From Dermatophagoides farinae (Eukaryota; Arthropoda; Arachnida; Sarcoptiformes; Pyroglyphidae), in contig NC_134680.1 in the NCBI RefSeq assembly GCF_024713945.1, forward strand, positions 4,426,001-4,490,000: a stretch of DNA of 64,000 bases, given 5' to 3'. Below, piece after piece: positions 1-64,000 of this stretch. The notes beneath the pieces were generated by a model that saw only the letters and a list, made by a program, of their open reading frames with translations, had not been told where the DNA came from and searched no databases. The number at the start of each line of letters is the position of its first letter. The stretch's first letter is position 1. The position numbers and the translations under genes were made by a program.

Positions 1-3000
1 ATCAAATGAAAAAAAAAATAGAAAAAACCAAATAACGGGAGTATCCAACAGTGCGATTATCCTATCCTATAGCAGTGAAACAAGTGAAAGTAAGCAAGCA
101 ACAGCGAATATATCTGAATGGTAATGATGATGATGATGATGATGATGATAATGGCTATGGCGGGTAATAGAAAAATTGTAAGTATAAGCTTCATCATTTA
201 TTGAAACAAATAATCCATTTTCATATCCCGTTTTCATTTTTCGTCGTCGTCGTTGTCGTCGGGTTCAACAGATAGATGTGCGTGTATCTGTGTGTAATAA
301 TCGTTTTATTTTTCTTTGGTCATTTTTGGTAAAGTTACGTTATTTTTTTTCGATTTAATGTTTCTACATAGCTTATTTGTGTGTTGTATCGTTTTTTTTT
401 TGTTTGTTTTTTTTTGGTGGTTCCGTTTTCCGTTCACAATATATTCTGTTTCGTGTATTTCCATTATATGTTTGATGTGTTGTGGTTGTATGTATGATTT
501 ACATCACCATTCAACTTTAAACTTTATCATGAATGTCACGTGAATGTGTCATGATTATGATCTGGTTATGTGTATGTATGTGTGTGTGTAATCACAATAA
601 TCGTCGTCGCCATCATCATCATCATCGTTACCGGATTTATTCGAATTCGAATATTTTTTTTTTTCGTTTAAATTTCTTGGAATTATTCTTTTGGTAAGTA
701 TCCTTTCACCAATAATCTTTCAGATTTTTTTTCCATTTTTTCTTAAAAATTAGGTTATCGATGAAATATTGAAAATCTTTTCGAATACCACTGAATTTTT
801 GTTCGGATGATTCTTGATTATTATAAGATGATGATAATGAATGCTGGTGGTGGTGGTGGTTGTGGTGGACCGATAGTGTGTATTCTCAATCTAGTAACAG
901 TGGATAAACAAAAAATAAAAATAATTAAATAATCAAAAATGGATTGTTATTGCTTGAGAATACACGTCATCGATCTTAAACCAGTTGCAACATATTCGTT
1001 TATTAATTTATCTATTACTCATCATCATCATCATCACGATCACATTCAACAACAACAGAATAATCAATCAAATCGATTGATACAATCAAAATCATCATCA
1101 TCGTCATCACCATGAGAGGATAATCCACCAATAGATAGAAATCACAATAATCCACAACTGATGATGTTATGAAATGTTTGATTGATTTATCAATCATCGT
1201 TGATGCTAACAACAAATTTCATTCACATTAATTCCGGTATGTCATTGATTTAATCCCAATGATTTGTCATTTTTTTCCCATTCTCTCCTTTTCTTTTATC
1301 TCTTGGGACAATTTTTTTCATATTCTCATCCATCGATTTATGTGTTTGTATGTTCTGTTTATTTATTTATTTTTTTTTTTTTTTGATTATGAAAATTTTT
1401 TCCTCTTTCTGTGTCGATAAATCGATAAATCGAATAATTTTTTTTTTTTTGATTTCGATTTACATACACCTCCCATGAAGGTTGCTGCTTTTTTTTATCA
1501 TCTTTCTCCTTTCCCATTTGGGATTCGAAATTTTCAAATCAAAAAAAAAAAAAAAAAAAAAAAATTCGAATCCACTCTCAAATCAAATCAAGAGCTTATG
1601 ATTTCAATAAAAAACAAAAAAAAATTGTTAATAACTGAAAGCGGAAAGCATGACCGAAAAAAAATCACTTTTCCAGGTACCAGAAAAAATTTTTTTTTTT
1701 TTTCGATGACCTTTATCTTTATTGGATTTAATTTTTTTTTGTTTGTTTGAAGTCTTTTTTATCTGTCAACAAAATATCAACTTTACAATGGCTCAATTGA
1801 TTGGTCAAAAAAGATTAAATGTAAATGTGGAATTGATCGATTGTCAAACATTGAATCGAATCGAATAGTAGAGATGAATGAATGAAAAATTCATCATTAT
1901 GAATACAAAACACTACTGTTGAGTAAACAACAACAACTACAACAACAGTAACAAAAGAAAAACTTTCCAAATGATGATGATGATGATAATGATGGAGTTG
2001 AAATTGATCTGAACATTTTCAATTGTAAACAAAAAAAAATGTATTATCATTGTCAATTTTTATAGCCAGTAATGATTGCAATGATGATGGACAACACCCT
2101 GGAATTTTTTTTCCCATTTCTGAATCGCTTGGAATACTAATCTCGATACAAATGATGATCATTTGTAAGATTTTTTTTTCAAAAAATTTTCCATTGAGAA
2201 ATCTACTAATCAAAGATAAAAATTCCAAGAAAAAAAAATCCAGTCAAAGCCACCAGTCATTTTAACTAATTGCCACCATCATCATCATCAACAACAACAA
2301 CTACAACAATAATCATGATGATCGTCAGGATAACAATGAAATTTAAATGGTTAAATATTCTAATTAGCTTGTTTTTCTTTTCTATGCAATGTATGTATTA
2401 TCCTACTTGAAAAAAGAATGAAATGTTTGAATGAAAATTTGAATGGAATTCGAATTTTTTTCTTTTACTTTTAATGTTTGAATTCAAATAACGGATTATT
2501 GTATATACCATCCTCAAATGGCAATGATGATGAATCGAAGAAACAAAAAAAAAGCAATTAGCGTGTACAATGATGTGTTTGTGTGTGTCATCTTTTCGCC
2601 CAAAAAAAACCCTAAAATAATAAGAAAAACAAAAACTGATTGATTTAGATTGATTCTCATCATCATCGTTTTGTTAATGAATGAAATACGGTTTATGTTT
2701 GTACAGAAAAAAAAGAACAAGAAAAAAAAATTCTAACTCTCTCTCTCTCTCTCTCTTTCGCTTTCATTCTTACTTTCTATCTATATTTATGTCAAAGTAA
2801 AAATAACCTTTTCATAATAATAATAATAAGAGCACGTATCTTATTTGATTCTTTAAAAGAAACGAAACGAATGAAAAAAAAATTGAAGTACAATCCAACA
2901 ACTTCATCATCATCATCATCATCATCATCGTCATCATTTGTAGGATTTAATCAAATCACATTTTGCCCAAAATCAGATCAAACCCCATCAATCTAAGAAT

Positions 3001-4430
3001 TTTTTTTTTGGTTTTTGTGATTCAATTCCAAATAAAGTTCCAATACGAACGAATACTACCGATCTGCTGTTATACGATGATGAGCTAATTTAATTCATTT
3101 ACAATATTCAATTCTCTCTCTCTCTCTGCAATTTATTGATTCTGTATGATGGTGATGGGTGGTTGGATGGGGGCGATGAAATGATGAAAAACCACCATCA
3201 CCACCCCCACCACAAAAAAAAGAGTTCTACAATCCAAGGTAATGATTATAAACGCACCAAATAATATCCAGCTGAGAGATGGAAAGATAGCAAGCAAGTA
3301 CAACAACAGATTCGACGACATTTTGAACAACAACAACAAATCTCACTGTTTAATAATTCTAAATTTTATGATGATTAGGTGTTTGTGATCATATCATCGA
3401 TGATGAATCGAAAAAAAAAGAATTTTGTGGCTGTTTTAATCATCACATCACCATCGGTTCAATATCTATTATCCAGGTTTTTTTTTATTGATGAAGATGA
3501 CGATGATATATGCACACTTTAATCACTACATATAATCAAGTAATATATCACACATTCAACCGATAATCAGATTTTTTTTACTTGATTTTCATTCTTTTTT
3601 TCATTTTCATTTTATTGTCATTTATTAGTTAAAAAGTACACACAGGCACACACGCGTTCATATTGAATCATGGCATCCTAAATACCAAATTTTCCAACTG
3701 CGAAATGAACCATCAATTAGTTTTTTTTCCGTTGTTGTTGTTGTTGTTGTTGGGGTGTTTGTTTAAGTCAACAACCAACCAACCAACCAGCCAAACCACA
3801 AGATATTGTTGGATTCTTTCTTTTTTTTTATTTCATTCGATTCGATTCGATTTTTTTTTTTTTTTTGCTCTAAACACACACGAAACGCCAACAATTTGAC
3901 ATTCGAATCAAAATGAATCATTGAAAGGAACGTTTTTGATTATTTTATTACAGCATCATCATCATCATCATCATAATAATAATAGGTTTGTGAGATATAG
4001 TGTGACAAACTTTGTTGCTTATCATCACATACTCACATAATAATAATAATAATAAAGTGTGTGTGTGTATGTGTGTGTGAATGGCATCAAAGATTTCAAT
4101 TTTCTATTAGATTAAATCTGGTTTACTACTAAATTTGGATATCATTCGTTTTGTTTGTGTGTGGAGGGTAATAGTAAGTAGTGGGGAGGCTGGCTGGTTC
4201 ATTTGATGAAATTTTCATCATTCATTCATAAAGTATGGTGTGTGGGATATTGATGATGCCATAAACAATTGTTTGAATGACAGATTTAGAAATTTTTTTT
4301 TCTACTGCTCATTTCATTTTCATTTCAATTGACAATTTGTCATTATTAAATCATGATGATGATGATGATGATGATATCGATTGATTAAACAAATGATTGA
4401 TTTATAAGACCACAGGTCATAAATGAAAAT
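1..4430. other. Gene-free, simple-repeat-rich DNA
   Basis: No supportable gene was found on either strand. The stretch holds many GAT/ATC runs (for example near 121-150 and 2905-2932), poly(T) and poly(A) tracts, a poly(A) run near 1541-1563, a (CT)n run near 2737-2756 and a (GTT)n run near 3734-3750. Open frames here are short, T-rich or A-rich, often begin without ATG, and show no recognisable domain. It may hold the 3' end or an intron of a gene outside the window, but nothing shows this. Confidence 0.6.
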
Positions 4431-4432
4431 TA

Positions 4433-4442
4433 TTTATTTATT
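4433..4442 (-). terminator. Candidate polyadenylation signals of the TIKI gene
   Basis: The plus strand reads TTTATTTATT here, which gives overlapping AATAAA hexamers on the minus strand, about 225 nt downstream of the predicted TIKI stop codon. In an AT-rich genome such hexamers are common, so the assignment rests on position only. Confidence 0.35.
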
Positions 4443-4665
4443 TACAAGTAAGTAACTTTTAAAATTTAAAATTTCAATATATAATATATATATTTATCAC
4501 AATACATATGTATTTTATCTTCTTTTTTTGTTGTTGCTTTGTTGTAGTTATTGTTTTTTCCAGGGTTTTTGTTTTTTTTTTTGGCATCCATTTCATAACA
4601 ACAACAACGTAAGATAAACAGGAAACAAAAAAAAATAATAGGAGTATTATATGATAGAGAATGGA

Positions 4666-7600
4666 TCAAATGATTGATAAAGCTCGTATTGAAATGAAAA
4701 TGGTGATGAAGATTATTGGATGATGGCTGAAAATGATCGATATACAACAACGACAACCATTATTTGATATATTGGTGATCGAATATGATGATGATGCTGG
4801 ACGTATATCAACTTGACCAAGATTTGATTCCACTAAACCGGCAAATAATTTTGTATTGATCAATTTATTATTAATCAATTGATGATATTGATAATCATTA
4901 TTTGATCGGGTTCGATGATGATGATGATGATGAGGGTGATGGTGATCGAATCGATGTCGTGTGGATGGTAATATTATGTCCATCATCATATTTGTCTGAC
5001 TGGTATCATATCATCGTACATACAAACAAAAGAAAAAAACAACAACAAAAATGAATGAAAAAGGTAAATATTGAATCATGAACCCATAAGAATGGAATGA
5101 ATTTGACAAATTGATTATATTCTGCTGTCATTATTATTACAAACTACATTTCATAAAATACTCATATATATCCAATGGCAATGTCAATATATGTTTGTCA
5201 TCGTATCTATGTATTCTAAACCAAAAGATTCTATAAACACAGACACACACATATTCTTCGTACTTTCTTGCTCCTGGATCATCAATTATAAATGCAAAAA
5301 AATGAACCCTCACCATCTCATATCATCATCATCAAATCATCATTTGGCATAAATCTTATCGCCGGCCAATAAATGTAATTGGATCGATATATACACACAC
5401 ACACCGAAACATACACATGTTACTAGTTCAAACATAAGCACATGGCCATCATTCTTAATATCTAATTTATGCTAATACAACATACTGATAGAAACTGATA
5501 TGTCCGCTTGACCATAGCACCCTTGTGTATCTCTATGTTTGTATGTTTGGTTGGTTGGTCATTAGATGGATGGTCATTTCGCAATACATAATTAATAAGT
5601 AGAACTTATTAATGGAATATTGACACTTACTTTTGATTATGATTAGGCCATTGATGATGAATATTATTATTATTGTAAAATAATGATGATAAATCATTGT
5701 TGTTGGTTATGGGAATAGCAGCAGAAGCAGCAATTGGATAACGAATATCACCGAATGAATGTTGCTGTTGCGGATGCAGCTGATTATTCGATTGTCTCAT
5801 CATCATCATCGTCATCAACATTGTTTGATTATTATTATTATCATTGTGAGTATTATATGATGCTGGATATTGATTCGAATCTTTATTCCAATTGATGTTA
5901 CTGCTGCTGCTACTACTGACCATATTCATCATCGGCCATTGAATCTTTTGATTTGAATCTTTAAACAACACATTAGTTGCCGGTAAGTATGATGATCTAA
6001 TAGGATCTATGGATTTCCAATTTGTTGTTTTCGATAACGATGGATGATGATAATGATGGAACCATGATGATGGTAAACGATGTATCGATTCAGATGAAAT
6101 AGGATAGATTAATGTCTCTTCGGATTGTTGTTGTTGATCATGTTGATTAATAACATGCGCTCCATTATTCATAAATTTAGTTCGGCGGCCAGACGATGAT
6201 TCAACATTAGATGATATTGATGTTGTTGTTTTTGTTGTGGTAATGGTAGGATCACAAATCCTTTATCATAAAATTTATAATTCATAAATGACAAAATGAT
6301 GGATTAATCAACGATGAAAAAAAAAGATGGAAACACTTCATCAACAGAATTGAATGGAATTATATACTTACAATGATTGTTTTTGTTGTCGATCATCATT
6401 AATATGTACAATTTCAAGTCCATTATGATCTTTCATCAGTTCGATTATTGAATCATTACCAAGAAAATGGCCTTGAATAACAATAACCGATGGCCATTTT
6501 ATTTTGGGAAAAGGGTAGGTTGTTGGTTCGTAAATAAAAATAACACAGGAAATCCAAATGAATGGGAATGAGAAAAAAGAAACAAAATTAAAAATATGGA
6601 AATGACAAAAAAAAAGATTGAAAGTTATTCAAAGAAAAAGTTTTATTAATTTATGCAAATCAATCAATCCAAGATTGGCAAAGATTTTGAATAATTTGGA
6701 ACGAGTAATATATTATTGAGTATATGAATACTAACCGGCACCAAATACAAAAAAGAAACTTTCTTTTGGATTTGATTTCAATAGTTCTAATACACGTTGA
6801 CTCATACGTTTATTTCGTTTCAATATGATTTCGAAACGGAAATAATTTTCAATATTTTTCGAAAATGATTCATTATCATCGTCTTCATCATTATTGCCAG
6901 ATGATATCGATGATGATAATGTTGATGATGAACGATTTTTAAGTATTGGAATCTGTAAAGAAAAAGATTATTTTAAACATAGAAAATAAAATATTCACAA
7001 CCACACTAAGATTATCATCATCAACATTATTAAAGCATTATAATTACATTTGCTGAATCTTCATTGAAAAGTGCTTCATTAAGATTACCACAATTATAAT
7101 GACGTATCATGTCATCGGTTGTATGATTTGAACGTAAATAACCACGACGTATATGTTCATGTTGTAATAATGTTTGATTCAATGCATATAATACCTGTGT
7201 TGTATTTAGATAATTTAATGTTTTACATTGTTCTTTGGCCTAAGATACAGAAAAACAAAAAGTAAAAATTTAATTAGAAATTAGATTCTGAAAAACACAC
7301 ACAAACACCACTTACATTTTCCACTGATCCGATAGATTTTTTCAATTTTTTTGCTTTTTGATAGAAAAATGAATCCAATACGGTTATACCTTTAGATTTT
7401 ATATCATTTTCGGTCAATGAATTTAACATGATCATCACCCATATCGGACGTTTACGTTCCCAATTCAATGTAATGGCCGTATATAATGTATTGGAGTTAA
7501 GGCCACGTGATTTTTGTTCCTGAGTAATCCAATGAGACATTTTAAATTTAACATAACGTAGATGTCGTTGTAACCGATGATAAAGATCAATCGGTATTAT

Positions 7601-8144
7601 ATCACTAAGACGAATGCCAGGTGGTAATAGTTGACATTGTGTTAATGATAATAATGTTTCTGCATTCATTAGATCTAATTCGAAAATAATATGTTGGCTA
7701 TGACGAAATGCTGATTTTGCTTTACTTGGTACATAATTCCATACTTTTGTATATGGTGCATGTATTGTACCGAAAAAATAAGATGGTGGTGATGGTTTTG
7801 AGCGTTCAATTTTCCAGAAAAATGAAAATGACTCATTCTTATCACATTGCTATATATGAGAAAGAAATAAAAATGAAAACTTTCAATAAATAACATTACA
7901 CAGTACCAATCAATCAATTTAAAAGAACACACATACAAGACATTCTTTATCGATCATACGTCGACATTCCATATTCGATATGATTATAGCTAATAATAAT
8001 AATAATGTTGCCTGTGGAACACAAAAGAAAGAAAAATACCTGTTAATCTAAAACAAAAAATCATTCATCAAATTTGATCATACTTACAAATAGAAATAAA
8101 TGTCTACATAAAAATATGTTAACATTATTGAGAAACATTTTCAT
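4666..8144 (-). CDS. TIKI-family Wnt-cleaving metalloprotease, 8 exons
   Basis: Spliced model on the minus strand: 8144-8088, 8011-7937, 7849-7316, 7239-7048, 6952-6736, 6471-6372, 6260-5631, 4999-4666; all junctions are GT-AG and keep one frame, giving about 712 aa. The N-terminus is hydrophobic (Leu-rich, residues about 10-33), a likely signal sequence. The catalytic domain (about 45-390) reads closely like vertebrate TIKI1/2 (TRABD2): YFFGTIHAPY (71-74 is the first GX2H), the conserved Glu in IIFELDL (E101), NWERKRP, LTENDIKS, LNQTLLQ, HYNCG, and FVFGAGHFLGN (357-360 is the second GX2H). TIKI proteins are membrane-anchored metal-dependent proteases that trim the Wnt N-terminus and so inactivate Wnt outside the cell. 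Exon 7 (630 nt) adds a disordered Asn/Ser/Gln/His-rich segment. The last exon ends in a hydrophobic tail that could be the membrane anchor. The catalytic part is secure; the last exon and its frame are less so. Confidence 0.88.
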
Positions 8145-10522
8145 CTTTCTTCAAAGTCAAATTTTGTATTGAAAACTTATGAATGAGTATTTTCTTTCGG
8201 GCGAAGAAAAGATGATTTTGGCACATGTATTCGAATCGATTATTCTTCAATGATATTTTCATCACATACATCATGATGATAAACGTGATTGATTAGGTAA
8301 TTCTTTTAACTTTCACCACCTTTGAACCATGCGAATGATGACCGAATTGGCACAATTACGATGTGATTACGTAATAAAAGCTTGTTATTAGACGATCATT
8401 TTTTTGGATGATTAAACATATTGATTACATTATCGAAATGATATTGATCAATTTTGATGATAAATTCTTGATATATATCATTTATAATCAGAACAAGAAA
8501 ATAAAATAAAATCAAAACACATATAATCCATTCACATGCATGAGTGTTACGTAAAAAATAAGAATCCAAAACTAAAAAAAAAAAAATTCTTCTGCTCGAC
8601 ACTATTTTCACCCGAATAGGTCCGAATTTTTTTTTTACCTTTAAAATTTTTTATTTCATTTAGGCGCGCATCTTGAGCGAAATTTTCTTTGTTTCTACAA
8701 GAAAAAACAATTTTACGTAAGAATTTGAAAACATTTCAACTTGTTCACAGCATATATTCGAACCTATGAGAGATTGTTATGTGTGTGTGTGTATGTGAAT
8801 AAAATGATCAGAATATCAAATGAATTTGAGAACGAGTTTTTTTTTGAATTTTATTTCCTTGCGTAACATCCTCTATGTACGGTTCGGTTAATGTGCCAAT
8901 TTTTTTTTCATTCTAATTTTTTTTTTGTTTTTGTTTTCATTTTTTTTCACCACATTTTTTCTCTCGTTTTTCGTGTTGGTGTGTGTGTGTGTGTGAATTT
9001 TATTTACGAATAACGTCAGATTATTTTTTTTCTAAAAAAAAAAAATAATTTAATTGAAAAATCAACAACAAATCAATATGATTGTATAATGTAATGGTGA
9101 TTGATCAGGCGGATTTCCTCGATCATGATGATGATCAAATTGAATGTTTTTTTGTGTGTGTGTGTGTGTCTATTTGTATGATATGTATTCAACCAGTTAT
9201 TTAATGAAAAAAAGGTCGTCAACCGTAATCAACGTCATATATAAATCATCATTATTTTATTGAAAAACTAACCTAACCTGGTTGCTCAGAGTAAAAAAAA
9301 AACTTAATAACTATTCAGGTAAATATAAATAAATGTTTTCAATTTTCATGAACAACAACATTGATCAAGCTAAAAATGAGAGCAATTTTTTTTTCATAGT
9401 AAAAGCATAAAAAAAACGAAACAAAAAAAGAGTGATAGAAGTAGAGGTAACGGAACTTGACATTCGAAACAAACAAACAAGATTTATTCATTCATTCATT
9501 TTATATATTATTTTTTAAAATCCAAAGAAAAAACAAAACAATCACGATTCGCTCATCATCGAATCGTCTTTTTTTTTATCTTGTCAAACAGCAAAAAAAA
9601 CGAGATCTCTGTGTGTCAAATTATTATATATACAAGTTTTAATTTCGATCGATTCAAAAATGATGAAAAAAAAACAAAATAAAAAAAAAATTCATGTAAT
9701 AAACCTGAATTTTGATTTTGACGATGTTCATTGTTTTGATTGGCTTCAAAATAAAAAAAAACAAATCGTTACTATTGCTATTGCTGCTGCTACGGCGACA
9801 AACGGTAATTCTTTCGTTTGTTCATTCAATTGTGGCGTAATAAATAATAATAATAAACATCGATCAAACAGGTTTTTTTTCTTCTGTTGCAGCAAAGTTT
9901 TTTTTTAATTTCCATCGTCGTCATTTATTCCATTACATTATACTCTTTCAATTTTTTTTTTGAAATCATTTTCTCAATCTTTTTTTTTGCTTTGGCTTTA
10001 AATGATTTCCTTTTATATTATTATTATTTTAATTCTAACGTTATGTTTTTTTTTCTCTTCCAACAACCAGCAACAACAGGCAATCATCATCATTTTTTTT
10101 GTTGTTCTTTGTAGCCACAATCATTTTACGATTTTATGCTGTTTTGTGAATTTTTTTTTTTTTTTGGTCTAAATTATGAAGCGTCATATTAATAGAGTTA
10201 GATAGAGGGAGAGAGAGAGAGAGAGCTATTCGTCTTCTTTTGATGATGATGATAACTATGTCATCGACCAATGTTATAACGTTGTTTTGCTGACCATTTA
10301 TTGTCTTCGTTGTTGTTGTTGTTTGTTGTTGTTTTTATTTCTCTCTCTATCCCGTCTCTTTTTATCTCTTGGCTCGTTTGCTCGCCTATCTGTTTTTTTT
10401 TTGTTATTTGTCTTAACTAACAAAACTAAAATCTGTTATGATTGAACAAGAATAATTAATTAATTTTTTTTTCGTTTGTTTGTTGTTTATTTTACAATTT
10501 CCGTTTCAATTTACAGTCATAT
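8145..10522. other. Intergenic DNA between two divergent genes
   Basis: This stretch lies between the start of the minus-strand TIKI gene and the plus-strand HEAT-repeat gene, so it should hold both promoters. I see poly(T) tracts, (GT)n runs near 8981-8994 and 9155-9168, a (GA)n run near 10208-10225, and a pyrimidine-rich stretch ending in TTTACAG at 10510-10516 that looks like a 3' splice site for a 5'-UTR intron. No clear TATA box was recognised. The short open frames at 9457-10114 are low-complexity and lack domains. Confidence 0.5.
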
Positions 10523-10570
10523 ATGATAATAATAATAATAATGTCAACAATTAGAATGATAATCGATTGA
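10523..10570 (+). CDS. Upstream ORF (15 codons) overlapping the PPP4R4-like start
   Basis: An ATG at 10523 opens a 15-codon frame that begins with Met and five Ile codons and ends with TGA at 10568-10570. The A of this stop is the first base of the main ATG at 10570-10572, a TGATG overlap. Such an arrangement favours termination-reinitiation and could set the translation level of the downstream protein. It sits just after a likely 3' splice site at 10516, so it would be near the 5' end of the last leader exon. Whether it is translated cannot be seen from sequence. Confidence 0.4.
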   Translation: MIIIIIMSTIRMIID

Positions 10571-13500
10571 TGATTATGATGAAGATAATGGATATGATGG
10601 AAATGGAATCAACAAACAATGATAATGATAATCAATTAATAGAACAATCAATCACCACTAGTCATGATGATCATATGAAACCAACAAAAAGTGATAATGT
10701 TGATGATGATGATGATGATGAAAAAATTTGTACAAAAATTGTTGAATTTGAATTACCGACAATCATTGATGATGATGATGATGATGAAGAGGAAGAAACA
10801 ACAACCACCACCACCACAACCAAAACAAATGATCAATTATTATTTATACAGGAAATAACTAATCCACCGAATGTACGATTATCACCATCATCATCATTAC
10901 CATTGCCAATGATGAAAACGACGACAATATTTTTAAATTCTAAACATACTGATAATGATCCATTTATTTGTGAACCAGAAGATGAAATTGATGATGACCA
11001 AGATGATGATGATGATGGTGATCATACGAAATTTATGATTCCAAATACCGATCTTATCATGGATCATGATGATGATAATCACGATGATGGTGATGTTAAT
11101 GATCAAGATGAAACAAAAACGTCAACAGCATCATTATATAATGCTCAAAATGATGAAAAAAAACGTCTTCGTTTGGAAGATTTTATGCGACAGATAATTA
11201 CACAGATTAATACAAGTACCGGTAAATATTTTGTCATTTTTTTTCATTTGTTTCGATTAATCGAAAATTTGTTCCATTTTGTAGAGAAAATATGGCCAAA
11301 TCTTTTATTGGATTTTACGAAAAATTTTTCCGAATTAAATATACCTACATATGTGTTACAGCATTCGACATCGTCAACATCAACCGATTGTTCATCATCA
11401 TTTGGAACCAACACCAGCAATATGATTGATCATCCAGCAACAGTTATTATGCAAAACAATAATGATACAATAATCAATCATCAAATTAATAATGATTTAG
11501 ATAAAACCACCAGTATGGCAAGCAATCCGAATCGTTTGGTATCGAATTCTGATCAAGATTTACTTATGGATATTTTAAACATTGCAATCAGTTCATTATC
11601 AATGCCACAAACCGACCGACGAGTATTTGCCTGTCAATTATTGCTCAATATACATGATTGTCTTACAATGGATACAATTGAAACAAAAGTGATGCCATTG
11701 CTTAGTGAATTAATTACATACGAACAAACAACATCGGTACGATTTACGTTTTGTTTTGTATTAGCCAATTATGCAAGACGTGTTGAATTCGAATATTTTG
11801 AATCGAATATTTTTCCATTGTTTGAAAAATTATCAATCATTGCATTGGACAATTATAATTCGAATTCTCAACAACAACAGCAACAACATTATTCACTTTG
11901 TACATCAACAACAATTTGTTTTGCATTACTTGATTCATTGACATCGCTGTTATCTTATTTACTTCATTTTAATCAGATTTCAATGAAAAAACCAAAGAAC
12001 AAATCCACTGATTCTTGTGATAACGACGAAGATGATGGTGAAACAATGGTGAAAATGTTTGATAATACTACAAATAATAATGATGATTATCATACCATCG
12101 AACAGTGTGATCCATTAAATGAATCAAATTCTTCGCCAGATGAACAACATCATGATTCCAGTAATATGAATAATAATGTATTGAAATTTATTCTTCATCG
12201 ATTCATACCATTATTGAAAAAAACCCTTCAAAGAATGTTAGATTTTATTGATCAATATCGGTCAATGTCGATTAAAATTGAACAAGATTTATTCAATTGT
12301 TTTCTACATTGGCGTGATCAAATTGGTACACACGATTCAATCACACAAACATTATTTTCACATTACCAAAGCCTAGTACTTTTCATACTCATTTTACGTG
12401 ATTATGTGAATAATAATAATTCTAATGGAAATAATAATAATAATCACTGTGATTCAAATGATCGACAATTTATGACCGAAATGATTGATCGTGATCATTG
12501 GTATCTTGATTTTTATTATCGTCTTTGTGCATTTCATTATGTTCTTCCAACACCAACACCACAGTCGTCATCATCATCATCTCATCCGGCGAAAACATTG
12601 TCTATGAATGATGTATCATCTTCTTATTCGATTCAACCACCACCGTCCACTTTGATTGATCAATCGACAAATTCAATTTTAACCAAAATTAATCTCATGG
12701 ATTTGGGTAAAAATAATTCCAACAACAATACAACTATGGCTCAATCATCATTATCAACGCAACAGCAGCAGCAGCAACAACAACAACAACAACAAAATTT
12801 TATCGGCAGATATCAAGTTACAAATGTTGATGGTAATATAATGAATATGAAAACATTACCATCACCACCGATATCGATATCACCATTACCACAACCACCA
12901 TCACAATCATTGTCGTCGTCATCATCCTCCCCGGCAACAACTTCGATTCTACAACAACATTTACAACAGCAATTAAATTTTGAAACAAATTCCGGTAGTA
13001 GTACATCGGTAGCGGCAACTGTGGCTACAAATGTAACCATACAGAATAATGATTTTAGTATTGGCTCAACACAATATACATTCACATCGAATGCATTGAA
13101 TAATTTGGATATATTTGGTTTTTTTCGTTATAAAACGATTGCCTGCAAAATAATATTAGTCTCATTAGTTCCGGTAAGTTTAATTATGATGATGATTATG
13201 AATCGAATCAAATCAAATTAATTGTTGCTATTGTTTTGATTTTATTTCATTATTATTTTCGAATTCTAGGCAATTTCCGACTTATATGATATAGCGAAAA
13301 ATTCCAATCTATTATCGGGTAAGCAATCAACGAAACCAACAGCTCATCATCTGCAGTTACGATCAAGAAAAAGTCTAAGACTTAAATCAGGACAACCATC
13401 ACGATTGCCGGTTCCGGTTTCATTGTCATCATCAAACAACAACGAATCAATCAAAGACGAAGAAGAAGATATAACCGATCATTCAATATCATCCGAATCA

Positions 13501-16500
13501 GGTTCTGAATCATTGAAAATTGAACGTCAAGAAAAAGAATTGATTGAATCACGTTTGATTGACATATTGAATACATTATCGATTGATAATAATTACGAAA
13601 TAGCAATGAAGATGTCAAATATTATTGAAAAATTGGTTGAACGTTTTACCGAACCAATACGGTTATATTCGCTGTTAACCAATATATTACAATCACAGAA
13701 TTTCGATGTCATCGCACAGATAATTCGTAATTTTGTTCATGTATTTACATCCATGTTGAGTTCATCACAAATTACTGCTCAGGTATCACTTTTTATTATT
13801 TGAAATTTTTATCTAATGTAAAATTTATTCATTTTATCATCATAGACGGATACGATTATTGAATATGTGGTTGATACATTCATGCGTTCGGAAACGTATC
13901 TAAGTACGAAACCAAAATGGCGTCTACATATCCAATATTTTGATGTCATGTTTCGTCTATCACGTATTATACCGGTTGATGTTGTTAAACGATTAATAAT
14001 TCCACGATTATTATTACGATTTAGTACAACGGTTTGTATTTGTGATTTTTTGTTATTTAATCAAATTATTTATTTATATCATTTAATAGCGTCCAATACC
14101 TTGTCGACAAGCAATTGCTCGTTGTCTTATAATGGTCTATTTGGAAAATTTTGCTCAACATGATTTTGAAAAGTATTGTTCCAATAATGGTCAACAATCG
14201 ACAGTGAACACTGCCAATAATAGCACACGCACTAGCCCATCTAATCAAATGATGACATCTTACCCTTTACGTTTTGATGATTTATCACAAACTGCCTATT
14301 TATCATTTGATTTATTTAATTGGTTAGATCGTAATCTAAAACAATCGCAACGATATCAGGATCGTCAAATATATGTAGATATGTTAGCCATATTTGTACG
14401 GCTTTTATTTCGTGATTCAATTGAATGGCGCGAATCATTGCCAAATCATTATCTGGTCGATCTAGTAGAACATTGTCCATCGTTAATGGATTGGTCAGAA
14501 TTATCATATCGATTCTCGAAACGATATCGACTGAATCTTAAGGAATTACATTCATCACAATTTTTTGCAATGTTAATGATACAACGTTATCGATTATTAC
14601 ATCAGCTCACCGAATTAGCCACTAAAGATCGTGTGTCAACCATTCGTACTAGTGCTTGTATTGTCCTTTATACATTGTTACAATGTGCTAATCATTGGGT
14701 GGTGAATCACTTACATCAAATACCAATCACATCGATCAATGATTGTTGCATTCCTAAAACTAATATGACTGTTGGTCTTAACATTTCTGCTGGTGGTGGT
14801 AGTGATAGTGATCATTCACATCATCAACTGACTGAGATGATAATGGATTATTATGATACATATATGGACAACGCTACGATTATATCGGATCACAATGATC
14901 TAAATAGCTATAATTCAATAGCTTATTTTACATCCGAACAGCTATATCTACGCCGGCAATATGAACAGGATCGTATTGTATTGGAAGAATTACATAAGGT
15001 GTATACATTAGTCGATGATATAAGACTGGATTTTAGCCTTAATTATTATCAATTACGTAATAAACGAAAAAAACCACGTAAACAACTACAACAACGTGAT
15101 GAAATGATTCCATCGCCTACGCCTTCAATAACATCAATTGATTCAAGTGTAATCGAATTGATAAACGAATTGATGTTATCGGTTGAGAATGATGTGAACT
15201 CTTCTTATCTAGTGGCGAAGGAAAAGGATGATGGTGGTATTTTAAAACAAGTAATAGAACGTACACCTGAATTATTACCAGAAGAAGATGAAGGTATTGA
15301 TCTAGTTAATGATTCATCGGTATTAATTACCGATGATTCAGCTACATCCTCGACATTATCATCTCCAACAATCGATACAACCACAACATCATCATTGGAC
15401 ACTGCCAATAATCAATCAGCGGAGGCTGAATCGCCATCATCATCATCATCACCGTCGATTACAAGCCGTGGATTGATTTATCTTGCCAACGTTGATGAAT
15501 TGGTTGCTGATTCGAATGAATTGAGTTCTATAAGCCATACAACAGTTGCAGAATCTTCATTGCCAACTGGTAATAATAGAAATAGCCTTAACAGCATTAA
15601 ATCTTCAAATCTCAATTCATTACATTGTAGTCCCAAAAAACGAAAATCCCCGAAACATCATGAACAACAAACTATAAATCATAGATCGGCATCGAATTTA
15701 TCAATTGAAAAACATCTAAATACCATCATCAAACATAATAGTAACATTCAGCAGCCAAATGTGCCATCAATGATTTCTGCCAAAACAAATTCATCATCTG
15801 TGAATAAATCTGGTTATAAAGGGAACCATCAAGGTATTATTCCTTGCCATAATAATAATAAACTCGGTGTTTCATCATCTTCAAAAAAGAAGACATCGAT
15901 TCTCACTAGCCATCATCATCAACAACAATCAAATCGTAATAATAATGGTATTGCTTTGCTGCCAACACCAACAAACACTACTAATGTTGCTCATTGTGGT
16001 GGATCAAAAGTTCCGGTATTAAGTAATCGTAGCAATAATAATTATCATCATCAGACTACAGCTAACAACAACAGAGCTTTATTACAACATGGATCAAACA
16101 TAACGAATAATAATAATAATATAACACCTAACACTGCCAATTGTACTGCATCATCAATGTCGCAACCGTCATCACCTTATCCTGGATATTGTTTTCGAAT
16201 CGTTTATCCACAAACTGGACGATCACTTTCAAACAATATTCAAGCAACAAATTCTTCGGCTCAATTTTATTCAGGTTCAATTGGACAAGCAGCTCATGTT
16301 CCGCATCACAATATACCGTCATCATTATCTAGTCCTGGTATTAATAATAATAATAATAATGATAGCGTATATCAACAACAACAACAACACTATAATCCTC
16401 ATAATTATCATCATAATTTACAGAATAAAATTCCAGCAAAAATTAATTCAGCTACAATACCATATAGAGCTATTTCACATCCCCATCATCAGCATCAAAA

Positions 16501-17292
16501 TCATCATCCACAGGCTGGCCTTTTACATCAGCCATCACAAACAAAATCATCATCATCAAAATGGCATAATCATAATTGTAAGTAATGTATGTGTTTGTGT
16601 GTTTATGAATCTTTATAATGTGATCGTGTTTTTTCTTTATATTTTGCTTAGCTTCCAACTTAACTATGTATCAACAACATCATCAACGATCAATGTCGGT
16701 ACCGCCACCATCAGTCAATACCGGTCATACATCATCATCATCATCATCGAATATTCATCATTATTCTGCACAAAATCCATCAATGATGATGAATGTGAAG
16801 AAAAAATTATTCAAAAATTCTGGTTCAACAAATTCATCATCATCGGCTGTAAAAATTGGTGGTAGTTATCAGTCGAATACAAACATTAGCAATCATAATA
16901 ATCATCGTCATCATCAATCAAATGTTTTGAATAGTAATGTAATTAACATTAACATAATAAGTTCCTCTTCATCATCATCCAATTCCTCACCTATTGCATC
17001 GAATTCAAAAAATAATTTTGTTCGTGTTAAAAAATTTAAAAATCGAACAAATAATGAATCATCATCATCATCATTGATTAAATCCAATAATGGTAATAAA
17101 TTGTTATTGAATAATAACATGAAAAACATAATGAACAAAAATGAATCAATGATGGAAACCGATGCTGATGATGATCATAAAAATAATAATAATAATGATG
17201 ATGATGATGATGACGGCAATGATGAAACATCAATAGTTTGCAATACAACAACAAATGAATTACAACCAGATTCATCAACTATTGATGAATGA
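10570..17292 (+). CDS. Large HEAT-repeat protein, PPP4R4-like PP4 regulatory subunit
   Basis: Exons 10570-11221, 11285-13173, 13270-13782, 13846-14031, 14090-16577 and 16652-17292 join in frame at GT-AG sites to give about 2,120 aa. The first ATG at 10570 was chosen; a TTG just before it is in frame. The N-terminal ~200 residues are acidic poly-Asp/Thr. HEAT-like helices follow (around TIETKVMPLLSEL, VRFTFCFVLANYARRV). The block spanning exons 4-5 (KWRLHIQYFDVMFRLSRIIP, then IPCRQAIARCLMVYLENF) and ELATKDRVSTIRTSA matches the order and pattern of human PPP4R4 as I remember it, including the W-R-x-H start and the conserved Leu/Val spacing. A charged coiled-coil-like part (QYEQDRIVLEELHKVY) precedes a ~700-residue Ser/Asn/His-rich tail. 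PPP4R4 is a scaffold for the PP4 phosphatase catalytic subunit. The protein is over twice the usual ~870 aa because of low-complexity insertions. PPP4R1 or another HEAT protein is the main alternative. Confidence 0.62.
11222..11284 (+). other. 63-nt intron with no in-frame stop
   Basis: A GTAAAT donor and TTTTGTAG acceptor bound a 63-nt segment exactly 21 codons long. It contains no stop in the reading frame, so retention would insert 21 mostly Phe/Ile/Leu residues without breaking the protein. Its base composition (T-rich) and length match the other short introns of this gene (58, 63, 74 and 96 nt), so I treat it as an intron. Confidence 0.7.
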
Positions 17293-18267
17293 TAAATTAT
17301 GATGATGATGTGTGTATGATGATGATTCACCTTAAGGATGAAAAAAATGGCCACATCATCATTTTTACACACTGACCATTTTTTTGTTAGTTTTACAAAA
17401 ACAAATTACAATTACGATTCAACCAAAAAAAAAAAAAAAAAAAAAACAATTACTGACCCTTCCACACATACCCATTTTACAGCCATTATAATAGCTATTC
17501 TTATAGATTTTATTTGATTGTTTAATCTTTTTTTTTCCTAGTTTTAAAATTTTTTAATTATTTTATAGTTTTTTTTCTAGTTCTTCCATTTCCATTTGCT
17601 CACACATCATATAAATATCCATTACAACAACATATAGATACAGGTTTTTTTTCCTCTGATTGATTAATTATAATAAATTGAAATTAAATTGTTTAACAAA
17701 TTTTTTTTTCATATCTTAATGATTATATATCTTATTGTTGATGATACTTTTTTTTATTTAATTTTTTTTTCTCTTTAAATTCTTTAAAAAAATTCTTTAT
17801 ATACAAACAAATGAAAGAGATTCTATTTGTTAATTTATCATGATGATTTTTATATTCTTTATTCTTTATTATTATAGCCAAATTTGATGTACATTGATTT
17901 TTTCAATTTCATATATATATTTAATTTATTATTATTCCAATCTATACAATCAAACAAAACAAAAAAATAAATTTTTTTCCAATTATAACTATTTAGCCTT
18001 TGATCAATTTCATTTGGCTGATTCAATATTGTACATTGATCCATTTGATATATTTCTTATATGCATTTAAATATGTAAATTTTATGCATAGATACTTAAG
18101 CAAATGTTTTCCACTTGACTTTTGTTCAAAAATTTTTTTTTCAATTTGAGTTCTCTTAACACTATGTGATAACATGATGATCATCATTGATTGATTGACG
18201 TCAATTTGATTTTATATGGAAACCGGATTCAAATATGGGCCCTATTTGACAGATGATTGATTCCATA

Positions 18268-18302
18268 TTTATGAGAAATAAAAAAAATTCATTTCTCATA
18301 AA
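18268..18302. repeat. Inverted repeat, 12-bp arms
   Basis: TTTATGAGAAAT at 18268-18279 is the reverse complement of ATTTCTCATAAA at 18291-18302, separated by an 11-nt A-rich loop. It lies in the spacer between the HEAT-repeat gene and the copia element. No function is evident; it might form a hairpin near the end of the upstream transcript. Confidence 0.6.
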
Positions 18303-18603
18303 AAAAATGTACCAATTGGTGCTTATTGATTCTGCAGATATATTAAACCTAGATTAGAAAAAAAATTGACAAAATATCAAAATCCAAATCAAATAAAAAT
18401 CAATTTAATCATGTGATTTACCCATGAATAGAACATAGACATATTTGATTGATTTATATTTCGATCGAGGGAGTCATCATAATAAACCTTGAGTTTTTAG
18501 TGTCGACATACTTGACATGACTCGATTTTGAGTATAAATGAAAGCATTTTTTTTGCCTCGAAAAAAATAATTTGATTGATCGATGGATTGATTGCATCTC
18601 CAT

Positions 18604-18604
<1 letters not shown>

Positions 18605-18676
<72 letters not shown>
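18605..18676. repeat. (CT)36 microsatellite
   Basis: An uninterrupted run of 36 CT units, the longest dinucleotide tract seen in this window. It lies about 65 bp outside the left target-site duplication of the copia element. Confidence 0.97.
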
Positions 18677-18679
<3 letters not shown>

Positions 18680-18740
18680 TCATTTGTACAACGAGTGAAT
18701 GGTTTCAATTGAAAAATTATCTCAACAACACATATTGTCG

Positions 18741-18745
18741 GTTAC
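18741..18745. repeat. Target-site duplication, left copy
   Basis: GTTAC directly abuts the left LTR, and the same five bases follow the right LTR at 23088-23092. A 5-bp duplication is normal for copia-type integrases. The preceding base of the internal region next to the other LTR is also C, so a 4-bp reading (GTTA) is possible but less likely. Confidence 0.85.
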
Positions 18746-18888
18746 TATTAAAGAATTAGTCAAACTTGAATAACAATATTTTAATTAATTAAATTCAAAG
18801 CAAATAAGCTTCCAAATATATATGAATATTAATTTAAATTCAATTACAATTACGATTGTATGATTGTTGTTAAAAACCAACTTCAACA
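18746..18888 (-). repeat. 3' LTR of the copia element
   Basis: 143 bp, identical to the copy at 22945-23087. On the element strand it begins TGTTGAAGTTGG and ends CTTTAATA. It is AT-rich, and the ORF stop codon (18883-18885) lies inside it. Confidence 0.95.
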
Positions 18889-21800
18889 CTCCCCCGTTTT
18901 GACAAAATCATACAATGGCAAATTCTCGACAAAAGATATAAGATTCTTTCGACTTAACGGTTTTGTTAAAACGTCCGCCAACTGTGCATCGGAAGATATC
19001 CACTGTATAGACATCAAACCACGCTGGATTAAATCACGAACCATTAGAAACTTAATGTTGATATGTCGCAATTTTAGAGAAATATTCTCAGCCAATAGTT
19101 GTTTCACCGCAGCTTGATTATCACAATTAATGACTGGTTTATCGATTAGGATTTCCAAATTTTCGAGAACATTTAAGACGAAACGGACATCCTTTGAACA
19201 AACAGACACAGAGATGAATTCGGCTTCTGCTGTATTGTCGATGACGCATTTCTGCAATTTTGTTTTCCATATAATCGGGCCACCATATAAAACTATATGA
19301 CCAGTTGTTGTTCGATTATTTTCTTTTTCTCCTGCTAAATCAGCATCAGAATAAGCTACACATTTCAGATTATCACCACCAAGTATAATCCCATAATGTC
19401 TAGTGCCAGATAAATATCGCCACACACGTTTCAACATCTTAACATGAATATCTGTTGTTTTATCAGCAAAACGTGCCAACAAAGAAACACAAAATGCTAT
19501 ATCTGGTCTCGTTTTGCAAGAAAGATATAACAAGGCACCAATTGCTTGTCTATAAGGGTAAGCCATATTCGATGACGATTGTTGATACGGATCGATTCCA
19601 GCAGCAAGAGGAGTATCAACTTTTCTGCTATCAGCCATATTAAACATTTTCAATTTTCCAATGAGATAATCATATTGATAAAGCATGATCGTCTTCGATA
19701 AATGATTTCTAGTATAATTAATGCCAAGATATTTACAAGAATCGACCGAACGTATCTCAAAGATCTGACCAATTTCTTCAAATAAACTTTTCACTTTTCC
19801 AGGTATATTCGAAGCCAAAAGAGCATCGTCGACGTATAAACATAACATCGTAAATTCATTGTCCTTCTTAATAAAATATAAACAAGGATCAAATGTTGAT
19901 GAACGAAATCCCAAAGATATAATTGCTTCATCAAACTTCCGATTCCAGCTACGTGGACTTTGTCGAAGACCATATAAACCTTTCTTCAACAGACAAACAC
20001 GTCCAGTTTTATCATCATATCCTAACGGTTGATCGATATATACAGTTTCATAAATATCACCATTGAGAAAAGCATTGGAACAATCGAACTGTATTAAATC
20101 CATATCCCAAGATGCCACTAGCGAAAAGAATAAACGAATCACATCCATTTGAGCAACAGGAGCATAAATATCTAAAGAATCTGAGTATTGCTCAAAACCA
20201 CGAGCCACCAAACGGGCTTTGTATCTTCCATCGTCCTTGATTGTAAAGATCCACTTCACAGTTATAATCGGTTCATTATCTGGTTTATCAACTAACTGCC
20301 ATGTCTGATGTTTAATTAATTGATTATATTCTTTATCCATTGCTTCTCGCCATTTTTCTGATTCATCACTATTAATAGCCTCATTGAACGTAGATGGTTC
20401 ATAGCGTGCCACACACACACCAACAATTGAACGACCAGGAAGAACACGTAATGACTGAAGACGTTCTTCACTTTGTTGGAATAAACGATTTTTAGCACCA
20501 ATTGGTCGGCCAGGACCACGAAAATTAGAATCAGGTTGATTTGGAACATCATCATCACGAGAATCAACAAAAGAAATAACAGTGTTTGATTCACTTTCAC
20601 AATTGTTTATAGTCGATTTGTTGACATCGAAACCAATGGGCTGAACAACACATTTAGGTTTTTCATCGAAATCTACAGATGAACATAATTCAACACGACG
20701 TGCACCAGAAACATAAACACGATATATTGTTTGACCTTCGTATCCAATCATTCGAACAAACTTTGATTTAGCATCAAATTTGTTATTTCGATTTTTATTC
20801 AAAGCTTGGCCTTCCGAACCAAAAATACGAAGATTTGAGACATCAGGTTTTATACCAAAATACTTTTCATACGGTATTTCATTACGAGAATTCAAAACCA
20901 GATTCATCAAATAAGCCGAACAATTAACAGCTTCATCCCATAAAAAACGGGGTAGATCAGTCGATAATAACATTGAAATTGCGTGATCCATCAGTGTACG
21001 CATAGCACGTTCGCATCGACCATTCTGTTGTGGTGTATTTACAGATGCTTTTTCATGAATAATTCCATGACCACTTAAATAATTCTGAAACAACTCAGAA
21101 CGAAATTCTGTGCCCATGTCAGTTCGAATGCATAAAACGTTATTTCCGGTTTCCAGTTTAATTTCATTGACAATACACTTGAACTTATCAAGTGTTTGAT
21201 CACGAGACTTCATAAAAGCCACCTTCACAAACCTCGATCTATGATCAACAGCCAAAAGGAAATATCGATTACCATGGATAGAAACATCAGTGTAACCACC
21301 AATGTCCAAATGCAACTTCGAACCAGGCAAAATATGTGGATTATCAGATTCAATATGATGCGAAATATCTGTCAACTTTCCAATCTTACATGGCGTACAA
21401 TAATCAATATCATTGTTTAAACTATTCGGTATGCCATCAACTAGTTTCTGTTTGAACATTTTACCAATTGTATTCGTTGAAAAATGACCAAATCTTTCAT
21501 GCCATTTAGCCATCGAATTTACAGCAACATTCACAATATTTTTCGAAGAAGAAACATCAATTCTAATTCGTAATTCAATAATGTTCAGGTATTCTGTGCT
21601 CCATTCACCAATAAGAATCGGAACTTCTTTGTGATAAATCGTAATACCATCATTGTTTGTCACACTTCTAACATTCTCCCGTCTACAAATTTTACCAATC
21701 GCAATAAGATTGAATGGTTGGCCAGCTACGTAATAGACATCTCTTATTACCATTGGAACCCAACTTTTTCCATTAAACAATTGACATTTCATATCACCTT

Positions 21801-22821
21801 GTTCAGGACCATTGACCACACCACTCATCGTTATAATTTGATGACTTGTTTTACGAATATTAGATAACAACGATCTATCGTTCACAATATGATTGGACGC
21901 ACCACAATCAGCTAAAAACTTCACCGAAGACACAGAGACCAAAGACAACGAAGATGACACATTCGAAGATAACTGATTCATATGACAATCAATATCAGAA
22001 ATCTTAACAACAGCACTCAAACTTGCAAGTTTATTTTCATTGCTCGGTTTGACTTCATTGTTCTGTTGACCACTTTTAGAATCGTTCATTTTCTTTCGGC
22101 AAAATTTTTCAATATGACCTTTAATTTTACAATAATAGCAAGTTCCATTAAATTTCTTCTTGTTCAACAATGTAGAAGAATTATTCGATTTAATTGTTGC
22201 GGCCAAAGACGTATTTTGAGCAGAAAATTTCAAATTTTTCTCTCTCTCGAATCTCAATAATTCGGATTCAAACTGTTTATCACTCATATAATCAGTTTCT
22301 GATCTTCCGCCATTATAGATGTCAACCATTTTGCACATCTCATCATATTCAGCGGGTAAAATAGCTCGAACTTTTGAATTAATAAAATAACTTGGCAGCT
22401 TAATATTTTTATCAGCAAAAGCTGCAAATAATTGCCGTAACTTAGCAAATAAACCTTGAATCGAGCCTTCAAACTTGATTGTATTGAAATCACGTAATAT
22501 CTCCCAAGCAGACTTAGCACCTGGACCACGATATTTTCTGTCCAATTCACTAATCATTTCTTTAGGATTATTACATTCCATAATACTTTCTAAATCTTCA
22601 TTAGAAATCGACAATCGTATGATATTTTTAACCTTTGCGATACGACCTTTTTCTTCTTTTGTTATAGCTACATCGCCATCATTACGTATGTACTTAAAAT
22701 CTTTAACAAAATCATCGAGGTCTAGCGCTTCCAGAGCATCCAATAGAGTAACATACCATTGTCTATATGTTACTTCGCCCAGTTTAAGGGTCTTAACAAC
22801 ATTAAATTCTTTATTGGACAT
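18883..22821 (-). CDS. Copia gag-pol polyprotein, single intact ORF
   Basis: 1,312 codons from the ATG at 22821 (upstream in-frame codons lack ATG) to TGA at 18885-18883. Domains in order: a gag region; a CCHC zinc knuckle CYYCKIKGHIEKFC (228-241); an aspartic protease with the DCGASNHIV motif (D305); a GAG-pre-integrase zinc-binding region (WHERFGHFS ... CTPCKIGK); the integrase core with the DDE residues in LHLDIGGY, IRTDMGTEF and NTPQQNGRCERA; reverse transcriptase with AFLNGDIYETVY, GLYGLRQSPRSW and the catalytic LYVDDALLAS (Y996-D999); then RNase H beginning AYSDADLAG and including NTAEAEF. All catalytic signatures I can check are present and no frameshift or stop separates gag from pol, so gag must be over-produced by another route than frameshifting. 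The ORF runs over the polypurine tract and ends six bases inside the 3' LTR. Confidence 0.96.
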   Translation of the reverse strand: MSNKEFNVVKTLKLGEVTYRQWYVTLLDALEALDLDDFVKDFKYIRNDGDVAITKEEKGRIAKVKNIIRLSISNEDLESIMECNNPKEMISELDRKYRGPGAKSAWEILRDFNTIKFEGSIQGLFAKLRQLFAAFADKNIKLPSYFINSKVRAILPAEYDEMCKMVDIYNGGRSETDYMSDKQFESELLRFEREKNLKFSAQNTSLAATIKSNNSSTLLNKKKFNGTCYYCKIKGHIEKFCRKKMNDSKSGQQNNEVKPSNENKLASLSAVVKISDIDCHMNQLSSNVSSSLSLVSVSSVKFLADCGASNHIVNDRSLLSNIRKTSHQIITMSGVVNGPEQGDMKCQLFNGKSWVPMVIRDVYYVAGQPFNLIAIGKICRRENVRSVTNNDGITIYHKEVPILIGEWSTEYLNIIELRIRIDVSSSKNIVNVAVNSMAKWHERFGHFSTNTIGKMFKQKLVDGIPNSLNNDIDYCTPCKIGKLTDISHHIESDNPHILPGSKLHLDIGGYTDVSIHGNRYFLLAVDHRSRFVKVAFMKSRDQTLDKFKCIVNEIKLETGNNVLCIRTDMGTEFRSELFQNYLSGHGIIHEKASVNTPQQNGRCERAMRTLMDHAISMLLSTDLPRFLWDEAVNCSAYLMNLVLNSRNEIPYEKYFGIKPDVSNLRIFGSEGQALNKNRNNKFDAKSKFVRMIGYEGQTIYRVYVSGARRVELCSSVDFDEKPKCVVQPIGFDVNKSTINNCESESNTVISFVDSRDDDVPNQPDSNFRGPGRPIGAKNRLFQQSEERLQSLRVLPGRSIVGVCVARYEPSTFNEAINSDESEKWREAMDKEYNQLIKHQTWQLVDKPDNEPIITVKWIFTIKDDGRYKARLVARGFEQYSDSLDIYAPVAQMDVIRLFFSLVASWDMDLIQFDCSNAFLNGDIYETVYIDQPLGYDDKTGRVCLLKKGLYGLRQSPRSWNRKFDEAIISLGFRSSTFDPCLYFIKKDNEFTMLCLYVDDALLASNIPGKVKSLFEEIGQIFEIRSVDSCKYLGINYTRNHLSKTIMLYQYDYLIGKLKMFNMADSRKVDTPLAAGIDPYQQSSSNMAYPYRQAIGALLYLSCKTRPDIAFCVSLLARFADKTTDIHVKMLKRVWRYLSGTRHYGIILGGDNLKCVAYSDADLAGEKENNRTTTGHIVLYGGPIIWKTKLQKCVIDNTAEAEFISVSVCSKDVRFVLNVLENLEILIDKPVINCDNQAAVKQLLAENISLKLRHINIKFLMVRDLIQRGLMSIQWISSDAQLADVLTKPLSRKNLISFVENLPLYDFVKTGEC
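18889..18901 (-). other. Polypurine tract of the copia element
   Basis: On the element strand the purine-rich AAAACGGGGGAG directly precedes the 3' LTR, the position at which plus-strand DNA synthesis is primed. It is also coding: it forms part of the last codons of the pol ORF. Confidence 0.85.
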
Positions 22822-22924
22822 TGTCGTAAAAATAAATATCGATACGGTAAAAATATGATGATAACACAAGAGTAAAAATAACAAGAATGACTAAGCACAA
22901 AGAAAACGAAACGTTAATTCGTAA

Positions 22925-22944
22925 GCAATACTAGGCCCATAACC
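22925..22944 (-). other. Primer-binding site matching initiator tRNA-Met anticodon arm
   Basis: Directly inside the 5' LTR the element strand reads GGTTATGGGCC followed by TAGTATTGC. The first 11 bases are complementary to the anticodon loop and stem of eukaryotic initiator tRNA-Met (GGCCCATAACC), not to a tRNA 3' end. This is the known arrangement for Drosophila copia and yeast Ty5, which prime from a cleaved half-tRNA. The tRNA sequence is from memory. Confidence 0.75.
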
Positions 22945-23087
22945 TATTAAAGAATTAGTCAAACTTGAATAACAATATTTTAATTAATTAAATTCAAAGC
23001 AAATAAGCTTCCAAATATATATGAATATTAATTTAAATTCAATTACAATTACGATTGTATGATTGTTGTTAAAAACCAACTTCAACA
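22945..23087 (-). repeat. 5' LTR of the copia element
   Basis: 143 bp, identical to 18746-18888, flanked outside by GTTAC. As the 5' LTR in minus orientation it should hold the element promoter; the AT-rich sequence offers several TATA-like strings, and I cannot choose one. Confidence 0.95.
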
Positions 23088-23092
23088 GTTAC
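23088..23092. repeat. Target-site duplication, right copy
   Basis: GTTAC, the partner of 18741-18745. Removing the element and one copy restores a continuous empty site. Confidence 0.85.
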
Positions 23093-24638
23093 CATCACCA
23101 CCACAACGATAATTACCATATTATGCATGGATCATCATCGTGAATATGGTGTCTTCATATACACTACATTTCATTATTATTTGTCATCGAATTATTGTCG
23201 ATAAAAATATCAATTAAAGAAAAAAAAATCAGAAGAATTTCCACTCTTCCTGTTCTTAGTAACAAGATTTGGATCAAAATAGCTAAAAAGAATTACACAC
23301 ACACGAGTGCCAAGATGACAGAGTTCATCGATATGTATCGATTTTTATTACTATAATAAGAAAAATTGATCAAATCGATAAGATTGCTTGATTGTTTGAT
23401 TGATTGCAGATAACGTGACAATTATGTTATTTTATTTTTCGATTATGTACAAATCCACTCACTTTCAAAGTATGGTGATTGATTTTTTTTTCTTTTTATT
23501 TTTTGGCTTCAATATATAAATATGATCGACCAGATTGGTTGTTTTTAGTCAAAAAAAAAAAAAAAAAAAAACACAACAACAACAACAAAGAAGAAGACAT
23601 TAAACTTGATTGAATGACTTATGTTAAATGACAATTTAGTTGGTGCGTTTCTGTCAAGTCACCACCAACAATCTTCATCATCATCATCATTCTCATTATT
23701 GACAATTGAATAAATTGAATTGAATTTTCACCTTATCTTGGTTTGGCGGTCATCATTATCAACATCATCAACATTGATCAACACAAAAAAAAGACAAACT
23801 TACGAAACGATTTTCCCGGTTATTTGTTTGATTGTGTGGCCGCCATCAGGAAGATTATACAAAATTTTATTCTTATAAAATACGTACAAAAATCATTCAA
23901 TTCACTATTTCACTACCGTATTTTTTATACATTTCATCATCATCATTATCATCATCAATAAGGAAAAGGGTAATTAATTGGTTGTGTTTATCTTATGCTT
24001 TTTAGAAATAATTAATGTCTTTTTTTGTTGTTGTTTTATTTTTCCGTAAAAATCTAATTATTATTATCATTAGAAAACAATCTGATGTGATAAACCTATT
24101 ATTTTCGATTGATTATTATTATTATTATTTGTGTTCATTCATTTTGTCTTTAAAATACAACTTTAACGCCAACAACGACGACGACGACAAGAGAACATTT
24201 TAAGATAAAAACGTGATTATTGTCATTTGTTAAGTTTTTATTTATTTTTTTATTTGATGATTGTTTCGTTGTATTTTTCATTTATGTATTTTCTTCGATC
24301 AAAATTATCATTAGTCATCATTGAGAATGTCTTATATTGATATTTTAGTAGATATTGTCCACCACCATCACCATCATTATCATCATCATCATCATCAATT
24401 GCATGAAACATCGATACTTTTGTTTGCATGGACATTTTCATAATTTATATATAGTGAATCAATTTTCATCATCATTCGTGTCATTGGTTCCATTGTGTTT
24501 TTTTTTCTGATATTTTTCTGAACCAAAAACAAGACTTCTTTTTTTTGTCAATCGTTTTATTCCTGTTTTATTTTTTTTTCTTCGTCTTCTGGTTGATTGT
24601 TCGATTTTTTTTCCTTTTTGAATTATTTGACAACAACA
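23093..24638. other. Intergenic DNA upstream of the pseudo-GTPase gene
   Basis: No gene was seen. It contains a poly(A) run near 23550-23570, ATC/CAT repeats (near 23676-23690 and 23935-23957) and T-rich stretches. A 5' leader for the gene at 24639 is expected here, but no promoter element was convincing. Confidence 0.5.
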
Positions 24639-25624
24639 ATGAAAAACACTGTCAGCCAAATGTCTCAATCTCCACTTTATCATCGAATTACGCAAAAAAT
24701 TTTGGTCATTGGACCATCAGGTTCGTTCAGCTTTATTTTTTTGTTTGTTTGATTGAAAAAAAATCGAATCTTATTGATTACCTGTAAAAACATATATTAT
24801 TTCTATAATTAGGTTGTGGTAAAACCAGTTTGATTGAATCAATTTTAAGCTGCACAAATTGTCCATATCAATATCATCGACAACAATCATTAGAAAATAA
24901 TTGTGAAAATAATGAAATCACCGCCACCAACAAAAACAACAACACCAACACCACCGTCAATAACAATATTATTAAACAATGTTGCTATTCACAAACAGTA
25001 CAATTTCGTGAAATTGAAATTCAATTAAAAGTATTCGAACGTACTTGTAATGGCCAATTGGATCGATCAACAATACAACCATATTATCATAGTTTGGATG
25101 CTATAATCGGTGTTTATGATTGGACAAATTATCAACAATCATTTCATCAGATGCGTGATGCATTAGATTCAATATTGGCACTTTATAATAATGATGATGA
25201 TCAACAACAACGGCCAACAGTATTCGTTTTGGGCAATGTACGTGATCATCGTCGTTGTCGTCAATGTGGTCCTTGTCGTGAGGTCAAAGAATATGTTGAA
25301 CAAATCGGTGCAATACAATTATTTAATTATTGTTATTCATCACGACATATCAAAGCATTTCATCATGTATTCATGTTGAATATTTATCGTCAACATTTTT
25401 GTCAACAATTAACCGAAACATTTGAGAAAGCAATTAATAATTGTCGTAAACATGTATATCATCAGATGGATTCATCATATCAATCATCCACATTATCATC
25501 ATTATCGAATCTTAAAAATCTATTTAAACGAATTAAAATTCCTAATTACCACCACCACCATCATCACCACCACCACAACCATCATCATCATAATCATCAT
25601 CATCACAGTGCATTACAGGCATAA
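24639..25624 (+). CDS. Divergent Ras/Rab-like pseudo-GTPase
   Basis: Two exons, 24639-24720 and 24813-25624, join within the P-loop Gly codon to give 297 aa. The joined protein has a good Walker A, GPSGCGKTS (about residues 25-33), after a short beta strand KILVIG. The rest follows the small-GTPase fold but with the diagnostic motifs lost. The strand that should carry WDTAGQ reads VFERTCNGQ. YYHSLDAIIGVYDW and SFHQMRDALDSIL match the G-domain strand and helix after switch II. The NKxD base-recognition motif is replaced by GNVRD, and SAK by CYSS. The region between P-loop and switch II is an Asn/Thr-rich insertion with no clear switch I. The tail is a His-rich run (HHHHHHHHH) without a CAAX or CC prenylation end. 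It probably cannot cycle as a normal GTPase. It may be a mite-specific scaffold; its partner is unknown. Confidence 0.6.
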
Positions 25625-25841
25625 GCCATGTAAACATTTTTTTTTTATTTTTTCATATTTTTAAAACTATTATCCCTGTATTTTCTTTCTTCTTTTTTTT
25701 TTGTCAACAAATATCTATCATATCATCTAACGGTAATTTTCTTTAGCAAAACATAATCTATTAATTTTATTTTATATCCTCAACACATACATATACCACC
25801 ATTGTATTTTCTTTCAATCATTTTCCCATTCCATTTAATTT

Positions 25842-25847
25842 AATAAA
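25842..25847 (+). terminator. Candidate polyadenylation signal of the pseudo-GTPase gene
   Basis: AATAAA (within AATAAATAAA) about 220 nt after the stop codon and before any other gene. The hexamer is common in this AT-rich DNA, so it is a positional guess. Confidence 0.35.
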
Positions 25848-26594
25848 TAAATTATTTATTCTGAAATATTTTTTCCCTTTTCCGGAATCATTATCATTAA
25901 CATTATGATTATGATTATGATTATGATTATTGGCTTTGCGCTTTCCTCGATCGTTAAATGTGAATAATTATTATTATCAAATATATTACATCAACCATTG
26001 TATATGGATATAGTTTATAGAAAAAAAGTGAAAATTGTTCATCGATCGATCGATTTGACAATTTTGTCTTTGTTGTTGTTGTTGTTGCTGTTTTTTTTAT
26101 GGTAATGATGATGATGATGATGATGATGACAAGCAACAAAATTATTGTTGTTGTTGTGTTTGGTGAATAAAATAAAAATTACTTTTTAACCTGACGACAC
26201 CATCAGCTTCAACAAGAAAAAAAAAAGATTCGGTCTGATAGGTTTGTGTCTCTCTCACATTTGTTTAATTTGAATTTATTTTATCTTTTTTTTCTTTAGA
26301 TCACAGTGGTGATAATCAACAAAATAGAAAATTGAAAAAGAAAAAAAAATCTTTGACTTGAATAACCGAAATATAACCGTTATTATATTATACAATAAGG
26401 TAAAATACGAATTATATAATAATATAGTCGAATGTGAAACATATATCGTTCGAAGGGAGAGGAATGGATAAGATAATAAATAAAGAAACGGGAAACACAC
26501 AAATTGAATCACAAAATGAAAGGTTGTGGTAAAAACAACAACAACAACAACAATAACAAAACTGTTCAAACTGTTGTTGATTTCGTTTCCTTGG

Positions 26595-26601
26595 TATAAA
26601 A
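26595..26601 (+). promoter_or_regulatory. TATA-like element upstream of the secreted orphan gene
   Basis: TATAAAA lies about 145 bp before the ATG at 26746, in a locally less repetitive context (GGTATAAAAATTCGGCG). It could position transcription of the downstream two-exon gene. Confidence 0.35.
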
Positions 26602-26745
26602 ATTCGGCGTCACCAATATACCTTGATCAGATCTTTTATTTTTTTTTTCTTCAATATCCAGATCATCATCATTCTTCTGATTCAAATATCGATATATCGA
26701 TTGTTAGGTTGTGTTTTGTGTGTGTGTGTGTGTGTTTGATAAAAA

Positions 26746-28532
26746 ATGCATTCGTTATATCCATTGATTAATTCCATGTTTGTCTTATTGTTGTTGATGA
26801 CAATTGTCTTATTGATGGTAATTGTCGATGCACATCATGAAGTAATTCATCCAAAAGGTTGATTTCGGTTTTTTTTTTGAAAATTTGAAATTAAAAAAAA
26901 TCATTTTTTTTGTTTTCAGGAAATTCCATTATCTATGATGAAAGAGCGATACCATTTGTGGATAATTTTGATTTCAAACGTATTCCACAATCATTATCAT
27001 CATCATCATCATCATCATCGATGAGGGATAATCAAAATCCGACCATTGTTATGTCGGAATCCGGATCACATTCTTCATCATCATATCCAAAATCAATTAA
27101 TGATAAAATTAAATCCGTTCTTGTCACTAGTGCTACATCGGAAACAGCTGATCGTGAACGTTTCTATCAACAAGTGATACCAAAATTAACATCAATGATA
27201 TTCAGTACAAGACCATCGATATTGAATAATAATGAAGAAACTGTTGTACAATATCGTAGTCCAACGGTTACAAAAATGTTACCATCGAATTATCCACCAC
27301 CAACTGTTCCAACTATAAGACTGAATTCACTCAATCCATCGCATCGATCAATGCCATCAACGTCGACAATGACCAAACGAATGATTGATCCAAAAACAAT
27401 GCAAATAATAACCAATTTACCACCACAACAACAACAGCCATGGCGACCAATGCAAAGTAAACAGAAACGTGTTCATAAAAAATTACCAATAATAACAGCA
27501 ACAACACCTATACCATTATCATTATCATCATCGCCATCACCACCACGTGAAACATATATGACATTATCGTTTGAAGAATCATCATCCAAAGATGAACCAA
27601 AAACTTATTCATCAAATGAATCACGTTATTATCTTCAACAACAACATCGACAACAACACTATGGTCGTAAAGCAAAAGAACCTTTATCATCATCAATGAT
27701 GAATAATCCTAAACGAAATACACAACAACGTCAACAAGGTCGTCGTTCAATAATGACATCATCAATGCCTAATAGTAAAGTTATGACCTATTATCAACAA
27801 TCATTTCGTTCTACGGATCCAATGAATTCATCATCAGGTTCAATATTGAAAGAATCAAATGAACAACAACCGCATCGATCATCATTTAAATCATCAAGAC
27901 ATCAATCATCATCGCCACCACAATCATCAATGGCATTAACATTTCATGATCCAAATGGAGCAATAATACGATCATCACAAGCATCATCATCATCATCATC
28001 GATGAAATTAAATCAACCAACAACAATAGATGATCAACAATTTGATTGGAAAAAATCTATCTCAAAATATGCAAAAGAATTTGGTTTTGAAACACCATTT
28101 TGGAATCAAATGGATACATCTAATGGTGCGAATGATGATGAATATGACAGTGGTAGTAGTAGTAGTAATAATAATAATAATATGGATAATGATAATCATA
28201 GTGATAATGATATTTATTCACGACAACCAAGTATTAGTACAATTTCATTTGCCAATGATGTTGATAGCTATTATGGCAGTAGATCACCATTAAGATCTGG
28301 TCATTTTATTCAAAATGATGAATCATCAAATGATAATGATAATAATAATAATAACAGAATGATGACATTATCGAATTATCCAATTCCAGCGGATTTGTTT
28401 TCAGGTAAAACTAATGCACATCAGAATCATGGTGAATCATCATTATCATCATCATCACAGACATTCAAAGATGAAATTGATCAATTATTAAATCAATTCT
28501 ATGGTCAACATTCACATCGATCATCATCATAA
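26746..28532 (+). CDS. Secreted, disordered Ser-rich orphan protein
   Basis: Exons 26746-26857 and 26920-28532 join in frame over a 62-nt intron to give 574 aa. The ATG at 26746 was chosen because it begins a clear signal peptide: a Leu/Val/Met-rich hydrophobic stretch (residues about 10-28) ending near VDA-HH. The mature part is Ser-rich with poly-Ser, Gln, Asn and Asp runs, and many Arg/Lys, so mostly disordered. Short ordered-looking parts are ADRERFYQQVIPKLTSMIF, and DWKKSISKYAKEFGFETPFW near residue 380. A C-terminal DEIDQLLNQFYGQ may form a short helix. I recognise no domain. Dibasic and Arg-rich sites (such as SKQKRVHKK) might be cleaved, but there are no amidation-type GKR repeats typical of neuropeptide precursors. 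Cuticle, silk-like or extracellular matrix roles are guesses. Confidence 0.65.
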
Positions 28533-28946
28533 TCATCGATTTGAATGTTTTAGTTTGTTTGCTCATCCATTTATGAGGCCAATATTCATTATCATATTGA
28601 ACATGTGTGTGTTTTCAAATATTTTTCCAATATCAAAATGATTAAAAATTGATTTTTTTTTCTGTTTTGTTCTCACTCAATCACTCATTACCGCTTTTTT
28701 ATTAATTTAATTTCGAAAATAGAAACATTTCGCCAAAATTAATTAATGTAATTAATTAATTAATTAATTAATTAACTGATTTGAAACAATCGATAATTAG
28801 CGACATTGGAGAGTGTAACAACAGTACGCGGTCTAATTGATCTATATATCTAATAAATGAGAGAAAGCAACAATTGTTTTTGGTTCACACACACACACAC
28901 ACACATCACAGCTAGTTCACGATTGAAAATGTTGAGTAAAAACGGG

Positions 28947-29604
28947 TGACCTATTTAATGGTAAATTGGATCGGTCGGTTATTAGTCACCCCACAGACGA
29001 CGACCCACACATACACAAAATCGTCGGATAAGTTTGATTATTGTTAAACCAGTTGAACCCTACTAAAACCAAATCATATAACCACCATCAGCCACCCACA
29101 TCCGCCAACATCTAGATATAACCCGACCATTTTAACCCGGTCTTTGATTTATACATAATAACCAAGCCCTTTCGATCCTTTTGAACCGCCCGTAACACCC
29201 TCACCCATCATCGGTAACCAGGTTACCTCTTTTTTCGTTGCCGTTGTTGTTTCTCCCTTTCATTTTGTATAAAAATCGGGTTACGCAAAAACCTTTCAAA
29301 ACGGAACAATTGAATAATAGACATGAAATAAGGGTAAATATTTGACGATAGGGCGTTTGAGATATTTGTCCTAGTTAGGGTTCATGATCTTGTTCACCTT
29401 GGTTGACCTCCTTTAGCCCCGATGACCTAGCTGCACATTGTTTGTGTGTGTGTGTGTTTGGTACATCAACATAAACAATACCACAAAGTGATGGTGGTGA
29501 TGGCAGCTACCGCTCTGAAGATCATTGGGGTTAGGGTCACATACATCCAGTGCAGCATTGAATGATTTTTATACGTGTGTTATGTATGAAACGAGGTCAG
29601 GTCA
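28947..29604. promoter_or_regulatory. Cluster of nuclear-receptor half-site motifs
   Basis: TGACCT occurs at 28947-28952, 29404-29409 and 29423-29428; GGGTCA at 29534-29539; and two AGGTCA hexamers overlapping by one base at 29594-29604. AGGTCA is the core half-site of many nuclear receptors (for example E75, HR3, FTZ-F1 and EcR/RXR types). Their density in 660 bp of AT-rich noncoding DNA looks more than casual, but the spacings do not form a textbook direct repeat. It lies upstream of the dioxygenase gene and downstream of the secreted orphan gene. Confidence 0.3.
29213..29227. promoter_or_regulatory. Perfect 15-nt palindrome GGTAACCAGGTTACC
   Basis: Seven-base arms GGTAACC and GGTTACC flank a single central A. 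A GC-containing perfect palindrome in this AT-rich region looks like a site for a dimeric DNA-binding protein. It is 1.5 kb upstream of the dioxygenase gene. Confidence 0.35.
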
Positions 29605-30762
29605 TCCTTGACTAAAAATACTTGAGGGTTTTTTTTTCTCGATTCAATAAAATAGACATGTAGAAAATGAATCGAATCCATGGATGCTGTTTTGATATGT
29701 ATATTACCATTACCATCGGTAATAATAATCAAGTGGCACTCGTAATAAAACGTACGAACATTAAAAAAAACACGTATTTTTCCATACATAGCCGATTGAG
29801 TGTTTTGATCCATCAATGTTTGTTGATGATAATAATGATAATGAGGATGACAAACACATGTTGTGTTTAAAAAAAACAGAAAAAACCAATCATGTGATCA
29901 TCAATATAAAAATCGCAAAAAAAATCATTAGATCAAATCAACACAAAAAAACAAAAAACTTGATCAAATTCAATGAAATCAATTTATTTATGGATTACAA
30001 GTTGTTTTCCAAAAAAATAACAAAAATAAAAAAAATTGTAATCAATCAATCAATCATTAAAAAAAGAGTGCTATTTTTTTGTTGGAAGAAACAAAACAAG
30101 ACAAAAAATTTCCAAATAGAATCCATTAAATTTTGGAATGAAGGATCGAATGTTTGAAATTGGTTCGAAAATGAATGAATAAATTGATGATTGTAATTGA
30201 AATAATATAATTAGATTCGAATGAATGATTTGTGGTTAATAATATATTATCATAATAATGATGGACAATAAAATATTGATTGACGATTTATTTTCGAGAA
30301 AAAACTTAATCTCCAAAACAAAATAAAAACCAACAATAATAATGATAATAATATACAATCGATTATTATCTTGCGATTGATCGATTCATTCGAAATCCAT
30401 TCATTCAATTCGTTCCATATTCATTAACGACGTTCGATTCGAATGTTTATGTTTATGTTGATAATGGTGAGAGATGGTGGAAGAAGGTCGAACTTAGTGT
30501 ATACGAAGCAAAAAAAACAAAATTTGCCATTTCTTGTTGTCGTCATCGATGGTTATAATCAAGTTTTTTTTCTACTTTTTGTCACAACATTTTCTTGTGC
30601 AATCAAGCAAACACATACATTCATATACAAACGAAAAAAAAATAGAACTAGCTCGATTAATCACGGATTGTATCAAATTCATTTATTCATTCGTTTGCCA
30701 TCATTTTTGAATGATTAAAACAAAATAATCTCATCATCATTATCATCATTGATAAAACATAG

Positions 30763-31582
30763 ATGAAAATGTATAAAATAATTTCACTGTCGTTATTATT
30801 GTTTATCGCTGCCGTACAATTAACCAATGGTCAAATATGTGCTCGTATGGGCCGTCATCTTCTTCAACATCAATGTGTTTTAACACCTGAAGGTACGGAA
30901 GGACCATATTATCTACCATATCATCTTGTACGTAGTGATATACGTGAAAATCGTCCCGGATTAACATTTAAATTAAAATTTACAATTACGGATATAACTA
31001 AATGTGAACCGATTAAAAATGTTACTATCGATATTTGGCAATCTGATGCATTGGGTACATATTCATCGTATACGAAAAATTCAGCAACAACTGTACCTAA
31101 ATCTGTATTACATGCCGATCCAACAGATAATACAACATTTTTACGTGGAGTACAGATGACCGATGAAAATGGTCAAGTAGAATTTATGACAGTATTTCCT
31201 GGTAAGTTTCTTTATTTTGCAAATATAAATTGCCAATTTAATTAATTTGATTAATTTGTCAGGACAATATGCATTCCGCACACCACATATACACCTACAA
31301 GCCCATGTAAACGGAACAACCGTCCATGTAGCACAATTATATTTTGAAAATATAATGAATAATCGTATTGCCCGATTTAGTCCATATAAACAACGTGTTA
31401 ATAAAGAAATACGTAATGAAGATGATTATATTTTCCGTCGTGATAATGGTGATGCAACAATTATACATAATATACAACCATTGGATGGTAGACGTTTATC
31501 ACGTGGTCTTAAAGGTGAAATGATTATCGGTATTAATCCAACACATGAATCATCATCCGCTTTACATGGACGACAAGAATGA
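30763..31582 (+). CDS. Secreted intradiol ring-cleavage dioxygenase
   Basis: Exons 30763-31201 and 31263-31582, split by a 61-nt intron, give 252 aa. It begins with a signal peptide (MKMYKIISLSLLLFIAAVQL, cleavage near NGQ). The family core is clear: CVLTPEGTEGPYYLP with the first iron-binding Tyr (GPYY); VRSDIREN; then the beta-sandwich segment VTIDIWQSDALGTYS; FLRGVQMTDENGQVEF; and, spanning the exon junction, FPGQYAFRTPHIHLQ with the second Tyr and both His ligands. Intradiol dioxygenases use Fe(III) to open catechol-type rings between the hydroxyls. In animals this gene type is known in spider mites and relatives as a fungal acquisition, where secreted copies degrade plant or dietary aromatics. 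Gaining a signal peptide and an intron here fits a domesticated gene. It converges with the minus-strand gene at 32304. Confidence 0.93.
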
Positions 31583-31827
31583 ATGAATGATGGCCATTCA
31601 AAATTATCGTTTCGAAACGTATTCATTGTTTTCTGGATCAATGAATGAATAAATGAAAAGTGGTATATCATTTTTGAATCATTAAGCCGTATAACCAACC
31701 AACAATGAAAAATAATGAAAACAAACAGACAATCCAAACAAAACAAAGCAGATTATAATTGGCACCAATTATAATTTATATCCTATCCTTGTACCTATTC
31801 CGATATTGTTTTTCTTTCTCACACTAA

Positions 31828-31859
<32 letters not shown>

Positions 31860-32303
31860 TCACTTCAAGATTTAATCAAATATTTTAGCCCCAAAGCTTA
31901 AATACCAATAGCCTTGTTGTTATCGTTAATCAATGTTGTATCATTCAATATTTCACAATCAGATAATTTTTGAAACAAGTTTACACAAAATGTTTTTATT
32001 TTCTTTTCAATGAACAAAACGAACAAAAAAAAACTGACAATAATACAATATCCATAAATGAATTAAATGTAAAAGGAAAAAAATGAAATAAATAAATATT
32101 TTCAACAAAAAAAATATAATAATTTTAAATCTCATTCATTGAAAACAAACAAAACAACGACGAAGGGCAGCAGCAAGAGGCGCCACAATAATCAATGTTA
32201 AATATTTAAAAATTTTAAATCGATTAATTAACCGCATTCAATGATGATAGATGGCTCCACCAATATAACTTTTGTATATTTATTGCCGACGTTCGATTAT
32301 ACG
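31583..32303. other. Convergent 3' flanks
   Basis: This is the spacer between the 3' ends of the dioxygenase gene (plus) and the small secreted protein gene (minus). It holds AATAAA at 31648-31653 for the plus-strand gene, a (CA)15 run at 31829-31858, and TTTATT at 32279-32284, which reads AATAAA on the minus strand about 20 nt past that gene's stop. No gene was seen. Confidence 0.5.
31829..31858. repeat. (CA)15 microsatellite
   Basis: Fifteen uninterrupted CA units in the 3' flank of the dioxygenase gene. Confidence 0.95.
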
Positions 32304-33070
32304 TCATTTTATCTTATCCAACATTCCATCAACATCGAATTTTGGTATAGAAATTTCCGGTATTGATAAATCTTTTTTCATTTCTTTTTCATCACCAACA
32401 CCACCATAACTATTATCGTTACCATAATTATTTTCAACCATGCCATTATCATCGGATTTCGTAATGCCTTCATGAACGCTCATAATTTCTTTTTCTAATC
32501 CTTTACCAAAATCCATATTTTTTACTGGTATATCGACACTGAATTTAATCGAATCATTTTCTTTTTCAGTTTTTTTGGGTGGTGGTGGCGGTGCTTGATG
32601 ATGATAGGTAATAATCTGTCGTTTCATTGGTGGTGAATAATGGTCAAATTTGAAGCCACCATCATCATCAAAATTGTATTTATGTCCACCATGACGATTT
32701 GGTCCATAATTATCATTGTCATAATATGATTTGGATATTTTGGGAAAATGTTGTTCATGATAAACATAGCTACGTGCTGGATGATGAATTTCGGTTTTAT
32801 ATCCAAAACTTTTTGGTGATCCTATTATATTGAAATTAAGAGGAGATTATTGATCGAGCTAAAAATAACAAAAACAAAAACATTCGAATATTTGACAAAA
32901 ACATCATCATCATCATCATCCGATCATCCGATCATCATCATTAATCATTCATCAAAATTTTCACACATATACCTACCATAATGTTGTTGATAATAACAAT
33001 TTACATAAACAATGAAAAATTGAATGGCAATTATAGCCATAAACAAAGATAAATAATAGAAAGCCATCAT
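32304..33070 (-). CDS. Small secreted Tyr/His/Lys-rich protein, unknown
   Basis: Two exons, 33070-32977 and 32821-32304, join in frame to give 203 aa. The start at 33070 (a Met-Met pair) begins a clean signal peptide (residues 1 to about 25, Leu/Ile/Phe-rich, ending near VNC). The mature protein opens with YYQQHYGSPKSFGYK, then Tyr/His/Asp/Asn-rich sequence, a Pro run (APPPPPKK), and a charged C-terminal half with DFGKGLEKEIMSVHEGI and a repeated Ile-Pro pattern (LSIPEISIPKFDVDGML). I know no family for it. The Tyr/His/Pro composition would suit a cuticle or extracellular matrix protein, but this is inference. Confidence 0.6.
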
Positions 33071-34905
33071 CACATACATACACACACTTTTTACAACAAC
33101 CAAAATACAAGTGAACAAATATCTTAAATATTAGCTTGGTGTTTTATACTCGCCTCGTTGTCGTCCAAAGTCAATGAAACCAAAATCAAAACAAAACAAA
33201 ACAAATCAAATAAAAAAAAAGAAAGAGAAAATCTAGTTCAAGATTAACTAACACTCATTCACACTATACACCCATATCCGGTAAATCATGGCCCGAACCT
33301 TATGGCTTGTTGTTGTTGTTGTTTTTGCGAAATTCAAAAAAAAACAAAAACAAAACACACACACACGTTTCCTTCGGCCACCTTAAAAACATGATCAGGT
33401 TTTTTTTGTTTACCTTCAAAATCGATTATTATTGACACATCGAATTTTTATTTAGTGCATTATTTTTGTATGCAGAAAATATTTTCGTTTTGTTTGTTTA
33501 ATTGACATTGTCGTGCAAAAAAAAATTAGATTCATGCAGCAAAAAAAAAATGAATGAATGAATGAAGAAAATCCACAGATTTCAAAATCGGATCCAAAAA
33601 AAAAAAATTGTGAATGTGTTCTATGTGTGTGTGTGTGTGTGTTTAAATGAAAATTTACAAGCGAAAAAAATGTTTTTTTTTGCACCATTTATATCATTAT
33701 GATTATGATTATTATTCATTGTGTGTGTGTGTGTGTGTGTGTGGTGATTATTATATTTATTATAATCGTTTATCTTGTTGGATTTTGTTATATTTATATA
33801 TGTTGCATATATATTTGGCTTGTGGCAATATTTATGTGTATGTGTGTGTGTGTGTGTAAAATTTTTTGGCCACAAAAAAAAATGTTACAAATTTCTTTTT
33901 TCAGTGATCTGAAATTATATAATGTGATGTAAATGATGTATATTTGTAAATACAAACATTCGGAATTATTTATTGGTACACGCAAACACACACACAAAAA
34001 AAATCGATCGAACAATTTGATTTGAATCGATTCGTGTGCACGTCTTTTGTGTGTGTGTGTTTGTATGTCATAATGACAGAAATATATGATACATTAAATG
34101 ACAAAATGATGTTCATTCATTGATTCATTCATTTTTTTTTTGGATCAATAATTGGATCGGTGATTTGTTTTTTTTTTGTTTTTTTTCTGCAAAAGAGAAT
34201 TCGGGTTCATTTTGGCACAATCTTTGCTCTTTGTGTTTATTGTGATGTTTATGATGAATCAAGATATGATAATGTATAAGTGGTCTTGTGAAGTGTTTTC
34301 TCTATTTCTTGTAAGATGATGTAAATGAATGTAAAATAAAACAAACAAACAATAAAAAAAATAAAAAAAAACAAAAAGGAAAAAAATAAGATTTTTTTTT
34401 TATTTGAAAAAACAAGGCCCATTTCTGTCTGTATAAACACAACAACAACGACAATGAAAAGAAAATGGAAATTTTTATTTGGATTTAAATATTTGTGTGT
34501 TTAGAAAATTCATAATGATGATGATGATGATGATGTTTTGCATGTTGATGATTGGGGGTGATGGCTGGTTGTTTGGCGATCATCATCATCATCGATCCGT
34601 TGTCGATTGATTGAAGCTTGATTTCGAAGAAATCGAATCGAATTCGAATGTGGAATTTTTTTATTTTACTTTTTTTTGTGCCCATTTCGGTCATCATTAT
34701 TATCGATGACTGTGTGTGTTGGACCATTTGGGAATGATGATGTTGGTGGTTGAATGACTCCCTGGAGGCAGTTAATATAGCCGATTCAATGATCATGATT
34801 ATGATGATGATTCGATTACATGCAATCGTGATAACTTCGATTTTTTTTTCTTCTTTTTTTGCATTTCATTTCTTTATTTCGATATCTATGATTTTTTTTA
34901 TTCGT
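33071..34905. other. Spacer with promoter and multiple dinucleotide runs
   Basis: It contains the promoter region of the small secreted gene (TATA at 33142-33148), then (TG)n runs near 33625-33642, 33720-33742 and 33844-33858, A-rich tracts, and the 3' flank of the GPCR gene. Open frames here are simple-repeat translations such as poly(Cys-Val). No gene was seen. Confidence 0.5.
33142..33148 (-). promoter_or_regulatory. TATA box of the small secreted protein gene
   Basis: The minus strand reads GAGTATAAAACACC here, with TATAAAA 72 nt upstream of the ATG at 33070. The spacing leaves a normal short 5' UTR of about 40 nt, and the flanking GC content fits a core promoter. Confidence 0.55.
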
Positions 34906-37900
34906 TCAATAATGTTGGCCGCGATAATATTTGAAATTGGGCTGCTGTTGTTGTTGTTGCTGTCCATTCAATGATGTCGTTGTTTGTTGTTGTTGATTGG
35001 ATTTACCATTTCGTATATCGAATTGACCAAAATAGAATCCAATCTGATGATGAGGATGATGATTCATGATTGATGATGAATGATGATTGTGATGATGAGT
35101 TACATCATTTGTTGTTGGACTAATCAATTGTGGTGTTGGTGGCATATGACCGATTGGTGTGATTAGACCGGATCCAGTTGGTGTTGATGGTACCGGTGGT
35201 AATGATGGATGATATGAACCAGATTTTGGACCTGGATAATAATGACGATGATTGACACCAAAATTTGAAGCCGTATAACAGGATTGACGCCATGATGAAC
35301 GTGATGATTGTTGTTGTGTTGTGGGGGTTGTATTTGTTACAATGGACGTGATGGCCATTGTAGTCGAATTGTTGTTCATCATAGAATCAATTGCTGTTGT
35401 CGTTGTTGTTGTTGTCGATGATAACGGTGGAGGTAATGGAGGTGGTTGTAGATAGAAAAAACCACCACCTGCATTTCGTGGCTGCAATAATTGTGTTAAT
35501 ATGTTCGATGATGATGATTGTGATTGTGATAGTATGGCCGTAGGATCTATAGGAAAGAAATCGAATCAAAAAAAAAATTAATAAATATGGAATCCATAGA
35601 ATTCATGCAAGCAGAAGAAATGATAATCAAAAATGAAAAAAAAACGAAATTGAAAATCCAAATCGAGTAGAAACCAAACCGAGTAGAAAAAGTTTCATAA
35701 AGTTATAATAATAATGCTGACTGACTGATATATTAACAGTAGTAGCAGCAGCAGCAATGTGGCTTTGGCCAGAAAAAAACGCATGAAAATGGAACGCATC
35801 ATTAATCTTGATTGTAAATTAATTTGCTCCATATTTTTCGTTTATAAAGATCAAAATCAATATGATGATGATGATTCTAACATTATCAAAATATCGTTTT
35901 CATTCGGAAATGAAAAAAAAACATCTGAAAACAAAAACAAAAAAAAACCAAACCCATGTGTGTGTAAGCCGACATAAGTTGAAATAGTATATTCGTTAAG
36001 AGAGATAAGAAGAATAATGGAATGTGTAAGAAAAAAGAATGAAGAAAAAAAAATTATGAAAAACAAAAAATGAAAATTTAATACAAAAAACAGAATTTCT
36101 GCTTGTGTTATATAACATCCAGCTATCAGTCGTTGTCGTCTATTTTCATTTAATCCCAAGTGTGATGTGTGTATGTAGGGGGTATGAATATCATGATGTT
36201 CCTGTTTTATCAAATATAATATATGAAACAAACACGAAATAAAACAAAACAAAAAAAAAACTAACTGGAACTAATCCACCATAGCTTAACTACTAGCCAC
36301 CATTGGCAATATAATAATAACACATACATTTGATGAAATCGAAAGTTTGTTTGGTTCGGTCATCATCATAAAATAATAAATGTTCTTTTTTGTATGAACA
36401 ACAACAACAACAACAAACAACACTATGTATATTGAGGGGAAAAGGAATTCATTTCGAATACATTTTTTTTTTAGTGTTGGTCGAATTTTTATCGAATGAT
36501 GATGATGATGATGATTCGAATCGTGAATGGTAAATAACAATCATGATACCAATGATTCACGGACATTTGTCTTTACTTACTGAATAGTTCAATGGTTATA
36601 TAATGGAATTTGCAATTGTCCATAGGAATCATCAATGAATCAAAAATGGATATTTTGAAAATTCCAGATGTTGTTTTCTAATGTTTATTCCATTACAACA
36701 AAGAATTCAAATTATTATAAACGAATTATTATAGATATATATATGAAAACAAATATCCATGAGCAAGCAAGAATCATATAATGATTATGATTATGATTAT
36801 GATGATTATCGTGTTGTGGTCAATATATTTTTATCCAAATACAACAATAAGAACAGCTTTACTTGGTTATCGTCATGGATCAACATCATTTGTAATTCTG
36901 CAATCAGAAAAAAGAAATCTTTAGCTCAGAACAAATAAGAAGAAAAAAAAATTCATTCACATAAATTAAGCCATTGTTTGGTTAGATTCTATGAATTCTG
37001 TAAATCCATGGCATGTGTGTGAACCAGAAAAGAAAAAGACATTTTGCCAACTTTTTGTTTTGTCACAGCAAATGACATTGGACATTGGTGTAAACAATGT
37101 TCGTTTTTTGTTGTTTTCATTGTGATTGCTATTGGAACCAAATCTAATCATCCACCAACAACAAATAATATTCAATGGGAACGTCGACCCAGAAAATTTT
37201 TTTTTTGTGTTCAGTTTGAAATAAAAAAAAAAAATTCCAATAATAACCAACAAAGATAGAGTTTTCTGGCTAATCACTGGGCGTTGGCGTGGATATCCAC
37301 ATTCGGAATCGTATTATTATGGTGGTGGTGGTGGTTGTTCTCTGGGTGAAATATTTATTGTACCTCGTTACAAATATATTTTGTTCCAATTTTCCCGTTT
37401 CACCGCCATGTATCAGCAATATTTTTTCGACTCTTTTCACACACACACACACACACACACGCAAATATTATGTGGCTTGGTGTTTTGATTTAATTTCAAT
37501 TGTCAACCAGAAAAAAAAGTGGAACATAACAAAATAAAGAATGTGAAAAAAATGTGACATTATTTTCACTATCTGGTTATGTACAGAATTATGGACGCTT
37601 TTTTCAGCAGGGGAGGGGGATATTTCACTTATAAATTCAGTTATAAAAATTTGATTGTTCACCCAACACCAAAAAGTTGTTGTCCGATATGTGAAATGAT
37701 GATCACACACACACACATCATCATCATCATTTCATCTAAAATTAAAAACAAAACAAAAAATTTTCCAATATAAATTATTGAGCCGTGAAACATGACTGAA
37801 GTGAAAATTAATTATCTTTTTTTTTCATTTCCATTCATTTTCAATTCTTGTACATTTTTGTTATGATATTGCATTTCGCTTTTTGCTATATTGGATGTAT

Positions 37901-40900
37901 GAAAACTTGTTTGGAAATAAAGTTTTCGAATAATAATAATAAAATTCTGTTAGAGATTTTTTTTCTGATTAAACCCGTTCATCAGTCCATTGGTTATTAT
38001 TATTATCATAAACTTTTTTTTTCGTTGTTGGCCAGTTTTCTTTTCTTTTCTTTTCTTTTCATCATACGGAAATGTAATTTCCACAACGAAATTTCCAAAA
38101 GAAAAATCAATTTCGATTAATTTTTTTTGTTTCGCTGCTGTTGTCGGCATTGTTATAATTAGTTTGATGATTCGGCATCAATAATTTTCTCATTTTTTTT
38201 CTTTTTTGATTTTTGTTTTGTTTGAACATTGTTGAAACAAACACATTGCATTCATTCAATTGTAATCATCATCATAATGGTAGCGGCGATACTTGAAAGT
38301 AGACAATAGAACAACAACAACAACTACAACAATAAAAAAACAGTATTCATTTATTGAATATAAAATGTGAATATTTTGTCAATCATTGTCATGATTGATC
38401 ATCGAGTATTGATGATGATGATGATGATGATGATAATGCGGCATTAATAATGCCGCATCTTTTTTGTTGTTGTTGCTGTTTTCTCACATCCGACCTATTC
38501 GAACGAATAATAATAAAGGTTAATTGAATTATGGAATCGGCATGATCATGATTGATCGATCGATCAATCAATCATGATCAAGATGATTATGATTATGATG
38601 ATGATGGACTATGGTAGCATCATCATCATTGTATCATAGAAAACGAAACAAAAAAAAAACAAATTTTTTCTTATGAAAACCAAAATGGATCGATTATATG
38701 TATATAGCCATTTCTATTGATACACTTCCTTATTTATCATCATCATCATCAACTACATCGACAATACTGGGTCCACAAATTTGAATCAATCAAACTTTGA
38801 CCATTTTTTTCCTTTTTATTTGTTGGTTACGCTTGTCTGTCATCATCATCAAGATCGCATAACTAAATCAAAATTTTAAATGAATTGAATGAATACCATG
38901 TATAAAAAATGTAAATGTCAAAAAAAAAGAAATAATAACGAAATAAAAAAATCAGTCCACACAAAAGGTACTAGATCTACTCATTAGAAGATTGACATAT
39001 TGGCTAAACACACACCATATCCTTCCATCATTAACATCAACAACAATACAACGATGACGACGTGAAAGAAATGCAATATTTTGGGTGTGGATAGTTAGTT
39101 AGTCGTCCGTCTTTTAAACAAAAAAAAAAATTCTATGCATGCCAATCAGCGTCAAAGAGATAGATGGCTGACATTTGTCTAAAAAAAAGTTTGACGACGT
39201 CATCATCATCATGATCATCAATTTGAAAAAAAGGTTGTTCCTGGAATAATCTAAATATAGGTTTCGATGGTCAATCAAGGTTTTTTCTTTTCTATTTGGC
39301 CACCAAAATAGAATATAGATTTCGTTTTTTCGTTATCCATATGTTTGTGTATGCATGTGGATAATATCGATAGTCGTCGAATGTTGATAATTGTTTCATC
39401 CCCATCATTGCTGCTGCTACATTGTTGAATAATAATTTTCTTTTCTTTCTTGGCTAACTATTTCCATCCATCCATAGAGTGTTCATTCGAAAATGAATTT
39501 TGACAATATAATCATCTTCATCGTCGTCATCCATTAAAAATAGATCTCAATTTCATTCAAAATCGGCCAAAAAACAAAAACGAAAAAAAAGAAAAGAATA
39601 ACGTTACTGTTCATTTCGTTTGAATGGCGTCCAATTTCGCTGGATATTTTTTTCATTTCTTCTTCTCCTCCTAACTCAGAAAAAAGAAACATAAACACAA
39701 CAAGGGGTTTCAACTTACAAAACAATGTGAAGTAATTTGAATTGTTGTTGAATTTCTTCTTCGTTGTTATAAGGTGAAAAAAATATAAAGAAAAGAACAA
39801 AGAAAAAGAAAAATAATTGGTGTTCAATTGAATCGAAATAAAAATGTATGAATGAATCGAATGACGATGCGTATTTGTGTATTTGCGAATATTATAAGGA
39901 AGCCAAAGCCAATCAAAATAACAAACAAAAGCCGGATACTATTGGATGGATATCGATTACTACTATAAACACAAAACAAGAAGCCCTTCTAATCAAAAAA
40001 AACATATATCACACACACACACATATATAAGTAAATCAAATAAATCGACAATTATGAAGCATAAAAAAGCAGAAGCCACATAAAATAAGCAATCATCATT
40101 GATGATGAATATAAGCAAATCATTTCACAACATACCATTCGGTGATTTAATTGGCTGCTGTTGTAAACCATTCATTAATGTTGGACGTTTGGTTTTTGGT
40201 ATGGACGGTGCACGTGTCTGGTGATCCGATGCTGATGATGAATCATGATTGGAATTATTCTCACTAATTGGACTAGTTTTTGAACAACCATCATCATTTG
40301 ATGATGACGTTGCCGTTGTCGTTGCTGTTGTTGTTGTTGTCATTGCTAAAGTTGATGTTGTAAATATATTTGATAAATTTGAATAATTTGGATCTTCATC
40401 ATCATCATCATCATCACTGATATCATTATCGTTGTTGTCACCATCATTATTGCCGGTTGATTCTTTCATTTTTTGTTCATTCATTGAATTCGGTTGTTGT
40501 TGCTGTATTTGTTGAAAATTAGCATTGAATATAGCATGACTACTAAAACTATTCGACATTGATCGTGATTGGTAATTATTATTATTATTATTACTGTTGT
40601 TGGCAGTTAATGTTGTTGATGTTGTTCCAATACCACCATCATTTGGACTTGTTGTCAATGATGTATCGGTTCCATGAATATTGTAATTAAATTTTTGATA
40701 TAAATGATGATATGCTGCAGTAGCCCCCGGTGTTATTGAACCATGTGATGATCGATTATTATTATTATTATGACCATGATTACCACCAATAACAGTACCA
40801 ATCGATGTACGATATGCATATGATGATTGTTTATTATTATTCATCATTGATGCTTTCATATTACCAGATAATGAACCACTTTTTAGATGTAAAAATGATT

Positions 40901-43590
40901 GTGGACCACAATATATTGATGGTGATGAACCAATCGATAATTGATCAATTCCAGGGATTCCAGCCATAACAGCATGATGGTGACCATCATTACCACCACC
41001 ACCACCGGAACCATCATCATCATCACCATTGACACCAAAATGATGACCACCACTACTGCGGCCACCAACAGCTGCTAATTGTCGTCCTTTCGGTAAGAAC
41101 ATTATCATAAAAATCATTGTTGCATTAGCCACAATACCGAATGCTGTAAAACCATCACGATAATGTGGTGTACTGGTCATTGTACCGGTTGTCCATACAA
41201 ACCAAACAAATATCTGTAATATGGCTACAATACCAAGAAATAAGGCTTCACCATGATTTTCACGATAACCACGTATGCGGAATGTCATCACGGCTAAAAT
41301 GGCTTTACAAAAAAAAACCAAAACAAAATGAAAAAATTAATTCAATTCGAACAAAATCAACCGAATTTGATCAATTGCCATCACACATACACGTGACCAC
41401 TTAAGGTAATTGAATAAAGGTATATAATTCCGAAATTTCACGTTTGATCAAATTCGAGTGGTCATCATCATCATCATCATCAAAAAGAATTTCACTTACC
41501 AATTAATAATATAATATAACATAATGACCATAGTAAATGTTGTGTGGAATGATCACAACGATATACAGCTTGACCGAAACCATCCCAATAATCGATAACT
41601 AATGTTGAACGTGAAAATGCTAACCATTGTACATCAATAGCCACTTGTGTTGCAATAATAAAAAATAATAATAATGCCTGATATTCGGCACTAAGATAAA
41701 CGCCTTGATGTAATGATAATAGGAATACCGTTTTCACTAATAATGCTGCATATACAATGGCAAAACTAATACCCAAACCAGAACGTATCATTGTACAGGT
41801 TAACCATGATGATTTCGGTACAAATGTAAGGCCCATTGCTGAACATAGGAATAGACCAAGTAATAACATTTGACCTAAGAATAGATGACGTCTAGATGGA
41901 CATGTGCTATAGATCGATATAAAAAAAAATAAAAAGTTTATGAAGAAATCAATCGAAAAATACAAATAGTGTAAGTGATGTCAGTGTGTATGATGTAATA
42001 GTAAATGGTAATTACAATTTAATTGAATTAAATAAACATCAATCAATCAATCAATCAGGGTGTGTTTGTGTATGTTTCGGATCATTGTTTTTTTTATTTG
42101 TTTTTTTTTTGAAAAACTTACCGGCAAGCTCGATATATGACAAAACATTCGAATGCAATAATGACCAACATATTCAATGTTGATAATGCAATAATTGGTG
42201 CAACCCATTGTTCATCTTTAAGTTCAAATGTTATATTTGTTCGTAATAATATATTTCCATAACTTTTGGATAATAAATTTTTTTCATTATTATTTTTCAA
42301 TTTATCATCATCATCGCTGTTGATAGTGGTAGTATTATTTGATGATGACATGATCATCATATCTGAACCAAACAATAGAATGGATGATGTTTGATTCGAT
42401 GCTGTTGTTGATGATGATGATGGGTCCATCATAATCATCGATGATGATGAACGTTTAGGTGGAATATAAACAGGCCTTAACCATTGTGATAGATCATTCT
42501 GTTGATCAGCATCATCAGGTAGCCTATGATTATTAATCATTGATGTTGGCCGCTGTTGTGGTTGTGAATATCGTAATGCAGTTATGTTATTTTTATCCAT
42601 TTTTGTATGATTTTGACTATTATTTACATGAAAATCGTTATTATTGTTGGGCGTTATCAATGATAAACTATGCTGATGATCATTGATATGATGTTGGCCA
42701 TTGATTATGGTCATCATCATTTTCGATGATGATGATGGTCGATGATGACGAACAAGACTAGAAGAAGAAGAACTTTGACCACCGCCATTTATTCGATTAT
42801 TATTAGAAACAGCAGTAGCAGCAGAAGTTCCAGTAGAAGCAGTATTGGTTATATTTTGATTCAATGCCATAAGAAATTGTTCAACCTGAGCATCAGATAA
42901 TTTATCTTGAGCATAAAAATATTCTGTTGTTGATACCGATGATGATGATGATGATTGTAATGGTAATGATAATGGTCGAACATTAGTTCGATTGGAAGAC
43001 AATGATGCTAGATCCATCATCATCATCGTTGATGGTGATGATATTGGATGATTATCAGTATCAGTATCAGTATTATTATTATTAGCCATGGCCATCATCA
43101 TCATAGACATCGTTATCATTATCATATAGAATAATGATATGCAGGATTTCATATGAAATAACAATGATGATGATGACATGATCATCCGGTATAATAATAT
43201 GCAATTTATATGTTTTTGTTGTTTAACACTTTGACATCTGATTGTTGTTGCTATATATTTGGTTATCCATTCATCATCATCATCATCATAGTTCATCTTG
43301 TTCCATTTGTTGTTGTTGTTGTTGTTGTCATTATCATTATATGGTCTGATCATTATTGTTGTTGGTGCTGTTGTTGATCTCACACTTTTTGGCCATAATA
43401 ATGATGATGATTGATTGTAACGTTGTTGATGATATTTGGCCATTGATGATGATGGGCAATAACAAATGGACATTGCATTATCATCATCATCATCATCAGA
43501 TTGATGTTGTCCATGATTTCGATATCTATTTAAATTTCTTCGTTCATCGTTATCATCATCATCGATTATTATTGAATTCATTATCAACAT
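34906..43590 (-). CDS. Orphan class C (mGluR-type) GPCR, no Venus-flytrap domain
   Basis: Four exons, 43590-42122, 41906-41500, 41302-40136 and 35546-34906, join in frame at GT-AG sites to give about 1,227 aa. Seven membrane segments are visible: TM1 at the end of exon 1 (IALSTLNMLVIIAFECFVIY), TM2 to TM4 in exon 2 (LGQMLLLGLFLCSAMGLTFV; GLGISFAIVYAALLVKTVF; QALLLFFIIATQVAIDVQWL), TM5 across the exon 2/3 junction, TM6 (FLGIVAILQIFVWFVWTTG) and TM7 (FGIVANATMIFMIMFLPKGR). The TM3 pattern, the Cys pair (WLTC and YRCDHS) for the class C disulfide, and the TM7 FLPK motif match the 7TM_3 family. The ~460-residue extracellular part is Ser/Asn/Asp-rich with no ligand-binding bilobe, as in some orphan insect class C receptors. 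Residues about 136-170 are hydrophobic and could be the true signal peptide if translation starts at the ATG at 43185. The tail is low-complexity. Ligand unknown. Confidence 0.82.
38436..38458. repeat. Perfect 23-nt palindrome followed by T6
   Basis: ATGCGGCATTA and TAATGCCGCAT are perfect reverse complements around one central base, followed two bases later by a T run. It lies in the long GPCR intron. The GC-containing arms set it apart from the simple repeats around it. Confidence 0.7.
38549..38570. repeat. Perfect 22-nt palindrome TGATTGATCGATCGATCAATCA
   Basis: The segment is its own reverse complement, with an imperfect extension (ATGATCA on both sides). It is partly a GATC/ATTG repeat expansion. 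It lies 90 bp from the palindrome at 38436. Confidence 0.7.
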
Positions 43591-43898
43591 TCCTTGGAAA
43601 AATCCATAGACGACAGTAACGATTTATATAGCTATAAATATAGTTGAATCAATAAAGAAAGAAAAAAAAATAAATAAATAAATAGAAAATAAACAAAAAT
43701 TGATAAAATAAAAATAACCTCACGGGTATACATCATCCACCTTTATAACCACATAACGGGTTAATGATAATGATGATGATGATGATGATATTCTAAATCC
43801 GGTTCATAGCCCAGATATCAACAAAATTTTGACAGTTCAAGAAAAAGTCAAAAATAACCGTGTAAATGTAAATGTAAATGGCCATCAGGCTCACCCAG

Positions 43899-43900
<2 letters not shown>

Positions 43901-43928
<28 letters not shown>
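43901..43928. repeat. (AC)14 microsatellite
   Basis: Fourteen uninterrupted AC units about 310 bp upstream of the GPCR start codon. Confidence 0.95.
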
Positions 43929-43935
<7 letters not shown>

Positions 43936-44553
43936 CATAAATAATCGTGAAAATTGAATTTGAATCAAGAGAAAAAAAAATTTCAGTCATAAAAATAAAA
44001 TCCAAAATCAGCAACTAACAAAGAATTTCATTTTTTTTTTTTGAAACGGAAAAACTAAAAGTTTTTGAAAAAAAATTCTGAAAAAATAGATAAAATTCAA
44101 CACAAATGTTCGCATACACACACACACATGCTTAAAGTATGTAAATTGAAAATTTATTGATTCTTTTTCATGTTGAATAAAACAGAAAAAAATAAAACTG
44201 CAGTGTATTTTTTTGTTTGCCAGAAAAAAAATAACAAAACAAAAACTCAAACAAGATAACCAGGAAAAGTCAAACAAAAACAGATTGTTTGTTAGTATAC
44301 TACTGCTTTTTTTTCTCAGTGAAACAAATTGAATATTTCATCATCATCATCATCGTCGTCGTCGTCGTCGTCATTTGTTCAGAAAACAATGAGGAAAAAA
44401 ATTGATGCAGAAGCTTGAAAATGAAAAACAGCTCTTCTGCACAACAGAAAGCAAAAGCAAAAAATTTCAACCCAAAAATAGTAAAGAAAAAACGTCTTTG
44501 ACTGAGATTTGAAGTAATGAAAAAGAAAAAAAAATGTAATCAATATAATCGAC

Positions 44554-44554
<1 letters not shown>

Positions 44555-44585
<31 letters not shown>
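44555..44585. repeat. Poly(A) tract, 31 bases
   Basis: An uninterrupted run of 31 A, the longest homopolymer noticed here. It has no retroposon-like body or target duplication that I could see. Confidence 0.9.
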
Positions 44586-44586
<1 letters not shown>

Positions 44587-45246
44587 ACTGCTACACTAGA
44601 TACAGAAGCACAACATAAAAGCCTAAAATACAATGGATGGATTTTAATACTGATTCATTTTTTTCTTCTATATTCATATAGATCAACTATAGCTACTTGT
44701 TTTTGTTGTTGTTGTTGTTGTTGGTATTTAACTCTTATCTATATGGATCCACATACATTCCATGTGAAAGCTTCATAATAATAATCGTTATTATTATTTA
44801 CCATAAGCATCAATTGAATCGTGAAAATAGAGAGAGAGAGAGAGAGAGAGAGAAAAAAAAATAATTTGCTTTGAATGTATATAGAATATGACAAACAAAC
44901 AAACAAAGTGATTGAAAAATTGTATTCAAATTTGTCAAAATAGAAAAAAAAACAAGAAACATTAAAAAGAATTGAAATCAATGAATTGATTTGACTTTTT
45001 GTTGCTGCTGATCTTAATGAGCTATGAGGATTTTTTTTGCGGAGCATCTTTGAATTGGAGGAAAGATTTAATTTAATTTTTTTTTTCATCCAAGGGAGTG
45101 CTAACCTTCTCTCTTCTTTTTTCTTTGTTCGATCCAAACAAACAATCAAACCAAGCAGCAAACGAAAAAAAAAATTGCTCCATTTTCAATGAAATGTTAA
45201 ATTTAAATTTGTAACAAAATTTTTTCGATCCTCTAACTTCCACTAT

Positions 45247-45252
<6 letters not shown>

Positions 45253-45292
<40 letters not shown>
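45253..45292. repeat. (CT)20 microsatellite
   Basis: About 20 CT units in gene-free DNA. Confidence 0.95.
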
Positions 45293-45295
<3 letters not shown>

Positions 45296-47576
45296 GAGAA
45301 AAAAAAAGATTCACAAAAGTCAAGCCACTTGAAAACATTATAACCTGATTCTCAAAGGGTGCCATCATATAACAAACGCAGCACACACACACACACACAC
45401 ACACTACATTTCATTGAATGGACTTAAATCTTTTGGGAATTCCAACAATGAAATGAATATTATGAACTACCAACGGCGACGATGATCAGAAGAGAAAAAA
45501 AATGCTCATAATATTTTTGGAATCAGCTCATTTTTACGATAAAATGGACATCATCATAATACTACACACCAAACGAGGACGACGACGATAACGATAACGT
45601 GAGTGTGTCGTAATTAAATATTATCTGGTTTTATTGGTATATATGAAAATTGAATGCAATGAAAATTGAAGGAGAGAAAATTAAATTTAATTCAATTTAA
45701 TATCGCTCTATTTCTATTCCATCCACCATTGTTGAATGGCCAGAATAATACTGGAAGTGGAAAAAATTGGCCAGTTAATTCAATGCTAAAAAACAAAGAT
45801 AACGCACACACAGACACACACACACAGAGGCAAAAACGTATTTTACGTATATCCTGTACATAATATATATAAATAAAAGCTTAACTTCTAACGTTGAGTT
45901 GATTTTTTTAGATCTCATCATCATTTGATCAATGATGCTATATGGAATTTGATTTAGATTTGAAACAATTGGTTTTTTTTTCAGCAAATTCTCTGTAAAT
46001 GGTAATCATTAGTAATTGGTCCCATTAGAATAGCAATAGAATTAAAAGGCTGTAGCAAAAAAAAAAAACATTGTCATCATTATCATGATGATGATGATAA
46101 TTATCAAATTGAAATGAATTCAAATTAGTCGAACAAACAGCAGCAGAAATGCAAAGAAACTAGACAAAACCTAGGATTTTTTTTCGAAAGATTCTTCAAA
46201 CAATTCTATTAAATTCTTAATTGGAAAAAAAATCTAAAGAGAAAGAAATGTCCAAAAAAAAACATTCTGGAAAATTTTTCTTATTTAAAACTGTTATCTT
46301 TAAGTTTTATCTTCTTTCTTTCTATCCAACCGAAAGCTTTGAAATTTAACGAGGTCACACAGAACACATTTATAACATTAAAGTTATTATATATATTCTC
46401 ACATAAAATAAGTGTTTGTGAACAAAAAAAGTTGGTTGCCAAGCGGATTAAATGGTCAAACAAACAATGAAACAGAACAGATAGAAACATACAGACACAT
46501 TTAATTGAAAATCCAAATATACAATATATATATATAAGTTGGCAACCATTGTATGATACAAAGAATCTCAAACACAAACAGAAATCTTATTCATTCAACA
46601 TCAATTTGGTGATTCAAAAATGATTGTGAATGAATTGTGAAAAAAAAAGATTTAGAAACGCATGAATGATGATGTTGATGATGATGATGATGATGATGAC
46701 AATGATGTTTAAAAATCAATGTGAAATTCTATTCTCAACGAACATAAACCTGATGAAACTTTGAAAATCGGAAATTGGTTTTTTTTTCGTTGCCTGTGCA
46801 AGAAAGAAAGAAAAAGGATTTAGGATTATTATTATTTTACATACACTATTAGAGATACCCAAAAACACAAACACACACACACATACAATACAATGATCTA
46901 AGGACTAATTCCCGAACTAACATATAGTACCGTATTCTATTCTATTCAGCTGGGAAATCATCCTCATCTGCAGTCCATTTTGTTTATAAATGATGATGAA
47001 TGAATGAATGAATGAATGGAAAAGTTTTCGGAAACCTGGTTGGCTTCAAAATGAAAGAATTAATGAATGAATATCGACTTTAATGTGTGGCTGGCTTCAT
47101 TCATTCATTATATTCAAATGTTGAACATGTAAATTACTTTTTGTTGTTGTTGTTGTTGTTGTTTCAGAAACATCACATACCACACACATAAAGGAATTCC
47201 TTTTGGGTAAGCAAAAGACATTCACAAAAGGATTAAATCAACGCTTCTTTTCTCGCAATGTACCATCATCATCATATACATAATTAATCAAAAAAGCCCG
47301 CTAGCTTTTAATTCTTTTTCACACATACACACTAAAAAGAAACAGACAAAAGGGTTATATTGGATGTGACGGTAGCGAGAAAAAAAACAACAACAAATGT
47401 AAACTATGAAAGTGTTATGTATGGAGACGTCATATAATTTGAAATAATTTGTCGTTTTCATAATAAAAGCACATCAGACACATAAAGTAAAGAAAATTAA
47501 TTAACACAATCGGGAACATCACAAACACACAAAGAAAAAAAAACAATTAACGATTTACATTCATTTATATACTTGG

Positions 47577-47602
47577 GTGTGTGTGTGTGTGTGTGTGTGT
47601 GT
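47577..47602. repeat. (GT)13 microsatellite
   Basis: Thirteen GT units in gene-free DNA. Confidence 0.95.
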
Positions 47603-50600
47603 GATTGTGTAATTAATAAATAAATGAAAAAAGAAAAAACCAAAGTGAAAGATTATCAAATATTAATTTGTTTGAATAATGATGTTGAATGCAATCATTA
47701 ACAGTATAGAGTCAAAGCCAGTGACCGTGATGGAACGAAAGGGTTGGTTGGTTGGCAAGCGAAGAAAAAAACCACAATTTTTTCTCGGAAAATCAAAATC
47801 AAAATTACCACTCACACACACAAAGTTCTCCCATTGGAGAATCACATACTGTGATTGTTGTGAAAACACATAAAAAAATAATAACCGAAAAACAAAACAA
47901 GAAAAAAATTCCGGATCATCGACCATTCCATACACACACACACATGTTCGATCGAAGTTCAATTTCGTAATTGATTTATATTGAAAACCAAAAGGAATTC
48001 GCCTTTTTTGGCTTGGTACACATCATAGGCCCTTTGCAACAATTTCATAGAAATCGTTTATCTAATTGTTCCATAATTACATTTCCTTTTTTTCGCTATC
48101 GATACTCGTAAAAAAAAGAAATCGAATTTGGATTTAGAATTCTCTGACCACCACCACCACCACCATCACCATTACATAAGTATGATTGTCGTTTGGGTAG
48201 TTATTCATTCAATCAATATATAAGAATGAATGAATGGCTTCTGTTTTTTTTGTTATTATTTATGGACTTTTTGACTCTGTCTGTCCAACTGTTTGTATGT
48301 ATGTATCTTGAATAACCGTGGAATTGGAATTGGGTAATATATTTCTCGGAAACAAGAACAACAACAAACACCAATTCCAAAAAGCAAGAAAAAATGTTGA
48401 ATGTTATTTGTCATGTCATACATGTATGGTGTGTGTGCGTGTGTGTGTGTGTCGACAAACTTTATATGTAATAACTAACCAAACAAACAACAACAATATA
48501 TACAGCTCGGTATGATGATGATGATGATGATGAGCATCATCATTCAGATTCTACGGGATTGTATAAGTGTCGGGCAATTAATCATACGAATAACAACAAC
48601 AACGAAATACAAGTATGCGAAAGAAATTGGAAAACTACCACCACCACGATTATCATCATCCGCCCTCAATTCACATTTTTATTTATTTTCTGGAATGGCA
48701 CATTCAGATATGTTGTATTTAGTTTGAAAAAAAGAAAACTTTTTTTCTGTAGATAAATAAATAGTTGGGGACAGAAAAAAAAAGATTTCAAGTTTTAAGG
48801 AAAAATGATTTTGGCTTCTACTTTTTTTCCATTCAATTCTCAAATCAGCAATGATCTGCTACTGTTGATGGAAATTGTGCAAAAGTGAAAACTTTAACAT
48901 TTGACACAAGAAGAAGTGAAAAAACGTGCAATGGTTAAAAAAAGTTCCACGAAATCAAACACACAAATTGATGATGATGATGATGATGATGAGACCAAAA
49001 AAAATGTGATCACGAAAAAAAAGAATTCTATGAAGAAAAAGAATACTGAGATATCAATCACTGACAACAAAAACACACACAACAACTTAAGGAAAGAGAA
49101 TATTATTATAAAATAAAAAAAAACACAAACCCCTCTAACCAACCCCAGAATCCAGAATTACGATGATGATTACGTTGAAAGAAAAAACAACGAAAAAACA
49201 AGATTTAAGATCCAGAAAAAAAAGAAAAAAAGTGGAAAATTGGATGCAAATTGCTGCAAAGATTGAAGATTGTTTAGAAATGGAAAAATTCATGCATGCA
49301 TGCTTGGTTGCTTATTTGCTTGCACATCCCAAAACCAATGAAAAAATATATGTTGCCTAGCAATACGCGCATCAATGTTTGAATGTTGAAACACGGGACA
49401 GAGAGAAAAAATAGAATATACACAGAATATACACAGTAAAAAGTCATCAACCCGAAGAATAGATACATTTGATTACACATACACATGCACACACGTGTCA
49501 TCACCGGGAACATTATCCGGGGATGGGATGTTGCTGCTCATGAAAAAAAAACAGACCCATGTTGAAGAATTTTCGTCACATACATAACAATACATACACA
49601 CATTTTTGGAACATTGATGACATATACCTTATCTAAATATAAGAAACAAAAATTGAATACCAATATGATACAACGACCACGACGACTACGACAATCAACA
49701 TTTATTTTTTTTGTTTGGAACAACAAATTATCATTATGATAATTATTATTTCCTATTCTATCGAATGTCACTCAGAGATCTAAACAACAACAATTGTTGT
49801 ATATGGAAAACCAACAAAATCGATATTGATAAAAATAAAATGGACATTTTTTGAAACTTGAAAAAGACAACTATTATTATTATTATCATCATCATCATCT
49901 TCAAATGAAACAACCACGCACACAAAATCATCATCATCGAATGTGGATGTCATTATTATTATTATATTACTATTACTATAACCGAAAAATAGTAAATCAC
50001 ACTGAAACCTAATGGCTATTATCTTGCCTGTAAGTAGTAAGTAATAGTAGTCAATAATATTCGCTGTGTCAATATATACCATTATCGGGTAAACATTTTA
50101 TCTTTGGAAAAAATGAATTGTTATTTTATTCAAAAAAAATGATGATGATTCCAATCGGTTAGAATCTTTTTTTCACCAGAATAATTTTCGAAACACTGCA
50201 AATATCGATGCTCGATAGAAAAAAAACGGGGTAGATATTACAAATCGATATTTTTTTCAAAGTAAAAAAATATATTCTTAAATATACCACACACACAGAT
50301 GTCGCCGTTTGTTATCATATCATATATGATGTTTGTGGCAAAAATATGCCGTACACACAACAACAACAATAGAGAAATTCGGAAATCAATTTTCGGTGTA
50401 TGGTAGATTTTTAGTGGTTTTTTCATTTCTCTTATACAGAAAAAAGAAGAATTATCGAAAATCAAAAAAAAAACTAAACAAAATGTTTAACTCACAAGTA
50501 GAACGTGCCTAGAATCTTTGTGTATTAGTCGTGGATGGATTGATTTCAATTCCAATTTTGAATTTTTTTCCTTCTTCAAAAGCAGATTCCCACATATATA

Positions 50601-50870
50601 TTGTATAGTGGCATTTAATATGAATAAATCAATCAATAAAAAAACAAAATCGAAATCAATGAAAATAAAAAAAAACGATGTTCACATGTCAATGTGCAAT
50701 AAGCGAGTCATTTTTTTGTACAAAAACATTTTTAGATCATTTCACATTACAATAATTTGAATAATAATAAATAAAGTTCTATATAATTCGATCATTGAGC
50801 ATTAATTTACAACAAAATAAATTGCGTTGAAATGAAATTCATACCTGTCTGTGTGTCTGTGCATATTTAA

Positions 50871-50945
50871 CACGCCGGAGGCAAGAACAAAAGCATAGTC
50901 TTGCTGGGAAACCAGGGCAGACACGTAGCGCCTGACCACGGCTTG
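50871..50945. other. Isolated GC-rich, non-repetitive island
   Basis: About 44 of 75 bases are G or C, in DNA that is otherwise strongly AT-rich and repetitive. On the minus strand it is open in two frames; one reads VVRRYVSALVSQQDYAFVL, preceded by an in-frame stop and without ATG, and is followed by a donor-like CAG/GTATGA at about 50846. It could be a small exon, a noncoding RNA part, a conserved element or a foreign fragment. No tRNA or 5S rRNA box is recognisable. Confidence 0.3.
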
Positions 50946-53059
50946 TTTCAAATATATGAATTACATTTGTATCACGTTTCATCATTATGACTTTACAACA
51001 ACAACAACAAACAAACAAACAAACAAACACATTTCATTTATTCATTCATTCAGACATTTACAGTTACATACAGACAAAAACAAACAAGCGGATGTTCCAT
51101 GAGTAAGAGTAACGCATTTTTTTAACTTTTTACTATGGATGATGATTTATCACATCCAACATATACACAATCAAAATCAACCAGCAAGCTGGCAAAAAAA
51201 AAGAAAAAAATCTAAATCAATCCTGGCCAAAGACCTTTTTTCTCATTGTTCTTTTTTTTGGTTCTTCTCTCTTTCGCATCCAAAAAAAAAAAAAAAAACA
51301 ATTGGGAGCCAGATGGTCGGGCAAGACCAAACACCAAGCACACCACACGACCCAAGAATAGAATCAAAGAAAGGAAAATAAAATATCCAAAAAACAAACA
51401 TACAACTTGTCTATGTGTGTGTGTGTGTGTGATACGTGAACAATATGGTGATGAGATCATATCACACACTATATGCTACTATACACAAGACAGGAACCAA
51501 AAAAAACGATGATGCTTATTTTTAATGCTTAAAAATTGATTCTAAACACACACACACACACAAGGGTAGATATCAAAGAATATTATATACATTGTGTCTC
51601 TATATTTAAACATATCCACATCAATATCATCATCATATATTGGATACAAATGTCGCAGACACACAAACACACACACAGAGGGGTGAAAATGATATTTTCA
51701 ATTTGGGTTATACCTTTTTTTGATGATGGTAAAAGTAAAAAAAAAATATTAGATGGATAGAGAACGTGATTTCGGAGAAAAAACGTAAAAACCACCCTCA
51801 ATGATGATCAATTAGGGCCCACGATACACACACACATACACACATGCATTGACTTATGTAACTTTTTCAATGAAGACAAATGATGATGATTATCACTATG
51901 GAGAAATGAATTGAAAAAAATTGATGTTTTTTTCTGAGGTTAATGTTGTTATACAACGAAAACAACGATATGCATAACAGAGATAAATCCATTTAATAAA
52001 TTGAACTTTATATATAAATGCTACCCATATTCTAAACACCCACACACACACGCATAAAAACATTAAGCCACGTGGCTATATCTGATCACTAACCGATGTT
52101 GATTAAGAAAATTTAACCCATCACATAACATGTATCACTACTACTACTAATAAATAATTCAATTCAATGTTGATTAGAATCTCACAGAATTCCAATCATA
52201 CTAACGAATTTAGATACCTGATTGACATTGAATACAACTGACATCTGACACATTGTATGGTGTTGTGGTATGATGTGTTTATTTTTAGAGAGAAAAAAAT
52301 GAAAAAAATAATCTTTTTATTTTCAAAATTAAATTCGATACGAATCAAACATATATACAAAAATACTCAATAATGGTTGTCAAACGACCAAAAAAAATGA
52401 ATCGAATCTTTTTATAAAAAAATCTTGAAACTTCAAATCAAGGTGACATGCATTTTTATTTTTAAATGTGCTTTTGCTTTCGCTCTCTCTCTCCCTCTCT
52501 CTGATCAGCAGCTTGTTTTTTGAACTTGCTTGCTTTGAGGTCTAAATTTATATTTTAAAAAAATAAACGAAATTAATACGCATAACCAGGTCGGATAAAT
52601 TGAACAGAAAAAAACTAACCTTCTAAACTAACTATAAAACTAAAAGAAATCCAGTTATATTTGGTTATCAACATATGATGGATGGAGATGATCTAATTGA
52701 TTAGCCATAGGTCAAAATGTTCAAATCCAAATTCAGCTTTGAATGGTTTACAAAAAAAAATCAACAAAAACTAGACAGCAGCAGCAATTATGAAAATTTT
52801 TGTTTTTCATTAACCAGAAAAAATTTCAATTATGACAGGTGACATATCATTCATCGTTAATTTATCATTATTATTGATAAACGGTGTTCAGGTCAAGCTA
52901 ATTAGATTATTATATTTGGTAAAATAGTTATTATTATTGAAAAAAGGTCAAACATTTATTTTTATTATAAATTAATGATCATCATCATTAGTGATGGCCG
53001 TTTAATTATTACACATTGCATAAGAGTTTTACAAAGACAGAGAAAAACAAAAACAAGGA

Positions 53060-53100
53060 TTTTTTTTCTCAATTTAATGTAATCAAATTGAGAAAAAAAA
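53060..53100. repeat. Inverted repeat with 16-bp perfect arms
   Basis: TTTTTTTTCTCAATTT at 53060-53075 pairs perfectly with AAATTGAGAAAAAAAA at 53085-53100 across a 9-nt loop. It could fold as a short hairpin in RNA; half of each arm is homopolymer. Confidence 0.7.
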
Positions 53101-53590
53101 ATCTTATTTTTTCCTCTTTATGGGAAATAAAATCCACCCAAAATTAAACAACTATAGATAAAAAAAAACTCCTACATTTTTTTTCTCATCTATAGACACA
53201 CGCACACACACAGACCTATTGCAATCATGAATGACCAAATAAAAATTTCGATTGGCCCCTTAGGTGGCCATAGGTCCTAAAATTGGTAAACAACAACAAA
53301 TAACGAAAAATGTTTGGAAATAATCAGATAATAATGCTCAATGTATGATAGGATGTATAATTATAATCAAATATTGGTCAACTACATCGTTGTATGGCGA
53401 AAAAGAAAATGTTAATGTAATTTTAACAATTGGAAAAAACATTGAACAATTTAACAAAAAAAAAAACAGAAAAAATGGCCCAGTGAATATAAAAGATTTT
53501 TAATCCAGATTTGATGATGTAACAAGATGGTTTTTGTTGTTGTTGTTATTGTTCAATCACAATACAAAATGTATCAATCACATTTTGATC

Positions 53591-53611
53591 TCCAATCGAT
53601 TATCGATTGGA
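53591..53611. repeat. Perfect 21-nt palindrome
   Basis: TCCAATCGAT and ATCGATTGGA flank a single T. It lies in gene-free DNA about 2.2 kb beyond the 3' end of the SLC12A8-like gene. Confidence 0.7.
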
Positions 53612-55555
53612 TGTATTATTATATTTGATAATCATTACACGTTTAAAGCTCACGAATTATCATCATAAATAACAAATTCGAGGGATGGGGAAAAAAACGA
53701 CAACAACAACAACAAAAACCATTTGATGATCCAGACAGATCTAATTTGATCAAAAAACTAAATATCAGTTTTGTTGCTGTCTGTGTCTGTGTATGTAGGC
53801 AAATTATATTAATCTTGTGTTTGTTTTAAATTGATCAATGATTAGTCTTTTTCAAGAGGAAAATCTATAATTACAGGAAATAAAAGTGTTGATTCACACA
53901 CACACACATTATATAACGAGTAGACACAATCGTAGGTCGTTCACAATCTTCATAATCTCAATCGCCTTGAACCACAGATAGACAGATAGACAGACGAAGA
54001 AAGATCAATCCATCATACACCTGTCTTCCTGAAATGATGATGATGAGCATTCTTGATAACCATCATCATCAAGAATCAAACATGAACAAAAAATGAAATG
54101 AATCTGTTTATGACAGCAGGCCCCCTAGGGCCAAACATTCGAAAAAAATTTTCCGATTCAAACAATAATCAATCAACCGTTATGATCATGATGATGATGA
54201 TGAAGGTGAAGAAAAAAGAAAACAATAATATAATGATGATGATGATGAAAAAGTTTTCATTTTCAGGATTAATGAATCATTTGCGTGATGATTACATTGC
54301 AACATTGTGAACAACAATAATAATAAAAAAATTAGGAACATGAACTTTATCATCATATCATTATCGTAGTCGTCGTCGTCGTCGTCGTATTCATGAACAC
54401 TTCGCATTTTATTTTCAAGGATCAAACACTTACCTTATTTATTGAAATTGTTGATCCAGAAATAAAAATCGTTCGTTTTGATAAATTCGATTCGGCTATT
54501 TTCAAATAAACAAACACACAGGTTGATTCCGTTCATTCTTTTCTCATGATGATAATTATCAATCCGTTTTTTATTGTTCAAATCATTTCAGTTCCGGTAA
54601 CAATAAAAACAGAAACACTCAAACACTAATAAAGTAGTTTGACATTTGAAATTCTCAATGAAGACGACAGTTCCAGAGACCACACAATTATTATAAATTG
54701 TTTGTTTCACAAGACTTTTTCGTTACAACTGATGAATTTATGTCAAACACCAAAAAAAAACGTTGTTGATGAAATGAAGATATTTCCTTTTTGCTGTTGT
54801 TGTTGCTGGGCTTTTCGGTTTGAAAATGATTCAAACAGGATCACAAAACACTCTCTCTGTGTGTGCATGTGTTGTTGTTCACAAAAGAAGATCATAGATT
54901 TCATCATCTTCATCATTCGACGCTTGCGTTCGTTGATTCGTTTTCTCTTTATAATTCTTTTTTATAGAAACCTTTTTTGGCCACTTTTTTTTCTCATTCA
55001 ATTCACTCTCTCTCTCTCTTTCTTTGATTGCTCTTGTTATTTGGTGTCTAACTGTCGTTGTAGTCGTCGTCGTCGCCGTTTATAGACCATATTCATTCGC
55101 TTGTTAGTTGATGGTGCGCACATCTATTATATCATCAAAATGAAAAAATCGAATTGAATTCGAAAAATAAAAATAAAATCACACATTACATTATAGAGAG
55201 ATAAACTGGTTAAATATAAAACTCTTGAAAGAGAAACGTTATTGAAAAAAGTTGTTATTGTTGTTGTTGTTGTTGTTGTTGCTGCTGCTGCTGATAATGA
55301 TGATGATGATGATGTCGATCCAGTTGTTTAAAGATCATCCAATTGGATCGGATTTTGATCTGAACTTTTGACACTGTTGAAAATTACCCATCGATTGTTT
55401 GGTCATTCGATATTCAAAAACACTCGAAAATTCGAAGGAATCATCATAACGATCATTTTGACTGCCATCTAGTGAGTTGAAACGAGACGAATCATTTTTC
55501 GAATGAAAAATAAATTTTTGAATTTTGTTCTTTTGTTTTTAAAATTTGATTTTAA

Positions 55556-55561
55556 TTTATT
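55556..55561 (-). terminator. Candidate polyadenylation signal of the SLC12A8-like gene
   Basis: TTTATT on the plus strand reads AATAAA on the minus strand, about 280 nt downstream of the stop codon at 55839. Position only. Confidence 0.3.
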
Positions 55562-55838
55562 TGATTTTCTTTATCAGTTTGATTATTTATGAATAACAGG
55601 TGTTTTTTTCCTGTGTGTGTGTGTGTGTGTGTGATTTTTGGTGGTAATAATGATGATACAGAATAATCCATCATCAACAACAACAATAAGCAATAGAATA
55701 AAATCTGAAATCGTTGTCAAATCAAAGATAGAAAGAGACATTGAGACATAACAACCAGAAACAAGAGAGAGAGAGAGAGAGGAATACTGAGAGATTTGCC
55801 AGAAAATTATTATAATAATGAATGATTATTATCGTAGA

Positions 55839-58800
55839 TCAATTTAATTGCGGATTGATTGTTGTAGCAAAATGACATGGTGGCCTATCCGAATAATCCG
55901 TATTATCTTTAGTTAATTGATCGGATTCACAACGAAAATCGGGCATAGCTGTTTCCGGTAAAACAATACGATCATATGAATATGATGCAACTAGATTTGT
56001 TGTTGTATGATTTGATGATGTACTATTCAATATGTTTGTATAGCCAGAAGGTCGCCTATACGTGTTTTTTTTATAAAACAGAAATCAATCCAAAATCAAT
56101 GTTCTTATAATAATGATACTTACCATGATTTGATACGAATACAAACAGATCGAATCCATTTATAAAGAGAAAATTCGGAAACACCGGGATAAAAACCAGG
56201 ATTTGTATGGCCAATAATCCAAGCAAATAAAATGAACATTATTATTGTAATCATTGCATAATGCCATGCAATAATAAACATGAGTAATAATTTAATGATA
56301 GCTGCAATCAATACGATCCATCGATTCATTAGTCGTAGATACCAGACTTCTTGTTTACAAGCAATTTCAGATAATTCCGGATCCGGCATTAATAAACGTT
56401 CACATTGATCATTGTTCATTGATGATGGTTGCTGTTCACCACCACCATCACCACCACCATCATCATCATTATCATCATCATTTGTATTTGCTATTAATCG
56501 TGTGCTTGAACCGATATTACGAAATAGACTTGATGATGATGCGGCATGTGATGATGATTGTTGATTAATTTCATCATCACCAACTTCAGCGGTACCCATC
56601 ATGACAGAATCATCATCATCATTGATGTTACCATCATCATCATCGTCTTCCTCATCCGAATTGCTAACGGCAGCCATTAATTGTCGAATTGTTTTTGGTT
56701 TTGTTACTTTTGTTTTACTTTTTATTGATGATGATTGTGATCGTTCTTTAGTAGATTGCTTAACCGTACCAGTTGATTTAATCGATGATCCACTTGGACA
56801 ACCACCTTCATTATCACTATCACTACTTTGAGTACTTTGTCTTCGTTTTATTTTTATATGTTGTGTTATACTTTGTATTGAACCATAACCGGCAAGATGT
56901 TGTTGCTGTTGTTGTAATGATGAAAATGATGGTGATAATGGTGGTTGTTGTCCACCACTATTACCACCTGAAAGTGATGCCGATAATGAAACAGTGTCTT
57001 CGGCTGGCTGTCGACAACGTTTAATCGATGATGATGATGATGATAATGACAATAATTGTCTTTGTCCAGTTGTTGTTGGTGCTGTTGATTTAGTTTGTTC
57101 AGAAATAATGTCACCTGATGATTGTATTATCATCTTAGTGCCATGATCACCAGCAGCCACAGCATCATCATCACAACCACCACCACCGAATGTACCAGAA
57201 TCGGAAGATTTAAGTTGTGAAGCAATCTGCATAAATCGTTTTTCACGTTGTATTTGTATATCGAATGTCATTGCCATTGAAAAATATGCATATTCAATGG
57301 CTGCATATGTTAATAGGTATGGTATGGTTACAATCGGTGCTAAAACATTAATACCACCGATCATAAGAAAACCAATAGTGACTAAGACGAACAACATTAA
57401 TGCATTGATTGGAACTAAATGATGATGGATAATAAAACGAACATTAGGAATATTCATTATGATGAAAACTTACTATTGTTTGGTCCATTTCCGCGTGCAA
57501 AACATCGTACAATTGGTACAGAATGAAGCTCTTGTGCCAGATTTTGCATAATTCTTGGTGCCGTATACATTGAACCAAGACCCGATGAAATGGTTGACAT
57601 ATAGAGACCAAAAGCGAAAAAAATACCCACAGCTGATGCATGTTGAGCTATAGCAAAATCATTCAATAATGCAATACGTGAACAGCATAATGATAATCCA
57701 AGAATGAACAATGCATGTACACCATAACTAGATAAGATAGCCATTAATGATCCAGCCGGTATTGATTTGGTTGGTCGTTCCAGATCTGAACCCATATTTA
57801 CACCAGCCATAACACCGATTGTTGCTGGAAAAAATACACCAACAGTTTCGAATAATTGTCGCCAAAATATCCAATGATTTGGATTCGACCATGAATGTGG
57901 TGGAATATTTTCGATAAAATGTTCTTCACTTGGTTTAATTGGGCCATATCCTATTGGATTGAGAAGGATTTTTTTTATCATAAATTGATAATAAATTTTT
58001 CAAAAAATAATTACCATAATCAGCGTGCTCATGAAAAAGTCCGGTAGAAAAATCACCAACAGCAGCTACTAATGCTAAGAATAGTAATGTTTGTAGACGA
58101 AATAACCAACGAACACCGACAATATTGATGAAAAACAATATGAATATCAATATAATAGAAACAATTTGAAATGATTCTGGATTCAATATTAATTGAGTAT
58201 TTGATGTTCCACTGGAAGATGATTGTTTTTGCTGTTGTTCCAGAATATCGATCCTTAATAATCTTGCTATTGTGCGTGCTAATGATGGCTGTTCAATGAT
58301 CGATATGTTTGATGATGTTAATAATGATGATGACGGTGTTGATGGTGATAATGATGGCATAAATTCATTCGATGACATCATCAATTGACGACGTATGAAA
58401 ATAGCACATAATTGTACAAATGCTTCACTAAATCCGGTTACATGTAATGCACAGGATACAGCCTGTCCAATACAATAAACCAACGAGATGGCACCACCTA
58501 TACGTGATCCTAGAACAGTGGCCACTAAAATATGTACATTTGCCCGTGCCGTTGCTACTGAACGTGTGTATTCCGGATCGAAACGTTGTTGTTGTTGACT
58601 TGATATTGCCTGATTATTGAATTGTTTGAATGGTGTTAAACCGGATGTTTGTGCAGCCGTTACAGCAGCACATCGTTCCATAATACCGATTGCTGCTAAC
58701 AATGATATAGTATTGAATAGTAGACAGGCAAACACAATGGCCAATGATAATGGTACACCTTCATTTCCGACCATCCAACCTAAACGTAGAAAACTAATAA

Positions 58801-59525
58801 CACCAAATAAATGGACAACGGTAGTAACGAATACACCATTCCATGTTCCAAATAGAACTGGTCCATGTGTTTCGGTACCAAGAAGAAATTCTGATTGCCA
58901 CCAATGTTGTCGAGAGAACCCTGATTGCTATATTTTGGTTGAATGATGATTCAATGATTGATCAATAGACAACAACTGATAATGGTGAGCCTACCTTTTC
59001 ATGATCATCGTAAAGCTCATTATAACCAGATCCGATCGTCGTCGCCGTCGTACCGTTTGTTCGTTGGCCAAATGAAAGAACTCTTTGTAAAATTGATCTA
59101 CCACCTGTGATCTGTTCATCATTATTCGATCGTTGACGTTCAGTGGTCGTATTTGTACTAGTACCATCACTATGCTGTTGTTCACTACTGCCAGCTTTTT
59201 TAGTATCAGATTTTTTTGTCGATCGTATTGATGGAAGATTTAGATCCGGTGATTCAAAATCATCATAATCTTGTGCAGGCATTCCCAATGAAATGGAATC
59301 ATGACCAGAAGCACCTTGTCTATCATTATCATCATCATCATCATATGTTGATGATAATAAACGATTTGATTCGCATGTTGATCGTAATGAACCGGTTCGT
59401 ATAGCAGCCGATTTTGATGGTGATACTGCTGTTGCTTTTGTTGGTGATTTCGAAGATTTTGTTGATGTTCGTGAACTAAGACGATTTTTTGCATTTGAAA
59501 TAATTTTTGATATTTTTTTCGGCAT
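55839..59525 (-). CDS. SLC12A8-like cation-chloride-cotransporter-family transporter
   Basis: Exons 59525-58995, 58927-58015, 57950-57474, 57414-56124 and 56055-55839 join in frame to give about 1,142 aa. The third junction uses a 59-nt intron whose acceptor lies inside another open frame; only this splice gives GPNN/IPINALMLFV, which aligns with the human protein. Exon 1 is a basic, Ser-rich cytoplasmic N-terminus. From residue about 186, HWWQSEFLLG, GPVLFGTWNGVFVT and GVISFLRLGWMVGN match the start of the SLC12A8 core. Further matches are GVFFPATIGVMAGVNMGSDL, GLYMSTISSGLGSMYTAPRI and INVLAPIVTIPYLLTYAAIE, covering the amino-acid-permease-fold helices. A ~270-residue Ser/Asp-rich insertion sits in a late cytoplasmic loop before two more hydrophobic segments (VLIAAIIKLLLMFIIAW; MITIIMFILFAWIIG). 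SLC12A8 transports polyamines/amino acids or, as reported and debated, nicotinamide mononucleotide. Confidence 0.88.
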
Positions 59526-59900
59526 TTTATTTATTCAATAATGTTTTGTTTTGCATTTACAGTTATTATCCATCAAACGATTGTCGTTACATTATTTCTA
59601 TCATAATGGTATGGCATATATTTATGGAAGAAAAATTATAATAAATAATAATGGCCAAAATCATAAAAATTGGCTTTCTCCCTCTTGTCGTTGCTGTTGC
59701 TGTGGCAATGTTGAGGATTGATATTGGATTCCATATGGAAATGAAACAGTGTCGACAACTAACCAAACATGCAAAAAAAATATCAATAGAACAGATGGTC
59801 CATTTTGTTGGTCATATTTTTTTACATTAATAATTTATAATTCTGAATGCATGAATGAATAAATGAATGAATGAGTGAAACAAACAAACAACAAATTTAA

Positions 59901-60095
59901 ATGGAAGAAAAATTGACTGACGAAAAAAATAACATTCTATGTGAAGAAGATTTTATAATTTATGATGTTGATGATGATGAGATATTGTTGTCCATGGACA
60001 ACACACAACAACAACAACAACAACAACAACCGACTGACTGTCCGATGAAAACAAATACAAAAACAAAAAACAAAAAACCACCAGACAATCAATAA
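59901..60095 (+). CDS. Possible small acidic protein, 64 aa
   Basis: An ATG-initiated frame of 64 codons reads MEEKLTDEKNNILCEEDF, then an Asp/Glu-rich stretch, a Gln run of eight, and a basic Lys/Thr tail. It starts about 375 bp from the divergent SLC12A8-like start, so both could share a promoter. Its first 30 residues are less repetitive than most chance frames here. There is no known domain, and it may be one exon of something larger or chance. Confidence 0.22.
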   Translation: MEEKLTDEKNNILCEEDFIIYDVDDDEILLSMDNTQQQQQQQQPTDCPMKTNTKTKNKKPPDNQ

Positions 60096-62302
60096 CCAAG
60101 TGGAAAGAAACTTTTCTTTTCCAACAACAGAATATTCGTTCCTGTATTCTCAGATATGATCCATAATCATTGTCTACTTTGTTGTTGTTGTTGTTGTTGT
60201 AAATGTTAAATTTCTTTTTTGAATAAAAATTGCATTTATCGCCTCTTTCTATCTCTGTGTGTATGAAAAAAAAAACAATTCAGGTCGATAATAATTATGC
60301 TGTCATCGTCGTTGTTGTTGTTGTTGTCGTCATTGTTTTTGTTGTTGTTGTTGTGTGTGTGTATGTATGTGAATATGGAATTCGAATTGTTTGTTATGAT
60401 GATTTGAATCGATTTGATGTGAATAAAAACAAAACCACCACATACCACATAACCACTGTGTATGTACTTGAATACTGCACTAAAAAAAACAAAACAAAAC
60501 AAAAAGAAAGAAAAACACTGCAACACAGAAATATTTTTCTGGTATGTCGAGTTGGAACTTGATGATGATGATGATGACGATAAAACCGGTGATAGGTTCC
60601 AAAATAGAGAGAGAGAGAGAGTAGGCGGACAGGTTCCAAAATGATTCGATCCAACTGGTATGTATCGTTTGGTTGTTGTATATCAAACACACACACACAC
60701 ATAAACACCAGAAATAAAGCAGCAGTAACTACATTTTGGAGCATGTCCACATATATGCATCATCATTATCCAGATAGAGAATGCGGCCTGAAAAGCAAAA
60801 GCAAAAGCAAAAAAAAAAAATTCTTGTTGCTTAGAACTTTGGCATTCTATCTCTATCTCTCTTTCTTTTTTGTAGATACAAAATGATAATTGAATGAATG
60901 AATGAATGCCATACATCCAGATATGTTGTTGATGTTATTGCTGGTGATATATATATAGGATTTTGGGATTTATACTGTAGCTGGTTAATCAAAAATGAAC
61001 AAAAAAAAGGGCCACGGTTACAAATTGGATTCGTTTTTTCTGTGTGTGTGTGAGATAGAGATAGAAAGAGAAAGAGAAAGAGAAAGTGATTATTTATTAT
61101 ATTTTATTATTATTATTGTTGTTATATCAACAACACAAACACTTAACATTGGTCTTACAAAGAAAAACGTTAAAATTGTGTTTATGTTTTTTTTCTATTT
61201 AAATCGATCAAAATAAAAGAAAGAATCGGAATGATAATGTACTTGGATTCTTTGATTCGTTTGTTCGTTTGTTGTTTCTGTTGTCATTGAAAAGAATTTG
61301 ATCGAATTTGATTGGATTTGATATGTTTTGCATTTCAATTTTTTTTCTTCTTTCAATCAATATGTTTATCGGATTGTGTTGATTGTTAATACCGTTGATG
61401 GATGGATTGATTGTAATTGAATTGAGTGTATTTTATTCAATAGCATCATTCGTCATATAATAACATGATTTTTTTTTGTTTGTTTGTTTGTTTGGTTGGT
61501 AAATATTTATCTATATGCACATTTTGCCTTAAAATGGCCATTTGTGTACATGCCAGAAATAATACAAATAACACATATATAACACAATATATTACAAATT
61601 GATACTGATTTGGCAATTTCATGGAATCAAACGGCAATATATTGATGATGATAATGATGATGATGTAAACTTGATTAAATTCCGGATACGTTATTATTAA
61701 ATGTTGTTACTGATAATAATAATAATCGGATCTGATTCGAAAGAAATTTTCATCATTTCGATTCGTTTATCATTCTTTGATGGAATGGTTGGAAATTCAT
61801 TATTAGAAATGAAAAAAAAATCAAATGTACAAGTACGTACACACAAGCACACACACATATATGGAGCAGATGCACAATTGGAATAAAAAATAACTTCCGG
61901 TTTTTTTTGAAACATAATTTATTCGTAGTTTTATATGGAAATTTATCGAATTGAATTGAATTTTTTTTTCATTCTGAGACCGTAGGGAAGGTTACCATTG
62001 TGTGGTTTTTTTTTCGAACATTTTTAAATTTTTAATGTTCGAATAGTGTGTGTGTGTGTGTGTATATATAGCCGGGGCAACTATTTTACACCAATTACTG
62101 ATGACAACAACATTACCGAATTCTCTTTGGTGGCAACATAAATTTATCCTGTTTAATCCCTCGTTAAATTTATATCATTATCATGAGTTCTTTATCGAAA
62201 TGAAATGATCAAGATGGAAAAGTAGAGAAAAAAAACTAAACTAAAAAAATTCATTAAGAGACCTAGAGATCAAAAAAAAGCGTAAATCAATTTAGCTTGA
62301 AC

Positions 62303-62327
62303 AAAAAAAAAAAAAAAAAAAAAAAAA
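62303..62327. repeat. Poly(A) tract, 25 bases
   Basis: A run of 25 A, about 215 bp past the 3' end of the minus-strand mucin-like gene. It reads poly(T) on that gene's strand. Confidence 0.9.
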
Positions 62328-62541
62328 CGAAAAACTTTTCATCATATCAAGAGAAAAGTCTCTTTAATATCAAGAACTTTGTCTTTGTGTGTATGTTCAT
62401 CAACATGGAATGAAATGAATTGAAAAAAATGGCTAATAACATGAACTTTTTAATTATAGTTAATTAAAAAAAAACCAATATTGTGGTGGTGTGGTTGTTG
62501 GTTGGTGGTGATTTTTTCCCTGTTTAATGTGTTGTTGTTGT

Positions 62542-63171
62542 TTATCGAATTAGACCAGCAAAATATCCAATCATTACTACAAACAATTCGAATGCAAACA
62601 TTGCTGTCCAAAATTGTTTTGGATTCTTATTATGCCATTCATCCATCTGTCTGTATATTGATTCTAATTTTTCTAATAATTTATCACTTAATGATGGTGA
62701 TGATTTTTTTTCGTTTCTGTTTGCTGTTTTACTAGAATTTTTTGCTAACGATATAACACCACCAACCGTTATATCACTGATAATAGCCAACCAGTTTGCT
62801 GTTGTTTTTGTTGTTGTTGTTGTTGTTGTTGTTGTTGCTGCTGTTGTCATTTTTGTTGTCATTATTGTTGATGTTGTTGTTATTTTTGTTGTTGGTCTTT
62901 TTGTTTTCATTGTTATTGCTCTTGTTGCTTTTGTGGCTCTTGTTTTCATTGTTATTTTTTTTAACTTTGTGACTTTTGATGATGATGATGATGATGATGG
63001 TGATAATGATGATGACGATGATGATGGTGATAATGATGATGACGATGATGATGATGATTGATTAAAATAAAAATAATCAATAGATTTACCTTCGATAAAT
63101 ATTATCAAAGTGGTCGAAATGATTAAAATATAGAGAAATAATAATAAATCACATTGTTGTTTATGGCCCAT
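62542..63171 (-). CDS. Mucin-like Ser/Thr-rich membrane protein, unknown
   Basis: A single exon from the ATG at 63171 to TAA gives 209 aa. It starts with a signal peptide (hydrophobic residues about 9-27, LLLFLYILIISTTLIIF, then EGKS). A poly-Ser block follows, made of SSSSSSLSP repeats, then a long Thr/Lys-rich block (T-rich with MKT, TTT and KTT units), a more normal segment SDITVGGVISLAKNSSK, and an amphipathic stretch SLSDKLLEKLESIYRQMDEW. The C-terminus is one membrane span (FWTAMFAFELFVVMIGYFAGL). Poly-Ser/Thr suggests dense O-glycosylation on the outer face, as in cell-surface mucins; this is inference. The poly-Ser part is a DNA minisatellite and is probably length-polymorphic. Confidence 0.5.
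   Translation of the reverse strand: MGHKQQCDLLLFLYILIISTTLIIFIEGKSIDYFYFNQSSSSSSSSLSPSSSSSSLSPSSSSSSSKVTKLKKITMKTRATKATRAITMKTKRPTTKITTTSTIMTTKMTTAATTTTTTTTTKTTANWLAIISDITVGGVISLAKNSSKTANRNEKKSSPSLSDKLLEKLESIYRQMDEWHNKNPKQFWTAMFAFELFVVMIGYFAGLIR
62990..63043. repeat. 27-bp coding minisatellite, two perfect units
   Basis: The units 62990-63016 and 63017-63043 are identical and each encodes nine residues of the form SSSSSS-L-S-P on the minus strand. Flanking GAT/ATC runs continue the poly-Ser coding on both sides. Confidence 0.85.
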
Positions 63172-64000
63172 TTCTTAATTCTCAAATCGATAATTTGGTC
63201 ACGAAAATTTGCGAATGGCATGAAATATGGAACAAAAAAAAAATTTCCTCTCTTTTTTTTCTCCAACCAATTTCGTTTCATTTTATTTCATTTGGCACGA
63301 GAGAGAAAAAGTGAACGGAAAAAAAATTCTCGAATTCAAATGAAATTCAATTCAAACCTGCCCCTTTTTTTTCCTATGAACAATTGAATCAATGAATGAA
63401 GACCAGAAACAAAACAGAAAAAAGTTTTTTTTCCTTCTCAACATACCGAATTTCATTTTATTGAGGCTTCTTCAATAGAAAATCGCCAAGAATTATTATT
63501 ATTATGATTACTATTTCCACTTGATAATCAAAATCGAAACTTTTTAAAAAAAACATTCAAAACAATTTATCATGCCCGATGGGTGAATTTTTTATTTACA
63601 ACGAACGAAACGAAAACGAATCACATACACACACACACACATACACAAAACAAAAACAATGACCAAAAATTCGATCGAATGACGTAATTGCTATATTCTC
63701 GACAAAAATTATCATCCATATATAAAGAAAAAAACAACCACTTCAATATATAAAGTAATTATAATTATCTAGAATTGGTAAATGAAAAAATGGCCACCGA
63801 ATATAATGATTATACAGATTTTTATCATAGAAATGCATTTATTCGGAAACATTATAGATAAATAGTGTGTTTGATCCAAGTAAGCAAGCAAACAAAACAA
63901 ACAAAAAAAATTTGAAATCATCAAAAAAACGAAATGAAATAATCCAGATTCAATTCACACCACCACCACCACCACCATCACCATATTCATTGAAAACATC
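63172..64000. other. Upstream flank of the mucin-like gene to window end
   Basis: AT-rich DNA with a (CA)n run near 63627-63648 and a (CAC)n run at the very end. No gene was seen. It should hold the promoter of the minus-strand gene at 63171; no TATA box stood out. Confidence 0.45.

Follow-up and report, generated by a model that had tools for sequence, protein, structure and literature searches.

The window, a stretch of 64,000 nucleotides of the Dermatophagoides farinae genome (NC_134680.1, positions 4,426,001 to 4,490,000), carries on the minus strand at 18746-23087 a Ty1/copia LTR retrotransposon of 4,342 bp. The element (copy 1) is structurally intact and consists of the following features, with copy 2 being the second full-length copy described below.

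18741..18745, target-site duplication GTTAC, left copy
18746..18888, minus strand, 3' LTR (element orientation), 143 bp, TGTTG...AATA
18883..22821, minus strand, gag-pol, 1,312 codons without an internal stop (ATG at 22821, stop at 18883)
18889..18900, minus strand, polypurine tract AAAACGGGGGAG, within the coding frame
22052..22696, minus strand, gag stretch (element 392-1036) to which the 17 coding differences from copy 2 are confined
22925..22944, minus strand, primer-binding site, pairing with a predicted tRNA-Met(CAT)
22945..23087, minus strand, 5' LTR (element orientation), same sequence as the 3' LTR
23088..23092, target-site duplication GTTAC, right copy

The preliminary description had reported an apparently intact copia element with identical LTRs, a perfect 5-bp duplication, an uninterrupted gag-pol, and primer and polypurine sites, and on each of these points it was borne out. 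The LTRs agree at 143/143 bases, and a repeat finder reports 144 rather than 143 because a C precedes both of them. The last codon and the stop of gag-pol come from the first 6 bases of the 3' LTR (TGTTGA). The TG...TA termini, also pointed out earlier in place of the usual (not defining) TG...CA of Ty1/copia, recur in the insertions at C5:1035199 and C5:642475. These have their own 5-bp duplications, ATTTT and CTTTT, respectively, and direct LTRs with a 5-bp target duplication were found in 3/3 insertions examined, the window element included. The insertion had further been called very recent. The identity of the LTRs stands, but 143 bp date an insertion only loosely, as 0 differences allow a distance of up to 0.021 (95%), which corresponds to about 1.0-3.7 million generations at assumed rates of 1e-8 to 2.8e-9. 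The element may also be mobile, as proposed there.

Coding capacity and priming

The gag-pol translation was compared with Pfam as four overlapping pieces. Matches were obtained to Pol_BBD, Retrotran_gag_2 (23.6 bits, under its 27-bit cut-off), gag_pre-integrs, rve (29.8 bits, under its cut-off of 32.6), SH3_retrovirus and RVT_2 (154.5 bits against a cut-off of 31.6, on the piece holding most of RVT_2). Protease and RNase H were named by no Pfam match in the four pieces and were read from motifs. The reverse transcriptase is of the RVT_2 type, and the domain order, gag-PR-IN-RT-RNase H, is that of Ty1/copia. The motifs in the translation are as follows.

Residue 228, CCHC knuckle
D305-C-G, protease motif
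H441/H446/C475/C478, D506, D568 and E604, integrase, with 35 residues between D568 and E604
Residue 996, RT motif YVDD
D1159/E1199/D1234, RNase H

The catalytic motifs claimed as complete are therefore all present, but two of them are variant: the protease reads D-C-G and not the usual (not defining) D-[ST]-G, and the motif at the RNase H end reads HIN where the usual form is HID. In the 59 of 120 relatives in which the protease motif was located, the middle residue is S in 39, T in 10, N in 6, C in 3 and G in 1, the three D-C-G cases being two D. farinae records of the window element itself and the protein P0003. Few of the 120 relatives examined have D-C-G or HIN, so that enzyme activity of the element is not certain, though P0003 carries the two together.

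The primer-binding site can form 11 Watson-Crick pairs with a predicted tRNA-Met(CAT), ending at tRNA nt 39, and beyond those a further 7 pairs, mixed wobble and Watson-Crick, reach tRNA position 18. On the tRNA side, the partner would be the 5' half, at its 3' end (nt 39). Priming by a half-tRNA, as in copia, is called hemivirus-type. The tRNA-Met(CAT) gene was predicted on C19, a contig of 282,697 bases, in one of 10 loci scanned, and in our reading it encodes the initiator tRNA. Two initiator-tRNA patterns searched in the genome gave no match, and a shorter pattern gave 14 matches as compared with 10 in a reversed control.

Relatives and further copies

Two D. farinae protein records correspond to the element. 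DERF_005358 is identical to the window protein at 1,305/1,312 residues; in the HUG17_3659 model stretches of the frame are missing, as if introns had been predicted, and it is otherwise of the copy 1 type. P0003 (1,319 aa, from an ENA contig of 4,883 bases) is 72% identical to the window protein throughout and has D-C-G and HIN in common with it. Among the best 120 of 1,384 relatives listed, the closest named relative outside the species is from Sarcoptes, and no sign of horizontal transfer was seen. The Sarcoptes scabiei Pol-like protein P0004 is 61% identical over the RT stretch, and its record of 738 aa is under full gag-pol size. Within the D. farinae genome, a locus on C9 (C9:3429365, L029) is 75% identical at the DNA level across 2.9 kb of pol and includes a 1,365-codon frame, the same primer-site core and a D-C-G protease, but CA adjoins its primer site (L068) where the window element has TA, and no LTR pair was located for it. 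A literature search of titles and abstract openings, in which few subscription journals are covered, gave no description of D. farinae copia elements among the papers listed; the available text of the Sarcoptes draft genome paper includes the word copia once (PMC4641413).

Genome-wide, 40 copia RT matches lie above the cut-off, and for 19 of them the surrounding frame is 1,200 codons or longer. The search for other copies proposed in the preliminary description gave, among the matches listed, one more full-length copy (copy 2, at C5:1035199), whose two LTRs are identical to each other and which has a separate target duplication, together with a hybrid deletion derivative (C5:642475, L010) and truncated pieces. 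The LTR search gave at least 10 matches, of which the LTRs of copies 1 and 2 account for four and those of the hybrid for two; the others are as follows.

C6:4896824, 5' end of a truncated relative
C6:1128154, within a pol relic
C3:5480403, within a deleted piece that includes gag
C3:1051195, 57-base fragment

The solo LTRs that were also to be sought did not appear: no clear one is present among the 10 LTR matches listed, a number that is a lower bound. A search with the LTR of the hybrid added one fragment of 83 bases, C3:6735736. The 131-bp insert of the C6 relic (L039) had no match in the window or in the other fetched loci, two overlapping L039 being excluded. For the gene context, nine window ORFs were compared with Pfam, and a single weak match, under its cut-off, was obtained. 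Of seven allergen group 2 homologues found, two were compared with solved structures: the better one matched Der p 2 and Der f 2 (108 and 106 bits), the other matched a Niemann-Pick-type protein alone, and no true Der f 2 gene was recognised.

Patchwork sequences in the element family

The LTRs are identical within each full-length copy, yet those of copies 1 and 2 differ from each other by a single substitution at element 54, in the would-be U3. All 17 coding differences between the two copies fall in codons 42-257, and element 1037 to 4252 is identical over 3,216 bp. Codons 1-257 hold 10 synonymous and 7 non-synonymous differences and codons 258-1312 none; the chance that all 10 synonymous differences land in the first part is 4e-8. 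When four sequences were compared over element 144-1564, the 29 two-against-two sites formed 3 runs, and 0 of 20,000 shuffles gave as few. A single switch of template within gag does not account for the LTR substitution at element 54.

A second patchwork is seen in the hybrid. Its LTR differs from that of the window element at 17/132 aligned letters, with the last mismatch no more than 5 bases from the LTR/primer-site border, and its 5' UTR at 1/123 (Fisher P 1e-4). The 5' UTR has 8 further gap columns, mostly in T runs, and with gaps counted the identities are 93.1% for the 5' UTR and 76.7% for the LTR, so that the contrast is smaller than the letters alone suggest. The truncated C6 relative, whose LTR is of the type found in the hybrid, differs at 19/134 letters in the LTR and 2/123 in the 5' UTR (P 1.6e-4). 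A change of identity at the LTR/primer-site border is what template switching would leave. Integrase and most of RT are absent from the hybrid, which retains gag, protease and the RNase H end; hence, it would need enzymes from elements like the window copy.

These patterns show the element family to be mosaic, which is not visible from the window alone, and the copies appear to swap pieces, as judged by the patchwork sequences in the element and its relatives. The element probably multiplies by way of RNA, the 5' half of initiator tRNA-Met serving as primer for reverse transcription, and its insertion would create the 5-bp target duplications. Different RNAs of the family may be packaged together, and reverse transcriptase switching between them would give copies whose gag and pol differ in history, as well as the hybrid deletion derivative. 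The reading as a whole, in which an intact Ty1/copia element and the second full-length copy found in the assembly belong to a family made mosaic by template switching, is considered highly probable.

The mosaics might instead have arisen after integration, by ectopic gene conversion among the DNA copies, and not by template switching in the particle, which we consider unlikely, though the strongest of the alternatives. Conversion fits what is seen elsewhere in the genome, where further copia pairs of near-identical sequence have clustered differences that in part form short diverged tracts flanked by identical stretches. It would have no reason to stop at the LTR/primer-site border, at which reverse transcription joins LTR to internal sequence and identity changes in both the hybrid and the C6 relative; the two may share this border by descent, and it therefore counts once. 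The LTRs, identical within each full-length copy and different between the copies, also argue against conversion.

The assembly was corrected with Illumina data, as stated in the available text of the assembly paper (PMC11074847), and such correction is able to homogenise repeats. The identical 3.2 kb could thus be an assembly or short-read polishing artefact in which one copy was overwritten by the other. This is very improbable, given that both gag versions occur, at the protein level, on other contigs: DERF_005358 has the copy 2 residue and HUG17_3659 the copy 1 residue at 7/7 differing positions, and their contigs of 9.0 and 9.8 Mb can be neither C4 (7.1 Mb) nor C5 (5.4 Mb). One of these proteins also equals the window copy throughout the 1,055 residues past codon 257. 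Constraint, by which gag of the hybrid would be conserved above LTR and pol with no exchange, accords with the generally slower evolution of coding sequence than of LTRs but is barely credible, as the non-coding 5' UTR differs at 1/123 beside an LTR at 17/132, and gag, synonymous sites included, is the very part that differs between copies 1 and 2.

Significance and comparison with known elements

A broader reading of template switching, that this piRNA-less mite harbours a freely recombining copia pool in which intact low-copy families are renewed as gag, pol and LTRs are shuffled between subfamilies, and gag-protease-RNase H hybrids depend on others in trans, is put forward tentatively, as somewhat less than an even prospect. 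If true, single-element trees and LTR ages would mislead. D. farinae is reported to be without Piwi proteins, its transposons being controlled by siRNAs, in the text available (PMC5805368), and with its many complete copia frames and its visible recombination this genome is suitable for asking how well the siRNA substitute works. There is also a gap in annotation: the repeat table in the available part of the assembly paper gives 8 LTR elements totalling 370 bp (PMC11074847), as against at least 19 copia frames that reach 1,200 codons, and the D. farinae records annotate the window polyprotein as a hypothetical protein.

Drosophila copia shares with the window element 5-bp duplications and a single frame, and differs in its TG...CA LTR termini and D-S-G protease. 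Its primer is the 5' half of initiator tRNA-Met, cut at nt 39, as that of the window element may be. Onsen of Arabidopsis is likewise of the copia type. Its members recombine while transposing, and some of the events are assigned to the LTR, at the first template switch, according to the text available (PMC5668417); there, recombination was observed in new insertions during bursts, whereas in D. farinae it is inferred from an assembly. The TG...TA termini of the window family are shared by AcCOPIA1 of onion, as given in the available text (PMC5659011), although that is a plant element.

Structure of the window element and its copies

The copia element of the window, copy 1, lies on contig C4 of the D. 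farinae assembly:

18746-23087, minus strand: copia element, with LTRs and flanking duplication

The two LTRs are identical (143/143 bases), GTTAC flanks the element on both sides as a 5-bp target duplication, and the gag-pol frame is open across 1,312 codons, all as stated in the preliminary description. When the protein was searched against Pfam in four overlapping pieces, the copia domain order of gag, beta-barrel, pre-integrase, integrase, SH3-like and RVT_2 (copia-type reverse transcriptase) was obtained, the gag and rve matches being under the curated cut-offs and the protease and RNase H being identified by motif only. The catalytic motifs said to be complete include the zinc knuckle, HHCC, DD35E, YVDD and three RNase H residues, but the protease D-C-G, and HIN in place of HID near the RNase H end, are unusual. 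The protease motif was found in 59 of 120 relatives, with S (39), T (10), N (6), C (3) or G (1) at the middle position, and two of the three relatives with C are D. farinae records of the window element itself. The HID motif was seen in 72 of the 120 (52 D, 5 N). A 1,319-aa relative, P0003, 72% identical to the window element across the whole protein, has both D-C-G and HIN, and both therefore look like old features of the lineage rather than damage.

A predicted tRNA-Met(CAT), encoded on the small contig C19, offers a candidate primer: counting back from nt 39, its 5' half would form 11 Watson-Crick pairs with the bases past the 5' LTR, followed by wobble and Watson-Crick pairing to position 18. 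In Drosophila copia, the 39-nt 5' half of initiator tRNA-Met serves as primer. The window element is of an ordinary kind and was correctly read in the preliminary description.

The genome searched comprises 62,435,336 bases in 22 contigs. The closest protein match to the window element was D. farinae DERF_005358. The search for other copies proposed earlier gave at least 10 LTR matches, among them those of one further full-length copy (copy 2, C5:1035199-1039543), with two LTRs identical to each other and its own ATTTT duplication. The base preceding TATT differs in copy 2, which places the LTR termini at TG...TA, and a hybrid deletion derivative (L010, at C5:642475) likewise ends in TA. CA adjoins the same primer-site core in three other copia elements (L056, L066 and L068), each 2-3 kb from an RVT_2 match, and in two loci with no RVT_2 match within 10 kb (L059 and L064), these readings being of the letters beside the primer site. 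Hence, TA looks like a trait of the window element's subfamily.

A long CT dinucleotide tract (window 18604-18676) is found ~65 bp from the insertion site. An 817-aa ORF (window 14132-16585, plus strand) ends 2.2 kb from the element; it had no match in Pfam, has an identical counterpart among proteins on a contig of 4,433 bases, and shares 72% identity over 36% of its length with D. pteronyssinus DERP_009814.

Distribution of differences between copies 1 and 2

An alignment of copies 1 and 2 has 26 columns with differences: each LTR accounts for three, changes of length in the 5' UTR for another three, and substitutions for 17. All 17 lie within element positions 392-1036 (counted in the element's own orientation), and positions 1037-4252 are identical. 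The coding changes (10 synonymous, 7 non-synonymous) fall in codons 42-257, with none in codons 258-1312. Synonymous divergence is 6.6% over codons 1-257 and zero beyond, and the probability of finding all 10 synonymous changes within codons 1-257 is 4e-8. Two gag versions thus share one pol.

Compared with a truncated copia piece at C6:4896824 (the C6 relative), copy 2 differs at 1/354 positions and copy 1 at 11/354 over element 267-620, whereas over element 621-800 the order is reversed (5/180 and 2/180, respectively). Among copies 1 and 2, L010 and the C6 relative, six sites pair copy 1 with L010 and copy 2 with the C6 relative, all of them contiguous (413-707). The informative sites number 29 and make up 3 runs, a count as low being reached in 0 of 20,000 shuffles. 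Several of the remaining 23 sites cluster at 939-963 and might represent one event, so that fewer sites are independent than the shuffle assumes. DERF_005358 has all seven copy 2 residues and HUG17_3659, a second D. farinae protein record, has those of copy 1. They are encoded on contigs of 9,006,469 and 9,845,874 bases, respectively, which rules out C4 and C5 of this assembly. As judged by these two proteins, the gag/pol mosaic would not be an artefact of one assembly alone. The family of the window element bears clear traces of recombination.

The insertion had been considered very recent. The absence of LTR differences agrees with this, but zero differences in 143 sites bound the distance only at ≤0.021 (95% upper bound), allowing up to ~1.0-3.7 million generations at mutation rates of 1e-8 to 2.8e-9. 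A tighter bound, on the last shared sequence of copies 1 and 2, comes from the 3,216-bp tract in which they are identical, at 0.0009 or ~47,000-166,000 generations at the same rates.

The hybrid deletion derivative

L010:976-3625, ~2.65 kb: hybrid deletion derivative, with CTTTT duplication

The L010 LTRs match each other at 138/139 positions. Identity to the window copy changes along L010: the LTR has 17 mismatches in 132 aligned letters plus 18 gap columns (76.7% identity with gaps included), the 5' UTR has 1 in 123 plus 8 gap columns (93.1%), and the gag-protease part has 33 in 1,297 (96.9-99.5% in windows of up to 200 bases, with a single window at 93.0%). No more than 5 bases separate the final LTR mismatch from the primer-site border, and the first 28 bases past the border are identical to the window copy. 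Strand transfer at the primer site, with the LTR-bearing and gag-bearing RNAs being different molecules, would produce such a border, and the change in identity fits transfer between two RNAs.

Beyond approximately codon 432-439, L010 jumps to pol pieces of 80-84% DNA identity, which correspond, in frame with gag, to codons 701-835 and 1134-1312. The deletion is in-frame, leaving 787 codons from stop to stop that keep gag, protease and the RNase H end, without the integrase core and most of the reverse transcriptase. The C6 relative has an LTR like that of L010 (137/139), repeats the contrast between LTR and 5' UTR (19/134 versus 2/123 letters), and departs from the element at nearly the same point as L010 (to within about ten bases). 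This points towards the deleted form having moved, though it falls short of proof.

Other copia elements and known recombination

Genome-wide, 45 RVT_2 matches were found, 40 of which exceed the Pfam cut-off, and 19 of the 40 are within frames of at least 1,200 codons. The 62-Mb genome holds several copia families and many elements with complete frames. The repeat table of the assembly paper gives 8 LTR elements and 370 bp (PMC11074847). In a copia relic on C6, a 131-bp insert (L039:2131-2261) has sides 99% and 95% identical to the window element; it had no match among the other fetched loci.

Whether differences are spread unevenly was tested in 12 of 21 pairs of similar loci; 10 of those tested had four or more differences. 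When the alignment was divided into tenths, each of these 10 departed from uniform placement (P < 0.05; 8 below 0.01), and when the longest difference-free stretch was used, 8 of 10 did, the exceptions being L020/L021 (P 0.08) and L027/L030 (P 0.18). As the pairs are not independent and uniform placement ignores unequal constraint, this uneven spread is taken as a lead. The 3.7-kb loci L015/L016, L023/L025, L027/L028 and L037/L038 are near-identical copia copies with differences in short tracts; for L015/L016, 26 of 37 differences are inside one tenth of the alignment. The packing of differences suggests exchange in other copia families of this genome too. Recombination in such families is an already known process, having been shown for the Onsen plant family and inferred for elements of yeast, Drosophila and plants (PMC5668417).
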